From: Desulfohalovibrio reitneri
GTDB lineage: Bacteria > Desulfobacterota > Desulfovibrionia > Desulfovibrionales > Desulfovibrionaceae
NCBI RefSeq assembly: GCF_000711295.1
Contig: NZ_JOMJ01000003.1
Coordinates: 261,001-325,000, forward strand
Length of the DNA: 64,000 nt
Direction: 5' to 3'
Both the position numbers and the translations under genes were made by a program. The first letter of the stretch is position 1. Each line of letters begins with the position of its first letter. The notes under the pieces are model-generated. The model made no database searches, was not told the origin of the DNA, and was given only the letters and a program-made list of their open reading frames with translations. Shown one piece after another: positions 1-64,000 of this stretch.

Positions 1-610
<610 letters not shown>

Positions 611-618
<8 letters not shown>

Positions 619-1324
619 GTAATCCAAGCTCCATATACGCGTCGCGCAACTGGCGGCGGAGGTCGTCGCGGAAAACGTCGCGCTGCTTGAGCGTGTAGTG
701 TTCGGCCGGGTTGAAGGGGGGCAGCGCCCGGACGAAAACGGTTCCGGATCGCACGCGCAGCGATTTGGCCGCCATCACGCCGCCCGACCCGCGTATGGCC
801 AGGGGCGCGGTGCGCAGGCCGATCTTGGCCGCTTTCAGGGCCAGGATCATGCCGCCCGTGCGGAAGGGCAAAAAGTCGTGCGGGTCCGGGTTGCGGGTGC
901 CTTCGGGGAAAACCAGCAGGGAGATGCCCTCCCGCCCGGCCTCGGCCGCGGCCCGGTCCAGGCTCTTCATGGCCGCCAGGGAATTGCCCCGGTCGATGGG
1001 CACGTGTCCCACGCGGCGCATGGCCGGGCCGAAGATGGGGATGCGAAACAGCGACTCCTTGGCCACGAAGCGCAGCCGATGCCCGGAGAGCAGCCTGAAG
1101 AGCACCAGAATGTCGAACATGGACTGGTGGTTGGCCAGGAAAACGTACGGCTCTCCCGGGGTCAGCGCGTCCAGGTCGGCCTCAACCCGCACACCCGCGG
1201 CCCACAGGGCGATGCCGGACCAGTTGCGATGCACCCAGTCCGCCAGCCTGGGGACGAGCAGGCTGGTGGAGGCCAGCACCAGGGTGGCCGGGATGAATAT
1301 GAGGTAGAAGAATACTGTTCGCAT
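611..1324 (-). CDS. plsC: 1-acyl-sn-glycerol-3-phosphate acyltransferase (PlsC)
   Basis: The 237-residue protein is a membrane-associated acyltransferase that adds the second acyl chain to lysophosphatidic acid in phospholipid synthesis. It starts with one hydrophobic N-terminal segment (about residues 3-25), followed by the catalytic H66-x4-D71 motif (NHQSMFD) and the glycerophosphate-binding FPEGTR motif at 139-144, at the usual spacing for the family. The frame stays open further upstream, but the extra residues look like noise, and the ATG at 1324 begins directly with the membrane segment. Its stop codon overlaps the RNase J start, which suggests a two-gene operon. Confidence 0.93.
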
Positions 1325-1385
1325 GGCGTTTCGACCGCAGGGACGGTAGCCCAAAAGACCCCGGGAAACAAGCGGTGATACGGCT

Positions 1386-1401
1386 TGGCACGTCCGTTGC
1401 T
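1386..1401 (+). promoter_or_regulatory. Sigma-54 (RpoN) type -24/-12 promoter
   Basis: The bases TGGCACG, four spacer bases and TTGCT match the -24/-12 consensus TGGCACR-N4-TTGCW at every defined position. Transcription would start near 1412, which places the GGAGG at 1429-1433 and the GTG at 1439 just downstream. Expression would need an NtrC-family activator. This is a sequence match only; no upstream activator site was identified. Confidence 0.7.
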
Positions 1402-1438
1402 CAATATGGGGCGGGACGTCAAACATCTGGAGGACGCC

Positions 1439-1768
1439 GTGAACCCGCAGTACGCCGCCACCATGCTCACCGAGTTCGCCGGACCGGGCGAGGCCATGCA
1501 CCGCATCGATTACGAGGACGTGTCCCTGACGTCCGCCGCCCTGAAAACCATCCGCGCCGCGGGCGAGGCCATGCTGGCCGCCCACGCCCCGGCCGGGAAC
1601 GTGGGCGGGCTGAGCAACGCCAAGGCCCTGGCCCTGTTTTTGGACGGCGTGTACTGGGACGAGGATTCCGGCGACCTCATGCTCTGCTCCCGCCTCTCCG
1701 AACGCACCTTCTGCCTGCCCATCCCCCGCGACCAGTGGGGCGTGCGCCGCACCGGCCACGTGCATTAG
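1439..1768 (+). CDS. Conserved-looking hypothetical protein, 109 aa
   Basis: I do not recognise this family. The protein is small, soluble and without a signal peptide or membrane segment. It has an alanine-rich helical middle and a C-terminal half rich in charged and aromatic residues (LDGVYWDEDSGDLMLCSRLS). The frame is open from 1385, but I chose the GTG at 1439 because GGAGG lies 5 nt upstream and because the sigma-54-like promoter at 1386-1401 would start transcription at about 1412, after the earlier ATG at 1406. It is divergent from plsC and has no operon partner. It may be a stress or nitrogen/sulfur-regulated accessory protein, but that is only inferred from the promoter. Confidence 0.65.
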   Translation: MNPQYAATMLTEFAGPGEAMHRIDYEDVSLTSAALKTIRAAGEAMLAAHAPAGNVGGLSNAKALALFLDGVYWDEDSGDLMLCSRLSERTFCLPIPRDQWGVRRTGHVH

Positions 1769-1817
1769 CGTCGGAATGCCGACGCCCCTCCCACGGCGAT
1801 TTAGGGCCAAATTCCTT

Positions 1818-1858
1818 CGCTACCGCCGCTTTTTTCCGGGTAAAAGGCGGCGGTAGCG
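1818..1858. repeat. Long hairpin (17-bp stem, 7-nt loop) before the RND operon
   Basis: Arms 1818-1834 and 1842-1858 pair over 17 bases with a single G-T pair. No T-run follows the right arm, so it is not a classical intrinsic terminator for plus-strand transcription. It lies 63 bp before the start of the efflux adaptor and could be a 5'-UTR structure or protein-binding site. A smaller 7-bp hairpin (1768-1785) sits at the stop codon of the preceding gene. Confidence 0.6.
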
Positions 1859-1921
1859 CTGCTTCCGTGTATGCGGTACAGGCATGAACGGATTTGATAC
1901 CAGTTGGATGGGAGGTGGGTG

Positions 1922-3163
1922 ATGCGCTGTTTCCGAGCAATCTTTTCCCTGGCCGCGGGGCTGGCGCTGGTCGCGCTTCTCTGCGGCTGCGGCCAGGACG
2001 GCCCCCCCGGAAACGGGGCGGCTTCCTCTCCCAGGGAAGTGGACGTGGTGCGGGCCGAGCCCCGCGACGTTGTCACCAGCAGGGAGTTCCCCGGCACGGT
2101 CGCGGCCCGTCGCACCGTGGACATCCGCGCCCGCGTTGACGGCTGGGTGCTGGAGCGCCATTTCGCCGAGGGGGCCATCGTCGAGGACGGGCAACTTCTC
2201 TTCACCATCGAGCCGCAGAGCCTGGACGACTCCCTCAAGGCGGCCAGGGCGCAGCTCAAGAGCGACCAGGCCAGCCTGTCCCTGGCCAAACGCGAGTACG
2301 AGCGCTTCAAGGAGCTGGTAGAGTCCGGCGCGGTCAGCCGCAACCAGTTCGACAAGGCCAAGACCGCCTTTGAAGAAGCCCAGCAGGCGGTGCAGCGCAG
2401 CAAGGCCAACGTCCGGCAGGCATCCACCCAGTTCAGCTACACCGAGGTGCGCGCGCCCTTTACTGGCCGCATAGGCCGGGCCGATGTCAATGTGGGCGCG
2501 CTCGTCTCCTCCGCCGAGCGCACCAGGTTGGCCACCATCTCCACCCTGGATCCCATGTACGTGGATTTTTCCCTGCCGGACGAGTTGTTGCTGGTTTTCC
2601 AGAAGCGGGCCATCGCGCAGGGGCGGGCCTTCGACGAGAAGGACCCGCAACAGCGGGCGGTGAACATCCGGCTGCTGCTGGGCGACGGAACCCCTTACCC
2701 CCACCCCGGCGAGTTCGACATGGCCAACCGGGCCATTGACAACCGCACGGCCTCGCTCAAGGCGCGGGGCGTGGTGCCCAATCCTGAGGCTGCCCTGCTG
2801 CCGGGCCAGTACGTGCGCGTGCGGCTGCCCGTCGGGCGGCTGTCCGGGGCCATCGTGGTGCCGGAGGAGGCCCTTTTCTTTCTGCAATCCAAGCCCATGG
2901 TCTGGGTGGTGGACGGCCAGGGCAAGGCCAGGCGCGCCGGCGTGGTGCCGGGCGAGACCGTGGCGGCCGGGCGCATCATCAAGCAGGGGCTGGCAGAGGG
3001 CGCGCTGGTGGTGGTGTCCGGCACGACCGGCCTCAGGCCGGGCGAGGCGGTCAAGACCAAGGTGGTCCAGGCGAAAAAAAGCGGGGCGGACGGCGACAGC
3101 GCTCCCCCGGCGTCGGCCAACGCCACGGCGAAAGCGTCCTCCAACGCCACCTCCGGGAGCTAG
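1922..3163 (+). CDS. RND efflux periplasmic adaptor lipoprotein (AcrA/MexE type)
   Basis: This 413-residue protein is the membrane-fusion subunit of a tripartite drug/solute pump. It has a lipoprotein signal with the lipobox LCGC near residue 20, a lipoyl/barrel-sandwich domain split by an alpha-hairpin (about residues 80-170, rich in Gln, Lys and Ala), a beta-barrel domain, and a C-terminal membrane-proximal domain. The tail is Ala/Ser/Thr-rich and low complexity. I chose the ATG at 1922 rather than an in-frame TTG 18 bp earlier because it opens the signal peptide directly. The pump gene begins 3 bp after its stop, so they form an operon. No regulator or outer-membrane channel gene is adjacent. 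Confidence 0.93.
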   Translation: MRCFRAIFSLAAGLALVALLCGCGQDGPPGNGAASSPREVDVVRAEPRDVVTSREFPGTVAARRTVDIRARVDGWVLERHFAEGAIVEDGQLLFTIEPQSLDDSLKAARAQLKSDQASLSLAKREYERFKELVESGAVSRNQFDKAKTAFEEAQQAVQRSKANVRQASTQFSYTEVRAPFTGRIGRADVNVGALVSSAERTRLATISTLDPMYVDFSLPDELLLVFQKRAIAQGRAFDEKDPQQRAVNIRLLLGDGTPYPHPGEFDMANRAIDNRTASLKARGVVPNPEAALLPGQYVRVRLPVGRLSGAIVVPEEALFFLQSKPMVWVVDGQGKARRAGVVPGETVAAGRIIKQGLAEGALVVVSGTTGLRPGEAVKTKVVQAKKSGADGDSAPPASANATAKASSNATSGS

Positions 3164-3166
3164 GCC

Positions 3167-6100
3167 GTGGTCGGTTTCTTCATAGACCGCCCCATCTTCG
3201 CCTCGGTCGTCTCCATAGTCATCACCCTGCTGGGCGCGCTGGCCCTGGTTGAGCTTCCAGTGGCCCAGTACCCGGATATCACCCCGCCGGTGGTCAGCGT
3301 CACCGCCGCCTACCCCGGCGCCTCGGCCGAGGTGGTGGAGGAGAGCGTGACCACGCCCATCGAGGAGCAGATCAACGGCGTGGAGAACATGCTCTCCATG
3401 AGTTCGGTCAGCTCCAACGACGGCACCATGAGCCTGGACGTGACCTTCGAGACCGGCACGGACCTGGACATGGCCGCGGTGGAGGTCCAGAACCGCCTGG
3501 CCCTGGCCACCCCCAAACTGCCCGCTGACGTCACCCGCACCGGCGTGGCCGTGAAGAAGCGTTCCACCTCCATGCTCATGGCGGTCACCCTGCATTCGCC
3601 CAAAGGGGTGTACGACAACCTCTTCATGAACAACTACGCCCTGATTAACCTGCGGGACGAGCTGGCCCGCATAAACGGCGTGGGCAGCCTGCAGGTCTTC
3701 GGCTCCGAGGACTATTCCATGCGGATATGGCTGGACCCCTCCCGCCTTTCCCGCCTGGGGCTGACCGCCACGGACGTGATCAACGCCGTGCGAGAGCAGA
3801 ACGCACAGGCCCCGGCCGGACAACTGGGCCAGCCCCCGGCCCCGGACGACCAAGCCTTCCAGTACTCGGTGCGGATGCAAGGCAGGCTGGTCACGGAGGG
3901 GGAGTTCAAGGACATCATCCTGCGGGCCGAACCGGACGGCGAGGTGGTCCGCCTGGGCGACGCGGCCCGGGTGGAGATGGGTGCCGAAGGGTACAACGCC
4001 TTCTCCCGCGTGGACGGCGAACCGGCCACCAACCTGCTCATCTATCTCCAGCCGGGGGCCAACGCCCTGGAAGTCTCGCAAAAGGTCCTGGACCGCATGG
4101 AGGAACTGTCCGCGGCCTTCCCCGAAGGGCTGGAGTATTTCGTCCCCTTCGACACCACTAAATTCGTCAACGCCTCCATAGACGAGGTGGTCAAGACCTT
4201 CGCCGAGGCCCTGCTGCTGGTTTTCGCGGTGGTGTTCATCTTCCTGCAGAGTTTCCGGGCTACGCTGGTGCCCATGGTGGCCGTGCCCGTTTCCCTCATC
4301 GGCGTTTTCGCCGTGTTCATGGGCGTGGGCTTCTCCATCAACACCTTCACCCTCTTCGGGCTGGTGCTGGCCATCGGCCTGGTGGTGGACGACGCCATCG
4401 TGGTGGTGGAGGCGGTGCAGCGGCTCATCGACGACGAGGGGCTGTCCGCCCGGGAGGCCACCCACAAGGCCATGCGGCAGGTCACCGGCCCCATCGTGGC
4501 CACCTCGCTGGTGCTGGTGGCGGTCTTTCTGCCCGTGGCCATGATGGCGGGTCTCACCGGACGGCTCTTCGAGCAGTTCGGCGTCACCCTGGCCCTGGCC
4601 GTGCTCATCTCCACCGTCAACGCCCTGACCCTCTCCCCGGCCTTGTGCGCCCTGCTGTTGGGGCCGCGCAAGGAGGCCGGGGGGCTGCTTGGCCGCTTCT
4701 TCGGCGTGTTCAACGCCGCCTTCGCGAAGTTCACCTCCGGCTACTCCGCCGGGGTGCAGGGCCTGTTGCGGCGCGGAGTGCTGGCTGTGGTCCTGCTGGC
4801 GATCTTTTTCGGTGCCGCGGCCTTTTTGCAGAGCAGGCTGCCTTCGGGCTTCCTGCCCCAGGAGGATCAGGGCTACTTCATCGTCTCAGCCCAACTGCCC
4901 GAGGGGGCCGCCCTGCGCCGCACCGACGCCATGGTGGCCAAGCTGGAGGACTACCTGACCAAGGCCGACGGCGTGGACCACATCATGAGCCTGGGCGGCA
5001 TGAACATCCTCGACTCCTCCCAGACCTCCTACAACGCGGCGCTCTTCGTGACCCTCACCGACTGGGACGAGCGGCTCCCCCAGGGACTCACCCTGAAGCG
5101 CATTATCGCGGGGGCGCGGGCGCACTTCGCGGGCATCAAGGACGGGCAGGCCATGTGCTTCATTCCGCCGTCCATTCCCGGGCTGGGCAGCACCGGCGGC
5201 TTCACCATGGAGCTGCAGGACAGCTCGGGCCGTTCCATCGACGAGTTCCAGGAGGTGGCCGGGCGGTTCATCGGCCAGGCCAACCAGCGTCCGGAGGTGG
5301 GCTTCGCCTACACCACCTTCTCCACGGATGTGCCCAGGGTGCGCCTGGACCTGGACCGGGACAAGGCCAAGATGCTCGGCGTGCCGCTGACCGAGATTTT
5401 CTCAAGCCTGCAAACCTTCCTGGGCGGCTACTACGCCAACGACTTCACCCGCTTCGGCCGCAACTACAAGGTCATGCTGCAGGCGGAGAGCGGGTACCGC
5501 TCCGACGTCTCCTCCCTGGGCGACTTCCATGTGCGCAACGAGGAGGGGGACATGGTCTCCATGGAGTCCCTGGTCTCGGCGGAGCTGACCTCCGGGCCGG
5601 AGTCCATCAGCCACTACAACGTCTACCGCTCCATCTCCATCAACGGTCAGGCCGCCTCCGGCTATTCCTCGGGGCAGGCGCTGGCGGGCATGGAGGCGGC
5701 GGCCGAATCCCTGCCGCCGGGCTACGGCTTCGAGTGGACCGGCACGGCCTACCAGGAGAAGCTGGCCGCGGGGAAGGCCAGCGGCAACCTGGCCCTGGCC
5801 GTGGTCATGGTATTCCTCTTCCTGGCGGCGCTGTACGAGTCGTGGACCATCCCCTTCGCCGTGCTGCTGGCCGTGCCCTTCGGCGTGCTGGGCGCGGCTG
5901 GGGCGCAGCTTCTGCGCGGGCTGGACTTCGACGTCTACGGCCAGATCGGGCTGGTCATGCTCATCGGGCTGGTGGCCAAGAACGCCATCCTCATCGTGGA
6001 GTTCGCCAAGATGCGCCAGGAGGAGGGCGGTCTGCCGCCGGACCAGGCGGCCCTGGAGGCGGCCAAGCTGCGCTTTCGGGCCATCCTCATGACCTCACTG

Positions 6101-6292
6101 TCCTTCATCCTGGGCGTGGTGCCCCTGGTCGTGGCCAGCGGCGCGGGCGCCGCCTCCAGGCACGCCCTGGGCACGGCCGTCTTCGGCGGCATGATCTCGG
6201 CGGTGGTCCTGGCCACCCTCTTCGTGCCCAGCCTCTACACCCTCATCCGCCGCCTGGCGGAGCGGGTGCGCCCGGCCAAAGGCCCGAAGTGA
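3167..6292 (+). CDS. RND multidrug efflux transporter (AcrB/MexF family, HAE1)
   Basis: A full-length inner-membrane proton-driven exporter of 1041 residues with the expected two-fold repeat of six membrane helices plus a large periplasmic loop. The proton-relay pair D408-D409 (GLVVDDAIVVVE) and the helix-10 lysine at about K938 (GLVAKNAIL) fall almost exactly at the AcrB positions, so the pump should be active. It starts with a GTG directly after the adaptor gene. The substrate cannot be predicted, but the HAE1 type usually exports hydrophobic and amphiphilic compounds. It would need an unlinked TolC-like channel. Confidence 0.95.
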   Translation: MVGFFIDRPIFASVVSIVITLLGALALVELPVAQYPDITPPVVSVTAAYPGASAEVVEESVTTPIEEQINGVENMLSMSSVSSNDGTMSLDVTFETGTDLDMAAVEVQNRLALATPKLPADVTRTGVAVKKRSTSMLMAVTLHSPKGVYDNLFMNNYALINLRDELARINGVGSLQVFGSEDYSMRIWLDPSRLSRLGLTATDVINAVREQNAQAPAGQLGQPPAPDDQAFQYSVRMQGRLVTEGEFKDIILRAEPDGEVVRLGDAARVEMGAEGYNAFSRVDGEPATNLLIYLQPGANALEVSQKVLDRMEELSAAFPEGLEYFVPFDTTKFVNASIDEVVKTFAEALLLVFAVVFIFLQSFRATLVPMVAVPVSLIGVFAVFMGVGFSINTFTLFGLVLAIGLVVDDAIVVVEAVQRLIDDEGLSAREATHKAMRQVTGPIVATSLVLVAVFLPVAMMAGLTGRLFEQFGVTLALAVLISTVNALTLSPALCALLLGPRKEAGGLLGRFFGVFNAAFAKFTSGYSAGVQGLLRRGVLAVVLLAIFFGAAAFLQSRLPSGFLPQEDQGYFIVSAQLPEGAALRRTDAMVAKLEDYLTKADGVDHIMSLGGMNILDSSQTSYNAALFVTLTDWDERLPQGLTLKRIIAGARAHFAGIKDGQAMCFIPPSIPGLGSTGGFTMELQDSSGRSIDEFQEVAGRFIGQANQRPEVGFAYTTFSTDVPRVRLDLDRDKAKMLGVPLTEIFSSLQTFLGGYYANDFTRFGRNYKVMLQAESGYRSDVSSLGDFHVRNEEGDMVSMESLVSAELTSGPESISHYNVYRSISINGQAASGYSSGQALAGMEAAAESLPPGYGFEWTGTAYQEKLAAGKASGNLALAVVMVFLFLAALYESWTIPFAVLLAVPFGVLGAAGAQLLRGLDFDVYGQIGLVMLIGLVAKNAILIVEFAKMRQEEGGLPPDQAALEAAKLRFRAILMTSLSFILGVVPLVVASGAGAASRHALGTAVFGGMISAVVLATLFVPSLYTLIRRLAERVRPAKGPK

Positions 6293-6314
6293 ACCGCATG
6301 GCCCGAGGCGCATG

Positions 6315-6352
6315 AAAAAGGCCCCGTCCCTGGCCAGGGACGGGGCCTTTTT
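6315..6352. terminator. Bidirectional intrinsic terminator
   Basis: A perfect palindrome with a GC-rich core (GGCCCCGTCCCTGG and its complement) is flanked by A-runs and T-runs. It lies between the convergent RND pump gene and the EF-G-like gene and can stop transcription from both sides. Confidence 0.9.
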
Positions 6353-6373
6353 CATTGAACAGGGAAAGCGGGG

Positions 6374-8434
6374 CTATCCGGCTTCCGCCTTGGCTTCCTC
6401 CATCACCTTCTCGGTGATGTGCGGCGGTGCTTCCTCGTAGTGGGAGAACTCCATGGTGAAGAGGCCCTGGCCGCCGGTCATGGACCGCAGATCCGGGGCG
6501 TAGCGCAGGATCTCGTTCATGGGCACGTGGGCCTTGATCTCGGTGACGCCGCCGGTGGAGTCGGAGCCGAGCACCTTGCCCCGGCGGCCGGAGAGGTCGC
6601 CGATGACGTCGCCCATGTACTGGTCGGGCACGCTGACCACCACCAGCATGTAGGGCTCCAGCAGCTTCATGCCCGCCTGCTCGCAGGCCTTCTTGAAGGC
6701 CAGGGAGCCGGCCACCTTGAAGGCCATCTCCGAGGAGTCCACCGAGTGGTAGGAGCCGTCGTACAGGGAGACCTTGAAGTCCACCACCGGGTTGCCGGAG
6801 AGGTAGCCTCGCCGGGCCGCCTCCTGGATGCCCTTGTCCACGGCCGGGATGTATTGCCGGGGGATGGCCCCGCCCACAATCTGGTCCACGAACTCGTAGC
6901 CCTCGCCGTGGCCCAAGGGTTCGATCTTCACGAAGCAGTCGCCGAATTGCCCGCGCCCGCCGGACTGCTTCTTGTGGCGGCCCTGCACGTCGGCCTCGCC
7001 CTTGAAGGTCTCGCGGTAGGGGACCTTGGGGGTCTTCAGGACCACGTCCACCTTGTAGCGGCGCCTGGCCTTCTCCACGCTGGTCTCGATGTGCAGCTGG
7101 CCCATGCCGGAGAGCAGGATGTCGGAGCTTTCCTCGTCGCGGAAGAGGCGCAGGGTGACGTCCTCCTCCACGATTTTCTGCATGGCCTGGTAGACCTTGT
7201 CCTCGTCGCCCTTCTCGGCCGGGGCCAGGGCGTAGGTGATGAGCTGCGGCGGCAGGGCGGGCCGGTCCAGGGTGAAGGGCTTCTTCTCGTCGCACAGGGT
7301 CTCGCCGGTGTGGGTCTCCTTGAGCTTGGCCACGGCCACCACGGCCCCCGGGCCCATGGGCTGCTTGAGCCCGTTCTGCTCCTTGCCCTTGAGCAGGATG
7401 AGGGAGCCGACGCGCTCCTTGGCCCCGCTGTCAGGGTTGAGCAGGGTGGAGTCGGGGGAGAGGGTGCCGGAGAGGACGCGCAGCACCGAAAGCTTGCCCG
7501 CGAAGGGGTCCACGATGGTCTTGCATACGAAGGCGGCCACCGGCTCGTCCGGGGAGGAGGCGCGCTCGCTTCCGTCTTCGCCAACCCAGGCGGGGTGGTC
7601 CAGGGGGGAGGGAAGCAGGTCCTGCGCCGCGTCCAGAAGCTGCTGGCCGCCGGCGTTTTGCAGGGCGGAGGCGGGCACCACCGGCACCAGTTCGCCAGCG
7701 GCCACGCCCTTGGAGAGGCCCTTGCGCACCTGGTCGGGGGAGAGTTCGCCCTCTTCCAGGTAGGTCTCCATGAGCTCCTCGTCGCTCTCGGCGATGTTTT
7801 CCACCATGGTCTCGCGCAGTCCGGCCACTTCCTCGGCCATGTCGCCGGGCACCGCGCCCTCGGTGAAGCCGCCCTTGCCGTCGAAGAACAGGGCCTTGTC
7901 CGCGAACACGTCCACCACGCCCTTGAAGTCCTCGCGCTGGCCGATGGGCACGTAGAGCAGCACCGGGCGGATGCCCAACTGTTCCTGCAGGGAAGCGAAG
8001 GCCGCCTCGAAGTCGGCCCGGTCGCGGTCCATCTTGGTCAGGCAGCACAGGGCGGGCAGCCCGGCGTCGGCCACCTGGGACCAGATTTTGCGGGTCAGCG
8101 GCTTGACCCCGTCCACGGCGTCGATGACCAGCACCGCGCCGTCGGCCGCGGTGAGCAGGAAGGGAAGGTCGCCGGAGAAGTTGCTGTCCCCGGGGCAATC
8201 GATGAGAAAATGCGGGTTCTTCTTCCAGTCGAAGCGGGCGAAACCGGGCTGGATGCTGCCCCCCCGCTTGACCTCTTCGGGTTCGTAATCAAGCGTCGTG
8301 TTGCCCTCCTCGGTGTTGCCGAGGCGGTTGGTGGCTCCGGCCGCGAAAAGCAGCATCTCGCCCACCATGGTCTTGCCCGAGCCGCCGTGTCCAACCAGCG
8401 CATAGGTGCGCTGCCCCTGAAGTCCATCCGACAC
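6374..8434 (-). CDS. Elongation factor G-like GTPase (EF-G2 type) with altered G motifs
   Basis: The 686-residue protein has the full five-domain EF-G layout and length. The P-loop is GHGGSGKT (residues 15-22) and the base-recognition motif is TKMD (133-136) instead of NKMD. The switch regions deviate: GITI is GGSI, and the DTPGH motif is DCPGD (79-83), so the usual catalytic histidine is replaced by aspartate. It is therefore not likely the housekeeping FusA. I chose the GTG at 8434 because AAGGAG sits 7 nt upstream; longer frames lack this. The gene stands alone, divergent from the BON lipoprotein gene. A role in ribosome rescue, recycling or translational stress is inferred from EF-G2 relatives. 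Confidence 0.88.
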   Translation of the reverse strand: MSDGLQGQRTYALVGHGGSGKTMVGEMLLFAAGATNRLGNTEEGNTTLDYEPEEVKRGGSIQPGFARFDWKKNPHFLIDCPGDSNFSGDLPFLLTAADGAVLVIDAVDGVKPLTRKIWSQVADAGLPALCCLTKMDRDRADFEAAFASLQEQLGIRPVLLYVPIGQREDFKGVVDVFADKALFFDGKGGFTEGAVPGDMAEEVAGLRETMVENIAESDEELMETYLEEGELSPDQVRKGLSKGVAAGELVPVVPASALQNAGGQQLLDAAQDLLPSPLDHPAWVGEDGSERASSPDEPVAAFVCKTIVDPFAGKLSVLRVLSGTLSPDSTLLNPDSGAKERVGSLILLKGKEQNGLKQPMGPGAVVAVAKLKETHTGETLCDEKKPFTLDRPALPPQLITYALAPAEKGDEDKVYQAMQKIVEEDVTLRLFRDEESSDILLSGMGQLHIETSVEKARRRYKVDVVLKTPKVPYRETFKGEADVQGRHKKQSGGRGQFGDCFVKIEPLGHGEGYEFVDQIVGGAIPRQYIPAVDKGIQEAARRGYLSGNPVVDFKVSLYDGSYHSVDSSEMAFKVAGSLAFKKACEQAGMKLLEPYMLVVVSVPDQYMGDVIGDLSGRRGKVLGSDSTGGVTEIKAHVPMNEILRYAPDLRSMTGGQGLFTMEFSHYEEAPPHITEKVMEEAKAEAG

Positions 8435-8631
8435 ACCCACTCTCCTTCCCTTGTCGGTTGCGGCCAAAAACCATTCCTCTTTTCCGCCTGTTGGGCTAGA
8501 AAAAAGGAATACAAGGATTCAAGCTATAGGGACTGTGACACGAGCTTGTCAAGCAGCCGCCGTGGTTGGAAATGTTCTTCAACCTGTCTGAATGAATAGG
8601 TTTTCATGTTGTTTTGCCTAAGGAGGTTTCC

Positions 8632-9204
8632 ATGCCGATCCGATTCGCCGTTCCGTTGGCTGTTTTCCTTGTCGCCCTGCTGCTGGACGTTTCCGGGTGC
8701 ACCACCATCTACGGCTCCGCCGTGGACGAGCGCACGGTCTCCCAGCAGACCGACGACCAGAAGATCAATTCCACCGTTACCGCCAGGCTCATCGACGCCG
8801 ACGACGTCAGCGCCATGGACATCTCGTCCTCCACCTTCCTGGGCCACGTGTACCTGGTGGGGGTGCGCACCTCGCCCGGCATGGGGGAGCGGGCCAGGGA
8901 GGTCGCCGCCTCCGTGGAGGGAGTGAAGGCCGTGACGGTGGATTTGCTGGAGCCGGACCCGAACGCCTGCTCCAAGAGCGAGTGGCTGGACCTGCGGGCC
9001 AGCCTGAACAAGGACCTCATCGCGGACAAGCTGGTGCCCGCGCCCAACGTGCATCTGGCCACGCCGCAGTGCCACGTCTTCCTGACGGGGCTGCTCGGCA
9101 GCCAAGCGGAGATAGATCGGTCCGTGGAGATCGCCGGGCGTCATCCCAAGACCGCGGGCGTGACCTCGTATCTGCGGGTGTACAACGCCCCGTCCGGGGA
9201 CTAG
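8632..9204 (+). CDS. BON-domain outer-membrane or periplasmic lipoprotein
   Basis: A 190-residue lipoprotein with a clear signal peptide and lipobox VSGC, so Cys about residue 23 is the lipidated N terminus. Two BON-type alpha/beta units can be seen (about residues 40-105 and 110-185), as in OsmY and DolP, proteins that bind phospholipid and support envelope integrity. AAGGAGG at 8620-8626 sits 5 nt before the ATG at 8632. The gene stands alone. Its stop codon overlaps that of the convergent hypF by two bases. The exact function is not determined. Confidence 0.82.
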   Translation: MPIRFAVPLAVFLVALLLDVSGCTTIYGSAVDERTVSQQTDDQKINSTVTARLIDADDVSAMDISSSTFLGHVYLVGVRTSPGMGERAREVAASVEGVKAVTVDLLEPDPNACSKSEWLDLRASLNKDLIADKLVPAPNVHLATPQCHVFLTGLLGSQAEIDRSVEIAGRHPKTAGVTSYLRVYNAPSGD

Positions 9205-11534
9205 CCCAGGGCCAGCAGCCGCCGCCCCCAGGCAACCTGCCCCAGGGAGACGCAGGCGTCGCCCGGAGGGAGCTCGCGGTGGACCAGCGGGGTCAGGCCG
9301 CGCGCGGCCAGTTCGCGCGGCAGGTCCACGGCCATGGTGCGGTTGAGCAACACGCCGCCGGACAAGGCCACGGTCCGGGTTCCGGCCTCCCGGGCCATGG
9401 TCTCGGCCGCGTCGGCCAGCCCGCGCGCCAGCCCGGCGTGGAAACGGCGGGCCGCCGCGTCCCGCCCCACTCCGGCACGCACGTCCGCCACCAGGGCGGC
9501 CAGCAGCTCCAGCGAATCCATGACCCGCACCCCGGCCTCGTCCGCCTCGCGCAGGGGCAGGGGGTAGGCCCCCTCCACGGCCCGGGCCTGGGCCTCCTCC
9601 AGCAGAATGGCCGCCTGGGCCTCGTAGTCGATCTTCCGGCACAGCCCCAGCAGGGCGGAGGCGGCGTCGAACAGGCGGCCGCAGCTTGACGACGGCGGGC
9701 AGTTCAGCCCCTTGGCCAGCATCTGGGCCACCACCCCGGCGGCCTGGGCCTCGCGCTCCATCCACGGCCAGCCCTCGGGCGATTCGCCCAGGGCGTGCAG
9801 GGCGGCCTGCCCCATGCGCCACACTTGGCGGATGGCCTGTTCGCCCCCGGGCAGGGGCAGGTGGGCCAGTCGGGCCAGGCGGCGGTGCGCAAGGGACGCC
9901 GGGTCCACGTACAAAAGCTCCCCGCCCCACAGGCCGCCGTCCTCGCCGAAGCCGGTGCCGTCCAGGGCCAGGCACAGGGCTGGCTCCTCGAAGCGGTTTT
10001 CGGCCAGCACGGCGTGGGCGTGGGCGAAGTGGTGCTGCAGCCCGGCCGTGGGCCAGCGGTCCTGTTCGGCCGCGTACCGGGTGGTCATGTAGTCCGGGTG
10101 CAGGTCGTGCACCAGCAGTTCCGGCTCCACCCGCAGGATGGACCGCAGGTGCTCCTGGATCTCCTGGTGGAAACCGAAGGTCTCCAGGTTCTCCATGTCC
10201 CCGATGTGCTGGGAGACGAAGGCCTGGTCCCCCTTGCTCAGGCAGAGGGTGTTCTTCAGCTCCGGCCCCACGCCCAGCACGCGGGGGCCGTCCCCGGGCA
10301 GGAAAACGGGCGAGGGCGTCCAGCCGCGCGCCCGGCGCAGAAACTGTGTGCGGCGGGTCGTTTCGACTGCTTTCGGGCAATCGGGGCCGGCGGGCAGCAC
10401 CCGGGTCACGGAGTCGTCCGCCCGGATGAGGATGTCGCGGTCGTGCAGCAGAAAGAGGTCGGCGATGTCCGAAAGCCGCGACAGCGCCTCGCGGTTGCCC
10501 AGGGCGATGGGGTCGCCGGAGCGGTTGCCCGAGGTCATGACCAGGGCGGGCGGGCTGTCCCGCAACGCGCGGAAATGGTGGAAAAGCACGTGGTGCAGCG
10601 GGGTGTAGGGCAGCATTACCCCGAGGTATTCCGTGTCCGGCGAAAGCCCTGGAGCCAGGCCCGCGTCCGGGCGGGCGCGCAGCAGTGTGATGGGCCGTTG
10701 CGGCCCGGCCAGCAGCTCCGCCTCGGCCTCGTTCACTTCGGCCAGGGCGCGGGCCGCCTCCAGGTCCGGGACCATGACCGCCAGGGGCTTGCCGTGGCGG
10801 TGCTTGCGGCGGCGCAGTTCCGCCACCGCGCCCTGGTCGGCCGCGTCTACAGCCAGGTGGAAGCCGCCCAGCCCCTTCACGGCCGCGATGCGGCCCCTGT
10901 TCAGTTCCTCCGCCAGCCTCTCCAGCGCCTCTCCGCCCTCGGCCAGCTTTTCGCCCCCGGCGTCGGTGAGCCACACGCGCGGCCCGCACTCCGGACAGGC
11001 GTTGGGCTGGGCGTGGAAACGGCGGTCCAGCGGATCCTCGTACTCCTCCCGGCAGGCGGGGCACAGGGGAAAGCAGGCCATGGAGGTCTCGGGCCGGTCG
11101 TACGGGATGGAGCGGGTGATGGTGTAGCGGGGGCCGCAGTTGGTGCAGTTGATGAAAGGGTAGAGGAAGCGGCGGTCAGCCGGGTCGAAGAGTTCCCGCA
11201 GGCAGTCGGCGCAGACGGCGGTGTCCGGCGAGATGAGCACGTTGTGCCCCTCCCCGGCGCTGCTCTTGTGGATGGCGAAGGACTCCTCGCCCTCCACCTG
11301 GGGGGCCTCCTCCCGGTCCAGGGATACGATGCGGGCCAGGGGCGGGGCGCGTTCGGCCAGGTCGCGGCCGAAGCCCTCCACTTCCTCGGAAGGCCCCTGC
11401 ACTTCCACCACCACGCCGTCGGGAGTGTTGGCCACGTGCCCGGTGAGGCCGCGCTTGACCGCGCGGCGGTAGACGAAGGGCCGGAAGCCGACCCCCTGGA
11501 CCTGCCCTGTGACGGTGAATCGCGTCCGCTTCAT
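9201..11534 (-). CDS. hypF: Carbamoyltransferase HypF, [NiFe]-hydrogenase maturation
   Basis: HypF takes carbamoyl phosphate and ATP and transfers the carbamoyl group to HypE, the first step in making the CN ligands of [NiFe] hydrogenases. The 777-residue protein has all four modules: an N-terminal acylphosphatase-like domain (GQVQGVGFRPFVYR), two CxxC-based zinc fingers (about 105-185), a YrdC-like domain, and a Kae1-like C-terminal domain with the HHFAHAHAV metal motif. The ATG at 11534 begins the acylphosphatase domain. No other hyp or hydrogenase genes are nearby, so it works with partners encoded elsewhere. Its presence implies that the organism makes [NiFe] hydrogenase. Confidence 0.96.
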   Translation of the reverse strand: MKRTRFTVTGQVQGVGFRPFVYRRAVKRGLTGHVANTPDGVVVEVQGPSEEVEGFGRDLAERAPPLARIVSLDREEAPQVEGEESFAIHKSSAGEGHNVLISPDTAVCADCLRELFDPADRRFLYPFINCTNCGPRYTITRSIPYDRPETSMACFPLCPACREEYEDPLDRRFHAQPNACPECGPRVWLTDAGGEKLAEGGEALERLAEELNRGRIAAVKGLGGFHLAVDAADQGAVAELRRRKHRHGKPLAVMVPDLEAARALAEVNEAEAELLAGPQRPITLLRARPDAGLAPGLSPDTEYLGVMLPYTPLHHVLFHHFRALRDSPPALVMTSGNRSGDPIALGNREALSRLSDIADLFLLHDRDILIRADDSVTRVLPAGPDCPKAVETTRRTQFLRRARGWTPSPVFLPGDGPRVLGVGPELKNTLCLSKGDQAFVSQHIGDMENLETFGFHQEIQEHLRSILRVEPELLVHDLHPDYMTTRYAAEQDRWPTAGLQHHFAHAHAVLAENRFEEPALCLALDGTGFGEDGGLWGGELLYVDPASLAHRRLARLAHLPLPGGEQAIRQVWRMGQAALHALGESPEGWPWMEREAQAAGVVAQMLAKGLNCPPSSSCGRLFDAASALLGLCRKIDYEAQAAILLEEAQARAVEGAYPLPLREADEAGVRVMDSLELLAALVADVRAGVGRDAAARRFHAGLARGLADAAETMAREAGTRTVALSGGVLLNRTMAVDLPRELAARGLTPLVHRELPPGDACVSLGQVAWGRRLLALG

Positions 11535-11636
11535 CGGGCGTGCATGCCCCGCGCGGGGGGCGGCGTCAAGCCGGACCGGAAGCGGGGGTAAGGTTTCGCC
11601 TGGAAATGCCGATAGTGCGTGCGGAGACAGTGCCGC

Positions 11637-12149
11637 ATGCAGCCCGACCATTCCCGTAGCGTGGCCCGGCTGGCCCTGAAACTGGGCCGGTGGTGGGGCC
11701 TGAGCGACCCGGAGCTGAATCGCCTTGTCCAGGGCGCGGCCCTGCACGACCTGGGCAAGGAGGACCTGCCGCCCGGGCTGCTGGCCAAGCCCGGTCCGCT
11801 CAACGAGCAGGAGGTCGCCCTCATGCGCACCCATCCGGCCCGTGGAGCGGCGCGTCTGTTGCGGCGGGGGGCGGACCCGGAGGTGGCGCGGGTGGTGCTC
11901 TGCCACCACGAGAGCGTGGATGGCCGGGGCTATCCCGCCGGGCGCGACCGTTCCGACATCCCCATGCTGGCCCGCATGACCAGCCTGGCCGACGCCTTCG
12001 ACGCGCTGGTTGCCGAGCGCGCCTACAAGCCGTCCCTGAGCGTTCGGGAGGCCCTGGGCGTCATCCGTGCCGAGCGAGGCCGCCGCTTCGACCGCCGCCT
12101 GGCGGACCTGCTGCTTTCCCGCGCTCCGCTGCTGTTTACGAATTCCTGA
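11637..12149 (+). CDS. Stand-alone HD-GYP-type phosphohydrolase domain
   Basis: A 170-residue single-domain protein of the HD superfamily. It has the metal ligands H37-D38, H66, H90-H91 and the signature DGRGYP (95-100), followed by D119 and a K131 in the usual YKPSLS stretch. These motifs define HD-GYP domains, which hydrolyse cyclic di-GMP or related dinucleotides. No receiver, PAS or membrane part is attached, which is shorter than most family members. I chose the ATG at 11637, with GGAG 10 nt upstream, over a GTG at 11619. It is divergent from hypF across a 102-bp gap. Substrate specificity is an inference from the family. Confidence 0.82.
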   Translation: MQPDHSRSVARLALKLGRWWGLSDPELNRLVQGAALHDLGKEDLPPGLLAKPGPLNEQEVALMRTHPARGAARLLRRGADPEVARVVLCHHESVDGRGYPAGRDRSDIPMLARMTSLADAFDALVAERAYKPSLSVREALGVIRAERGRRFDRRLADLLLSRAPLLFTNS

Positions 12150-12245
12150 TATCCGGATGGAATGTGTTCAGCCCCCGGTTCCGTTGCCAAGCATCCCCCT
12201 TTCTGGTTTATTCTTGAAAGACTATTCCCAAGAAAGGAGGCAGTC

Positions 12246-12769
12246 ATGCCGAACGCGAGAAAAGTCCTGGTAATATCCGCGGACCGTTTCGAGGACACGG
12301 AGTTGCTGGCCCCCATGTACCGGTTGCAGGAAGCGGGCTACCAAGTGGACCTGGCCGCGCCGGAGAAGGGCGAGATCAAGGGCAAGCACGAGTACACCAT
12401 CGAGGCCAACCTGTCAGTGAAGGACATAAAAGCCGGGGACCTGGACGGCTACGACATGCTGGTGCTGCCCGGCGGCAAGGCCCCGGCCGAGCTGCGGGAG
12501 ATTCCCGAGGTGCTGGACATCGCCAAGCGGTTCGCCGAGTCGGCCAAGCCATCGCGGCCATCTGCCACGGCCCGCAGATTCTCATCAGCGCCGGGCTTAT
12601 GCGCGGGGTGAAGGCCACCAGCTACAAGTCCGTGGCCTCGGAACTCAAGGAGGCCGGGGCGGACTACGTGGACGAGGAGGTGGTGGTGGACGGCCAGTAC
12701 GTCACCTCCCGCCATCCACCGGACATCCCCGCTTTCAACCGGGAGATCATGGCCAAGCTTGCGGGCTGA
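12246..12769 (+). pseudogene. DJ-1/PfpI family protein, interrupted by a single-base frameshift
   Basis: The reading frame starts at a strong ribosome site (AAGGAGG at 12234-12240) and encodes the first 100 or so residues of a DJ-1/PfpI glyoxalase/deglycase-type protein. It shifts at 12549-12551, where one C appears to be missing from a CCC. The remaining half continues from 12551 in another frame through the nucleophile motif AICHGPQ to a stop at 12767-12769. If the frame is restored the protein is about 174 residues, the normal size. As it stands the active-site cysteine is not translated. It may be a recent mutation or a sequencing error. Confidence 0.8.
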
Positions 12770-12860
12770 TTCTCCCTGGGCGCGCACCGGTTCTCCGGTC
12801 CGCGCCCGCCTTCTCCGTACCTTTTCAATTGCAAGCATTTGACCTATACAAGCCGCCCGC

Positions 12861-13742
12861 ATGATCAAATTATCCGCAATCCAACTGCTTCTAACCCCAG
12901 TGTTGCTTCTGGCCCTGTGCCTGGAGTCGAGGGCCGAGGAGGTCGTCACTTGGCCCTACTTCGACTTTCCGCCCCTTTTCATGTCCGGGGAGGATGGACC
13001 CGAAGGTATAGCGCCAGACGTTATCGAGCTTCTCGACGAACGCATGGAGGGATACGGCCACGTGATGACCTTCATGCCCGCCTCGCGGATGTTCGCCTCC
13101 GCCAGGAGGGGGGAGGAATTGTGTATTTTCGGCATCGTTCGCACTCCGGAACGGGAGGACTTTCTGGTCTACTCGCGGCCGTTGCGCCTGGTGCCTCCGC
13201 TGGTCATGGTCTTTCGCGCCGGGGAGCGGCCGGATTTCGGCACGGGAAGCGAAACGCTCTCCTTGGCGGAGGTGCTTGATTCGGGCGACTATCTGCTTGG
13301 GGACATGGAAGGCTTGAGCAATGGCGAGGAACTGGACGAGATCATCGCCGAGCATGGAAACGCGGAAAACGTAAAGGTATTCTATAAGGATACCTACACG
13401 GAAAGCAGGCTGGACATGCTCCTTTCCGGGCGCATCGACGTCTACATAGGCTCCATTCCGGAGCTTCGCCTGGCCATGGAGAAAAGAGGCAACCTCGACG
13501 ACGTGGAGTACGCCCGTATCAAAGAGGGCCGGTGGATGCTGGGGCATGCGGCCTGCACGAACACTTCATGGGGAACACGGGTGGTTGCAGCCATAAACAG
13601 CGCGCTTTCGGACAGGGAAGCGCTGCGGCGGCTGGAGTCCATCTATATTTCGCACATGGAGGGCTTGGTTCCGGAGGGCTACCACAGCCATTTCGGATCC
13701 ATGATCGCAAGCCCCATGCTTGCCGGCGAGAGTGGCCGATGA
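12861..13742 (+). CDS. Periplasmic amino-acid-type solute-binding protein, possible sensor partner
   Basis: The 293-residue protein has a signal peptide ending near SRA-EE (about residue 25) and a type-2 periplasmic-binding-protein fold of the SBP_bac_3/TIGR02285 kind (VVTWPYFDFPPLF near the mature N terminus). No ABC transporter genes accompany it. Instead its stop lies 4 bp before the hybrid histidine kinase gene, so it probably senses a ligand for that kinase or is an orphan binding protein used in signalling. An AT-richer stretch just upstream (12825-12855) likely holds the promoter. The ligand is unknown. Confidence 0.82.
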   Translation: MIKLSAIQLLLTPVLLLALCLESRAEEVVTWPYFDFPPLFMSGEDGPEGIAPDVIELLDERMEGYGHVMTFMPASRMFASARRGEELCIFGIVRTPEREDFLVYSRPLRLVPPLVMVFRAGERPDFGTGSETLSLAEVLDSGDYLLGDMEGLSNGEELDEIIAEHGNAENVKVFYKDTYTESRLDMLLSGRIDVYIGSIPELRLAMEKRGNLDDVEYARIKEGRWMLGHAACTNTSWGTRVVAAINSALSDREALRRLESIYISHMEGLVPEGYHSHFGSMIASPMLAGESGR

Positions 13743-13746
13743 CGGC

Positions 13747-15978
<2,232 letters not shown>

Positions 15979-15981
15979 GCC

Positions 15982-16917
15982 ATGTCCGCTGGCACATCTT
16001 CCATCCCGGTGGCCCTGGCCGCCGTCCCAGGCTACGACGCCTTCGGCCTGCTGGAGGCCGCGCGCCGCTGCCTGGCGGCGGCCGGGGTGCAGCGGTTGCG
16101 CGGGGCGCGGGTGCTGGTCAAGCCCAATCTGGTCTCTCCCAAGAACCCCCTTTTGACCTGCACACGGGCGGAGGTGGTGCGGGCGGCCTGCCTGGCGCTG
16201 CGCGAGGCGGGGGCCGACCCCTGGGTGGGGGATTCCCCGGCCTTCGGCAGCGCGGCCTCGGTGGCCCGGGCGGCGGGGTATCCCCAGGCCCTGGCCGATC
16301 TGGACGTGCCCATCCGGGGGCTGGGCCGCGCCGTGCCCCTGGACTTCGCCGACGGCGGCTGCATCGGCGTCTCGCGCGCCGCCCTGGAGGCGGACCTGAT
16401 CTGCAACCTGCCCAAGGCCAAGGCGCACGGACAGGTGCGGCTGACCCTGGCGGCCAAGAATCTTTTCGGCTGCGTGGTGGGGGCGCGCAAGGCCCTGGCC
16501 CATGCCCGCATGGGGGAGAAGGCCAACCGCTTCGAGTCCATGCTCTGCGACGTGGCGGCCGCGCTGCCGCCGGGCGTCTCCCTGCTGGACGGGGTGGAGG
16601 CCATGCACGTGGACGGCCCCCAGGGCGGGGAGCCGTTCCACCTGGGGATGCTGGCCGCCTGCCGCGACCCCTTCGCCCTGGACACCGCCCTGTACGGCCT
16701 GCTGGGCGTGACGCCGGACGAGGTGCCCCTGTGGCGCGAGGCCAGGGAGCGCGGCCTGCCCGGGGCCTTCGCCGAGAACCTTTCCTTCCCCCTGGACCGC
16801 CCTGAGTCCTTCGACGCCAGCGGGTTTGAGATGCCGGGCCGCCTGTCGCCCGTGACCTTCGACCCCTTCCGCCTGCTCAAGGGACGGCTCAAGAGCTTCG
16901 TCCGCCGCTTCAAATAG
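15982..16917 (+). CDS. DUF362 domain-containing protein
   Basis: A 311-residue soluble protein with the DUF362 core: the VLVKPNLVSP motif near residue 45, a GDSPAFGS stretch, a region with LPKAKAHGQVRLTLAAKNLFGC, and a later MHVDGPQGGEP segment. The domain is common in anaerobes, often beside iron-sulfur proteins, and its biochemical role is not established. The C-terminal ferredoxin domain present in some members is absent here. It starts 3 bp after the hybrid kinase gene, so it is probably cotranscribed with it, which is an unusual pairing. It ends 6 bp from the convergent umuC. Confidence 0.85.
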   Translation: MSAGTSSIPVALAAVPGYDAFGLLEAARRCLAAAGVQRLRGARVLVKPNLVSPKNPLLTCTRAEVVRAACLALREAGADPWVGDSPAFGSAASVARAAGYPQALADLDVPIRGLGRAVPLDFADGGCIGVSRAALEADLICNLPKAKAHGQVRLTLAAKNLFGCVVGARKALAHARMGEKANRFESMLCDVAAALPPGVSLLDGVEAMHVDGPQGGEPFHLGMLAACRDPFALDTALYGLLGVTPDEVPLWREARERGLPGAFAENLSFPLDRPESFDASGFEMPGRLSPVTFDPFRLLKGRLKSFVRRFK

Positions 16918-16923
16918 CCCGGC

Positions 16924-18180
16924 CTAGCACGCGGCCACGGGCAGCTCGTCCCAGCGCGAGGTGTAGGCCGGGGAGAGGCGGTCGCGCCGCATGGACCACG
17001 GCCTGTGGATGCCGGAGGCGGCGGAGTGCAGCGTCCGCCGCCCCCAGCGGGCGTTGACGCGGTCCATGGTCCGCATCAGCTCCGTCCGGCGCGGGTCGTC
17101 GCCCTCGGGATGGCCCAGCAGGCGCAGTTGCCGCCCGCCCTCCGGCTCGATGCCGGACAGCAGCACCCCCGCCTTGACGTAGCCGTAGCCGGGCTTGAAC
17201 AGCCGCTCCAGCAGCGCGTGCGCCGCGCGGGCGATGCGCGCGGTGTCCGCCGTGGGGTGCTCCAGAGCCGTGCCCAGCATGCCCTGGTGCTGGGGCGCGC
17301 CCTCCTTGAAGGGATTGGTGCGGATGAAGGCGGAGACGTGGGCGCAGGCGCAGCCCTGCCGCCGCAGCTTTTCCCCGGCCCGGGCGGCGTACAGGCTGAG
17401 GGCCTCCCGCAACTGGTCCGGATCGGTCAGCGGGCGGCTGAAGGAGCGGGAGGAGCAGATGGCCTTCTTGGCCGGGGGGACGCGCTCCAGGTCGATGCAG
17501 GGCATTCCGCGCAGCTCCAGCACGGTGTGCAGCCCGGTGACGCTCATGCGCTTGCGGGCCAGGTCGCGGTCCATCCGCTTCAGCCCGGCCGCGTGGCGCA
17601 CGCCGTGGTGCCCCAGCATGGCCGCGTGGCGAGGCCCCACGCCCCACACGTCGCCGGGGTCGAGGGTTCGCAGGTGCGGGTCGTCGCCGTCGCCGCCGCG
17701 CAGGGTGAACACGCCGCCGCCCCGCTTGGCCAGCTTGTTGGCCGCCTTGGCCAGGGTCTTGGTGGGGCCCAGGCCGATGGATACGGGAATGCCGGTCCAG
17801 CGGCGCACCTGCTCCCGCAGCCGGGCGACGTACCCGGAAAGATCGCCGCGCAGCCCGTGCAGGTCCAGAAAGGCCTCGTCGATGGAGTAGACCTCCATGT
17901 CCGGCGCGGCGGCGGAAAGCACCCGCATGACCCGCGCCGAGAGGTCGCCGTACAGGGCGTAGTTGGAGGAGAACACGGCCACGCCGTGGCGGCGGAAGAC
18001 CGCCTCCCATTTGAAGGCGGGCGCGCCCATGGGGATGTCCAGGGCCTTGGCCTCGGCGGAGCGGGCCACCACGCAGCCGTCGTTGTTGGACAGCACCACC
18101 ACCGGGCGGCGGGCCAGGTGCGGGGCGAAGACGCGCTCGCAGGAGGCGTAGAAGGAGTTGCAGTCCACCAAAGCGAACAT
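16924..18180 (-). CDS. umuC: DNA polymerase V catalytic subunit UmuC (Y family)
   Basis: A translesion polymerase of 418 residues that inserts bases opposite damaged DNA as part of the SOS response. It shows the Y-family start [17 protein letters not shown], with the first metal aspartate at D6, the [11 protein letters not shown] segment, and the catalytic YSIDEAFLD motif near residue 100. It has an HhH region and the little-finger part with normal length. It lies 58 bp after umuD on the same strand and is probably cotranscribed from the palindromic operator region upstream of umuD. Confidence 0.95.
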
Positions 18181-18238
18181 GGTGCGTACCTGGGGCTGGA
18201 AAGCGGCCTGTTGGAGTTCGAGGGCGGCTGGCGCGGAA

Positions 18239-18682
18239 TCAGCCCGCCTTGTGGATGACGAAGGTGACCACGCCCCAGATGTCCAGTTCCTCGTCCCCGT
18301 CCAGCACCAGGGGGGCGTAGTCCGGGTTCTCCGGCAGGAGCAGGGCGCGGCCGTCCCTGGTGCGGAACCGCTTGACGGTCAGCTCGCCGTGCACCGAGGC
18401 CACCACGATGCTGCCCTGGCGCGGCTGCCGGGCGCGGTCCACCACCAGGATGTCGCCGTCGCGCACCCCGGCGCCCTCCATGGAATCGCCCGCGGCCCGC
18501 ATGAAGAAGGTGGCCGCCGGGTTCTCCACCAGGTGCTCGTTGAGGTCCAGGGCGGTGTCCAGGTAGTCGTCCGCCGGGGACGGGAACCCGGCCTGCACCG
18601 CCTCCAGCAGCAGGGGACGGGCCAGCCGCGCGGCGTGCGGGCTGGGGCGGCCCGCGGCGCGGAGTATGGGGTTGGCGGCCAT
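18239..18682 (-). CDS. umuD: UmuD-type S24 self-cleaving SOS protein
   Basis: A 147-residue LexA/UmuD-fold protein. It has the autocleavage site A31-G32, the nucleophile S67 (GDSMEG) and the general-base lysine K104 (LTVKRF) at the spacing of the family. It has no N-terminal DNA-binding domain, so it is the UmuD accessory subunit and not a repressor. RecA-stimulated cleavage would convert it to the form that activates UmuC. A 17-bp inverted repeat at 18705-18721 lies just before its start. Confidence 0.93.
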
Positions 18683-18704
18683 GCGCGCTCCGGTTGTACG
18701 ATTT

Positions 18705-18721
18705 TGCGGACAATGTCCGCA
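18705..18721. promoter_or_regulatory. Palindromic operator candidate of umuDC
   Basis: The bases TGCGGACA and TGTCCGCA form an 8-1-8 perfect inverted repeat, 23 bp before the umuD start on the minus strand. It is the only strong dyad in the spacer to maf. Position and symmetry fit a LexA or phage-type repressor site controlling the SOS operon. It does not match the E. coli LexA box, so the regulator is an inference. Confidence 0.6.
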
Positions 18722-18862
18722 TTGACTTTACTTTTAGCCGGAGCGCGGGAACGGGTCAAGGCTTGACCGGGGTGGTCGGCTTGGGCAGGCTTGCGCTTCC
18801 CCCGCCCCGGCGGGGCGTTCCGTCCGCACACCAGCCCAGGGAATCATTCGGAGAATCCGCCT

Positions 18863-19462
18863 ATGTATCGGGAAACGGCGCACATCGTCCTGGCCTCGGC
18901 CTCGCCCAGGCGGCGGGAACTGCTCTCGCGCACCGGAATCGCCTTCCAGGTAAGCCCGGCCCGCATGGAGGAGCCCCCGGCCGAAGAGGGCGAGGCGGCC
19001 CCGGACTACGTGGGCCGCATGGCCCGGCTCAAGGGGCTGGAGGTGGCGGCCCGCTTCCCCCGCTCCGTGGTGCTTGCCGCGGACACCGCCGTGGTGGCCC
19101 CGGACGGCGAGGTCATGGGCAAGCCCCGCGACGCCGGGGACGCCCTGCGCATGCTGCAGCAGCTTGCGGGCAACGACCACCAGGTCGTCACCGGCTGCGC
19201 CCTCGTCTCCCCCAACCGCCCGCCCCACGCCTTCACCGTGGCCACCACCGTCCGCTTCGCTCCGGTCCCCGCCCAAATCCTGCAAGCCTACGCCGCCTCG
19301 GAAGAACCCCGGGACAAGGCCGGGGCCTACGCCATCCAGGGCGAGGCCGCCGCCCTGGTGGAATCCATCAGCGGCTCCTGGACCAACGTGGTCGGGTTGC
19401 CGCTGGCGGAGGTGATGGAGGTGTTGATGGCTTGGGGGGTGGTGGCTTGCGAGTCATCGTGA
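18863..19462 (+). CDS. maf: Maf-type nucleoside triphosphate pyrophosphatase
   Basis: A 199-residue house-cleaning enzyme that hydrolyses non-canonical or modified nucleotides (typically dTTP/UTP or methylated variants) to monophosphates. It has the substrate-loop motif ASASPRRRELL at the N terminus, the catalytic AADTAVV segment, GKPRD, the basic/acidic DKAGAYAIQG motif and the closing TNVVGLPL signature. The ATG at 18863 gives the normal family start. Subgroup (YhdE or YceF type) cannot be settled by eye. It is divergent from umuD and is followed 24 bp later by the FkbM gene. Confidence 0.93.
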   Translation: MYRETAHIVLASASPRRRELLSRTGIAFQVSPARMEEPPAEEGEAAPDYVGRMARLKGLEVAARFPRSVVLAADTAVVAPDGEVMGKPRDAGDALRMLQQLAGNDHQVVTGCALVSPNRPPHAFTVATTVRFAPVPAQILQAYAASEEPRDKAGAYAIQGEAAALVESISGSWTNVVGLPLAEVMEVLMAWGVVACESS

Positions 19463-19486
19463 CGCCGCCGACGGGATGATGCCGGG

Positions 19487-20578
19487 ATGAGCAGCGTTGA
19501 TCTGGTTGCCATGCTCGGCAACTGGCGGGGCGTTCTCACGCGGTTGGGGGCGTTCTCGCCCTTGATCCTGGCGGGGGAGCGACTGTTGCACCAGGTCCTG
19601 CCACTGCTGAAGCGGCACGACGTGCATCCTGAGTACATCCTGGCCGAGGAGGGCGGCGGACGGAGCGCCTGCGGGCTCGAACGCATCCAGGCGCATGCTC
19701 TGCAAACCATGCCGCCGACAACCGGCATATGCGTGTGCGATCTGGGCGGGGTCGAGCTGGCGCACGAGTTGAAATCCGTGGCGGATTTCCCGGTTCTGGA
19801 CGGCTTCCTTCCCCTGTGCCACGACATGTTCGCCCCTCATTTCGATCCCAGGCGCATCGCGGACAATCTTGACCGGATCCACGCCGCCAGGCGGCTGTTC
19901 ACCGACGAACCCTCCCTGGAGCTCTTCGACGCCATCCTCGCCTTCCGCCTCTCCCGCGACCTCGGGCTGCTGCCCCTGCCCGCCATTCCGCTCTATTTCC
20001 ATCCGGGCACGGCGCCCCGCGCTGGGGACGTGATAATCGACGCCGGGGCGTTTGATGGGGACACAGCGCTCTCATTCGCCTCGGCAGCGAATAATCGCGC
20101 CAAAATATTCGCGTTCGAGCCGGACAGGACGAATCTGGCCGCGCTCAAGGGCGCGGTGCGGCGGGCCGGGGCGGAGCGGGTGGTGGAGGCGGTTCCCATG
20201 GCCTTATCCGGGGAGGACGGCCACGTGCCGTTCACCGGGGCCGGGTCGTCCGCGCGAATAGGCGGCAAAGGGGAGCGGGTGCGGTCGACGACGCTCGATT
20301 CCTTCTGCGCGGCCAGGGGAATCAGGCCCACGCTGATAAAGACCGATCTCGAGGGGGCCGACCTCGACGCACTGCGCGGAGCGCGGGAGACAACCCGCGC
20401 CCACAGGCCGCGTCTGGCCTTGTCCGTCTACCACCGCCCCGAAGACCTCTGGGAGATTCCCCTGCTGGCGGCGCAACTCCGCCCCGGGTCCCGCCTCAGC
20501 CTCGTCCGCCACCAGGGCCCGGAGTCCCTGGGAGAAATCGTCTGCTACGTGTACGATACCCCTGGTGGTGGACAGTGA
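19487..20578 (+). CDS. FkbM-family methyltransferase
   Basis: The 363-residue protein has a C-terminal FkbM domain (about residues 185-345) with the SAM-binding motif DVIIDAGAFDGDTALSF, the acidic FAFEPD second motif and a late KTDLEGADLDAL segment. The N-terminal 180 residues are not recognised and may recognise the substrate. FkbM enzymes usually O-methylate sugars or polyketides, so a glycan or cell-surface substrate is likely here. It has no glycan cluster around it. It begins 24 bp after maf and may share its transcript. Confidence 0.82.
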   Translation: MSSVDLVAMLGNWRGVLTRLGAFSPLILAGERLLHQVLPLLKRHDVHPEYILAEEGGGRSACGLERIQAHALQTMPPTTGICVCDLGGVELAHELKSVADFPVLDGFLPLCHDMFAPHFDPRRIADNLDRIHAARRLFTDEPSLELFDAILAFRLSRDLGLLPLPAIPLYFHPGTAPRAGDVIIDAGAFDGDTALSFASAANNRAKIFAFEPDRTNLAALKGAVRRAGAERVVEAVPMALSGEDGHVPFTGAGSSARIGGKGERVRSTTLDSFCAARGIRPTLIKTDLEGADLDALRGARETTRAHRPRLALSVYHRPEDLWEIPLLAAQLRPGSRLSLVRHQGPESLGEIVCYVYDTPGGGQ

Positions 20579-20698
20579 CCTCCCCCCATGCATCGTCGCC
20601 GAGGGATGACCGACGGTGCCAGCTTCGGCCTTCATCATCTGAACGCGATACAGGAGGCGGAGTAGAGTAAGTGCCGTGAATTTGTGGTAGCATTCGCC

Positions 20699-21085
20699 AT
20701 GGAAGAATTCCCCATAGTATTCACCAGCCTCCATTCCTGGGAGGTGCGGCTCATGCAGCAGGAACTGGAAGCCGAGGGCATCCCGGCCGTTGTGGAGGAC
20801 GAGGGGGTGGTGGGGGCCAATTGGCTGTACGCCAACGCCGTGGGCGGGGTGAAGCTGCGGGTGCACGCTGAGGACGCGGAGCGCGCCGGACGGGTGGTCC
20901 ATGAGTTCCAGGGGAAGGACGCGTCCGGGACTGTGTCCCGCTGCCCGGCCTGCGGCGGCTCCAACGTGCGCGGCGAGCGCTGGCCCGTGCTGGGCGTGAT
21001 CGCTTCATATTTTCTGCTTGGCGTGCCCTTCCTCTTCCGCAAGCAGTGGCGGTGCCGGGACTGTGGGCACACTTGGCGGGGTTAA
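20699..21085 (+). CDS. DUF2007-type protein with C-terminal zinc ribbon and membrane patch
   Basis: A 128-residue protein. Residues 1-70 match the DUF2007 putative signal-transducing domain, which resembles a ferredoxin-like or PII-like alpha/beta fold. The second half carries CPACGG and CRDCGHTW, which form a CxxC...CxxC zinc ribbon, with a hydrophobic segment of about 18 residues between them (VLGVIASYFLLGVPFLF). The arrangement suggests a small membrane-associated zinc-binding protein. I chose the ATG at 20699 over a GTG 15 bp upstream. Function is unknown. Confidence 0.7.
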   Translation: MEEFPIVFTSLHSWEVRLMQQELEAEGIPAVVEDEGVVGANWLYANAVGGVKLRVHAEDAERAGRVVHEFQGKDASGTVSRCPACGGSNVRGERWPVLGVIASYFLLGVPFLFRKQWRCRDCGHTWRG

Positions 21086-21258
21086 GCCGCACTTGGCCCG
21101 ACCAGCCCTCGTTCCCGCGTACTCCATCTGACCCCGCTTGTCCCGCCAAGCGCGGTGCTTCCTCTGTGTATCCGAAATCTTGTCGCTCTTTCAGAGTGAT
21201 CTCCCGTTCCCGCGCTGTGAAGGAATCATGCTCCTTCCAGCAGGAAGAGGTCGGATAG

Positions 21259-21311
21259 TTAGCTTGACAGTCAAACTATACCTGAGTAGTCAAGTTTGAT
21301 AATCAAGCTAA
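21259..21311. promoter_or_regulatory. Nested dyad: operator candidate for the exporter/MarR operon
   Basis: Outer arms TTAGCTTGA (21259-21267) and TCAAGCTAA (21303-21311) enclose inner arms TCAAACT (21271-21277) and AGTTTGA (21293-21299). The stretch is AT-rich against GC-rich flanks and lies 28 bp before the exporter start, overlapping the expected promoter. Two half-site families of TCAA type on both strands fit binding by a dimeric MarR protein, probably the one encoded at 22099. Confidence 0.65.
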
Positions 21312-21338
21312 TCGCAAATCAAGGGAATGGAGTCGCAT

Positions 21339-22088
21339 ATGGATTCGGTATTCTGGGTAGCCTTGCAGAGCAGTCTGGTGCTGGGGTTGATTCACGGGGT
21401 GAACCCGTGCGGGCACTCTTGGCTTGTGCTGGCGCCTTTCGTCTACGGCGAGAAGCGTGGCAGGCGGGTGATGTATCTCACGGCCGCCTTCATCATCGGC
21501 ACCACCCTGGCCTGTCTGGGCATCGGGCTGACGCTGGGTGCGGTTTCCCTGGCCATTCCGCCGGCTTTCGCCTTCTACGTGGATAGCATCACCTTCCTCA
21601 TCCTGCTCGCCCTTGGCCTGATCCTCATCGTCAAGCCCAACCTGCTGCACAGCCACGACCACGAGCACGACCACGACCACGGCCACAACGAGCACCACGG
21701 GGACACGCACCACCATCATCACGAGAGCGACCACGATCACCTCGGCCATTGCCACTTCCATCCGCCCAAGGCGAGCGAGGCCAAGACCATCACCTTCTGG
21801 GGGCTGTTCGTCATCGGCTTCGTGAACATGATCGTGCCTTGTCCCACAGTGGCCATGATGTACACCTACGCCATTGACTCGGGCAGCATTCTCAAGGGAA
21901 CGTCTGTTTTCGCGCTCTACGCCCTGGGCACGGCGATCGCCCTGGCGGCGGTCATCTACGCCATCTTCAAGGCGGCCGGGTTCCTGCGAACTCTGGAGCA
22001 GGACTGGGTGGAGCCGGTGATGATGCGCGCGGCGGGCGTGCTGACCATCGCCTTCGGGGCGTACAGCCTGTATTCGGCCACAGCCTAA
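21339..22088 (+). CDS. Histidine-rich multi-pass metal exporter (UreH/RcnA-like)
   Basis: A 249-residue inner-membrane protein with about six helices and a central loop of roughly 45 residues at 105-150 dominated by His, Asp and Glu. It has the HGVNPCGHSWL and FVNMIVPCPTV segments at the starts of the two halves, typical of the UreH/TauE-like or nickel-cobalt transporter families. Metal efflux or uptake of Ni, Co or a similar ion is inferred from the loop and family resemblance. I chose the ATG at 21339, with GGAG 6 nt upstream, over an ATG at 21327. It is followed 10 bp later by a MarR gene. Confidence 0.78.
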   Translation: MDSVFWVALQSSLVLGLIHGVNPCGHSWLVLAPFVYGEKRGRRVMYLTAAFIIGTTLACLGIGLTLGAVSLAIPPAFAFYVDSITFLILLALGLILIVKPNLLHSHDHEHDHDHGHNEHHGDTHHHHHESDHDHLGHCHFHPPKASEAKTITFWGLFVIGFVNMIVPCPTVAMMYTYAIDSGSILKGTSVFALYALGTAIALAAVIYAIFKAAGFLRTLEQDWVEPVMMRAAGVLTIAFGAYSLYSATA

Positions 22089-22098
22089 AGGACGGGGC

Positions 22099-22509
22099 AT
22101 GATCGACAGGATCAACCATGCGGTGGTGGAGTTTTTCGAGAAGCTTTCCTCCTGGGAGCACGACGTGGTGCGGGAGAAGGGGATAACCCTGCCGCAGATG
22201 CACACCCTGGAGGTGCTGGGCATCCACGGCCCCATGCGCATGAAGGAGCTGGCCGAGCGCATGGGCGTGACCACCGGCACCCTGACCGTGCTGGTGGACC
22301 GGCTGGAGGCCAAGGAGTACGCCCGCCGCCGCGCCCACGACACGGACCGCCGTTCCATCATCGTGGAGATGGCCGCCAAGGGGCGTGAACTCTTCGAGGA
22401 GCACGACCGGCTCCACCTGGGGCTGACCGAGGAGCTGCTCGCTGCCTGCCCCAAGGAGGATCGCGAGGCCCTGCTGCGCTGCCTGACCGCCATGAACGAG
22501 CGGTTCTAG
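22099..22509 (+). CDS. MarR-family transcriptional regulator
   Basis: A 136-residue winged-helix regulator. Residues 30-100 carry the fold: an MHTLEVLGIHGPMRMKEL helix, the recognition helix VTTGTLTVLVDRLEAKEY, and a wing ending in RRSIIVEM. It lies 10 bp after the exporter gene and probably represses the operon by binding the nested dyad at 21259-21311 until a ligand or metal releases it. This autoregulation is an inference from the arrangement. Confidence 0.9.
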   Translation: MIDRINHAVVEFFEKLSSWEHDVVREKGITLPQMHTLEVLGIHGPMRMKELAERMGVTTGTLTVLVDRLEAKEYARRRAHDTDRRSIIVEMAAKGRELFEEHDRLHLGLTEELLAACPKEDREALLRCLTAMNERF

Positions 22510-22563
22510 CCCGGGCTTGACTCCCGCGCCGCCATGGCGTCCTCTGCCCAAAAGGAGGACGCC

Positions 22564-22767
22564 ATGCCGTACGTGAACATCAAGATCACCCGCGAGGGGG
22601 CCACGGCCGAGGAGAAGGAGCGTCTCATCTCCGGAGTGACGGAGCTGCTGCGGGACGTTTTGGGCAAGAACCCCGAGACCACGGTGGTGGTCATCGACGA
22701 GGTGGAGACGGACAACTGGGGCATCGGCGGCGTGCCGGTGACCGAGCGGCGGAAGCGGGGGATGTAG
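22564..22767 (+). CDS. 4-oxalocrotonate tautomerase-family enzyme
   Basis: A 67-residue tautomerase subunit. The N-terminal methionine precedes Pro2 (MPYVNIKI), which becomes the catalytic Pro1 after removal of Met. The pattern with EEKERLISGVTELL and the VVVIDEV strand matches 4-OT, and the WGIGG end fits the family. Family members are about 60-65 residues and form hexamers. A strong AAAAGGAGG ribosome site precedes the ATG. Its physiological substrate is not known; it follows the MarR gene by 54 bp. Confidence 0.9.
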   Translation: MPYVNIKITREGATAEEKERLISGVTELLRDVLGKNPETTVVVIDEVETDNWGIGGVPVTERRKRGM

Positions 22768-22815
22768 GTCGGGGCTCGTTCTTTTCCGGCTGGCCTGAGC
22801 GGAGAGGCCACTCTC

Positions 22816-22829
22816 TGTCGATATCGACA
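22816..22829. promoter_or_regulatory. Perfect 14-bp palindrome before the 73-aa protein gene
   Basis: TGTCGATATCGACA is a perfect palindrome in an AT-richer spacer, 65 bp upstream of the small gene at 22894. It may be an operator; no cognate regulator can be assigned. Confidence 0.45.
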
Positions 22830-22893
22830 ATTCGTTGCTATTTGCGGCATTAATCTGTATTTGTCTTTCGAAAAACGAAAAGGAGATGGGTTT

Positions 22894-23115
22894 ATGCCGC
22901 ATCAGGTCACGTCGCACATGTACAATTTCACTCTCCCCAGGAATGGCTCGGCCATGCAGATGACCATCAAAAAGGACAACAAAGTCCTGGGACATCTGTC
23001 CATTGGCCGTGGTTCCTTCTGGTGGAGGGACAAGGGGGACAAGAATTCCCGCTATCTCACTTGGGAGGAATTCTTCGATTTCTTACGGAGACACGAAGGC
23101 GAGTTTTCAGTCTAA
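22894..23115 (+). CDS. Small orphan protein, 73 aa
   Basis: I do not recognise this family. The ATG at 22894 follows AAGGAG (22880-22885) at a good distance. The protein has no signal peptide or membrane segment and is rich in aromatics and charged residues, with a C-terminal WEEFFDFLRRHEGEF helix. It is AT-richer than its neighbours and has its own terminator and a palindrome upstream, so it is a single-gene transcript. A toxin, nucleic-acid-binding or regulatory peptide role is possible but not supported. Confidence 0.6.
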   Translation: MPHQVTSHMYNFTLPRNGSAMQMTIKKDNKVLGHLSIGRGSFWWRDKGDKNSRYLTWEEFFDFLRRHEGEFSV

Positions 23116-23125
23116 AAAACAAAGA

Positions 23126-23157
23126 GGCCCGGAGGATCGCATCCCCCGGGCCTTTTT
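23126..23157. terminator. Intrinsic terminator, convergent genes
   Basis: GGCCCGG and CCGGGCC form a 7-bp stem followed by TTTTT, with A-rich sequence on the other side. It can terminate the small plus-strand gene and, in reverse, the chemoreceptor gene. Confidence 0.8.
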
Positions 23158-23190
23158 CGTGCCTGGAGCCTTGGCGGGGCGGGCGGCCCG

Positions 23191-25491
23191 CTATTTGCGC
23201 ATGCGTTCCATGAGCCGCCGCAGTTCGTCGGACTCGCTGGCCAGGCCCTCGATGGCCTGGGCGGCCTGAACCATGCCGTCGGCGGTTTCCTGGGAAATCC
23301 CCCCGATTTCCTCCACCGCGGCCATGATCTTGCCCGATGCCTCGGACTGCTCCTCCGAGGCCTGGGCGATGGAGCGCACCCGTTCGGCCGTGCCCTCCAC
23401 GATGCGCACGATGCCGGACAGCGCCTCGCCCGACTCCCGGGCCAGCTCGGTGGAGCGGGCCACGGCCTCGGCCGCAGCCGAGGTGGCGGAGACGCTTTTC
23501 TCCGCGTCGCCCTGGATGCCGGAGATGGCCTCGGTGACCTCGGTTGTGGCGGACATGGTTTTTTCCGCCAGCTTGCGCACCTCGTCGGCCACCACGGCGA
23601 AGCCGCGCCCGGCGTCGCCAGCGCGGGCGGCCTCGATGGCCGCGTTGAGGGCGAGGAGGTTGGTCTGGTCGGCGATGTCCTGGATGACGGTGATGATTTC
23701 ACCGATGGACCGGGCGCGCTTGCTGAGCTGGTCCATGTTCTCCTGCAGGGCGGCGGCCTGGCGGTCCACGTCGTTGATGGCCTCCACGGCCCGGGCCACC
23801 ACGTCCTCGCCCTTGACCGCCATTTCCCTGGCCTCGTCCGCGTTGTCCGACGCGGTGGAGGCGCTCTCGGCCACCTCGGTCACGCGCTCGTTGAGGCGGC
23901 GCACGTCCTGCATAGTCTCGGCGGTGCGCTCCTTTTGGTTCTCCGCCCCGCGCGAGGCCTGCTCCACCTGCCCGGTGAGGTTGTCCGAGGCCTCGGAGAC
24001 CTCCTGGGCGATGCGGGTGGCGTCCTCGGCCACGGCGGTGATCTTGTCGTTCTGCTCGCGGATTTCCTGTTCCTGGGCGCGGATGCGGGTCAGGTCGAAG
24101 TAGAGGGTGAATACGCCCATCTTGCGGTTGTCCATGTCGAAGATGGGGGTGGCGTTGACGTTGAGCACCACGGACTGGCCGTCGCGCTCCACTTCCATCT
24201 CCCCCTCCACGCGGGTTTCGTCCTCCAGGGCGCGGGTGGAGCGGGTTTCGCGGCTGGCGTCGCCGTAGAAGAACTCCCCGGCGGTCAGGCTGTGGTATTC
24301 CTCGGCCTGGCCCGTCTTGCCAAGCGCCTGCAGCAGGAGGTCGTTCACCCGGGTGATGCGGCCCTGGTTGTCCAGCACCAGGTAGGGGAAGGCGGTGGAA
24401 ATCCCTTCCAGCACGCCGTCGGAGAAGCCCAGCTTGTCCTTGAGCTCGTCAACCATGCCGCCCACGTCGCGGGAGAGGTCGGCCAGCTCGAAGCGGTAGG
24501 AGCCCTCCAGACTGGCCGAGAGGTTTCCGCGGGAGACGGCCGAGGTGAAGGCCTGGATGCGGGAGATGGGGCCGGTGACCATGCGCCGCACCAGCAGGAA
24601 GATGGCCGCCACCAACACGGCCACGGCGATCAGCCCCATGACGGCCAGGATGTTGCGCTGGTCCACGGCGCGGGAGGCCATGTCCGCCTTGTAGGCGGAT
24701 GTGACCAGCACCCAGTCCGTGCGCGGCACGGTGGAGGCCACGCCCAGCATGTCCTCGCCGCGCCACTGGTAGGAGAAGGCGGTTTCGTTCGCGCCGACCT
24801 CTGCGGGCAGGGCGGAGAAGGTGGTGCCAACCATATCCCCCTCGGGATGGGCGATAACCCGCCCGGCGGAGTCCAGCAGGAAGGCGTGGCCTCGTTTGCC
24901 GATCTCCACGGGCAGGATGTATTCCTCGGCGAAGGACTGGAAGTCCACGGCCACGGCCAAACCGCCGGCCAGCTTTTCGAACAGGTTGAACACGGGCTGG
25001 GCGATGAGAAACACCTTGCGGCCCGAGTATTGACCCGTGTTCACGCGGTCGCCCACGTACACATCGCCATCGGCCGTGGCACGGAAGTAAGATGTTCCCG
25101 CCACGTCCTCGGTTTCGATTTTTTCGCCGTCCGCGTTCATGCCCACTTTCACCGCGCCGTCGGAATCATACATCCACCCGGCCACGAAGACGTCGAAGGC
25201 TTCCAGGTAGGCGGCCAGCTGCTTCTTGGCGTAGCGGCCGGAGCCGCCGTACAGCACCCCCGCCATCTGCTCGTTCTTGACCATGGCCTCGGCCTTGGCC
25301 GCGGATTCGTCCACGAAGTCCGCCAGGGTGCTGCGAAGGGAGCCGTTCAGCTCCTCCATCTGCTTGGTCTGGACTTCCAAAATGGCCTGGTAGGAGGAAC
25401 TGGAAGCGTAGGCGATGAGGGCCACGATGGAGGCGGCCACGATAAGGAAAGTAAAGACGAGCAAGCGTCCGTTAATGCTGTCGAAACGCAT
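23191..25491 (-). CDS. Methyl-accepting chemotaxis protein (dCache-HAMP-PAS-MCP)
   Basis: A 766-residue chemoreceptor. It has two membrane helices (about residues 9-30 and 281-302) around a double-Cache periplasmic sensor domain with the usual [18 protein letters not shown] segment, then HAMP (about 303-355), a PAS domain (about 370-490) and a long coiled-coil signalling domain. The hairpin tip [18 protein letters not shown] and the flanking helices with methylation-type residues are typical. The ATG at 25491 begins the first helix; earlier in-frame starts lack one. The ligand is unknown, but dCache domains often bind amino or organic acids. No CheB/CheR pentapeptide tail is visible. It is a single gene. 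Confidence 0.94.
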
Positions 25492-25693
25492 AATGAAAGA
25501 CCTTTTCCTGATGCTCTGTGCAAATTCGCGGCGCGAGGCGGGACAGTGAAGGGGGGTGCGGAGACGCTCCGCGTCTGAAAATCTTACATTTACTCCCGGA
25601 AAAATCAAGAATGCGCAAAGGCCGCGTCGCCCGGCGGCTAGGCCTGTTCCAGCCCATCGACCTTTGCCCGGCTCTCGGGTAATCTGCCGGGCC

Positions 25694-26191
25694 ATGCGAG
25701 ACCAACCACCCATCACACCGGAAACCACTGGCGACGCCCTGCTGCTTTCCCTGTCCACCCTCGGTTTCGTGGGCCGTTCACCGGTCATGCCGGGCACCTG
25801 CGGATCGGCCGTGGCCGTGCTGCTGGCGCCGCTTCTGTTTCTGCCCCTTTCCTGGCCGGTTCAGCTGGCTGTCCTGGCGGGGATGTTCCTGTTGGGCGGC
25901 TGGGCGGCCACGAGGGTGGAGCGCATGTCCGCCCGGCACGACCCCTCCATGGTGGTCATCGACGAGGTGGTGGGCCAATGGCTGGCCCTGCTGCCCCTGG
26001 CGGCCACGGCCTCCTGGCCCTGGCTTGCGGCCGGGTTCGTTTTCTTCCGCGCGCTGGACATCGCCAAGCCCTGGCCCGTGCGCCGGTCCGAGCACTGGCT
26101 GCCGGAGGGCTTCGGCGTGATGCTGGACGACGTGCTGGCCGGAGCGGGCGCGGCCGGGCTGCTCTGGGCGGCGCGGGCAATGCTGGCCTGA
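25694..26191 (+). CDS. pgpA: Phosphatidylglycerophosphatase A
   Basis: The 165-residue membrane protein removes the phosphate of phosphatidylglycerol phosphate in phospholipid synthesis. It has the [16 protein letters not shown] entry helix, the metal/active-site segment [14 protein letters not shown] and the [12 protein letters not shown] signature in the loop, with four hydrophobic segments. The length matches the family. It is divergent from the chemoreceptor gene across 202 bp. Confidence 0.93.
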
Positions 26192-26204
26192 CGCGGACGA
26201 AAAA

Positions 26205-26234
26205 AAGGCCGGAAGCGAATCCGCTCCCGGCCTT
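26205..26234 (-). terminator. Intrinsic terminator of the Tol-Pal operon
   Basis: A GGCCGG-based stem with a short loop and a single mismatch is followed on the minus strand by a run of Ts (As at 26199-26206 on the plus strand). It lies 30 bp beyond the pal stop codon. It may also partly stop pgpA transcription from the other side. Confidence 0.8.
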
Positions 26235-26264
26235 GCACTCGTCGTATGAATCCCGTCGCGCCGT

Positions 26265-26882
26265 CTACTTGACCACCTTGAATTCGCAGCGGCGGTTCTT
26301 GGCCCAGGCGACCTCGTTGTTGGCCGGGTCGATGGGGTCCTCCTCGCCGTAGCTGACGATGTTCATGCGGTTGGGCGAGATGCCCAGGAGCACCAGGTAC
26401 TCGTAGGCGGCCCTGGCGCGGCGCTCGCCCAGGGCCAGGTTGTATTCCTCGGTGCCCCGGTTGTCGCAGTAGCCCTCGATGACCAGCCGCAGGTCCTCGT
26501 GCTCCTTGAGGATCTCGGCCTTCGCGCGGAGAATGTCCCGCGCCTCGTCGCTCAGTTCGAAGGAGTCGAAGGCGAAGTTGATCATGGTGGCCAGCTCGGC
26601 CATGTCTTCCTGCATCATCTCCGTGCGGCGCTCTTCCTGGCGGGCGCGGCGCTGCTCTTCCAGGCGGCGTTCCTCAAGCTCGCGTTGCTTGAGCGCCTCG
26701 CGCTCCTCCTGGGTCATGGCCTCCTGGCCTTCCCGGGCCGATTCGGCGGCCTGGCCTTCGGTGGCCGCGCCGGTGGCGCCCTTGGGAAGGCCGCTTTGCG
26801 ACTGCTTGCTGGTGCAGCCCATGCCCGCGCTCAGCATGGCGGCGAGCAGGGCGATGGTCAGTAGGCGGAAGACGGTCTGCAT
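26265..26882 (-). CDS. pal: Peptidoglycan-associated lipoprotein Pal (OmpA-like)
   Basis: Pal is an outer-membrane lipoprotein that binds peptidoglycan and TolB. The 205-residue precursor has a lipobox ending GMGC near residue 23, a Gln/Glu-rich low-complexity and coiled-coil stretch of about 60 residues, and a C-terminal OmpA domain with the motif INFAFDSFEL and RGTEEYNLALGERRA. The long Glu/Arg linker makes it larger than E. coli Pal. AGGAGG precedes the ATG at 26882. It is the last gene of the Tol operon, 68 bp after tolB. Confidence 0.94.
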   Translation of the reverse strand: MQTVFRLLTIALLAAMLSAGMGCTSKQSQSGLPKGATGAATEGQAAESAREGQEAMTQEEREALKQRELEERRLEEQRRARQEERRTEMMQEDMAELATMINFAFDSFELSDEARDILRAKAEILKEHEDLRLVIEGYCDNRGTEEYNLALGERRARAAYEYLVLLGISPNRMNIVSYGEEDPIDPANNEVAWAKNRRCEFKVVK

Positions 26883-26950
26883 GGGAGCCCTCCTCATGGA
26901 CGGGGTTTGTTCGGCTTACGCTTGGGGTTGTAGCCGGTTTTCATCAAATG

Positions 26951-28270
26951 TCAAAGCTCGCCGCCATATGCCCAGGTTGGGTGGCGGGCCTCGCCCTCGC
27001 CGGTCTCAACCTTGATGGGCGCGTCGCCGTGCCGGGTGGTCAGGTAAATCTGGTAGGAGCCGCCGCGCGAGGAGGCGAAGGCCACGAAGTAGCCGTCCGG
27101 GGCGAAGGCCGGGTCCTCGTCGTTGCCCGGGCCGAAGCTGATCTGCCGCTCCTTGCCCGTGGTCAGGTCGTGCAGGAAGATGCGGTGTCCGTCCGGGGTG
27201 CGGCGGGAGTAGACCAGCAGGGTGCCGTCCGGGCTCAGGGAGGGCGAGGTATTGTAGCGGCCCTGATAGGTGACGCGCTCCGAATCCCCGGAATCGCGGT
27301 CCAGCATAAAGACATAGGGATTGCCCAGCCGGTCCGAGACGAAGGCCATTTTCCCCCCGGACTCGTCGAATGAGGGGGAGATGTCGATGGCCCAGCTCTC
27401 GACGAGCGGCTTGCCCGGCTTGTAGTCCTCGTCCAGCAGGTAGATGTTCTGCTCACCGCGGGGGTTGAGCGTGACCGCCACCCTGCCGTCCGGGGTGAAG
27501 GAGGGGCCAATGACCGTGTTGCCCGGCATGGGGTGGAGGGTCGTCTTGCCGGTATCGCGCCGCCAGATGCCGAGGCGGTGGCTGGTCTCGCCGACGTGGG
27601 TGAAGGCCAGGGCGTCGCCGTCGGGCTGGAAGTTGGGGGTGAGGGCCTTGCCCTCCACGCTGATGAGGCGCTTGGCGTTCCAGCCGGTGCTGCGGGTGGA
27701 CCAGATGGCAGTGCGGTCCTCCTCGCCCCGGGCGAAAGCCAGGGTGGCCCCGAAGAACTCGCCGCGGCCGGTGAGGGTTTTCATCACCGCGGAGAGGTAG
27801 GCGTCGGCCACGCGGTTCACGTCGTCCGCCCGCACCTCGGAGTAGGCCTTGCCCGTGAGCAGGCTGCCGGAAAAGACCTCGTAGAGGCGCAGCTCCACTG
27901 TGGAGGAGCCGTCGGCCGAACCCATCCACTTCTGGGTCAGCAGCAGGTCCACTTGGCTCAGGCGGAACCGCTTGAAGTCGATGGAACGGGAGGTGGCTCC
28001 CTTGAGGGCCGCTCCGCCGCCCAGGATGCTCTCGCCGGCCACTTGCTTGATGAAGGGCAGGTAGGACAAGCCGGTCAGGAGACGCCCCCGCAGTTCGGCG
28101 GCCAGGGGCTGGGGCTGGCCGCCCTCGCCGGAAAGCGGCGGGGCCACGACCATGTTCAGGGTGGTCTGCCCGGGGCCGTAGATGTCGATGGTCAGGGTCT
28201 CGCGCGCGGCGGCCGGTACGGCCAGAGCCAGGGCGAGGCAGATGAGTATGGCGAGGCGGATGATCTGCAT
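26951..28270 (-). CDS. tolB: Tol-Pal system protein TolB
   Basis: A 439-residue periplasmic protein: signal peptide of about 22 residues ending AAA-RE, an N-terminal domain, then a six-bladed WD40-like beta-propeller with the recurring FSPDG/SPDG-type motifs (for example DGYFVAFASSRGG). TolB links Pal to the inner-membrane Tol complex and to outer-membrane constriction during division. Its start codon lies one base after the tolA stop codon, showing tight coupling. Confidence 0.94.
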   Translation of the reverse strand: MQIIRLAILICLALALAVPAAARETLTIDIYGPGQTTLNMVVAPPLSGEGGQPQPLAAELRGRLLTGLSYLPFIKQVAGESILGGGAALKGATSRSIDFKRFRLSQVDLLLTQKWMGSADGSSTVELRLYEVFSGSLLTGKAYSEVRADDVNRVADAYLSAVMKTLTGRGEFFGATLAFARGEEDRTAIWSTRSTGWNAKRLISVEGKALTPNFQPDGDALAFTHVGETSHRLGIWRRDTGKTTLHPMPGNTVIGPSFTPDGRVAVTLNPRGEQNIYLLDEDYKPGKPLVESWAIDISPSFDESGGKMAFVSDRLGNPYVFMLDRDSGDSERVTYQGRYNTSPSLSPDGTLLVYSRRTPDGHRIFLHDLTTGKERQISFGPGNDEDPAFAPDGYFVAFASSRGGSYQIYLTTRHGDAPIKVETGEGEARHPTWAYGGEL

Positions 28271-28271
28271 G

Positions 28272-29078
28272 TCAGGTCAGGTCCTCTTCGTTGAAGTTGA
28301 TGCGGAGGGTGGAGATGCCCGGCGGCGGTTCGGGCAGGGTCTCGATCTCGTGCACCGCCTTGAGCACGGATGAGTCGAAGTCGTCGCGGCCCGAAGGGGA
28401 AATGAGGCGGGCGTCTGTGATGGCGCCGCTTGGGGCGAGGTCTATCTCCACCGTGGCCGAGAGGTTGCGGTCGCGCCGCACCGAGGGGAAGCGCCAGTTT
28501 TCGCGGATGATGTTTTTGACCACCACGGCGTAGATCTGGGCCTGTCCGGCGGCCTGCCGTTGTCGCTGCGCCTCGGCGCGCTCCTGCTCCACCTGCTGGC
28601 GGAGCTGGGAAAGTTCCTGTTGCAGTTCCCGGCGCTGCTGCTCCTCGCGGCGCTTGGCTTCCTGCTCGGCCTGTTTTCTTCTTTCCTCGGCCTTGCGCTT
28701 GGCTTCCTCCAATGCCTCGGCCATGGTTTTCTCCGGCGACTCCGCCGGTTTGGGCTTCGGCTTGGGCTTCACCCGTCGTTCGGTCTTCTTGGGGCTGATG
28801 GCTTTGGGCTTGGGTTTGGGAGGCGGCGCGGGTTCCGGTTTAGGCTCGGGCTTTGGCTCGGGCTTGGGGTCGGGTTTCGGTTCCGGCTTGGGTTTGGGCG
28901 GCTCCGGTTTGGGTTCGGGCTTGGGAGGTTCCGGCTCGGCCAACTCCACCAGTTCCACCTGGTAGACCGGCTGATCCAGCCGCACCACCTTGGGGGCGTG
29001 CCGGGCCCACAGCAAGCCGCTGAGCAGCAGCACCACGTGCAGGGCGACGGAGAGGAGAAGGGCTGTTCGCGAGCGCAT
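28272..29078 (-). CDS. tolA: TolA/TonB-type envelope linker protein
   Basis: The 268-residue inner-membrane protein has one N-terminal helix (about residues 7-24), a proline/lysine/glutamate repeat stretch at about 48-110, a Glu/Gln/Arg-rich coiled coil at about 115-180, and a C-terminal domain with TonB-like IDLAPSGAITDARLISPSG features. It spans the periplasm between TolQR and TolB/Pal and carries proton-motive energy to the outer membrane. The Pro-Lys part is DNA repeat-rich (about 28810-28950). Domain order with tolQ and tolR identifies it as TolA rather than a separate TonB. Confidence 0.88.
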   Translation of the reverse strand: MRSRTALLLSVALHVVLLLSGLLWARHAPKVVRLDQPVYQVELVELAEPEPPKPEPKPEPPKPKPEPKPDPKPEPKPEPKPEPAPPPKPKPKAISPKKTERRVKPKPKPKPAESPEKTMAEALEEAKRKAEERRKQAEQEAKRREEQQRRELQQELSQLRQQVEQERAEAQRQRQAAGQAQIYAVVVKNIIRENWRFPSVRRDRNLSATVEIDLAPSGAITDARLISPSGRDDFDSSVLKAVHEIETLPEPPPGISTLRINFNEEDLT

Positions 29079-29081
29079 GAA

Positions 29082-29510
29082 TCAGGACGCGTCGTCCTCT
29101 TCCCGTTCCGCCACCATGCCCAGGCGGTCCACGCCGGCGGCCTTAATCTCGCCCATCACTTGCACCACGCGGCCGTACGGCACGTCGCGGTCGGCCCGCA
29201 GGTAGACCGACTTGTCCTCTTTGGCCAGAGGCCGCAGGCGTTCTTCCAGGCCGCCGAGCTCCACTTCGTACTCGTCCAGAAAGATGCCTCCGTCCTCCTT
29301 CACGCTGATGAGCAGGTGCCCCGAGTCCATGGGCAGTTCGCGCACGGTGCGGGTCTGGGGCAGGTCCACCTCCACGCCCTGGGTCATGAGCGGGGCGGTG
29401 ACCATGAAGATGATAAGCAGCACGAAGACCACGTCCACCAGCGGAGTGAGGTTGATTTCCGCCAGGAAGGGGCTCGCGGTGCGGGGGCGCAGTTCGTCTT
29501 CAAAGGGCAT
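29082..29510 (-). CDS. tolR: Biopolymer transport protein TolR (ExbD family)
   Basis: The 142-residue protein has one membrane helix near residues 18-40 containing the essential Asp of the proton path (INLTPLVDVVFVLLIIFM), then a periplasmic domain. It forms the stator with TolQ and transfers energy to TolA. It lies 7 bp after tolQ and 3 bp before tolA, in one operon. Confidence 0.95.
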   Translation of the reverse strand: MPFEDELRPRTASPFLAEINLTPLVDVVFVLLIIFMVTAPLMTQGVEVDLPQTRTVRELPMDSGHLLISVKEDGGIFLDEYEVELGGLEERLRPLAKEDKSVYLRADRDVPYGRVVQVMGEIKAAGVDRLGMVAEREEDDAS

Positions 29511-29517
29511 GGGCGCC

Positions 29518-30195
29518 TCAGTCGTTGGCTATCCAGGCCAGTTCGCGCTGCATGCGGTTGAGGAAGGCGGAGGAGAAGTTGACCAGAACCGTCTCCAGGT
29601 TGCCCAGCATGCCCAGAAAGGCGTTGTAGGCGATGGCCGCGGGAACGGCCACGGCCAGGCCGATGGCCGTGGTGGTCAGCGCCTCGGCGATGCCCGGGCC
29701 GACCACGGCCAGGGACGCGGTCTTCTGTATGCCGATGGCCTGGAAGGAGCGCATGATGCCCCACACCGTGCCGAACAGCCCCAGGAAGGGAGCCACGTTG
29801 GCGCAGGTGGAGAGCACCGACAGCGAGGCCCCCTTGCGGCCCAGCTCGAAGCTGACACCCTGGCGCAGGGCACGGCGCACGTTGTCAGTGGCCAGCTTGC
29901 CCTTGACCGAGGCCTCGAACTCCAGCTTCTCCAGCCGCTTGAGTTCGCGCAGGGCGAAGTAACCCACCTCCCGCACCGGGGAGGCCGGGTTCATGGAGCG
30001 CATGGCCGAGGACAGGTCGCCCGCCTGCTGAAAGGCCTCGTAGTCGACGGTCGAGCGGGACTTGGCCCGGCTGAGCGTGACCAGTTTGTAGATGATGACC
30101 GCCCAGGAGAGCACGGACATGAAAAGCAGCAGGATGAGCACGCCCTGGATGATGGGCGAACCTTCTGTGAATACGGTCAGAAACAAGTCTTGCAT
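29518..30195 (-). CDS. tolQ: Proton channel protein TolQ (ExbB/MotA family)
   Basis: A 225-residue inner-membrane protein with three helices. The second and third carry the conserved GLFGTVWGIMRSF and ALTTTAIGLAVAVPAAIAYN segments. It forms the channel with TolR and drives TolA in outer-membrane constriction and lipid homeostasis. It begins 54 bp after the sirtuin gene on the same strand, so it may be in the same transcript. Confidence 0.95.
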   Translation of the reverse strand: MQDLFLTVFTEGSPIIQGVLILLLFMSVLSWAVIIYKLVTLSRAKSRSTVDYEAFQQAGDLSSAMRSMNPASPVREVGYFALRELKRLEKLEFEASVKGKLATDNVRRALRQGVSFELGRKGASLSVLSTCANVAPFLGLFGTVWGIMRSFQAIGIQKTASLAVVGPGIAEALTTTAIGLAVAVPAAIAYNAFLGMLGNLETVLVNFSSAFLNRMQRELAWIAND

Positions 30196-30249
30196 GAAGG
30201 ATTCCTTTGCTGGATGACTGGCGGATGATACGGCGAAGCGCCAGCCAGT

Positions 30250-31002
30250 TCAACAGGCCAACTCGGCCAGGCGGGGCAGGACTTCCTGCGCCGGGGCGTC
30301 CAGGCGGATGTCGCTGACCCGGTCGTAGGAGGTCGGTCCGAGGTTTACCTCCACAACCACGCCGCCCTTGGCCTTGATGCGCGAGGGGATGAGCCCGGCG
30401 GGCTGCACTTCGCCGGAAGCGCCCACCACCAGGCAGAAGTCGGCCGCGGCCACGGCCTCGTCCGCGGCGCGGGCCGCGTCCGGGGGAATGCCCTCGCCGA
30501 AGAATACGATGTCCGGCCGCACCACCCCGCCGCAGGAGCAGCGCCAGGGGATGGTTTCCAGGGTCAGGCCGGCGGCCTCTTCAGGCGGGTGCTCCCTGGC
30601 GCAGGACATGCAGCGGAAACGCCGCAGCCCGCCGTGGTACTCGATGACCCCGGGCGAACCGGCGGCCTGGTGCAGCCCGTCGATGTTCTGGGTGACGATC
30701 TCGTCCAGCAGGCCGCATTCGGACAGCTTGGCCAGGGCCTTGTGCGCCGGGTTGGGCTCGGCCTTGCCGAAAACGTCCTTGGCCTCCAGCAGAAACTCCC
30801 ACACCCCGCGCGGGTTGGTGCGCAGGGCCTGGAGGGTGGCCACCTCGTCGGGGTCGTAGCGGCTCCACAGCCCGCCTGGGCTGCGGAAGTCCGGGATGCC
30901 GCTGGCCACGGAGATTCCCGCGCCGGTGAAGGCCATGGCGCGGGAGGCTCGACGCAGGGCCCCGGCCGCGCGTTCGAGTTGTTCGTCCAGCGCCGCGCTC
31001 AC
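30250..31002 (-). CDS. cobB: NAD-dependent protein deacylase (sirtuin, CobB/Sir2 family)
   Basis: The 250-residue sirtuin removes acetyl groups from lysines using NAD. It has the GAGIS...GIPDFRS NAD motif (28-41), the TQNIDGLH segment, catalytic H123 and zinc ligands C131, C134, C155 and C157. The class III signature Tyr-x-x-Arg for succinyl-lysine was not seen at the expected place, so deacetylation is more likely. It has a GTG start. It starts 3 bp after the PHP gene, which is odd company but fits a shared transcript. Confidence 0.92.
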   Translation of the reverse strand: MSAALDEQLERAAGALRRASRAMAFTGAGISVASGIPDFRSPGGLWSRYDPDEVATLQALRTNPRGVWEFLLEAKDVFGKAEPNPAHKALAKLSECGLLDEIVTQNIDGLHQAAGSPGVIEYHGGLRRFRCMSCAREHPPEEAAGLTLETIPWRCSCGGVVRPDIVFFGEGIPPDAARAADEAVAAADFCLVVGASGEVQPAGLIPSRIKAKGGVVVEVNLGPTSYDRVSDIRLDAPAQEVLPRLAELAC

Positions 31003-31005
31003 GGG

Positions 31006-31683
31006 TCAGTCCAGGGTGACGGCCGCCCGGCCGGCGGCGTTGAGTCGGGAGAGGAAATCGCGGGAGTTGGCCTCGGCGCGAAGGTACTCCTCGTCGCTCA
31101 GACCCGCGCCCAGGGCCACCGCCTTGCGCAGCTCCGGACCAATCAGGTCGCCGGGGGCGTGGGCGTCGTTGTTGATGACCAGGGTCGCGCCGTGCTCCCG
31201 CGCCAGGGCGGCCACCCGGCCGTTGGTCAGGCTGTGGCCCTTGCGGGTGGTGATCTCCAGCAGCACGCCGCGTTCGGCGGCCAGGGCCGCGTCCTGCGGG
31301 GTGAGCAGGCCGGGGTGCGCCAGCACGTCCGCCCCGCCCTCGATGGCGGCCAGGTTGGTCCCCCGGGCCACGGGCTCCACCACGGTCTCGCCGTGCACCA
31401 CCACGATCTCCGCCCCGGCCTCGCGGGCCAGGCGGATGGTCTCGGGAATGAGGGGCGGCGGCACGTGGGTGATCTCGCACCCGGGGATGATGTCGATGTC
31501 CATGTGGGCCGAATAGTTGGCCGCCAGGCGGCGCACGTTCGAGATGACGTGCTCCAGGGTGGAGAGGTCCACGTGGTCTGTGACGGCCAGGGCCTTGTAG
31601 CCTGCCACGCGGGCGCGGCGGGCCAGCTCCGCCGGGATGAGCGCGCCGTCGGAGAAGGTGGAGTGGGTGTGCAAGTCTATCAT
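31006..31683 (-). CDS. PHP-domain phosphoesterase (histidinol-phosphatase-like)
   Basis: A 225-residue PHP metal-dependent phosphoesterase. It opens with the metal motif MIDLHTHSTFSDG, has TDHVD near residue 36, an HGETVVEPV stretch and the final NNDAH motif, giving all the expected metal ligands. It could hydrolyse histidinol phosphate, but no his genes are nearby, so the substrate is open. The start ATG is immediately adjacent to the stop codon of the nuclease gene (no gap). Confidence 0.88.
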   Translation of the reverse strand: MIDLHTHSTFSDGALIPAELARRARVAGYKALAVTDHVDLSTLEHVISNVRRLAANYSAHMDIDIIPGCEITHVPPPLIPETIRLAREAGAEIVVVHGETVVEPVARGTNLAAIEGGADVLAHPGLLTPQDAALAAERGVLLEITTRKGHSLTNGRVAALAREHGATLVINNDAHAPGDLIGPELRKAVALGAGLSDEEYLRAEANSRDFLSRLNAAGRAAVTLD

Positions 31684-32175
31684 TTACATCTTGTACTTGT
31701 CTTCGGGGTCGAACTGCTCCAGCAATTCGTTCCACTGTTGGGCGTCGTCCCCGCGCAGCACCGGCTTGCCCGACACCTTGTCGTCGGTCCCGGCCTCCTC
31801 CAGCACGGCCTCGGCAACGCGGATGGCGGCCTCGCAGCGCAGAGCCAGGGCCACGGCGTCCGAAGGGCGGGAGTCGATGCGGATGACGTCCTCGCCCCGG
31901 AGCACCTCGATCTCGGCGTAGTAGGTGCCGTCCACCAGGGAGACGACCTCCACGGCGCGGACCTCGCCGCCCAGGTCGCGGATGGAGTTGAGCAGCAGGT
32001 CATGGGTCATGGGGCGGGGGAGGGAGACGTCGTTGAGGGCCATGGAAATGGCCATGGCCTCCATGGCCCCTATCCAGATGGGCAGGACCCGGGATTCCTC
32101 GGAATCCTTGAGGATGAGGACAGGCACTTGGGAATCTTCGTCCACGGCCAGTCCGAACACGTGCATCTCTACCAT
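31684..32175 (-). CDS. Bifunctional nuclease family protein (BFN, DUF151)
   Basis: A 163-residue protein of the DUF151 family, first described as bifunctional nucleases with DNase and RNase activity. It shows the typical MVEMHVFGLAVD start, VLPIWIGAMEA, RPMTHDLL and IDSRPSDAVALALR segments. I chose the ATG at 32175, which overlaps the miaB stop by 7 bp; longer frames run inside miaB. It has a UvrB-C-like acidic tail of about 40 residues. The biological role in this lineage is unknown. It is coupled to miaB. Confidence 0.88.
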   Translation of the reverse strand: MVEMHVFGLAVDEDSQVPVLILKDSEESRVLPIWIGAMEAMAISMALNDVSLPRPMTHDLLLNSIRDLGGEVRAVEVVSLVDGTYYAEIEVLRGEDVIRIDSRPSDAVALALRCEAAIRVAEAVLEEAGTDDKVSGKPVLRGDDAQQWNELLEQFDPEDKYKM

Positions 32176-33518
32176 GGCGACCCCGCTGGCTTGGCGGAAA
32201 GGGAATGTTTCTTTGCCTCGATTATAGTGACACGGGCGATGGAGCCGGTCAAATCGGTCCCGTTTTCGGAAGGCATGTTCACCACCCGGCCCCATGGGTC
32301 GCGGCCCATCCAGGAAACCCCGCCATCCGGGTCCGGCTTGCGGCTGGCCCCTTCGAAGAGCACGTCCGCCTCGGCGCCCACGCGGGCGGCGTAGGAGGCT
32401 TCGGTCAGCTCGTCCTGCAGGGCCTGCAGCCGGGCCAGCCGGTCCGCCTTGATCTCCTCGGGGACCTTGCCTTCCATGCGCTCGGCGGCCACGCCGGGGC
32501 GGTCGTTGTATTTGAAGGAGAAGCTGGACTCGAAGCCCACATGGGCCACCAGGTCCAGCGTCTGCTGGAACTCCTCCTCGGTTTCGCCGGGGAAGCCCAC
32601 GATGAGGTCGGTGGACAGGGTGATGTCAGGCCGGGCGGCCCGAAGCCCCTCCACCAGGGAAAGATAGCGGGCCGTGTCGTAGCGGCGGCCCATGCGGCGC
32701 AACACCCGGTCCGAGCCGGCCTGCATGGGCAGGTGCAGATTGGGGGCCAAGTTGTTCAGCTCGCCGAAGGCGGCCACCACCTCGTCGGAGAGGTCCTTGG
32801 GGTGGGAGGTGGTGAAGCGCAGCCGGTCGACGCCCGGGATGGCCGTCACCGCCCGCAGCAACCCGGCGAAGCCGGTGCCGTCGCCCTCGGGGTCCAGGCC
32901 GTAGGCGTTGACGTTCTGTCCCAGCAGGGTGATCTCCCGCGCCCCCTTGGCGGCCAGTTCACGGCACTCGGCCAGGATCTCGGCCGAGGGCCGGGACTTC
33001 TGCCGCCCGCGCACGTAGGGCACGATGCAGTAGGCGCAGTAGTTGTCGCAGCCCTGCATGATGGTCACGAAGGCCTGCGGCGGCACCCGTTCGCCCTCCC
33101 AGTAGGCGGGGCGGGAGAGGAAGCCGTCGGCGAAATCCAGCAGGCTCAAGCGCTCGGCGGGGTCGTCCGCCACGCGCTGCATGGCGCCGGGCGCGCCAGC
33201 CAAGCCGTCCGCTCCGAAAACCAGCCGTACGTGGGGAAAGCGTTCCAGGAACCACGCCCCTTTTTGCTGGGCCACGCAGCCGCCCACGGCCACGAAACCG
33301 CGCTCGGGGTCGTTGCGTCGCACCACCGGTGCCAGGCGGCCTGCCAGGCTGGCCACCTTTTCCTCGGGCTTGGCCCGCACGGAACAGGTGTTGATGACGT
33401 GCGCGGCGGCCTGGTCGGACTCGACCTCCTCCCAGCCGCGGGCTCGCAGGGCGCGGGCAAGCCAGCGGGAGTCGCCCGCGTTCATCTGGCAGCCGAACGT
33501 GTGGATGTGGAATCGCAT
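32169..33518 (-). CDS. miaB: tRNA methylthiotransferase MiaB (radical SAM)
   Basis: MiaB adds the methylthio group to i6A37 of tRNAs. The 449-residue protein has the N-terminal UPF0004 domain with three cysteines (FGCQMN, NTCSVR, GGCVAQ), the radical-SAM CDNYCAYC cluster motif, and a C-terminal TRAM domain (GRVVNMP region). The start at 33518 matches the family. It heads the run miaB, bfn, PHP, cobB, tolQRAB-pal, all on the minus strand with small gaps. Confidence 0.95.
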   Translation of the reverse strand: MRFHIHTFGCQMNAGDSRWLARALRARGWEEVESDQAAAHVINTCSVRAKPEEKVASLAGRLAPVVRRNDPERGFVAVGGCVAQQKGAWFLERFPHVRLVFGADGLAGAPGAMQRVADDPAERLSLLDFADGFLSRPAYWEGERVPPQAFVTIMQGCDNYCAYCIVPYVRGRQKSRPSAEILAECRELAAKGAREITLLGQNVNAYGLDPEGDGTGFAGLLRAVTAIPGVDRLRFTTSHPKDLSDEVVAAFGELNNLAPNLHLPMQAGSDRVLRRMGRRYDTARYLSLVEGLRAARPDITLSTDLIVGFPGETEEEFQQTLDLVAHVGFESSFSFKYNDRPGVAAERMEGKVPEEIKADRLARLQALQDELTEASYAARVGAEADVLFEGASRKPDPDGGVSWMGRDPWGRVVNMPSENGTDLTGSIARVTIIEAKKHSLSAKPAGSPW

Positions 33519-33588
33519 CGTGGGCTAACTAAGGTCTGCAAGGTGGAAGTAAAGGGCTTCTCTGCCCGCGCCCGGCGGCGGGGTCAAG

Positions 33589-34176
33589 TCAGGACAGGGC
33601 GTCCAGAAGCCACAGGGAGATGAAGGACAGGGCGCGGGCGCGAACCTCGCGCCGGTCCTGGTTCTCGGCGTCGATGACCAGCTCCGCGTCCGGGTTCTCC
33701 TCGTACGGCTCGTCAACGCCGGGCACAGGGCCCAGGCCCTCCACCTCGCGGCCGGTGCGCTTGCGCTCCAGCGCCTTGGCGTAGAGGTCGGCCATGACCT
33801 TGCCTTCGGGCCGGGCGGACTCCCGTTCCATGGCCGTCTCCAGGGAGCAGCGCAGTTGGACCTCGCAGAAGACGGGGATGACCCGCCGGGCCCGGTCTCG
33901 CCAGGCGCGGCGGTGGGCGGTGGCGTCCACGACCACCCCTTTGCCCCCGCGCACCAGGAAGGCGGCCTCGTCCACGAACATGGCGTAGGCCCGCTCGCGC
34001 TCCTCTTCGGTGTATTTGGGGTTGGGCACGTACTGCTTCCGCTTTTCGTCCATGGCCAGGTAGGCCACGTCCATGCCGCGCTTGCGCAACGCCTGAGCCA
34101 CGGCCCCGGCCGCGCTGGACTTGCCGCAGCCGGGCAGCCCGGTGAACCAGGCGGCCCAGCCCCTGCCCCGGCTCAC
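33589..34176 (-). CDS. P-loop small-molecule kinase, adenylyl-sulfate-kinase-like
   Basis: A 195-residue P-loop kinase with Walker A GLPGCGKS near residue 15. It is similar in length and layout to APS kinase, but the DGDNVRHGL substrate motif of CysC is absent; that region reads YLAMDEKRKQ. Sulfate reducers do not need PAPS for sulfate respiration, so the CysC name is doubtful. The GTG at 34176 overlaps the stop of the upstream phosphotransferase by 4 bp (GTGA), indicating translational coupling. The two enzymes may act in sequence on one substrate. Confidence 0.7.
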   Translation of the reverse strand: MSRGRGWAAWFTGLPGCGKSSAAGAVAQALRKRGMDVAYLAMDEKRKQYVPNPKYTEEERERAYAMFVDEAAFLVRGGKGVVVDATAHRRAWRDRARRVIPVFCEVQLRCSLETAMERESARPEGKVMADLYAKALERKRTGREVEGLGPVPGVDEPYEENPDAELVIDAENQDRREVRARALSFISLWLLDALS

Positions 34177-35255
34177 GGGAGGTATCTCCCTGTGTCTGTG
34201 AAGTCGAAGCGTTCCGCGGCCAGCACCCGCTCCATGAAGTGCAGCAGGGCGGCCCGCACCTCCTCGGGGTGGTCCGGGTACCATTCAGGCGAGGCCACCA
34301 CCAGGCAGCGAAAGACGAAGAAGGGGGCGATGACGGACAGCACCTCGGTGTCTCCGCTCTCGGCCAGGTAGCTCTCGAAGAAGCGGTGCCACAGATCGGC
34401 GAAGGGGCCTTCCAGGCGCCCCTTGTCCAGCAGGGCCAGCAGCAGGTAGTTCACGGCCATGGAGGCTAAATCCCCGGCTGGTTCGCCCCATTCGCCCCGG
34501 CTCCGATCAAGCACGTGGAACCCGTGGTCCTCCACCAGCACGTTCCAGGGGTGAAAGTCGCCGTGCACCTGGCTCAGCCGGTGGGACTTGTCACGAAGGA
34601 ACCAGCGCCAGTCGATGAGGGCCTTTTCCAGGTTCCGGAACCGCTCGTCCGGGAAAGGTGCGTAGGGATGGGGGTAGGCTTCGTCCACCATGCCCATGAT
34701 GCACTCGCTGGAGCCCAGCAGGTCGCGCACCCGGCGATGGTACAGGGGCGGGTCGTTCTTCTTCCTGGCGTGGATGCCGGCCAGCCAGCGGGCGAACTCC
34801 GTGGCGCGTTTGCGGTCCTTGGACCGGAAGTCGCCCTGCCGGATGCGGGCCAGCTCCTGGTAGTAGTCGTGGCCCGGAAGCATTTCCGTGACCAGGAAGA
34901 ACTCACTGGGCCGCTCCATGGGGTGCAACTCGCCGCGGCCGTCCACGTATCCCACGCTCAAGGGCTTCACGTGGCGGTCCAGCCGCTCCGAGGTCTCGTA
35001 CTGGAAGAGCAGGATGGAGGCGCGGTCCCACATGTGCTGGTGGCCGTACTTGTCCCCCTTCATCACGGACAGGACGGCCTGCCGCTCCGTGCCGTCGGCC
35101 AGCCGCAGCTTGAAACGCACGGGCTTGCCGTAGCCGAATTTCTTGATGCCCTGTTTGTCCAGGGAGCCGATGTCGCCGTAGTCCAGCAGTGTGGCGCCCT
35201 GGCCGAAGGCCTTCTGGACAAAGGCCTGCAAACGCTCGGGTCCGAGATCGATCAT
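34173..35255 (-). CDS. APH-family phosphotransferase (aminoglycoside/choline-kinase-like)
   Basis: The 360-residue protein has the kinase-like fold with the Brenner motif VHGDFHPWNVLV and the metal segment LDRSRGEWGEPAGDLASM. The N-terminal lobe has KGDKYGHQHMWD and a VTEMLPGHDYYQEL hinge. It phosphorylates some small molecule; antibiotic resistance is one possibility but nothing supports it. It is coupled to the P-loop kinase. In other bacteria comparable kinase modules occur fused as one protein, so the pair may be a split version. It starts 66 bp after the regulator gene. Confidence 0.75.
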   Translation of the reverse strand: MIDLGPERLQAFVQKAFGQGATLLDYGDIGSLDKQGIKKFGYGKPVRFKLRLADGTERQAVLSVMKGDKYGHQHMWDRASILLFQYETSERLDRHVKPLSVGYVDGRGELHPMERPSEFFLVTEMLPGHDYYQELARIRQGDFRSKDRKRATEFARWLAGIHARKKNDPPLYHRRVRDLLGSSECIMGMVDEAYPHPYAPFPDERFRNLEKALIDWRWFLRDKSHRLSQVHGDFHPWNVLVEDHGFHVLDRSRGEWGEPAGDLASMAVNYLLLALLDKGRLEGPFADLWHRFFESYLAESGDTEVLSVIAPFFVFRCLVVASPEWYPDHPEEVRAALLHFMERVLAAERFDFTDTGRYLP

Positions 35256-35321
35256 TGGCGTTCAACTCCGTTTAGACCCAGGATAGCCCAATGAAGGCCG
35301 TCCGTGAAGCGCGCCGAAAGG

Positions 35322-36713
35322 TCAGCCCCGGAATCGCTCGGGATCGAGGCCGATGCGGGCCAGGGTGTTCTGCAGGGCGACCCGGGAAAGCCCCGACTCG
35401 CGGGCCGCCTGGCTGACGTTGCCCTTGGTGCGCTCCATGAGTTCGCGCATGTACCCTTGGGTGAATTCATCCACCAGCCGCGCCTTGGCGTCCTTGAAGG
35501 GCAGGGGGGCGGCCGAGGTGCCGTCCGGGACTCCGGGGGCGTGACCGCCGTCCGCCAGGCGCACGGCGGTCACGTCCACTTCCTCGCCGGGGCTGAATAC
35601 GGCCAGCCGCCGCATGAAGTTCTGCAGCTCGCGCACGTTTCCGGGCCAGTCGCGGCGGCTCAGTTCGCCCACCGCGTCGGGCGAAAGCACCTTCTCTCCG
35701 GAGCCCAACTCCCGGCAGGCGCGGCTCAGGAAGGCTCCGGCCAGCAGGGGCACGTCCTCCTTGCGCTCGCGCAGGGGCGGCACCCGCAGGGTGAGCACGT
35801 TGAGGCGGTAGTAGAGGTCCTCGCGGAAGGAGCGGTCCGCCACCAGGGCGGCCAGGTCCTGGTTTGTGGAGGCCACCACGCGGGTGTCCACCCGGATGGT
35901 CTCGGAGGAGCCCACCGGCCGCACCTCCCGCTCCTCCAGAAAGCGCAGCAGCTTGGTCTGCATGGTGGGGGAGATGTCGCCGATCTCGTCCAGGTGCAGG
36001 GTGCCCCCGGCCGCGGCCGCGATCATGCCGCGCCGGTCGCGGTCCGCGCCGGTGAAGGCCCCTTTCACGTGGCCGAACAACTCCGACTCCTGCAAGTGTT
36101 CCGGAATGGCCGGGCAGTTCACCGAGCGGAAGGGCTTCTCCGCGCGGGGACTTAAGTCGTGCACCAGCCGCGCGGCCATCTCCTTGCCGCTGCCGGATTC
36201 GCCCTGCACCAGCACGGTGTAGTCGGACTGGGCCACGGCCGCGATGGCCGAGCGCAGCGACTCCATGGCCGGGCTTTCGCCCAGAAGCTTGCCCTCGGTG
36301 CCCTCCACCAGGCCGCGAAGCCGCTCGTTCTCCGCCATGAGGCGGGAGCGCTCCAGGGCCAGCCGAACCGCCCGGAAGAGCTGCTGCGGCTCCACCGGCT
36401 TGGTCAGAAAATCCGTGGCCCCCAGCTTCAGCGCCTCCACGGCGGTCTCGATGGTGCCGTGGGCGGTGAGCACCACCGCGGACAGGGAGGGGTGGTCCCG
36501 CAGGGCGCGCTTGAGAAGGCTGAGGCCGTTCATGGCCGGCATGCGCAGGTCGGTGAGCATGGCCCGTACGCCTCCCCGGCCCAGTTCGGCCAGGGCCTCC
36601 TCCCCGGAGAAGACCGCGTCGGTTTCGGCATCGGGAAACTCCGAGGAGACCAGCCGTGCCAGCCCCCGGGCGAAGTCACGCTCATCGTCAACGATGAGGA
36701 TGCGGTCGCTCAT
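35322..36713 (-). CDS. Sigma-54-dependent response regulator (NtrC/AtoC family)
   Basis: A 463-residue activator: a receiver with D55 (MLTDLRMPAMNG), an AAA+ domain with Walker A GESGSGKE (171-178) and the sigma-54-contact loop GAFTGA (218-223), and a C-terminal FIS-type helix-turn-helix. It should be phosphorylated by the adjacent histidine kinase, whose stop overlaps its start (ATGA, 4 bp). It would activate -24/-12 promoters; two such candidates are in this window, at 1386 and at 41865. The target is not proven. Confidence 0.95.
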   Translation of the reverse strand: MSDRILIVDDERDFARGLARLVSSEFPDAETDAVFSGEEALAELGRGGVRAMLTDLRMPAMNGLSLLKRALRDHPSLSAVVLTAHGTIETAVEALKLGATDFLTKPVEPQQLFRAVRLALERSRLMAENERLRGLVEGTEGKLLGESPAMESLRSAIAAVAQSDYTVLVQGESGSGKEMAARLVHDLSPRAEKPFRSVNCPAIPEHLQESELFGHVKGAFTGADRDRRGMIAAAAGGTLHLDEIGDISPTMQTKLLRFLEEREVRPVGSSETIRVDTRVVASTNQDLAALVADRSFREDLYYRLNVLTLRVPPLRERKEDVPLLAGAFLSRACRELGSGEKVLSPDAVGELSRRDWPGNVRELQNFMRRLAVFSPGEEVDVTAVRLADGGHAPGVPDGTSAAPLPFKDAKARLVDEFTQGYMRELMERTKGNVSQAARESGLSRVALQNTLARIGLDPERFRG

Positions 36714-39166
36714 GCCGCTCCCTCCTTCCGCCGCGCCTCGTCCAGGGGGAAGCGCAGCTCGATTCTGGCCCCGCCCAGGTCGGAGCGGGAGGCCTCCACC
36801 CCGCCGCCCAGGTCGGACATGAAGGCGTAGATCACGGTCAGGCCCAGGCCGGAGCCCTGGTTGACCTCCTTGGTGGAGAAGAAGGGATCGAATACGTTGC
36901 CCAGGTCCTCCTCCGGTATCCCGGGGCCGTTGTCATCCACAGCCAGCACCACCTCGCGCGCCTCCTCGTCAAGGGCGGCCCGAAGGCGGACCACGCCGCC
37001 CTCGTCCGGCGCCGCGTCCAGGGCGTTGAGGATGAGGTTGGCCGCGATGTGCTCCACAACCTGCGGCTCCACGCCCACGGGCGGCAAGTCGTCGGAACAC
37101 TCCTGGCGGAGCTCGGCGCTCTTCTTGGCGGCCTGCACGGAGAATACCTGGGCCACCTCGCCCACCACCTTGCGGAGGTCCGTGGCCTGGTCCGTGGCCA
37201 CCTTGGGCCGGGCGAAGTTGAGCAGATCACGCAGCACCCGCTGGGCCTGGCGGGTGTGCTTGATGATTACCTCCACGTCGTCGCGGGCGGCGTCCTGCTC
37301 CGTTCCCTGCCCTGTCCCCTGTTTGATGAGCTCGGCGTAGCAGAGGATGACCCCGAGGGGATTGTTGATCTCATGGGCCAGCCCGGCGGCCAGCTTGCCC
37401 ACCGTGGCCAGCTTCTCCGAGCGGTTGATCTGCGAGAGCATGCGTTTCTCCGCCGTGGTCTCGCGGGCGGAGACGATGAGCCGTCCGCCGGACTCCGGCC
37501 CGCCGGGCACGGGGTGGAAGCGCAGCAGGAAGGAGCGGCCGCAGTCGAGATTGACCTCGCGGGCCAGGTAGCGACCTTCCAGCGCCAGGGCGGGGATGTC
37601 GCACGTTCCCTCGTCCGTGCCCGCGCAAAGGTGGGGCACCAGGGAGGCGTCGCCCGGCTCCTCGGCAGTGCCCAGGCCCAGTTCGCGGGCCAGATCGCGG
37701 GCGGCCTGGTTGCGCACCACCACGTGGCCGGAGGAATCCAGCAGCAGCAGGGGGTCGCGGATGCCCTCGAAGATGGCCTGGAGGTTGGCGGTGTGGCGCA
37801 GCAGGCTGTCCAGGGAGCCCAGGTTCTCGGCCGCGATGCCCAGCTGCCGCCCCAGGGCGCGCAGCACTTCGGCGTCCTCGTCGGTGAAGGAGCCATCCGG
37901 TTTGGTCCACAGGCAGAGCAGCCCCTCGGGGCTGCCCTCGCCGGACTCCACCGGGATGAAGGCGGCGTGTTTTTCGATGTGCGGCTTGGACTCCGTGAGC
38001 AGTTCCTTCCAGTTGTCAGGCAATTCGGGCCGCCGCTCCGGGTCCGGCCAGGCGTGGAAGGAGGAAAGGGAGAAGCCGCAGACGTAGCCCGCCCGGGCCA
38101 GGTCAAACCGCTCGGCGATGCGTGGCAGGGCGCGCTTCCACAACTCGCCCCGCGTCTGGGAGGAGTTGAGCCCGGCCAGCAGCCGCACGAACAGCTCCAC
38201 GTCCGCCTGCCGCTCCTCGAACTGGCGGGCCAGCTCGCGGGTGCGGTCGTCCACCATGACCTCCAGCTTGGAGGCGTACTCGCTGAGGCGCCGGCGGGTG
38301 TCGTAGAGGTGCTCGCCCAGCATCTCCATGCCCTCCACCATGGAGCTCAACTCGTCGCGGCTCTCGATGTCGCGCAGCAGCCGTTCGCCCTTGGCGTCGG
38401 TGAAGTGGCGGCGGAAGATTGAGGTCAGGCTGCGCAGGTTGTCCGAGACAACCCGCTTGAATACCAGGTGCACAGCGGCCAGGAAGAGCAGGGCGGAGAG
38501 GCAGAAAATGAGCAGGTAGGCCATGACCTTGGAGCGGATGGTGCTCACCGAGGCGGACACGGGCAGGCCGACGAAATCCAGGCCGTCCACCGCGCCCAGT
38601 TCGTGCCCGAAGCCCCGGTCGCCGTACTTGTCCAGCAATTCGGGCGGAGCGTCGGCCGGGTCGCCGTGGCAGCGCAGGCAGGATTCCTTGAAGCGAACCG
38701 GCCTGGCCATGACGAAATGCTTCTCCCCGTCGATTTTCTTGTATCCCTGCCAGAGCTCCAGCTCCCGGTTGTCGCGGAAGTGGCGTATGAGATCCATCTC
38801 CACCGTGTTGGCCTCGAAGTCCGGGTTGCGGGCGTCCACCGCCACCCGGCGGTACAGGCGCGGCCCGCCGCCCTTGCCCGCGCGGGCCGTGACCTTGCGC
38901 GAGACGTAGGAGGAGGACATGGCCTCGATGACGAACTTTTCCGGCATCTCCTGGTACATGGTGGGGCGCAGGGTGGAGCGCACGTAGTGCTGGATGGCGT
39001 CGACCTGGTGAAAGACGATCTCCGCCTTGTCGCGCACCTCGTGCTCCAGGATCTGGCGCATGTGCAGGTAGAATCCGGCCGCGAAGAGGCCCCCGATGAC
39101 CAGGGCGGCCACGGCCATGGCTGCCAGGAAGCGGGACTGGATGGTGGATGGATGGAACAGTTTCAT
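36710..39166 (-). CDS. Sensor histidine kinase with DUF3365 haem-type sensor domain
   Basis: The 818-residue kinase has an N-terminal helix (about 13-33), a DUF3365/Tll0287-like periplasmic domain with a single haem-binding motif C163-x2-C166-H167, a second helix at about 215-237, HAMP, a GAF-like segment, a PAS domain, HisKA with phospho-acceptor H598 (AHEINNPLG), and HATPase with DNGPGIP and GSGLGL boxes. The haem motif suggests sensing of redox state, NO, O2 or CO in the periplasm. The ATG at 39166 opens the first helix. It forms an operon with the sigma-54 regulator. Confidence 0.93.
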   Translation of the reverse strand: MKLFHPSTIQSRFLAAMAVAALVIGGLFAAGFYLHMRQILEHEVRDKAEIVFHQVDAIQHYVRSTLRPTMYQEMPEKFVIEAMSSSYVSRKVTARAGKGGGPRLYRRVAVDARNPDFEANTVEMDLIRHFRDNRELELWQGYKKIDGEKHFVMARPVRFKESCLRCHGDPADAPPELLDKYGDRGFGHELGAVDGLDFVGLPVSASVSTIRSKVMAYLLIFCLSALLFLAAVHLVFKRVVSDNLRSLTSIFRRHFTDAKGERLLRDIESRDELSSMVEGMEMLGEHLYDTRRRLSEYASKLEVMVDDRTRELARQFEERQADVELFVRLLAGLNSSQTRGELWKRALPRIAERFDLARAGYVCGFSLSSFHAWPDPERRPELPDNWKELLTESKPHIEKHAAFIPVESGEGSPEGLLCLWTKPDGSFTDEDAEVLRALGRQLGIAAENLGSLDSLLRHTANLQAIFEGIRDPLLLLDSSGHVVVRNQAARDLARELGLGTAEEPGDASLVPHLCAGTDEGTCDIPALALEGRYLAREVNLDCGRSFLLRFHPVPGGPESGGRLIVSARETTAEKRMLSQINRSEKLATVGKLAAGLAHEINNPLGVILCYAELIKQGTGQGTEQDAARDDVEVIIKHTRQAQRVLRDLLNFARPKVATDQATDLRKVVGEVAQVFSVQAAKKSAELRQECSDDLPPVGVEPQVVEHIAANLILNALDAAPDEGGVVRLRAALDEEAREVVLAVDDNGPGIPEEDLGNVFDPFFSTKEVNQGSGLGLTVIYAFMSDLGGGVEASRSDLGGARIELRFPLDEARRKEGAA

Positions 39167-39352
39167 AGGCTCGTCCGATGCGCGGCGCGGGATGCGCGGG
39201 AAGGGGAGTGGTAACGCTCCCGGAGAAAAAAGCAAGCCCCCCGGCAAGGGCCCGGCTTGACCGGGAATAGCCCGAGGGATACCAGGGAGGGTAGAGGAAA
39301 AAAAGTATCCGCCGCGCGGCGGGGCCGTGCCAACCCCGGCAAGGGAGGCGCC

Positions 39353-39703
39353 ATGTCCATGTCCCTGCAACTCGTTCTGGCCGCGGCCATGGGGCTTGTC
39401 TCCGTGGACCTCTTCTCCCGTGCCTGGAAGGGTTTTCTGGGAGCGGTGGCCGCCGTGGTCCTCAATCGCAAGGGGTGGATCGGCCGCCGGGCGATGCTCA
39501 TGCGGCTGCACGGCCACTTGGCGCTGTCGCTGCTCTGCATGCTGGCCCTGCTGGCCTCCTTCAGGGTGTATCTGGACTCGTTCGGCCTCGGCGGGTCCAC
39601 AGCCGAGCAGATGGTCTACCTGCTTGCCTGCGTCGCCCGCATGGCCGTTTTCTTCAAAAATTTCTCCAGCGACCTCGACGCCCTGTTCCGCACAGAGGAG
39701 TAG
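39353..39703 (+). CDS. Small multi-pass membrane protein, 116 aa
   Basis: I do not recognise this family. The protein has two to four hydrophobic segments (about residues 5-18, 26-40, 54-70 and 84-100) with short charged loops (NRKGWIGRRAMLMRLHGH). A good GGGAGG ribosome site lies 5 nt before the ATG at 39353. It is divergent from the haem-type sensor kinase and its stop is directly adjacent to the convergent small gene at 39704. It may be linked to the kinase, but this is position only. Confidence 0.7.
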   Translation: MSMSLQLVLAAAMGLVSVDLFSRAWKGFLGAVAAVVLNRKGWIGRRAMLMRLHGHLALSLLCMLALLASFRVYLDSFGLGGSTAEQMVYLLACVARMAVFFKNFSSDLDALFRTEE

Positions 39704-39964
39704 CTACTCCTTGACTGGAGCCGGGCCGCGCGGGGGGTATTCGATGGTGGAACGCGCGCCCAGGTCGGCGTGGCCCACAATCTCCACGTCCGTGTAGTAG
39801 AAGGCGCCGGTCTCGATGCCGGTTTCGTCCACGAAGTCGGCCATTTGCTTGATGGGTGCGGACGCCTCGCGCAGCGCCGGGCAGATTCCCCAGATGAAGG
39901 CCGCGGTCACGGCCAGGCTCAGCAGGAAGGAGAGCCAGCGTTTGAGCGGGGATGCGTTTTCCAT
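39704..39964 (-). CDS. Small single-span membrane protein, 86 aa
   Basis: I do not recognise this family. It has an N-terminal Lys/Arg patch, one membrane helix at about residues 11-26 (LLSLAVTAAFIWGICPAL) and a C-terminal soluble domain with YTDVEIVGHADLG and a Pro-rich end. I chose the ATG at 39964, with AGGA 4 nt upstream. An in-frame ATG at 40000 lies in the loop of a 16-bp hairpin and would add 12 residues. It lies 78 bp after the exporter gene and is probably its accessory subunit. Confidence 0.65.
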   Translation of the reverse strand: MENASPLKRWLSFLLSLAVTAAFIWGICPALREASAPIKQMADFVDETGIETGAFYYTDVEIVGHADLGARSTIEYPPRGPAPVKE

Positions 39965-39983
39965 GTCGTCCTCGTTGAAGTCG

Positions 39984-40018
39984 CCCTCGCGGGCGGACAT
40001 AGTGTCCGCCCGCGAGGG
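39984..40018. repeat. Perfect 16-bp hairpin with 3-nt loop behind the exporter
   Basis: Bases 39984-39999 pair fully with 40003-40018 around a TAG loop. It follows the exporter stop (minus-strand direction) and overlaps the alternative start of the small membrane protein. There is no T-run, so it is a structured element, possibly an mRNA stabiliser or processing site rather than a terminator. Confidence 0.7.
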
Positions 40019-40042
40019 GTATGTGGTGGGGAGGGTGTGTAC

Positions 40043-41785
40043 CTAGATCTTGGCGGTGATGTCCGGGAAGACCAGGTAGAACATGATGTAGGCCATGAGC
40101 AGCGTGAAGCACAGGTTGAAGGACTGCCCGGTGGCGTACAGGATGAGGGGCTTGCCTCCCTTGAAGTAGTGCTTCAGCTCGCGGAAGTTGGTGGCCAGAC
40201 CGATGGCGGCGAAGGACAGGCAGAAGAACCAGCCCCTGCAGATGCGGGTGAGGCCGCGCAGCACGCCCTGGTCGACCAGGGTGAAGCCCGCGTCGGTGCC
40301 CAGGGAGGTGTAGATCAGCGAGAAGACGATGGAGGCGGTGAGGAAGCCCAGCACGAACTTGGGGAAGCGGTGCCAGATTTCCATCCAGGAGACCTTCTGG
40401 CCTTCCTTGCACTCCACCTTGGTGCACCAGAAGATGGCCACGCCGAAGGCGGTCACGCCGATGAGCACGTTCTGGATCATCTTGATGGTGGCCGCCACGT
40501 ACAGGGCCTTCTCGGACAGGAACGCGCCCGCGGCCGCCACCGCGCCGGTGGCGTCGATGGTGCCGCCCATCCAGGCGCCGCCAAGGATGTAGGGCATGCC
40601 CGTGGCCTTGATGATCATGGGCATGACGATCATCATGATAGAGGTGAAGATCAGGGAGAGGCCGATGGCCAGGGTCAGCTCCTCCTTCTTGGCGCGGCAG
40701 GCCGCGGCCGTGGCGATGGCCGCCGAGGTGCCGCAGACGCTCATGTCCGCCGAGACGACCATGTTCAGGGTCTTGGATGGCAGCTTGATGACCTTCTGGC
40801 CGAAGATGAAGGTGGAGATGAGCACGATGGGGGTGACCACCCAGGCCACGAAGATGCCGGGCACGCCGATGGCGATGACCTTGTTGAAGAGCACCTCGGC
40901 GCCGAGGAGCACCAGGCCGGTCTTGATGAAGAACTCCACCTCCAGGGCGGGCTTGACCCACTTGGGGGTGCCCACGGTGTTGGAGATGAGCATGCCGATG
41001 GCGATGGCCCAGGCGGCGTAGCCAATGCCGTACTGCTTCATGGTGGTCTGTGAGGACATCAGGTAGGCCACCACTGCCAGGCCGAAGACGAAGACGAAGC
41101 CCTTGATGAAGCCCTTGGCGTCCTTGCCCATGAAGCGGATGCCCACGGCGAAGAACAGGCCCATGACCACCATCAGCGCCAGCAGGGTGGGGATGAGGTT
41201 GTAGGCCGAGTGGGAGACCTTCTTCTTGGCGGAGGACACGGCGGCCTTGGCCTGCAGCCAGCTCTCGATCTGGTTCTGGGCCCGCTCGTTGAGGGCCTGG
41301 TCCTGGAAGTTGGCACCGGCAGCGGCCCGTTGCGCTTCAAGGGCGGCCTGCCTGGCCTCCATGGCCCGCTGCTGGGCCGCTTCGAACCTGGGCATGTTCT
41401 TCTGGTTCAGCGCCTCGGCCTGGGCCTCGGACATGATGAAGGCGTTGAGGGGGTTGGTGGTCCAGCCCTTGGGCTTGCCCAGGAAGGACTTGATGGACTT
41501 GCCGATGGGCGAGTTGCGGGCCTTGATCTTCTCCTTCTCCAGGGTGGCCTCGTAGTAGGCCACGGTCTTGAAGGGGGCGCGTTCGGCCTCTTGCTCCATG
41601 ACCTGGTTTGCCTGGGCGAAGGTCTCCTGCATGCCCGCGGGTTGCATGTTCAGGTAGATGAACCCGCCCACGATGAGAAGGAAGAAACCGAGCCAGATGG
41701 CCCAGTAATCCTCCTTTTTCCAGAGGTCGGACAGTTTGCTGCCCGCCTCGTCAACGACAACGTCGTTCTTGGTTTCCTCAGACAT
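40043..41785 (-). CDS. Putative sulfate-exporter-family transporter (YeiH/COG2855) with N-terminal extension
   Basis: A 580-residue membrane protein. The last 360 residues match the putative sulfate exporter family PF03601, with about ten helices and segments such as [18 protein letters not shown] and [19 protein letters not shown]. Most relatives are near 340 residues. Here an extra helix (about 28-48) and a soluble, Ala/Gln-rich helical region (about 55-165) precede it. I chose the ATG at 41785, with AAGGAGG 10 nt upstream. A sigma-54 promoter lies at 41865-41880. Export of sulfate, sulfite or an organosulfonate is inferred from family naming, not proven. Confidence 0.85.
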
Positions 41786-41864
41786 CAGCCACATTCCTCC
41801 TTGGTGATTTTCGGGCTGCGCCCGCCTGGGGTCGCCCGCTGTTTCCCATTCGGGAAACCCCATA

Positions 41865-41880
41865 GGCAAGCCTCGTGCCA
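41865..41880 (-). promoter_or_regulatory. Sigma-54 promoter of the exporter gene
   Basis: On the minus strand the bases read TGGCACG, four bases, TTGCC, matching the -24/-12 consensus except for the last weakly conserved base. The start of transcription would be near 41854, giving a leader of about 70 nt that contains the AAGGAGG. The 287-bp gap to the divergent PEGA gene is AT-rich around 41890-41930 and otherwise holds no gene. Confidence 0.72.
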
Positions 41881-42072
41881 GTTTGGACAAGGAGTTAATA
41901 TTCTGAAATATTTGTTTATACTTGTTGAGCGGCTCGCGGGTGTGCAAAGCTGGATTGGCAACTGGGCAAGTGGGGTTGGCAGTTTCAGACTCCGGCGATG
42001 ATATTTCTTGTGGCCAGATTCGAGTCCGTGTACTTGGGGCTTTCCAGAATCAATCGTTTGGAGGGTGGTACC

Positions 42073-42849
42073 ATGAAGTGGAGCAATCTTATTCTGTTGG
42101 CCGTGCTGGCGTTGGGGCTGGGCGCGTGCGGGCCGGCCACGCAGAATATTCCGGTGAGTAGCAATCCCGCGGGGGCCACGGTCTTCGCCGACGGCAAGGA
42201 GGTCTGCCAGACCCCGTGCGAGGTGACCCTGACCCGGACCCAGGCGCACGTGTTGACCCTGAAGCACGACGGCTATGAGCAGTCCGACGTGCGGATAAAG
42301 CAGGTCTACGACACCGCGGGCGTGGCCCGCGACGCCACGGCCGAGGGCCTTCAGGCCAGCGCCAACGGGGCCAACCCCGAGGGTGCGGTGGCCAACGCCC
42401 TGCTCAGCGCGGGCTATCAGGAAGGCAACGGCATGGCCTACGACCTGTCTCCCACTTCCGTGGTGGTGAAGATGACGCCCGTGGGCGGCGCGGCGTCCGG
42501 CGCCAAGAAGGTGGCCGAGGCGGACAACGTGAAAACCACCGAGCCGGCCACCATGACCAAGGAAATCGAGGACAACCCCGAGGATACCCTCAAGGACGTG
42601 GCCAAGGAGGCGGCCGCCGCCGGGCCCACCGTGGGCGGCGACAAGACCTGGAAGAAGAGCCACACCTCCAAGCACCACGAGGGCGACGGCTCCTACAGCG
42701 AAACCAAGACCTCCACCAGCGCCAGCGTGGGCGTGCACGTCAACCCGGTGGAAGCCGGGCTGGAGGCCGTGGACCTGCTGGAGAAAGCCGCGGGAGGCGA
42801 CTCCGGCTCGGACTCCGAATCCGACTCGGATTCCGATTCCTCGGAATAA
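42073..42849 (+). CDS. PEGA-domain lipoprotein with acidic Ser-Asp tail
   Basis: A 258-residue lipoprotein: lipobox LGAC near residue 18, then a PEGA domain at about 26-75 (VSSNPAGATVFADGKEV, HDGYE) that usually binds surface or cell-wall ligands. The middle region is Ala-rich and without recognisable domains. It ends in a low-complexity GSDSESDSDSDSSE tail of 14 residues, rare in bacterial lipoproteins. The ATG at 42073 opens the signal. It is a single gene ended by the terminator at 42887. Confidence 0.8.
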   Translation: MKWSNLILLAVLALGLGACGPATQNIPVSSNPAGATVFADGKEVCQTPCEVTLTRTQAHVLTLKHDGYEQSDVRIKQVYDTAGVARDATAEGLQASANGANPEGAVANALLSAGYQEGNGMAYDLSPTSVVVKMTPVGGAASGAKKVAEADNVKTTEPATMTKEIEDNPEDTLKDVAKEAAAAGPTVGGDKTWKKSHTSKHHEGDGSYSETKTSTSASVGVHVNPVEAGLEAVDLLEKAAGGDSGSDSESDSDSDSSE

Positions 42850-42886
42850 CGGCCGCACCGCGCCGGACGGCGCGGAACATGAACGC

Positions 42887-42924
42887 GCAAAAGCCCCGCA
42901 CGGCGAGCCGTGCGGGGCTTTTGC
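42887..42924. terminator. Perfect 18-bp bidirectional terminator
   Basis: Bases 42887-42904 pair fully with 42907-42924 around a 2-nt loop, with A and T tracts on each side. It serves the convergent PEGA lipoprotein and PfkB kinase genes. Confidence 0.88.
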
Positions 42925-42944
42925 ATTTCCGGCCGCAAGGTTTG

Positions 42945-43868
42945 CTAGGCGGGCACCGTGTCCAGCCGGGTCTGGAACTCTTCCATGGAAAAGGTGTGTT
43001 CCTGGGTGCCGGGCAACTCCACGCAGAAGGAGGCGCAGGCCGCGCCCAGGCGGCAGGCGTCGGGCAGGCCGCGCCCTTCGGCCAGCCCCTTGATCAAACC
43101 CGCGCGGAAGGCGTCGCCCGCGCCGGTGGGGTCGGCCACGCGGTCGGGCTTGGCCGCGCCAACGCGTTTCTCCCCGCCGTTTTCGCGCACCACGCAGCCC
43201 TCGCCGCCCAGGGTGGTGACAACCGCCGAGGTCAGCTCCAGCAGGCCGTCCACGCCCAGGCCGGTGGCCTTCATGATCATTTCCAGTTCGTAGTCGTTGG
43301 AGACCAGGGCGGCCGAGCCCTCGATGGCCGAGGCCAGCTGTTCGCCGGAAAGGGCGGGGATCTGCTGGCCGGGGTCGAAGAGGAAGGGGATTTTCAATTC
43401 CCGCAGCTTGCGGGGATACTCCACCATGTCCGTGACGTTGCCCGGCGAGACGATGGCCAGGGCGTCGCCCGGCGGGACGCGGTCGAAGTCGAACTCCGAG
43501 GGCCGCTTCATGGCTCCGGGGTTGAAGCCGGTGATCTGGTTGTCCGACTGGTCCGTGGTGATGTAGGCCGAGGCCGTGAAGTCCGCCACGTGGCGGATGC
43601 CCTTCATGGTCAGGCCGAGTGCGCGCAGCCGCTTGGCGTAGTCGTCGAAGTCCTTGCCCGCCGTGGCCAGGATGGTGGGCGATTCGCCGAGAAGGGAAAG
43701 GTTGTAGGCGATGTTCCCGGCCGTACCGCCGAACCGCTCCTCCAGGCCCTCCACCAGGAAGCAGATGTTAAGGATGTGCAGCTTTTCCGGGAGGATGTGG
43801 TCCTGAAAGCGCCCCGGAAAGGTCATGATGCGGTCCAGGGCCAGGGAGCCGGAGACGAAGATGTTCAC
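42945..43868 (-). CDS. PfkB-family carbohydrate/nucleoside kinase
   Basis: A 307-residue ribokinase-like kinase. It has the N-terminal GGTAGNIAYNLSLLG motif and the catalytic DPTGAGDAFRAG motif with the active-site Asp near residue 250. The substrate could be adenosine, ribose or another sugar; the sequence does not say. It has a GTG start, and CutA ends directly before it. It may be cotranscribed with cutA. Confidence 0.88.
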   Translation of the reverse strand: MNIFVSGSLALDRIMTFPGRFQDHILPEKLHILNICFLVEGLEERFGGTAGNIAYNLSLLGESPTILATAGKDFDDYAKRLRALGLTMKGIRHVADFTASAYITTDQSDNQITGFNPGAMKRPSEFDFDRVPPGDALAIVSPGNVTDMVEYPRKLRELKIPFLFDPGQQIPALSGEQLASAIEGSAALVSNDYELEMIMKATGLGVDGLLELTSAVVTTLGGEGCVVRENGGEKRVGAAKPDRVADPTGAGDAFRAGLIKGLAEGRGLPDACRLGAACASFCVELPGTQEHTFSMEEFQTRLDTVPA

Positions 43869-44204
43869 CTAGGCCTCTCCCTCGTCGGACCGGGCGCAGA
43901 TTTCCTCCACCCATTCGGCGTAGGGCGGGTTGGCCTTGAGCACCGGCATGGCCGTGACGCAGGGCACGTCGTCCGGGTGCAGTTCGGTCACCGCGGCGAT
44001 GACCTTGGGCACGTCGCGCATGCGGGTCTTGCCGATGAGGATGACTTCGGCGTCCTCCTCGATCTTGCCTTCCCACTCGTAGATGGACGTCACCTGGGTG
44101 AAGAGGTTGGCGCAGGCCACGTAGCTCTTTTCCACCAGCTCGCGGGAAACGCGGCGGGCGGTGTCCATGTCTGGAAAGGTCACGTACACGGCGGCCAGGG
44201 ACAT
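43869..44204 (-). CDS. cutA: Divalent-cation tolerance protein CutA
   Basis: The 111-residue CutA1 protein is a small trimeric ferredoxin-fold protein linked to copper tolerance. It has the CANLFTQVTSIYEWEGKIEED segment, the LIGKTRMRD strand and the TELHPDDVPCVTAMPV segment that define the family. It starts 18 bp after the cytochrome gene and ends next to the PfkB start. Confidence 0.93.
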   Translation of the reverse strand: MSLAAVYVTFPDMDTARRVSRELVEKSYVACANLFTQVTSIYEWEGKIEEDAEVILIGKTRMRDVPKVIAAVTELHPDDVPCVTAMPVLKANPPYAEWVEEICARSDEGEA

Positions 44205-44222
44205 GGCTGCTCCTTTGTTGCC

Positions 44223-44516
44223 TTATTCGCAGACTACGGGGGCGTTCTTTTCCAGGCCGGAAAGGAACGTCACCATGGTCTCGATATCTTCATCTGACAG
44301 GGGGGCGCCATTGCCGCGCATGCGGTTCACGGTGGCGTCCCAGAATCCCTCGTCGCGTCCGAGGTTGCGGCAGACGCGCTCGTGGGAATGGCATTGGTTG
44401 CAGACATTGTTGAGGATTCGTTCTCCGTCGTCCGACGCCCTGCCCGTATGGGTGGTCATGGCCGCGAACACCAGAACGAAGGCCAGTAGACACAGTACCT
44501 TCATCAGCACCGACAT
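44223..44516 (-). CDS. Small periplasmic c-type cytochrome, one haem
   Basis: A 97-residue precursor with a signal peptide of about 27 residues and one haem motif C39-x2-C42-H43 (NQCHSH). A likely Met ligand is M66 (RMRGNGAPLS). Extra cysteines at 49 and 96 may form a disulfide. The mature form of about 70 residues resembles short class I cytochromes. I chose the ATG at 44516; longer frames lack a signal peptide. It may pass electrons in the periplasm, and its partner is unknown. Confidence 0.85.
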   Translation of the reverse strand: MSVLMKVLCLLAFVLVFAAMTTHTGRASDDGERILNNVCNQCHSHERVCRNLGRDEGFWDATVNRMRGNGAPLSDEDIETMVTFLSGLEKNAPVVCE

Positions 44517-44672
44517 GCGTTTGCCTCGCAAGGGGGGTTGGGTGCAATTGAAATCGAGTTCTTGTACTCCATGGCGGCGCTGCGCGCAACGGGTGTACTT
44601 CCGCAATCGTTCACAGCACAATGCGGCCCCACGGTTCCGTAGTATGCAACAGCCATCCACGAGCGGGTGAAT

Positions 44673-45335
44673 ATGTCCACATCCACTGCTTCCGACCGGG
44701 CCGGGCGTGCCCGGTCCATTTACAAGCGGCTGCGGCCTGAATATCCCAAGACGCTCTCTTTCCTCGATTTCGGCACGCCGTGGCAGCTTCTGGTGGCCAC
44801 GGTGCTGGCCGCCCAGTGCACCGACGAACGGGTCAACCAGGTCACGCCGGAGCTCTTCCGCCGCTGGCCCGGACCCGGGGAACTGGCCGGGGCGGACCGC
44901 GAGGAGGTGGAGGCGGTCATCCGTTCCACCGGGTTCTATCGGCAGAAGGCCAAAAACCTGCAGGCCGCCGCGGAAAAGATCGTCGCGGAGCACGGCGGCG
45001 GGCTGCCGCCTACCATGGAGGAGATGGTCGCCCTGCCCGGCGTGGCCCGCAAGACTGCCAACATCGTGCTCTCCCAGGCGCTGGGAGTGGTGGAGGGCAT
45101 CGCCGTGGACACCCACGTCAAGCGGCTGGCCTTCCGGCTGGACCTCACCGACTCGGACAAGCCGGACAAGATCGAGCGAGATCTCTGCGAGGCCTTCGAG
45201 CGGGACATCTGGGCCGAGATCAACCAGCTTCTTATCCACCACGGCCGGGCCGTGTGCGTGGCCCGGACGCCTAAGTGCTCGATCTGTCAGGCGAACGACC
45301 TGTGCCCCAAAAAAGGGGTGACAAAGTCGGCCTGA
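44673..45335 (+). CDS. nth: Endonuclease III
   Basis: A 220-residue base-excision DNA glycosylase/AP lyase that removes oxidised pyrimidines. It has the HhH segment [10 protein letters not shown] with catalytic K127, the general base D146 (VDTHVKR) and the [4Fe-4S] motif C195-x6-C202-x2-C205-x5-C211. The length equals the family norm. The ATG at 44673 or a GTG six bases earlier may be used. It is divergent from the cytochrome gene. Confidence 0.96.
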
Positions 45336-45385
45336 GCGGCAAGGATTGGCCCGCCCGAATCAACCCCAACCCCCCACGCTTTTCC

Positions 45386-46636
45386 ATGGACAAACTCATC
45401 GTCGAACCATCCGGCCCCCTCTCCGGGGAGATTTCCATATCCGGCTCCAAAAACGCCGCCCTGCCCATTCTCATGGCCTGCATCCTGCCGCGCGGGCGCA
45501 TTGAGCTGACCAACGTGCCGCATCTGGCGGACATCCGCACCTCCTGCAAGCTGCTGAACATCCTCGGCTGCCAGACCAGCTTCGAAAACGGCACCGTGGT
45601 GGTGGAGTGCGGCGACCTCGACCCCCACGCCCCGTACGAGCTGGTCAAGACCATGCGCGCCTCGGTGCTCTGCCTCGGCCCGCTCATCGCCGCCCTGGGA
45701 GAGGCCAAGGTGGCCCTGCCCGGCGGCTGCGCCATCGGCGCGCGGCCGGTGGACATGCACCTCAAGGGGCTGGAGCGCATGGGCGCCACCTTCGAACTGA
45801 CCGAGGGCTACATCTACGGATCCTGCGACAAGCTGCGCGGCGCGCACATCGTGCTGGACTTCCCCACCGTGGGCGGCACCGAGCACCTCATGACCGCCGC
45901 CGCCCTGGCCGAGGGCGAGACCATCCTGGAGAACGCCGCCCGCGAGCCGGAGGTGGCCGATCTGGCCAACTTCCTCAACGCCTGCGGTGCGAAGATCAGC
46001 GGTCACGGCACCAGCGTCATCACCATCCAGGGCGTGCCCTCGCTCACCGGCTGCGAGTACAAGGTCATGCCCGACCGCATCGAGGCGGGCACCTACATGA
46101 TGGCCGCGCCCCTCACCGGCGGCGAGATTTTTCTCCGCGACTGCCCCTTCCACGAGCTGGAATCCGTGGTCAACAAGCTGCGCGAGATGGGCGTTGGCGT
46201 GGAGGAGACCCCGGAGGGCGTCATGGTCCGCGCCGCGAAGGAACTGCTGGCCGTGGACGTGGACACCCAGCCGTACCCCGGCTTCCCCACGGACATGCAG
46301 GCCCAGATCACCACCCTCATGTGCCTGGCCAAGGGCGTGGGCACGGTGGAGGAGAATATCTTCGAGAACCGCTTCATGCACGTCATGGAGCTGAACCGTA
46401 TGGGCGCCAACATCAAGATCAAGGGGAGCACGGCCATCGTGCGCGGCGTGGACAAGCTCGCCGGCGCGCCTGTCATGGCCTCGGACCTCCGCGCCAGCGC
46501 CTCCCTGGTGCTGGCGGGCATGGTGGCCTCCGGCTCCACCGAGGTGCAGCGCATCTACCACCTGGACCGGGGATACGAGCGGCTGGAGGAAAAACTGGGC
46601 GCGGTGGGCGCCCGCATCCGCCGCGTCAAGGGCTGA
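45386..46636 (+). CDS. murA: UDP-N-acetylglucosamine 1-carboxyvinyltransferase MurA
   Basis: The first committed enzyme of peptidoglycan synthesis transfers enolpyruvate from PEP to UDP-GlcNAc. The 416-residue protein has the SKNAALP start, the reactive cysteine C115 in [14 protein letters not shown] (same position as in E. coli, so fosfomycin-sensitive in principle) and full length. The ATG at 45386 gives the normal N terminus; no strong ribosome site is visible. It is followed by comEC after 41 bp. Confidence 0.96.
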
Positions 46637-46677
46637 TTCCCCGGGTCCCAAGCCGCCAAGCCGTTCCCGGACCGGCC

Positions 46678-48105
46678 GTGGACCTGACACGTTCCCAGGC
46701 CCCCCGCGCGGGGGCCGCCCTCTTCACCTGGCAGACCCTGGTCCCGGCCTTCGGCCTGGGCTGTCTGGCGCTTCGCCATTTCTGGCCCGCCCTGGGCGGG
46801 CTGCTCTTGCTCTGGTTCGTTCTGGCGCGCCTGGCCGACTGCCGGGCGCGCCCGCTTTTGCTGGCCCTGTCCTTCGCTGTGGGACTGGCCGCGGCCCACG
46901 CCGCCATGCCCGCCGCGCCCCAGGCCACCCCGGACTGGATGCTGCGCGGGGAAAAGGCCCGGGTGGAGGGCGTGGTGGAGGCGGTGGAGGGCAAGCCGGG
47001 GCGCGAGGCGCGGGTTATTCTGAACGAGGTGCGCTGCCGCCCGGGCGAAGCCGGATGGCGCGACCTGCCGGGCAAGCTGGCCTGGACGTGGCGGGAGCCC
47101 GTGTTTCGTCCCAAGCCCGGCGACCGGCTGGCGGCCCGGCTGCGCGTGAAGCCGCAGCGGGGCTTCGCCGGGGAGGAGAACTGGGACCTGCGCTTCTACT
47201 GGGCACGGCAGGGCGTGTTCTGGCGCGCCTGGAGCCAGCGGTGGTGGGGCGACCCCGAACTGCTCAAGGCGGGAGAGGGCGGCCTGGACCGGCGGCGGGC
47301 GGACATCGCCGAACGGGTGGCCGGGCTGACTCCGAACGGGCAGGGGGGAGCGCTGGCCGCGGCCCTGGCCACCGGCGACCGCTTCGGCCTGGACCGCGAA
47401 ACCGTCGATCTCTTCAGACAGGCTTCCCTGGCCCATTCCCTGGCGCTCTCCGGACTGCATCTGGGGTTGGCCGCGGGGCTGGGGGCGGCCCTGGCCTGGC
47501 TGGCGGCGAGGCTGCGGCCGGGCATTCTCCTGGTGCTGCCCCTGCCCAAGCTGGCCGTGCTCTGCGGCCTGCCCCTGGCCCTGGCCTACCTCTGGCTGGG
47601 CGGGGCCGGGCCTTCGCTCGTGCGCGCCTTCCTCATGTTCACGGCCTGGGGCGGTCTTCTTTGGCTTGGGCGGCCGCGCGGCCTGCTGGACGGGTTGCTG
47701 GCGGCCGTGGCCCTGATTCTGCTGCTCAACCCCCTTTCGGTATTCGACCTGGGGCTGCGCCTCTCCGTGGTGGCTGTGGCCGGGATTCTGGCGGGCGCGC
47801 CGCTGGTGCGGCGGGGACTCTCCCGGCTGCTGGACGGCCGCCCAGCCTGGCTGCGCCTGCCCGCGTTGTGGCTGGGCTGCCTGCTGGGCGTCAGCCTGTG
47901 TGCCAACATCGCCCTGCTGCCGCTGCTTCTGCACAGCTTCGGCGTCATCCATGCCAACCTGCTGTGGAACGCGGTCTGGCTGCCCTTGCTGGGCGCGGCG
48001 GTCATGCCGCTGGACTTGGCCGGTTTGGCCCTGGCCGCCCTTCCCGGAGCGGAGGAAGCGGCCCGCTGGTGTCTGGCCGGGGCGGGCTGGCTGTGCGGGG
48101 CATGA
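46678..48105 (+). CDS. comEC: ComEC/Rec2 competence protein, N-terminal channel part
   Basis: This is the membrane half (475 residues) of a ComEC DNA-uptake channel. It has the DUF4131-type N-terminal region, the OB-like segment, and the competence domain with ALSGLHLGLAAGLGAALAWL and LLLNPLSVFDLGLRLSVVAV. The protein stops at 48103-48105 before the last helices. The remainder continues in another frame as the next feature, with an ATGA overlap. The GTG at 46678 is a likely start. It could be a natural two-protein form or a one-base indel at the GGGG just before the stop. Confidence 0.82.
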   Translation: MDLTRSQAPRAGAALFTWQTLVPAFGLGCLALRHFWPALGGLLLLWFVLARLADCRARPLLLALSFAVGLAAAHAAMPAAPQATPDWMLRGEKARVEGVVEAVEGKPGREARVILNEVRCRPGEAGWRDLPGKLAWTWREPVFRPKPGDRLAARLRVKPQRGFAGEENWDLRFYWARQGVFWRAWSQRWWGDPELLKAGEGGLDRRRADIAERVAGLTPNGQGGALAAALATGDRFGLDRETVDLFRQASLAHSLALSGLHLGLAAGLGAALAWLAARLRPGILLVLPLPKLAVLCGLPLALAYLWLGGAGPSLVRAFLMFTAWGGLLWLGRPRGLLDGLLAAVALILLLNPLSVFDLGLRLSVVAVAGILAGAPLVRRGLSRLLDGRPAWLRLPALWLGCLLGVSLCANIALLPLLLHSFGVIHANLLWNAVWLPLLGAAVMPLDLAGLALAALPGAEEAARWCLAGAGWLCGA

Positions 48106-49166
48106 TCGAGACACTGCGGCTGGGCGATGAGGCCGGACTGGCCCCCACCGTGGCCGGAGCGCGCACCGGCTGGCTGGGCGCGGCTGGGTACTGGCTGTTT
48201 TGCTGCTGGCTGGTCTCACCCCGGCGGAGGAATTTGCTGCCCGGCGCGCTGGCCCTGGCCCTGCTGGCCGCGCCCGTGGCCTCGGGGTGGCTTGAGCGCG
48301 GGGTGGAGGTGCGGCTTCTCGACGTGGGGCAGGGGCAGGCCGTGCTGGTGCGCGGCCCGGACGGCGGGCGCACCCTCATCGACGGCGGCGGGTTCCCGGG
48401 GGATTTCGACGTGGGCGAGGCGCTGGTGGCCCCGGCTTTGCTGGCGGACCGCTCCCCGCGCCTTCAGCGTGTGCTTTTGAGCCACCCCCAGGTGGACCAC
48501 GGCGGCGGGCTGGCCTGGGTGGCGGAACATTTCGATCCGGAGCTGTTCGCCTCCACCGGACAGACCTCGGACACCCGCTTCATGGAACGGCTGGAATCGG
48601 CGCTCAAGTCCGGAGGCATCTCCACTCGCCGCTTGCGCGCCGGGGATAAACTGGACCTGGGGCGGGGGCTGCGGCTGGAGGCGTTGCACCCGGCCGCGCT
48701 CACCGGCGACCTCAACGCCGACTCCCTGGTGCTGCGGCTTCTCTGGAACGGCCGCTCGCTGGCGCTGCTGCCGGGCGATGTGGAGGGCGAGGGGCTGAAG
48801 ACCCTGCTGCGGCGCGAGGCGAACCTGTCCGCCGAACTGCTGGTGCTTCCCCACCACGGCAGCGACAACAGCCTCTCCCCCGCGCTGTACGATCGGGCGG
48901 ACCCGCGAGTCGCCGCCGCCTCCTGCGGCTACCTGGGCCGCTTCGATTTTCCCGGCCCCAAGGTGCGGGCGGCCATGGCCCGCCGGGGTGTTCCCCTGCT
49001 GACCACCGCATCGCGCGGCGAACTCGCCTTCCGCTGGCAAGCCCCTGACGCGCCGCTGGAAATCCGCACCCGGCTGCCCGCCCCTTTCCCCCGGGATGCT
49101 TGCCAAATCGGACGGGTGGGCCTACCCTCCAGACCATGGTTCAAGCTCTCCGCCTTCTCGCCCTGA
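48102..49166 (+). CDS. ComEC/Rec2, C-terminal helices plus metallo-beta-lactamase part
   Basis: The 354-residue product carries the final two or three helices and the ComEC metallo-beta-lactamase-like domain (LLDVGQGQAVLVRGP, SHPQVDHGGGL, LPHHGSDNS), which is thought to degrade the non-transported strand. It starts with an ATG that overlaps the stop of the upstream half (ATGA). Together the two add up to about 829 residues, close to a complete ComEC. Its end overlaps the next gene by 31 bp. Confidence 0.8.
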   Translation: MIETLRLGDEAGLAPTVAGARTGWLGAAGYWLFCCWLVSPRRRNLLPGALALALLAAPVASGWLERGVEVRLLDVGQGQAVLVRGPDGGRTLIDGGGFPGDFDVGEALVAPALLADRSPRLQRVLLSHPQVDHGGGLAWVAEHFDPELFASTGQTSDTRFMERLESALKSGGISTRRLRAGDKLDLGRGLRLEALHPAALTGDLNADSLVLRLLWNGRSLALLPGDVEGEGLKTLLRREANLSAELLVLPHHGSDNSLSPALYDRADPRVAAASCGYLGRFDFPGPKVRAAMARRGVPLLTTASRGELAFRWQAPDAPLEIRTRLPAPFPRDACQIGRVGLPSRPWFKLSAFSP

Positions 49167-49612
49167 GCCTGCTTCTGGCCGTCCCGGCCATAGCCGCGGG
49201 CGACGATTTCAAGCACTGCCACGAGCCTTTCACCTCGCCGCCTGTGAGCATCCACGGCTCCTCCGAGGCCCGGCACGACGTGGACGTGAAGCTGCCTCCC
49301 TCCTGCCAGGGCAAGGATGTCCGGGTGACCTATTCGGGAGGCGAGGAGCGGCAGTACGCTGTCTGCGAATTCGAGGTGGCCTACGCCTCGGGTGGCTCCT
49401 CCAGGCCGGTGGAGGTGCTGGTGGAGGGCCTGGAGTCCGGCACTGTCGTCCTGGAGTCCGCCGTGAACGAGCCAGGACGGCAAGTGCGCGGCTCCTGTCT
49501 AGCCGAGAACGAGTACCGGGCCATGCGCGTCACCGTGTGCGTCTCCTGCGGTGGCGACGCAGAGGAGCGGAAAGCGTTCGAAAAGGAGCTTGAGCGATTC
49601 CTGGACTACTGA
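49136..49612 (+). CDS. Secreted cysteine-containing protein, paralogue A, 158 aa
   Basis: I do not recognise this family. The precursor has a signal peptide (about 1-20, ending AIA-AG) and a mature domain with six or so cysteines, the motif YASGGSS and a C-terminal CLAENEYRAMRV-VCVSC stretch. The next gene shares these motifs, so the two are tandem duplicates. Its start lies within the end of the comEC C-terminal part, suggesting coupling. No lipobox or membrane segment beyond the signal is present. Confidence 0.72.
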   Translation: MVQALRLLALSLLLAVPAIAAGDDFKHCHEPFTSPPVSIHGSSEARHDVDVKLPPSCQGKDVRVTYSGGEERQYAVCEFEVAYASGGSSRPVEVLVEGLESGTVVLESAVNEPGRQVRGSCLAENEYRAMRVTVCVSCGGDAEERKAFEKELERFLDY

Positions 49613-49638
49613 CGCGCTTCATTGCGGGACGAGCGGGC

Positions 49639-50118
49639 TTGTGGACCGCGCTTCTCCCGGTGGCCTGCCTGCTGGCGGCCTCTCCGGCGTATGGCGGGGA
49701 ACTGGACTTCTGCTTGGTCAACTGGCGGGCGGGACCGGCGGCCACCAATCCGGACAGGGAGGTTATTCGCTCGGTGGTCAAGCCGGTGCCCGAGGACTGC
49801 CGGAACCATCCCCTGCGTTTCACCCTGCTGGGCATGAGCCCCAGCCAGCGGGCCAGGTGCACCTTGCGAGCGACCTACGCGTCGGGAGGGTCCTCCGCCA
49901 AGGTCAAGGCGGCCGTGGACGGCCGGGAATCGGTCTCCGGCGAGTTGGAGACCGTCGAGGAAGAGCCCGGCCGCAGCGTGGAGGTGACCTGCCTGGCGGA
50001 TGATCCCTACCGGGAGATGCACCTCTCAGTGTGCGTCTCCTGCGACCTCGCGGCAACCCCCGATCCGCTGGGCGGCGACGAATTCAGAATAGAGTTGGGG
50101 GAGTTCCTCAGCAAATAG
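49639..50118 (+). CDS. Secreted cysteine-containing protein, paralogue B, 159 aa
   Basis: The precursor has a signal peptide ending near AYG-GE and shares with paralogue A the motif YASGGSS, an EPGRSVEVTCLAD block and a DPYREM..VCVSC end. The family is unknown. The start is a TTG at 49639; an earlier start was not convincing. It lies 26 bp after paralogue A and its 3' end overlaps the convergent symporter gene by 11 bp. Confidence 0.7.
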   Translation: MWTALLPVACLLAASPAYGGELDFCLVNWRAGPAATNPDREVIRSVVKPVPEDCRNHPLRFTLLGMSPSQRARCTLRATYASGGSSAKVKAAVDGRESVSGELETVEEEPGRSVEVTCLADDPYREMHLSVCVSCDLAATPDPLGGDEFRIELGEFLSK

Positions 50119-51037
50119 GCGGCCGTCCGCGCGACCACAGCCGCGCCAGGACAATGCCCACCAAGTTCTGCTGCAGGGAGAAGAGCGCGCCGGGCAGGGC
50201 ATGGGCCGCGCCGAAGAACTTGCCCGCCAGGGCCACCCCCAGCCCCGAGTTCTGCATGCCCACCTCGATGGACACGGTGCGGGCGGTGACGCGGTCGAAG
50301 CCCAGCAGCCGCGTCAGTCCGTAGCCCGCGCCGAATCCCGCCAGGTTGTGCACCACCACGGCCAGGGCCACCAGCCAGGGCAGGGCCAGGATGGTGGCCT
50401 GGTTGAGCCCCACCACGCAGGCGATGATGGCCGAGATGGTCAGGATGGAGACGGAGGGGAATACCCGCAGCACCGGGGTCAGCCTGTGCCGCAGCAGCCT
50501 GCGCAGAATCAGGCCGTCGAACAGGGGGAAGGCGGTTATCCAGAATACCGACTCGGCCATGGAGCGCCAGTCCACGGCGATGCGCGCTCCCTCCAGCCAG
50601 TGCACCAGGGTGGGGGTGAGGATGGGGGCCAAGGCGGTGGAGCAGAAGGTCATGACCACGGACAGGGCGGTGTCCGAGCGGGAAAGATAGGCGATGACGT
50701 TGGAGGCCGTGCCGCCGGGGCAGGCCCCGACAAGCACCAGCCCCAGGGCTGCCTCGGGAGGCAGATGCAGGGCGCGGGCGGTGGCCCAGGCCAAAAGCGG
50801 CATGGCCCCGAACTGCAGCGCCGCGCCCACCAGCACGGCGGGCCAGCGGGGCAGCACCGCCTTGAAGTCGGCGGGTTCCAGGCTCATGCCCATGCCGAAC
50901 ATGATGATGCCTAGCCCCAACGGGATGTGCGGGGCCAGCCAGGTGAACAGCGGCGGATGGAGCAGGGCGGCCAGGGAAAAGCCAACGGCCAGGGGCAGAA
51001 AGCCCCGCTCCACGCAGGCCGCCGCCCGGTTCAGCAC
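50108..51037 (-). CDS. Bile-acid:sodium symporter (BASS) family protein
   Basis: A 309-residue membrane protein with about nine or ten helices. It has the GMGMSLEPADF and GACPGGTASNVIAYLSRSD segments of the BASS family and the VGMQNSGLGVALA motif near the end. Substrates in bacteria include organic acids and sulfur compounds; none can be assigned. It has a GTG start that overlaps the TtuA-like stop by 7 bp, so it is translated with that gene. Confidence 0.9.
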   Translation of the reverse strand: MLNRAAACVERGFLPLAVGFSLAALLHPPLFTWLAPHIPLGLGIIMFGMGMSLEPADFKAVLPRWPAVLVGAALQFGAMPLLAWATARALHLPPEAALGLVLVGACPGGTASNVIAYLSRSDTALSVVMTFCSTALAPILTPTLVHWLEGARIAVDWRSMAESVFWITAFPLFDGLILRRLLRHRLTPVLRVFPSVSILTISAIIACVVGLNQATILALPWLVALAVVVHNLAGFGAGYGLTRLLGFDRVTARTVSIEVGMQNSGLGVALAGKFFGAAHALPGALFSLQQNLVGIVLARLWSRGRPPIC

Positions 51038-51936
51038 GCCGCCTCCCGAACCGCCTCCCGCATGGCGCAGACCGTGCAGGTCTCGCGCTGTGTGGGAAAA
51101 CCGCAGGTCAGGCAGGGGGACAGATCCGGCGGGGCCTCCCTGGCCTTTTCAAAGGCGGGACGGCCCCGCTTGAGGAAGTTTTCGTAGAATTGCAGCTTGG
51201 CCCCGGGACTCCGTTCCTCCAGGCCCGCCAGCAGTTCCTTGTGGTGGGTGAAGGAGGCGCCGGGGGAGTAGGGGCAGGCGGCGGTGCCGTGGTCGATGCC
51301 CGCCAGGAAGGCGTAGGCCGCGGTCTCGTACTCGCCCAGCCGGTACAGCGGCTTGATGCGGCGGGCGAACCCTTGCCTCGCGGGCATCACCGGCCCCTGG
51401 TCGGCAAGGTAGGCGTCGTCCCAGCGCAGGGTGTTGGCGAACAGCCTGGCGGTTTCGTCGTCGAGGTTGTGGCCGGTGGCCAGGGCCTCGAAGCCGCCGT
51501 CCATGGCCGCCTTGTTGAAGAGGTGGCGCTTAATGGCCCCGCAGGCGGCGCAGACCGGCCGGGTCAGGCATTCCTTGATCAAGGGGATGGCCAGCCCCTC
51601 CTCCGGGGCGGAGGCCACCTGGAGGGGGATGGATTCACGCTGGCAGAAGGCATCCACCTTGCCGAGCACCTGGTCCGAGGAGCCAGCGATGCCCAGGTAG
51701 ACGTGCAGGCCGGTGATGTCGTGCCCCTGCCTGGCCAGTTCGCGGGCCAGGCCCAGGGAGTCCTTGCCGCCGGACAGGGCGACCAGAACCCGTTCGCCGG
51801 GGCGGATCATGGAGTGGTCCTTGATGGCTTTGGCCACCTGGCGGGAGAAAAATACGTCGAAACACTCCGGGCAGAAGCCGGTGTGGTGGGAGGGCAGCTT
51901 GACCTGGGCGGTTGCGCGGCAGCGGCGGCACTTCAA
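51031..51936 (-). CDS. TtuA/Ncs6-like tRNA 2-thiolation ATPase
   Basis: The 301-residue protein has N- and C-terminal zinc fingers (C3, C6, C22, C25 and C275, C278, C287, C290), the PP-loop SGGKDS (55-60) and cluster ligands C129, C132 and C221, matching the [4Fe-4S] sites of Thermus TtuA (C130, C133, C222). TtuA-type enzymes adenylate a uridine and insert sulfur. The TTG at 51936 lies just after the ThiS-like stop and gives the family's zinc-finger start. The modified tRNA position here is not known. Confidence 0.86.
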   Translation of the reverse strand: MKCRRCRATAQVKLPSHHTGFCPECFDVFFSRQVAKAIKDHSMIRPGERVLVALSGGKDSLGLARELARQGHDITGLHVYLGIAGSSDQVLGKVDAFCQRESIPLQVASAPEEGLAIPLIKECLTRPVCAACGAIKRHLFNKAAMDGGFEALATGHNLDDETARLFANTLRWDDAYLADQGPVMPARQGFARRIKPLYRLGEYETAAYAFLAGIDHGTAACPYSPGASFTHHKELLAGLEERSPGAKLQFYENFLKRGRPAFEKAREAPPDLSPCLTCGFPTQRETCTVCAMREAVREAAC

Positions 51937-51940
51937 GGCT

Positions 51941-52138
51941 CTACCCCCTGGAACGCACCGGCCGCACGAGGATTTCATCCCCGTTGTCCAGGTGCCTGTC
52001 CGAAGTCAGCAGTTCGTCCCCTCGGATGACCAAGGCGTCGGTCTCCCGCAGGTTCAGGACATTGAGGAGCTTGCGCACGGTGCGCACGCCGTGCATTTCG
52101 TGGGCCTCGGTTTCCGGTTCGACGCGTACGTGGAGCAT
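51941..52138 (-). CDS. ThiS/MoaD-like ubiquitin-fold sulfur carrier
   Basis: A 65-residue protein with the beta-grasp pattern (VRTVRKLLNVLNLRE, VIRGDELLTSD, DGDEILVRPV-type end). It ends in RSRG, so the usual GG terminus is RG; the final glycine remains. It lies directly before the TtuA-like gene (4 nt apart), so it is the likely sulfur carrier (TtuB-like) for it. The missing first glycine could affect adenylation by an E1-like enzyme; none is nearby. Confidence 0.8.
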   Translation of the reverse strand: MLHVRVEPETEAHEMHGVRTVRKLLNVLNLRETDALVIRGDELLTSDRHLDNGDEILVRPVRSRG

Positions 52139-52283
52139 GGGAGGGTGTCAATAACCGCCCCCGGGGCGGCTGGCAACCCCTCCCGGTTTTTCCATTCCAT
52201 CCGCTGGTTTTGCCGGGGGCGTATTGACCGAGAGGTGGAAATCCTTCATACAATACGGGAGAGACACAGCGGAGGAAGCGCAC

Positions 52284-52670
52284 ATGGCCGAACCTGAGAA
52301 GAAAGTGCTCGTAGTCGATGACGAGAAGCATATCCGCATGCTCTATCGCGAGGAGTTGGAGGCCGAGGGCATGACCGTGGCCACCTCCAGCGGCGAAGAG
52401 GACATCCTGGAACTGCTTGAGCGGGAGAAACCCAAGGTGGTCATCCTGGACATCAAGCTGGGGGCCAACCGCTCCGGGCTTGACCTGTTGCAGGAGATAC
52501 GCTCCCAGGACCAGGACCTGCCGGTCATCCTCTCTACCGCCTACGACTCCTTTCAGCACGACCTCAAATCCATCGCTGCGGATTACTACGTGGTCAAGTC
52601 GGTGGACCTGAGCGAACTCAAGTCCAAGGTCGACCTGGCCATGAAGAAGGCCCTTTCCCAGAAGCACTAG
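52284..52670 (+). CDS. Stand-alone response-regulator receiver domain
   Basis: A 128-residue CheY-like protein with DDE at the acidic pocket (LVVDDEK), phospho-acceptor D in VVILDIKLG near residue 53, STAYD in place of the usual Thr/Ser region and K in YYVVKSVDLSELK. No output domain is present. Good GGAGG before the ATG at 52284. It lies alone, divergent from the ThiS-like gene; the cognate kinase is unknown. Confidence 0.92.
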   Translation: MAEPEKKVLVVDDEKHIRMLYREELEAEGMTVATSSGEEDILELLEREKPKVVILDIKLGANRSGLDLLQEIRSQDQDLPVILSTAYDSFQHDLKSIAADYYVVKSVDLSELKSKVDLAMKKALSQKH

Positions 52671-52695
52671 CCCCGGCTGCCAACCCGCCTGGAAC

Positions 52696-52731
52696 GCGGC
52701 CCGGACGCCGAGCGCGCCCGGGCCGCTTCTT
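52696..52731 (+). terminator. Probable terminator of the receiver gene
   Basis: A 9-bp GC stem (GCGGCCCGG and CCGGGCCGC) with a 13-nt loop is followed by TTCTT. The T-run is short, so it is a weak or factor-assisted terminator. Confidence 0.55.
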
Positions 52732-52836
52732 GCCCTTCCGCCCCCTTTCTGCTAGCAGCCTGTGGACGATTGTCCCGCTGGCCGCGCCGTTTCCGCGCGG
52801 CCGCTTTCAGCCCGCCAAGAGGATCCGCCAAACCCC

Positions 52837-53475
52837 ATGCTTGAATTCGACCTGGCCCGTACCCTGCAAAAGCTCGCGCTCATCCTGCCCGGGTTTTTGC
52901 TGGCCATCACCTTCCACGAAGCGGCCCACGGCTACGTGGCCTACCGACTCGGCGACCCAACGGCCAAGTTCGCGGGCCGGCTGACCCTCAACCCGCTGAA
53001 GCATCTGGATGTTGTCGGAACATTGGTTTTGGTCATCACCCAGCTCATTGGCTGGGCCAAGCCGGTGCCGGTCAACCCGCGCTTCTTCAAGGATCCGCGC
53101 AAGGGTATGATGCTGGTTGGGTTGGCTGGACCCATGACCAATTTCCTTCTGGCCGCCGTGCTGTCACAGCTATTCGCCGTGCTGGCCTCGCTGCAAGTGG
53201 CCGACCCCACCATGCGCTCCATACTGGTGCCCCTGGCGGGCATCTGCCAATGGGGCATGCTCATCAACCTGGTGCTGGGCTGCTTCAACCTGCTGCCCAT
53301 CCCGCCCCTGGACGGCAGCAACGTGCTCTCCTACTTTCTCCCGCGCCAGGCGGCCTACCAGTACGAATCCCTGGGCCGCTACGGCTTCATCATCGTCATT
53401 CTGCTGGCCGTGACAGGCATGCTGGGGGAAATCCTGCTGCCGATGGTCAATTTCCTCGCCAACCTGCTTTTGTAA
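52837..53475 (+). CDS. Site-2 protease family membrane metalloprotease (M50)
   Basis: A 212-residue intramembrane protease with the zinc motif HEAAH near residue 26 and the third ligand in NLLPIPPLDGS, plus four to six helices. This minimal M50 form lacks PDZ or CBS domains. It may cut anti-sigma factors or clear membrane peptides. It sits 10 bp before trpS, a pairing that may be simple cotranscription. Confidence 0.9.
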   Translation: MLEFDLARTLQKLALILPGFLLAITFHEAAHGYVAYRLGDPTAKFAGRLTLNPLKHLDVVGTLVLVITQLIGWAKPVPVNPRFFKDPRKGMMLVGLAGPMTNFLLAAVLSQLFAVLASLQVADPTMRSILVPLAGICQWGMLINLVLGCFNLLPIPPLDGSNVLSYFLPRQAAYQYESLGRYGFIIVILLAVTGMLGEILLPMVNFLANLLL

Positions 53476-53485
53476 GGGATATCCC

Positions 53486-54475
53486 ATGCAAGCCAACAAC
53501 CGCATTGTTTCCGGCATGCGGCCCACCGGGCCGCTGCACCTCGGCCACTACTTCGGCGTGCTGCTCAACTGGGAAAAGATGCAGCGCGAGAACGAGTGCT
53601 TCTTTTTCGTGGCCGACTGGCACGCCCTGACCACGGACTACGCCGACCCCTCCCGCATCAAGGAGTTCGTGCCGGAGCTGGTCATGGACTGGCTGGCCGC
53701 GGGCCTGGACCCGGAAAAGTGCGTCCTCTTCCAGCAGTCCATGGTCAAGGAGCACGCCGAACTGCACCTGCTGCTGTCCATGATCACCCCCGTGGGCTGG
53801 CTGGAGCGCAATCCCACCTACAAGGAAGTGCGCCAGGAGTCCTCCAAGGACCTCTCCACCTACGGCTTTCTGGGCTATCCCGTGCTGCAGGCCGCGGACA
53901 TCGTCATCTACCGTCCGCGCTACGTGCCGGTGGGCCACGACCAGCTGCCCCATCTGGAGCTGTCGCGGGAGATCGTGCGGCGCTTCAACCACTTCTACGG
54001 CGAATTCTTCCCCGAGCCCGAGGCCAAACTGACAACTTCGGCCAAGCTGCCCGGGCTGGACGGCCGCAAAATGTCCAAGAGCTACGGCAACGCCATCCAC
54101 CTCAAGGACTCCATGGACGAGATCCGGCCCAAGGTCATGTCCATGCTCACGGACACCAAGCGCCAGCGCCTCAAGGATCCGGGCGAGCCCGAGGATTGCA
54201 ACCTCTACCCCTACCTGGAGCTGCTGGAAGGCACCGAGCTGCTCGACGAGGTGCAGGAGGGTTGCCGGGCGGCTACGCGCGGCTGCGGCGACTGCAAGAA
54301 GCTCCTGGCCCAGCGGCTGGCCGAGTTCCTGGAGCCCATCCAGGCCCGCCGCGCCCAGTACGAGCGCGATCCCGACCTGCTGGCCGACGTGCTCAAGCAA
54401 GGCACTGACCGCGCCCGCGAGGAGGCGCAAGCCACCATGGAGCGGGTCCGCGAGCTCATCGGCTTCAACTTCTAG
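53486..54475 (+). CDS. trpS: Tryptophanyl-tRNA synthetase
   Basis: A 329-residue class I synthetase that charges tRNA-Trp. It has the HIGH-type motif H18-L-G-H21 in GMRPTGPLHLGHYFG and the KMSKS motif at 195-199. The length matches bacterial TrpRS. It lies between the site-2 protease and a glycosyltransferase gene on the same strand. No Trp-regulated leader was seen. Confidence 0.96.
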   Translation: MQANNRIVSGMRPTGPLHLGHYFGVLLNWEKMQRENECFFFVADWHALTTDYADPSRIKEFVPELVMDWLAAGLDPEKCVLFQQSMVKEHAELHLLLSMITPVGWLERNPTYKEVRQESSKDLSTYGFLGYPVLQAADIVIYRPRYVPVGHDQLPHLELSREIVRRFNHFYGEFFPEPEAKLTTSAKLPGLDGRKMSKSYGNAIHLKDSMDEIRPKVMSMLTDTKRQRLKDPGEPEDCNLYPYLELLEGTELLDEVQEGCRAATRGCGDCKKLLAQRLAEFLEPIQARRAQYERDPDLLADVLKQGTDRAREEAQATMERVRELIGFNF

Positions 54476-54496
54476 AGCTCCGCGCGAGGAGGCGGC

Positions 54497-55510
54497 GTGG
54501 CCGACCCACAGGTCTCGGTGCTGCTGCCGGTCCACAACGGCGCGGCCACCCTGGACCGCGCCCTGGAGAGTCTGACCCGCCAGACGCTTTCAGACTGGGA
54601 AGCGGTGGTGGTGGACGACGGCTCGGACGACGCCACCCCCGGAGTGCTCGCCACGTGGGCCGGGCGCGATCCGCGCATTCGCCCCATGACCCTGCCGCGC
54701 ACCGGCATTGTCGGCGCGCTCAACGCCGGGCTTGCGGCCTGCCGGGGCCGCTACGTGGCCCGGCTGGACGCGGATGACGCCTGCCATCCCGAACGGCTGA
54801 AGCGGCAGGCCCACCATCTAGATTCCGACCCCGATCTGGGCCTTTCCGCCTGCCGGGTGGGCTTCGGCGGCTGTCGGGAGGCCTGCGCCGGGTACGCCCG
54901 CTACGTGGACTGGACCAATTCCCTCCTCGACTCCGGGCGTATCGCCCTGAACCGCTTCATCGAATCCCCCCTGGCCCACCCTTCGGTCATGTTCCTCGCG
55001 GACCTGCCGGTGCGCCTGGGCGGCTACCGCCACGGCGATTTTCCCGAGGACTACGAATTGTGGCTGCGATGGCTGGAAACCGGGGTGCGTATGGAGAAGC
55101 TGGCGGATGAACTGGTGGAGTGGACCGACTCGCCTGAGCGGCTCTCCCGCACCGACCCCCGCTACGCGCCCGGGGCATTCCACCGCATGAAGGCCACTTA
55201 CCTGGCCCGCTGGCTGGCGGGGAACAACCCGCGCCATCCCCGGCTATGGGTATGGGGCGCGGGCAAAGTCTCCCGCCGCAACGCGGCGCATCTGCTGGAG
55301 CACGGCGTAAAGTTCCAGGGCTTCGTGGACATCGACTCGCGCAAGATCGGGCAGAAGGTGAGCGGCCTGCCGGTGATTGCCCGCGAGGACATTCCGGGCG
55401 ATGCCTTCGTGGCCGTGTACGTGGGCAGCCTCGGAGCGCGGGAGGAGATACGGGATTTTTTGGAGAAGTCGGGGAGGGTGGAGGGCAGGGACTACATCCT
55501 GGCCGCCTGA
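54497..55510 (+). CDS. Family 2 glycosyltransferase with C-terminal extra domain
   Basis: A 337-residue protein. Residues 1-230 are a GT-A domain with VVVDDGSDD and the metal motif DADDACHPERL. The C-terminal 90 residues (LWVWGAGKVSRRNAAHLLE, VDIDSRKIGQKVSG) resemble a small nucleotide-binding sugar-modification domain. Transfer of a sugar to a cell-surface glycan is likely. The GTG start at 54497 follows trpS by 21 bp. Confidence 0.85.
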   Translation: MADPQVSVLLPVHNGAATLDRALESLTRQTLSDWEAVVVDDGSDDATPGVLATWAGRDPRIRPMTLPRTGIVGALNAGLAACRGRYVARLDADDACHPERLKRQAHHLDSDPDLGLSACRVGFGGCREACAGYARYVDWTNSLLDSGRIALNRFIESPLAHPSVMFLADLPVRLGGYRHGDFPEDYELWLRWLETGVRMEKLADELVEWTDSPERLSRTDPRYAPGAFHRMKATYLARWLAGNNPRHPRLWVWGAGKVSRRNAAHLLEHGVKFQGFVDIDSRKIGQKVSGLPVIAREDIPGDAFVAVYVGSLGAREEIRDFLEKSGRVEGRDYILAA

Positions 55511-55529
55511 TTTCCGCCTGGTCCGAAAT

Positions 55530-55569
55530 AAAAAAAGGCCGCCCGGCATGTGCCGGACGGCCTTTTTTT
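55530..55569. terminator. Bidirectional intrinsic terminator
   Basis: A 12-bp stem with one mismatch and a 2-nt loop, flanked by seven As and seven Ts, separates the glycosyltransferase gene from the convergent proX. Confidence 0.9.
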
Positions 55570-55587
55570 ATGCGGCGTCAGCCTAGC

Positions 55588-56424
55588 TTACGGAAGCCAG
55601 GACTGGACCTGCTCGGGGTGCTCGTCGACGTACTTCTTGGCTGCGGCGGCGGGCTCCATGCCGTCGCGCACCCAGCTCATGACGGAGGCCATTTGATCCG
55701 GGGTCCAGTTGAAGTTGTCGAGGAAGGTGTAGATCTCGGGCATGTCGTCCTTGAGGCCCTTGCGCACCAGCGTCAGGATGGTGCCTTCCTTGTACACGCC
55801 CTTGGGGTCCTTGAGGTACTTCAGGTCCCAGACGGCCCACTTCCAGTGCGGGGTCCAGCCGGTCACGGCGATCCACTCGTTGTTGCGGATGGCGTCCTTG
55901 AGGGAGGCGGTCATCATGGCGCCGGAGGCGTCGATGAGATCGATGTTGTCCAGGCCGTACTCGTCGATGGCCTGCTCGGTCTTCTGCATGACGCCGGCGC
56001 CGGGGTCGATGCCCACAATGCGCTCGCCGAACTTGTCGGCGTGGTCCTTCATCTCGCCGATGGAGTCGATGGTCACGTACTGGGGCACCACCAGGCCGGA
56101 CTGCACGCCGGTCATGTTGGGTCCGAGGTTGACCAGATCCTTCTCGACGGCCTTGAGGTTGGCTTCCTGCAGGGGCTGCCAGGAGGCGACCATGCCGTCA
56201 ACGTCGCCAGCGGCCACGGCGGCGTACATGGGGCCCACGGACACGGGGGTGATGACCACCTCGTAGTCCATCTTTTCTTCCATCACGTACTTCACCACGT
56301 TGGTGGAGGCCACCTCGGAAGCCCACTCAACGTAGGCGAGTTCCACGGTTCCCTTGGCGGCATGGGCCGGGATGGCGGAGAACGCCAGCACCAGCGCGGC
56401 GGCGAACATAAGCAATTTCTTCAT
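55588..56424 (-). CDS. proX: Glycine-betaine/proline ABC transporter binding protein (ProX/OpuAC)
   Basis: The 278-residue precursor has a signal peptide ending AHA-AK and an OpuAC-type binding domain with tryptophan-rich segments (VTGWTPHWKWAVWDLKYL, WQPLQEAN) suited to cage the trimethylammonium group of betaine. I chose the ATG at 56424, with the MKKLLMF signal start. It is the last gene of a proV-proW-proX operon and delivers an osmoprotectant to ProVW. Confidence 0.9.
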   Translation of the reverse strand: MKKLLMFAAALVLAFSAIPAHAAKGTVELAYVEWASEVASTNVVKYVMEEKMDYEVVITPVSVGPMYAAVAAGDVDGMVASWQPLQEANLKAVEKDLVNLGPNMTGVQSGLVVPQYVTIDSIGEMKDHADKFGERIVGIDPGAGVMQKTEQAIDEYGLDNIDLIDASGAMMTASLKDAIRNNEWIAVTGWTPHWKWAVWDLKYLKDPKGVYKEGTILTLVRKGLKDDMPEIYTFLDNFNWTPDQMASVMSWVRDGMEPAAAAKKYVDEHPEQVQSWLP

Positions 56425-56452
56425 TTCAATCCTCCTGTTCTTCAAGTGACTC

Positions 56453-57289
56453 TTAGGTTTTTTGCCGCTTGCCCAATTGCTGGAGCACGCGGTCCAGAAC
56501 GATGGCCACGATGACGATGCCGATGCCGGCCTCGAAACCGTTGCCGATATTCATGCGCTGAATGGCCTTCCAGACCTCGCCGCCCAGGCCGCGCGCGCCG
56601 ATCATGGCGGCGATGACGACCATGGACAGGGCCAGCATGACGGTCTGGTTGACGCCGGCCATGATGGTCGGCGTGGCCAGGGGAAGCTCCAGCTTGAAGA
56701 GCTTCTGCCAGCGGTCGGAGCCGAAGGCGTTGGCGCATTCCACAAGTTCATGGGGCACCTGCTTGATGCCCAGGCATGTCAACCTGATCGCCGGAGGCAT
56801 GGCGAAGACCACGGTGGAGAAGATGGCCGCAACCTTGCCCAGGCCGAAGAAGGGGATGGCCGGGATGAGGTAGACGAAGGCCGGCATGGTCTGCATGACG
56901 TCCAGGATTGGGAAGACAATACGGTAGACGATGTTGGACATGGCCGAGGCGATGCCCACGGGGATGCCGATGACGATGGCCACCAGGGTGGCGATGATAA
57001 CCAGCGCGATGGTGGACAGCGTGGCGTCCCACAGGTCCATGGACCAGATGAGTAGGAAGCCGACCAGCGTGAAGAGGACCATGCCCTTGCTTTTGGTGAT
57101 CTTCCAAACCAGGGCCATGACCAGAATGATGAAGAGCCATTCCGGAATGAATTCCAGCCCGGTCTCCAGCAGTTTCAGGCCGGTTTCCATGACGCCGGAA
57201 AAGGCTTTGGTGATGAAGGCGAAGTTGGTGACGAGGAAGTTGATGATCGCTTCGATCGCTTCCCCGATGGGAATGCCGGGTATCGTCAT
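56453..57289 (-). CDS. proW: Glycine-betaine ABC transporter permease ProW
   Basis: A 278-residue inner-membrane permease with about seven helices and the EAA-type loop (VECANAFGSDRWQKLFKLELPLA). It pairs with ProV and ProX in osmoprotectant uptake. Its start overlaps the proV stop (ATGA, 4 bp). Confidence 0.94.
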   Translation of the reverse strand: MTIPGIPIGEAIEAIINFLVTNFAFITKAFSGVMETGLKLLETGLEFIPEWLFIILVMALVWKITKSKGMVLFTLVGFLLIWSMDLWDATLSTIALVIIATLVAIVIGIPVGIASAMSNIVYRIVFPILDVMQTMPAFVYLIPAIPFFGLGKVAAIFSTVVFAMPPAIRLTCLGIKQVPHELVECANAFGSDRWQKLFKLELPLATPTIMAGVNQTVMLALSMVVIAAMIGARGLGGEVWKAIQRMNIGNGFEAGIGIVIVAIVLDRVLQQLGKRQKT

Positions 57290-58482
57290 TCGGAAGTCCT
57301 CCCGCGTTCGGCGATGGCGCCCAGCAGCGAGCCGCGGACGATGACGCCCTTGAGATGGTCGCGCTCGTCCACGACGGCCACCGGATAAGGATGGTCATGG
57401 ATGATGGCGATGAGGTCCTGGGCCGGGGCGTCGGGCAGGACCTTCTCGAAGTCCGTGTGCAGTATGGAGGAGATTTCCCGCAGGCCCTTCTCGGCCTGCT
57501 TGGCGCAGTCCTCGGCGGTGATGACGCCCTGCACCTTGTGGTCCTTGTCCAGCACGAAGAGGGAGGAAATGCCGCTCTTCTTCATCTTGCGCAGGGAGGC
57601 GCGGGGGCCGTCATGGTCCAGATAGGCCACGGCCTCGGACTTGCGCATGACCGACTCGGCGTTGAGGACCTTGGTGATGTCCACCTCGGCCACGAACCGG
57701 GCCACGTATTCGTTGGCCGGATTGGTCAGGATGTCCTCGGGGGTGCCTTCCTGGACGATGGCTCCGTCCTTCATGAGGATGATGCGGTCGCCCAGCTTCA
57801 GCGCCTCGTCAAGGTCGTGGGAGATGAACATGATGGTCTTGTGCATCTCTTCCTGCAGGTTGATCAGCTCGTCCTGCATGTCGCGGCGGATAAGGGGGTC
57901 CAGCGCGGAGAAGGCCTCGTCCATGAGCAGGATTTCCGGGTCCAGGGCAAGGGCGCGGGCCAAGCCCACGCGCTGCTGCATGCCGCCGGAAAGCTGGCTG
58001 GGATAGGAGTCGCCCCAGCCGCCCAAACCTACCATATCCAGCGCCTTGTCAGCTCGGCGCTTCCGCTCGGAGGGGTCGATGCCCTGGATTTCCAGGCCGT
58101 ATTCGGCGTTTTGGCCCACGGTGCGGTGGGGGTAGAGGGCGAAGTTCTGAAAGACCATGCCCAGCTTTTTCAGCCGCAGGTCCCGAAGTTCCTTCTCGTT
58201 CATCGTGGTCACGTCCTCGTCGTCCACGTACACCTTGCCGGCGGTGGGTTCGATGAGGCGGTTGATGCAGCGCACCAGGGTGGACTTGCCCGAACCGGAC
58301 AGGCCCATGACGACGACGATTTCGCCCTCGCGCACCTCGAAAGAGGCGTTGTTGACGCCCACGCCGAGCTTGGTCTTCTCCATGATCTCGTCTTTGTTCA
58401 TGCCCTGTTCGAGCATGGAGAAGGCCCGCTCAGGGTGGGGCCCGAAGATTTTGTACAGATTCTCAACTCGAATAGTACCCAT
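57286..58482 (-). CDS. proV: Glycine-betaine ABC transporter ATP-binding protein ProV
   Basis: A 398-residue ATPase: Walker A GLSGSGKST near residue 60, signature LSGGMQQRVGLARAL, Walker B ILLMDEAFSALD, then two C-terminal CBS domains that sense ionic strength in OpuA-type carriers. It drives betaine uptake. Upstream lies a long gene-free gap that probably holds osmotic control signals. Confidence 0.95.
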   Translation of the reverse strand: MGTIRVENLYKIFGPHPERAFSMLEQGMNKDEIMEKTKLGVGVNNASFEVREGEIVVVMGLSGSGKSTLVRCINRLIEPTAGKVYVDDEDVTTMNEKELRDLRLKKLGMVFQNFALYPHRTVGQNAEYGLEIQGIDPSERKRRADKALDMVGLGGWGDSYPSQLSGGMQQRVGLARALALDPEILLMDEAFSALDPLIRRDMQDELINLQEEMHKTIMFISHDLDEALKLGDRIILMKDGAIVQEGTPEDILTNPANEYVARFVAEVDITKVLNAESVMRKSEAVAYLDHDGPRASLRKMKKSGISSLFVLDKDHKVQGVITAEDCAKQAEKGLREISSILHTDFEKVLPDAPAQDLIAIIHDHPYPVAVVDERDHLKGVIVRGSLLGAIAERGRTSE

Positions 58483-59032
58483 TAGCTCACCATCTTGTAC
58501 CCTTTGAAACGAAGGTTTGGAGGTTTGCAGGCGTAGCGACGCGAATATCCGAATCCTAGCAGATAATCGCCAGCCGTCAAGTTTTTCTGCCCTCAGGCTG
58601 TCTTTTGCGGCGATTTTGCTGCGGATTGGTGGGGCGATGGTATGGATTCGTGGTGGGTATATTGCAATTCATACTGCACAGCGGTGCGGTGTGTCATAGT
58701 GAAAGTGCCGAATCTTTCCGCGATGCAGAATTATATGATGCAGTAAGGCGTGAATAGCTTCGGATACTAAACGTTGTTGTCCGAAAAAATGCCAGGGGAA
58801 ATGCTGCGCCGGGATGATGAACGCCCTGCCTTCCGTTGCTTGGCGGTCCGTCGCAGCTTCAAGTGCCGGCGGACGTCGCCATGGATTCCGGAAGATACGA
58901 GGAACGGCCGTAATCGGGGCGATGGAGCGCGCGAAACCACCGTGTTGTCTGCAGTTGGAACGGAACTCTCCACGCCACACGCTCCGCAACGGATATTCAG
59001 GAACCCGCCGGAACCATTGATGACAAGGAACT
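58483..59032. other. Gene-free gap of 550 bp between proV and mltG
   Basis: I see no gene here that I can support. The half next to proV (58483-58800) is less GC-rich than the neighbours and includes AT tracts that suit the proV promoter. Short open frames on both strands lack ribosome sites and recognisable motifs. No tRNA, repeat or clear terminator is visible. It may hold a small RNA or the remnant of a lost gene. Confidence 0.5.
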
Positions 59033-60052
59033 CTACCGCCGTCCGAGCTGAAAACGGCGCACCGCCCGGTTGTGTTCGGACAGGGTGCGGCTGAAGTGGT
59101 GGGTGCCGTCCTTTTTGGAGACGAAGTAGAGGAAATCGTGTTCCTCGGGATCGGCCGCCGCCTCAAGGGCGGCAAGGCCAGGCGAGCAGATGGGGCCCGG
59201 GGGCAGGCCCCGGTGGCGGTACGTGTTGTAGGGGTTGTCCCGGTCGCGCAGATGGTCGCGGGTGAGGTTGCCGTCGAACTCGTCGCCCAAGCCGTAGATG
59301 ACCGTGGGGTCGCACTGCAGCAGCATGCCCAGCTCCAGACGGTTGGCGTAGACCCCCGCGATGCGCTTGCGCTCGGAAGGCGCGGCCGTTTCCTTCTCCA
59401 CCAGGGAGGCCAGGATGACCAGCCGGTGCAGCTTGTCCGGCGAGGGGAGGCCCCGCGGCCAGACCGATTCGGCCTCCTCGTGGAACTGCGCCAGCATGGC
59501 CCGCGCCGCTGGGTAGGCGTTCCCTTCGCGCGGCTTGGGCAAAAAGTAGGTTTCCGGAAAGAGGTAGCCCTCGGCGGAATCCGCCGGGATGCCGTGTTCC
59601 GCCAGCAGTTCGGAGTCGTGGACCGCCATGCGGAAGCTCTTCCGCGAGCCCAACCCGGCTTGTTCAACCAGGGTGGCGGTCTCTCGCCAGGTCAGCCCCT
59701 CGGGCACGGAAAGCTTGTAGAGGACCCCTTGGCCCCGGGTCAGGGCGTCGAGGGTGCGCATGGGGCCCCAGGAGGCGTCGAGCCGGAACTCCCCCGCCTT
59801 GAGGGAGCGCAGGTTGCCGGTCAGCCGTCCCAAAAGCACAAAGGCCTCGGGGTCGGAGACCAACCCCTCGTTGGCCAGCTGATGCGCCACCCGGGCGAAG
59901 GTGGAGCCGGGTTCCACCGTGACCACCACCTCGCGGGGGGCGGATTCCGGCGGGGTGGCCAGGAAATCGAGACCCAGTCGCAGGCCGAACAACCCGGCTC
60001 CCGCCAGGAGCAGCGCGGCCATGGTCAGCAGCGCCGGAGCGGCCCGCCTCAT
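59033..60052 (-). CDS. mltG: Endolytic murein transglycosylase MltG
   Basis: A 339-residue inner-membrane protein with one N-terminal helix and the YceG domain. It has the catalytic glutamate E219 in LASLVEKETA and the LQCDPTVIYGLG and YNTYRHRGLPPGPI segments. It cuts nascent glycan strands and sets their length. Its start overlaps the ruvX stop by 4 bp, giving a two-gene operon. Confidence 0.95.
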   Translation of the reverse strand: MRRAAPALLTMAALLLAGAGLFGLRLGLDFLATPPESAPREVVVTVEPGSTFARVAHQLANEGLVSDPEAFVLLGRLTGNLRSLKAGEFRLDASWGPMRTLDALTRGQGVLYKLSVPEGLTWRETATLVEQAGLGSRKSFRMAVHDSELLAEHGIPADSAEGYLFPETYFLPKPREGNAYPAARAMLAQFHEEAESVWPRGLPSPDKLHRLVILASLVEKETAAPSERKRIAGVYANRLELGMLLQCDPTVIYGLGDEFDGNLTRDHLRDRDNPYNTYRHRGLPPGPICSPGLAALEAAADPEEHDFLYFVSKKDGTHHFSRTLSEHNRAVRRFQLGRR

Positions 60053-60468
60053 TGCCCCGCCTCGTCGCGTTGCGCCGCCAAGTGGTTTTCCAGGATGAGG
60101 GCCGCGGCCTGGGCGTCGCGGACATCCTTGCGGTCGGATGCTCCGGCCTCGCGCAGCAGGCTCTCCGCCTCGGCCGTGGTCAGCCGCTCGTCCACGAAAC
60201 GCACCTCCAGCCCGGCGCGCGCGGCCAGCCGGTTGCCGAAGTTGCGGGCCTGGCGCGTGGTCAAGCTCTCCTGGCCGTTTAGGCGCAGGGGCAGCCCCAC
60301 CACCAGCCCTTCCACGCCCTCCTCGCGGATAAGGCGCAGCAGGTCGCCATACAGCTGCTCGTTGTCCCGCTTCTCCAGCACCCCGCGCGGGAAGGCCATG
60401 GAGCCTCCAGGGTCGCTCAAGGCCAGGCCGAGCTTCCTGGTGCCGTAGTCGATGCCCAGCCAGCGCAT
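60049..60468 (-). CDS. ruvX: Holliday-junction-resolvase-like YqgF (RuvX)
   Basis: A 139-residue RNase-H-fold nuclease with the first acidic residue in GIDYGTRKLGLA (D7), a VVGLPL strand and FVDERLTT near residue 90. It is thought to process 16S rRNA precursors and possibly branched DNA. It lies 4 bp after the dehydrogenase gene and overlaps mltG, a common pairing. Confidence 0.94.
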   Translation of the reverse strand: MRWLGIDYGTRKLGLALSDPGGSMAFPRGVLEKRDNEQLYGDLLRLIREEGVEGLVVGLPLRLNGQESLTTRQARNFGNRLAARAGLEVRFVDERLTTAEAESLLREAGASDRKDVRDAQAAALILENHLAAQRDEAGQ

Positions 60469-60472
60469 GGCC

Positions 60473-63400
60473 CTAGGCCACCTCCAGCAGTCGCAGGCCG
60501 TCCTCCGGTTTGGCGGCGCGCAGGTGGCGGACGAACTCCCGCTTCCAGTCCGGGCCCAGCCTGGCCTCGGCCAAGTGCTCCAGGGTGTGCAGAACCTGCC
60601 TCTCGGCCGCGCCTTCGGTCCCCTCCATGCCCAGCAGGCAGCGCTTGATGCCCACCTTGCAAGAGGGACAGCCCACCAGCAGGGGGGACTCGGCGGGCAC
60701 TTTGGGCAGGTCCAGCTTCAACTGGTCCTGCTTCTTGCTCCGCAACCGGTTGTAGATCTTGGGCGATGTCATGGCGCCCAGACCGGACTCGCCGCAGCAG
60801 CCGGGAGAGAGGCGGATGTCCGTGCCCAGGTGCTCGGCCAGGGCGTCGCGGTACACTTCGCCGGCCTTGGCCGGGTGCTGTCCGGTCCATTCGGCGTGGC
60901 AGGCAGCGTGGTAGAGCATGGGGGCGCCGCCGTTCATGGGCGCGGGCAACCGCTCCAGCAGGTACTGGGCCACGTCCTTGTGCTCCACGCCCCGGCCGAA
61001 GGTGGTGGCCACGCCCCAGCGGTCCAGGGACTCGCGGCAGGTGCCGCAGGAGGTCAGCACGGTCTGGGGGCGGAAGCCCTTGCGCTCCGCCTTGGAGAGC
61101 AGCTTGCGCAGCTTGGCCACGTTGGCCCCGTAGTTGTTCAGGTAGGCGTCCTCCAGGCCCTGGGAGAGCAGGGGGTAGCCGCAGCACAGATGCACGTCCG
61201 GCAGGATGACGCTGACTCCCTCGGCCAGCAGCAGGGCGGAGGCGGCCATGCCGATCTCGCGGTAGAAAAGCCCCGCGCCGCAGCCGGGGAAGTAGAACAC
61301 GGTCTCGGGCACGTCGCGGCCGCTCTGCACGTCCTCCGGCGCCAGGATGAAGGCCTCGGACAGCTTCAAGCTTTCCGAGAGGTTGGCGAAGCCCAGTTCC
61401 GGACCGGGACCGGACAGGGCCGGATTCTCCATGCGACGCCGCCACGCCTGCGGCACCAGCCCCAGGCCCAGGTTGTTAAGCTTTTGCCCCAGGGCCAGGG
61501 CCTTGGCCGTGACCGGTAGCCGCTTGTCCGGGGAGGAGGCCAAAAAGTGCAGCACGCGCTTCTTGATGGGGTGGCCGCCGGAATGCTTTTCGTCCAGGAA
61601 GGCCCGCATGTGCAGGGCCACCTTGGAGGAGTCGATCTTCACCGGGCAGACCCCCAGGCAGCGGCCGCAGGCGGTGCAGTGCTCCATGAGGTCGCGCAGC
61701 TCGTTCAGCAGGCGCTGGTCCGGTTTGCCGGTCTGCAGCAGGCCGTAATACAGCGCCTCCACCATGGCACCCAGGCTGAGGTTCTTGTTGCGCGGGTGGT
61801 ACATGAGCCCGGCCTGGGGGTGGTACATGGCGCAGACCTGCTTGCACTTGCCGCAGCGGGTGCAGGTCTGGATTTCCTCCAGCAGGCGGGCCAGGCGCTC
61901 CTTGTCCGGCAAGGCGGTGGTGCCCAGGTCCTGAATGAGCCGGTTGAAGGAGAAGGTGTACGGCTCCACGGTCAACTCGCGGCGGGTGAGCTTGCCGGGG
62001 TTGATGACCCCGCGCGGGTCCACCTTGGCCTTGTAGCGCCTGAGCGCGTCCAGCTTGCCTTCCTCCAGGAAGCCGATCTTGGTGATGCCGATGCCGTGCT
62101 CGCCGGAGACCGCGCCGCCCAGCTCCATGACCTTGCCGAAGACCTTGCCCACGGCCTCGTGCACCAGGGCCAGCATGTCCGGGTCGTTGGAGTTGGCCGG
62201 GAAGTTGACGTGGCAGTTGCCGTCGCCCGCGTGCATGTGGTTGGCGGCCATGACGCGGGTTTCGCCCATCTTCTTGCGGATGGACTCCAGCTCGTCCGCC
62301 TCGCCCGGGTAGATGGTGGCCAGGTGGCGGAAGAAGTAGTTGGCCTGGACTTCCAGCTCCTGGTCGGAGAGGTCGCAGATGGTGGTCTTGCCCCGGAAGA
62401 TGTTCTTAACGAAGTCGAACTCCTGGTCCACGTACTCGTCGCCGGGGTCCACGCCGGGCAGGTCGGTGGCCTGCTTCAGGGCGCGGCGATAGGCCACGGC
62501 CATGTAGTGCAGGTTCAGCCCCTCCAGGAAGTCGGAGAACTCGGGGATGACCTCCAGGGGGATGACGATGTCCTCGTTGATCTTGAACCCGGAGGTGCGG
62601 CGGGCGATGGCCGACAGCTTGTGCCGGTCCTCCCAGAAGTGCTCCGCCTCCTTGCGGCTGGTGGCGGCGAAGACGTCCACGTTCTCGAAGGCGTGGGCGA
62701 TGTCCATGATGGTGCCCGCGGCCTCGTCCAGGGCGGCCTCGTCGTCCGAGTCCAGCTGGATGAGCAGCACGGAGATGGGTTCGCCCTCGTACTTCTCCGA
62801 CTTCTTCTCGTAGCTGATGGCCTGGACGTACTTGGAGCCGAACTCCTCCAGGGCGGAGATCTTGACCAGGTCCCCTTCTTCGCGGATGCGGTCGCGCAGG
62901 GCCACGATGTCCTTGATGACCAGCATGGCGTTGTGCATGGAGCGGCCGAAGAATTCCAGGCACAGGGTGCGGGACAGCTCGGGGCGGGGATGCAGGGTGA
63001 AGCAGCCCTCCACGATGATGCCGTCCACGCCCTCCTTCTGCACGCCGGGCAGGCCGCCCAGGAACTTGTTGGAGACGTCCTTGCCCAGGGCGGTGCCCCG
63101 GATGTCCGCACCGGAGAGGGTCACGGTGTGGGAGTACTCGCCGTTCTCCCCGTACACGTCGAAAGAGGCCTCGTCGCCCTCCAGGATCTTTCGGCGCGGG
63201 TGGTCCCGCCGTTTGACCTCGATGAGTTCGCCTTTGGGCGTGACCATGCGGTAGGAGGCGATGTTGTCCAGGGTGACGCCGTACTCGAAGGCGAAGGGGC
63301 CGCCGGAGTTCTCTGAGATGTTGCCGCCGATGGACGATCCCGCCTTGGAGGCAGGGTCCACGGTGAAGAGCAGGCCGTGCTCCTCCGCGGCCTTGATGGC

Positions 63401-64000
63401 CGTGAGGGTGATGACCCCGGCCTCGGCGCAGATGATGCGGTTTTCCTCGTCGATGTCCTCGATGCGCTTGAGCTTGGAGAGGGAGACGATGGCCGTGCGG
63501 GTCAGGGCGGGAATGGCCCCGCCGGTCAGCCCCGTGCCGCCGCCCCGGGGAATGATGTGGAAGCCCATCTCGTCCGCCAGGCGGACAATGTCGCGCACCT
63601 GCTCCGGGGAATCCGGAGTGAGCAGGACCATGGGCAGTTCCATGCGCAAATCGGTTGCGTCGGTGGCCGTCTCGATGAGCGAGCCGCGCGAGGAGACAAT
63701 GGCTTCCGGCGGCAGCAGCTTGCGCAGGCGTTCCAGCACCTGGTCCTTGAACTCCTGGTCCTGGTCGAAGTCGCGCCAGAAACCGGCCACGGCCTTGTGC
63801 AGGGCGTCGGCGTAGTCGTTGGAGAGGGAGGGCAGGATCTTGCTCATGCGCTCGCGCACCGAGGTGCGCACCATCTCGGGGTCGATGAAGGGGTTGTAGC
63901 GCACCAGGAACAGTTCGCCGGCCACCTGCGCGGCCAGGCCGCGGACGCCTTCCGGCCAGGTGTCCAGCTCGGCTTTGGGGATTCCAAGCACTCGAGGGGC
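60473..64000 (-). CDS. Fused FAD-linked oxidase / iron-sulfur oxidoreductase (D-lactate dehydrogenase type)
   Basis: A very long protein of at least 1172 residues. The N-terminal 600 residues have a PCMH-type FAD domain (IIPRGGGTGLTGGAIPA, GSSIGGNISENSGG) and the FAD-oxidase C domain (ANHMHAGDGNCH, GEHGIG). The second part has two [4Fe-4S] motifs (CTRCGKCKQVC, CTACGRCLGVCP) and two CCG domains (CCGYPLL, PGCCGESGLG). This fused GlcD-GlcF type oxidises D-lactate or another 2-hydroxy acid. A GTG at 63991 is possible, but the frame stays open to the edge, so the N terminus may be cut. Confidence 0.9.
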   Translation of the reverse strand, partial: APRVLGIPKAELDTWPEGVRGLAAQVAGELFLVRYNPFIDPEMVRTSVRERMSKILPSLSNDYADALHKAVAGFWRDFDQDQEFKDQVLERLRKLLPPEAIVSSRGSLIETATDATDLRMELPMVLLTPDSPEQVRDIVRLADEMGFHIIPRGGGTGLTGGAIPALTRTAIVSLSKLKRIEDIDEENRIICAEAGVITLTAIKAAEEHGLLFTVDPASKAGSSIGGNISENSGGPFAFEYGVTLDNIASYRMVTPKGELIEVKRRDHPRRKILEGDEASFDVYGENGEYSHTVTLSGADIRGTALGKDVSNKFLGGLPGVQKEGVDGIIVEGCFTLHPRPELSRTLCLEFFGRSMHNAMLVIKDIVALRDRIREEGDLVKISALEEFGSKYVQAISYEKKSEKYEGEPISVLLIQLDSDDEAALDEAAGTIMDIAHAFENVDVFAATSRKEAEHFWEDRHKLSAIARRTSGFKINEDIVIPLEVIPEFSDFLEGLNLHYMAVAYRRALKQATDLPGVDPGDEYVDQEFDFVKNIFRGKTTICDLSDQELEVQANYFFRHLATIYPGEADELESIRKKMGETRVMAANHMHAGDGNCHVNFPANSNDPDMLALVHEAVGKVFGKVMELGGAVSGEHGIGITKIGFLEEGKLDALRRYKAKVDPRGVINPGKLTRRELTVEPYTFSFNRLIQDLGTTALPDKERLARLLEEIQTCTRCGKCKQVCAMYHPQAGLMYHPRNKNLSLGAMVEALYYGLLQTGKPDQRLLNELRDLMEHCTACGRCLGVCPVKIDSSKVALHMRAFLDEKHSGGHPIKKRVLHFLASSPDKRLPVTAKALALGQKLNNLGLGLVPQAWRRRMENPALSGPGPELGFANLSESLKLSEAFILAPEDVQSGRDVPETVFYFPGCGAGLFYREIGMAASALLLAEGVSVILPDVHLCCGYPLLSQGLEDAYLNNYGANVAKLRKLLSKAERKGFRPQTVLTSCGTCRESLDRWGVATTFGRGVEHKDVAQYLLERLPAPMNGGAPMLYHAACHAEWTGQHPAKAGEVYRDALAEHLGTDIRLSPGCCGESGLGAMTSPKIYNRLRSKKQDQLKLDLPKVPAESPLLVGCPSCKVGIKRCLLGMEGTEGAAERQVLHTLEHLAEARLGPDWKREFVRHLRAAKPEDGLRLLEVA

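Follow-up and report, generated by a model that had tools for sequence, protein, structure and literature searches.

A gene for a TtuA-type enzyme follows, in the DNA studied here, a gene for a small TtuB-like carrier whose tail reads S-x-G in place of the S-G-G of Thermus thermophilus TtuB, and comparison across the order suggests that such a carrier and its TtuA constitute a variant on the known TtuA/TtuB pairs. The genes lie in a window of 64,000 nucleotides from Desulfohalovibrio reitneri, "window" meaning the whole stretch of DNA that was analysed. We read them as a tRNA 2-thiolation pair of the TtuA/TtuB type in which the carrier would be uncoupled from E1 enzymes, sulfide would feed the reaction and the carrier tail would act as a partner of the active site; as a whole, and on the ground of comparative sequence analysis, mostly of draft genomes, we give this reading an even chance. 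Its parts differ in strength: the carrier is probably uncoupled from E1, and the odds that sulfide is the donor, with the carrier carrying no sulfur, lie slightly below even. It also seems rather likely that a ubiquitin-fold carrier lineage, fixed across a bacterial order, serves its tRNA thiolase independently of any E1, be it as a former carrier turned gating or structural subunit of a sulfide-using TtuA or with a thiocarboxylate received by a non-E1 route. The features concerned are the following.

51941..52138, minus strand: gene for a TtuB-like ubiquitin-fold (beta-grasp) carrier, 65 aa, tail V-R-S-R-G
51944..51958, minus strand: codons of the carrier tail V-R-S-R-G (GTG CGT TCC AGG GGG)
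51031..51936, minus strand: gene for a predicted TtuA-type [4Fe-4S] PP-loop tRNA 2-thiolase, 301 aa
51757..51774, minus strand: PP-loop SGGKDS, in which S55 and D59 of T. thermophilus TtuA are kept
51541..51552, minus strand: CxxC of the [4Fe-4S] site (C130 and C133 of T. thermophilus TtuA)
51526..51540, minus strand: GAIKR, with the lysine equivalent to K137
51265..51282, minus strand: AACPYS, with the third cluster cysteine (C222 of T. thermophilus TtuA)
51067..51114, minus strand: C-terminal zinc site CxxC...CxxC
50108-51037, minus strand: gene for a transporter of SBF type (bile acid:sodium symporter family), which overlaps the stop of ttuA

The ttuA frame starts with a TTG (51936-51934) and stops at 51031. 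Its product has the LIM and PP-loop domains of TtuA and keeps S55, D59, the cluster cysteines C130, C133 and C222, K137, D161 and both zinc sites (Thermus numbering), so that the match of cluster and zinc cysteines to TtuA claimed in an earlier note on this DNA holds, with the one qualification that the zinc ligand H25 is replaced by cysteine. This replacement is found in each of the order's 60 TtuA rows that could be read, the window included, and position 137 is lysine in the same 60 of 60. The best solved relatives are T. thermophilus TtuA (5gha/5b4e, E 6e-67) and, at E 1e-60, Pyrococcus horikoshii TtuA (5mko), both matching over nearly the full length. The TtuA equivalog NCBIfam NF049949, a model whose name suggests Pyrococcus-type TtuA, gives 222 bits (E 8e-66), short of its cut-off of 450 bits. 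The T. thermophilus system TtuA/TtuB/TtuC, which makes 2-thioribothymidine 54, thus shares its PP-loop, cluster and zinc residues with the window except for H25C; T. thermophilus is a thermophile, whereas the window's order is taken to consist mostly of sulfidogenic anaerobes and not of thermophiles.

The carrier frame runs from an ATG at 52138 to a TAG at 51943-51941 and encodes MLHVR...VRPVRSRG; four nucleotides (AGCC) separate its stop from the TTG of ttuA. Against the Pfam ThiS/MoaD family PF02597 it scores 15.1 bits, below the gathering cut-off of 22.5, which two of its relatives exceed (G004 with 23.4 bits, G401 with 25.9 bits). A profile built from 36 relatives (A1) has TtuB as its top PDB match (E 2.5e-7), and the alignment is ungapped through the last residue, with ISGG of TtuB opposite VTSrG. 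The AF2 model of the carrier (mean pLDDT 90, tail less certain) is closest to TtuB as well, with Z 11.1 and 1.6 A across 64 residues, and reaches Z 9.3 with SAMP2. The beta-grasp fold, TtuB as nearest solved relative and the linkage to ttuA all bear out the ThiS-like carrier just upstream of the TtuA-like gene that had been noticed from the sequence. The C-terminal Gly-Gly of TtuB is missing: the window has Arg-Gly at this place. The beta-grasp fold is common to the carriers ThiS, MoaD, SAMP2 and Urm1 (with the E1 enzymes ThiF, MoeB and Uba4), which according to extracts of PMC5372717 and PMC2948915 end in GG and use an E1, whereas the window carrier ends in RG.

In the known systems, as described in extracts of PMC7138817, TtuA holds TtuB by its C-terminal thiocarboxylate, bound to the free iron, and uses sulfide as well; K137 is needed in T. 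thermophilus for mobilising sulfur from TtuB, although a K137R variant is functional too. The same extracts state that organisms having ttuB depend on TtuB as donor, hold ttuB to accompany low cytosolic sulfide, and describe T. maritima, with Arg at TtuA position 137, as a sulfide user said to be without ttuB. For TtuA systems lacking TtuB, direct use of sulfide has been reported or proposed (PMC7138817, PMC6225789, both in extract); the window differs from them in that a TtuB-like protein accompanies TtuA. In Methanococcus maripaludis, NcsA, a [4Fe-4S] PP-loop thiolase like the window TtuA, can use inorganic sulfide to thiolate tRNA in vitro (extract of PMC10067955), but it acts on U34 and is more distant in sequence (6scy, E 7e-26). 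In T. kodakarensis, carriers can be replaced by elemental sulfur (extract of PMC11323500).

Of the 297 genomes in the window's order, 274 have TtuA and 265 the carrier. Both occur together in 264 genomes, TtuA alone in 10, the carrier alone in one and neither in 22 (p=1e-24). Family f3 accounts for seven of the ten genomes having TtuA only, and its TtuA (three tree rows) falls outside the main TtuA clade. The carrier is broken in the single carrier-only genome (G221), and a genome counted as holding both (G205) has remnants. Between carrier and E1, in contrast, there is no association: both are present in 255 genomes, E1 alone in 30, the carrier alone in 10 and neither in 2 (p 0.63). On this comparison of gene content the carrier is shown to track TtuA rather than E1. 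As side observations, G205 (locus L157) and G221 (L156) are small genomes with remnants of the carrier gene, in which TtuA is missing or a weak match is left; and 14 of the 22 genomes without TtuA and carrier, belonging to genera g3, g25 and g27, hold an E1 at E 4e-78 or better, these very high-scoring E1s being unlike those usual in the order. A peptide-pattern search of genome contigs yielded two loci only, and the two named records found in the order are Pseudodesulfovibrio.

The unusual tail is a property of the order. The tail was read at 177 carrier loci, from 175 of the 265 genomes that have a carrier (those fetched, best-scoring favoured, with G181 and G188 counted twice); 176 end in S-x-G, x being R in 74, A in 42, S in 25, V in 17, T in 9, K in 8 and L in one, never Gly; the serine and the last glycine are invariant in these 176. 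The sole exception is an f3 locus, where SGG is followed by eight further residues. The survey covered 195 loci, of which 18 had no carrier at E 1e-6: for 13 of them the carrier of the same genome was read at another locus, three (L068, L069, L071) are f3 genomes without carrier, and the last two are the remnants L156 and L157. The RG end without the usual first glycine, which the earlier note had pointed out, is therefore neither peculiar to the window nor a sequencing error at the C terminus, a possibility the note had held open against itself and which the 176 of 177 loci exclude. Nor, judged by eye, would slipping by one base in the window's run of Gs produce an S-G-G stop. Fusion of carrier and TtuA by frameshift was considered and dropped, since the spacing varies among genomes and is not conserved. 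The canonical ThiS/MoaD proteins of the order, by comparison, end in GGG in all 13 read, the window genome's own MoaD-like protein included.

TtuA is present in 49 of 198 genomes of the wider phylum; 42 TtuA genomes lie outside the window's family, and 23 of their loci were read. The tail is SGG in 12 of these 23, in one of them with two additional residues, and five have no carrier within 1.5 kb of TtuA. In family f44 four loci end SKG or SRG, and in family f16 the two carriers (L120, L121) adjoin TtuA and end AKR and AEK, with no terminal glycine. On the TtuA tree, S-x-G is placed as one change on one branch (SH-aLRT 94, just under the star of the tool) and loss of the terminal glycine as a separate second change; by this comparison the tail is shown to have gone from S-G-G to S-x-G with a single origin. 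Sixteen rows, mostly near-copies plus two fragments, had been omitted from the tree by hand; for Thermus, the presence of an E1 was entered on the basis of published work. Because the tail changed in a single event, its link with loss of E1 is not a set of independent cases.

A ThiF-family E1 exceeds the cut-off in 285 of the order's 297 genomes. Two E1-like frames occur in the genome from which the window comes, so E1-independence there is extrapolated from relatives. At locus L003 (G000:C4:72092) an open frame of 746 aa contains an E1-like domain, and the second half of this frame resembles another enzyme domain. No E1 over the cut-off was found in 12 of the 297 genomes, and 10 of the 12 keep the carrier, all with an S-x-G tail. 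Rescoring with every candidate included covered 11 of the 12 and turned up matches no longer than 46 model positions, none of them over the cut-off; for the twelfth, G295, the call comes from the first search. Completeness of the ten is 99% for G105, G191 and G202, 98% for G170, 96% for G288 (4% contamination), 91% for G067 and G246, 87% for G250, and 82% for G066 and G295. All ten have TtuA, although that of G295 is split into two pieces lying in different frames and that of G246 runs into a contig end. Likewise, no E1 passes the cut-off in three of the four genomes of f44, where carriers end SKG or SRG: G334 (99% complete, in one contig), G401 (100%) and G429 (99%). In G369, the remaining one, an E1 is present and ThiS/MoaD gives no match. 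Altogether, 13 genomes without recognisable E1 hold an S-x-G carrier, one of them assembled as a single contig. Such cases are spread over several genera and, apart from G334, are drafts. In f16, neither of the two TtuA-bearing genomes has an E1 over the cut-off, and TtuA has Arg at position 137 at both loci. An E1 was found in 12 of 12 outgroup genomes with an SGG partner and in 5 of 5 without a carrier beside TtuA.

Canonical carriers were searched with PF02597 in 14 E1-less and 16 E1-bearing genomes. They are present in 15 of the 16, G369 being the exception, and absent from 13 of the 14. An S-x-G carrier is present in twelve of the 14, among which only G250, which probably lacks sequence, also has a canonical ThiS/MoaD. 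Four of the remaining 13 are without any PF02597 match and the others have short matching segments within frames longer than 700 residues, which we take to be the TGS part of RelA/SpoT; these long-frame matches were read in eight E1-less genomes, one in G401 being left out. The matches in G401 include its own S-x-G carrier, and weak unclassified ones are left in G246 and G401. Where E1 is absent, then, so are the canonical clients, but the TtuA partner has stayed. The suggestion that this sulfur-transfer pair has a changed activation thus gains comparative support from S-x-G and the E1-less carriers, and its bolder form, perhaps no classic E1 step, gains some from the S-x-G carriers of the 13 genomes, 11 of 12 tested being without canonical GG carriers; for the window itself it stands by extension from relatives.

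In the mechanism that we propose, the PP-loop of TtuA would adenylate the target uridine, and sulfur bound to the free iron of the [4Fe-4S] cluster would then be transferred, as judged from known TtuA and NcsA enzymes and from the conserved residues. The sulfur in this clade would most likely be free sulfide. The carrier would be kept as a dedicated partner, its single C-terminal glycine entering the active site without an E1-made thiocarboxylate, and the tail might be, for example, a gate or a removable ligand of the cluster. That sulfide is the donor and the carrier a partner appears most likely because the carrier is kept without E1, and because the f16 carrier without glycine stands beside a TtuA having Arg 137. 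Several observations count against uncoupling: the last glycine is invariant in the 176 S-x-G carriers, as expected for the bearer of a thiocarboxylate; Lys 137, present in 60 of 60 rows, has the known role of mobilising sulfur from TtuB-COSH; E1 is found in most of the order, with two E1-like frames in the window genome, and in G369 of f44, which has no ThiS/MoaD match; organisms with ttuB are stated, in extracts of PMC7138817, to depend on TtuB as donor; and the E1-less genomes are drafts except G334, with TtuA broken up in G295 and G246.

The invariant glycine and Lys 137 suggest that the tail still enters the active site, and this leaves room for the carrier to be a thiocarboxylate donor after all, its single glycine being activated by an unknown ligase or by TtuA itself rather than by E1. 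TtuA is a PP-loop ATPase that already makes adenylates, the serine before the variable residue is as invariant as the glycine, K137 is kept as Lys, and carrier and TtuA go together in 264 of 297 genomes. We nevertheless consider this unlikely: no partner gene is common to the neighbourhoods of TtuA-less carriers (10 loci, by eye), both f16 carriers adjoin TtuA without having a terminal glycine, and E1 is stated in extracts of PMC2948915 to be required in all known Ubl pathways. Somewhat less likely still is an ordinary TtuB, accepted with its S-x-G tail by the ThiF/MoeB-like E1 of the cell, the E1-less genomes being incomplete or decaying exceptions. The terminal glycine that such an enzyme would use is present, E1 passes the cut-off in 285 of 297 genomes, with two in the window genome, and G250 (87% complete), without E1 but with a GGG carrier, looks as an assembly gap would make it look. 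Carrier and E1 are however statistically unlinked (p 0.63), the E1-less cases fall in several genera, one on a single contig, and lack the canonical GG carriers in 13 of 14 searched; the canonical carriers of the same order keep GGG in 13 of 13 read, and mutations of the GG motif in MoaD homologues are said, in extracts of PMC5694649, to reduce sulfur transfer strongly.

It is very improbable that the ttuA ribosome site, and not protein chemistry, dictates the penultimate codon of the carrier. The window does have AGGGGG 7 nt before the ttuA TTG, a candidate ribosome site, and AGA or AGG make up 40 of 77 Arg codons at the penultimate position (three f44 rows included). Codons for Ala, Val and Thr, on the other hand, create no such site, S-x-G is also found in carriers without TtuA in the fetched locus, and the outgroup loci L110 and L112 join GGA GGG with an S-G-G tail; at most, Arg versus Ala would be explained. 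The preference for Arg may come partly from the ttuA ribosome site, which leaves the other residues unexplained.

For the uncoupled pair, a carrier retained after E1 and the canonical carriers have gone would be a natural exception to the usual E1 rule and, if the reading is true, the S-x-G pair would be an intermediate stage between a TtuB charged by E1 and a TtuA that uses sulfide directly. A changed TtuB in presumed sulfidogenic bacteria would make the low-sulfide idea put forward in the extracts of PMC7138817 directly testable. In a non-exhaustive search of titles and abstract beginnings we found no earlier report of S-x-G partners of TtuA; among the papers joining TtuA/TtuB or tRNA thiolation with Desulfovibrio or sulfate reducers, PMC6345978 has the term in its reference list only.

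A new shared partner gene was sought beside carriers separated from TtuA; inspection of 10 such loci by eye showed neighbours common only within L128/L132 and within L146/L150/L151. The SBF transporter was set aside as well, since it stands beside TtuA in 4 of 118 loci, namely the window and three relatives. Farther on, two adjacent small proteins (49100-49612 and 49639-50118, plus strand) look similar to each other and have, by eye, signal-like N-termini; neither has a Pfam match. On the other side, a divergent response regulator and an M50 protease (52284-53475, plus strand) adjoin the pair, and related response regulator and M50 protease genes occur in 51 and 28 of the 118 loci, respectively.
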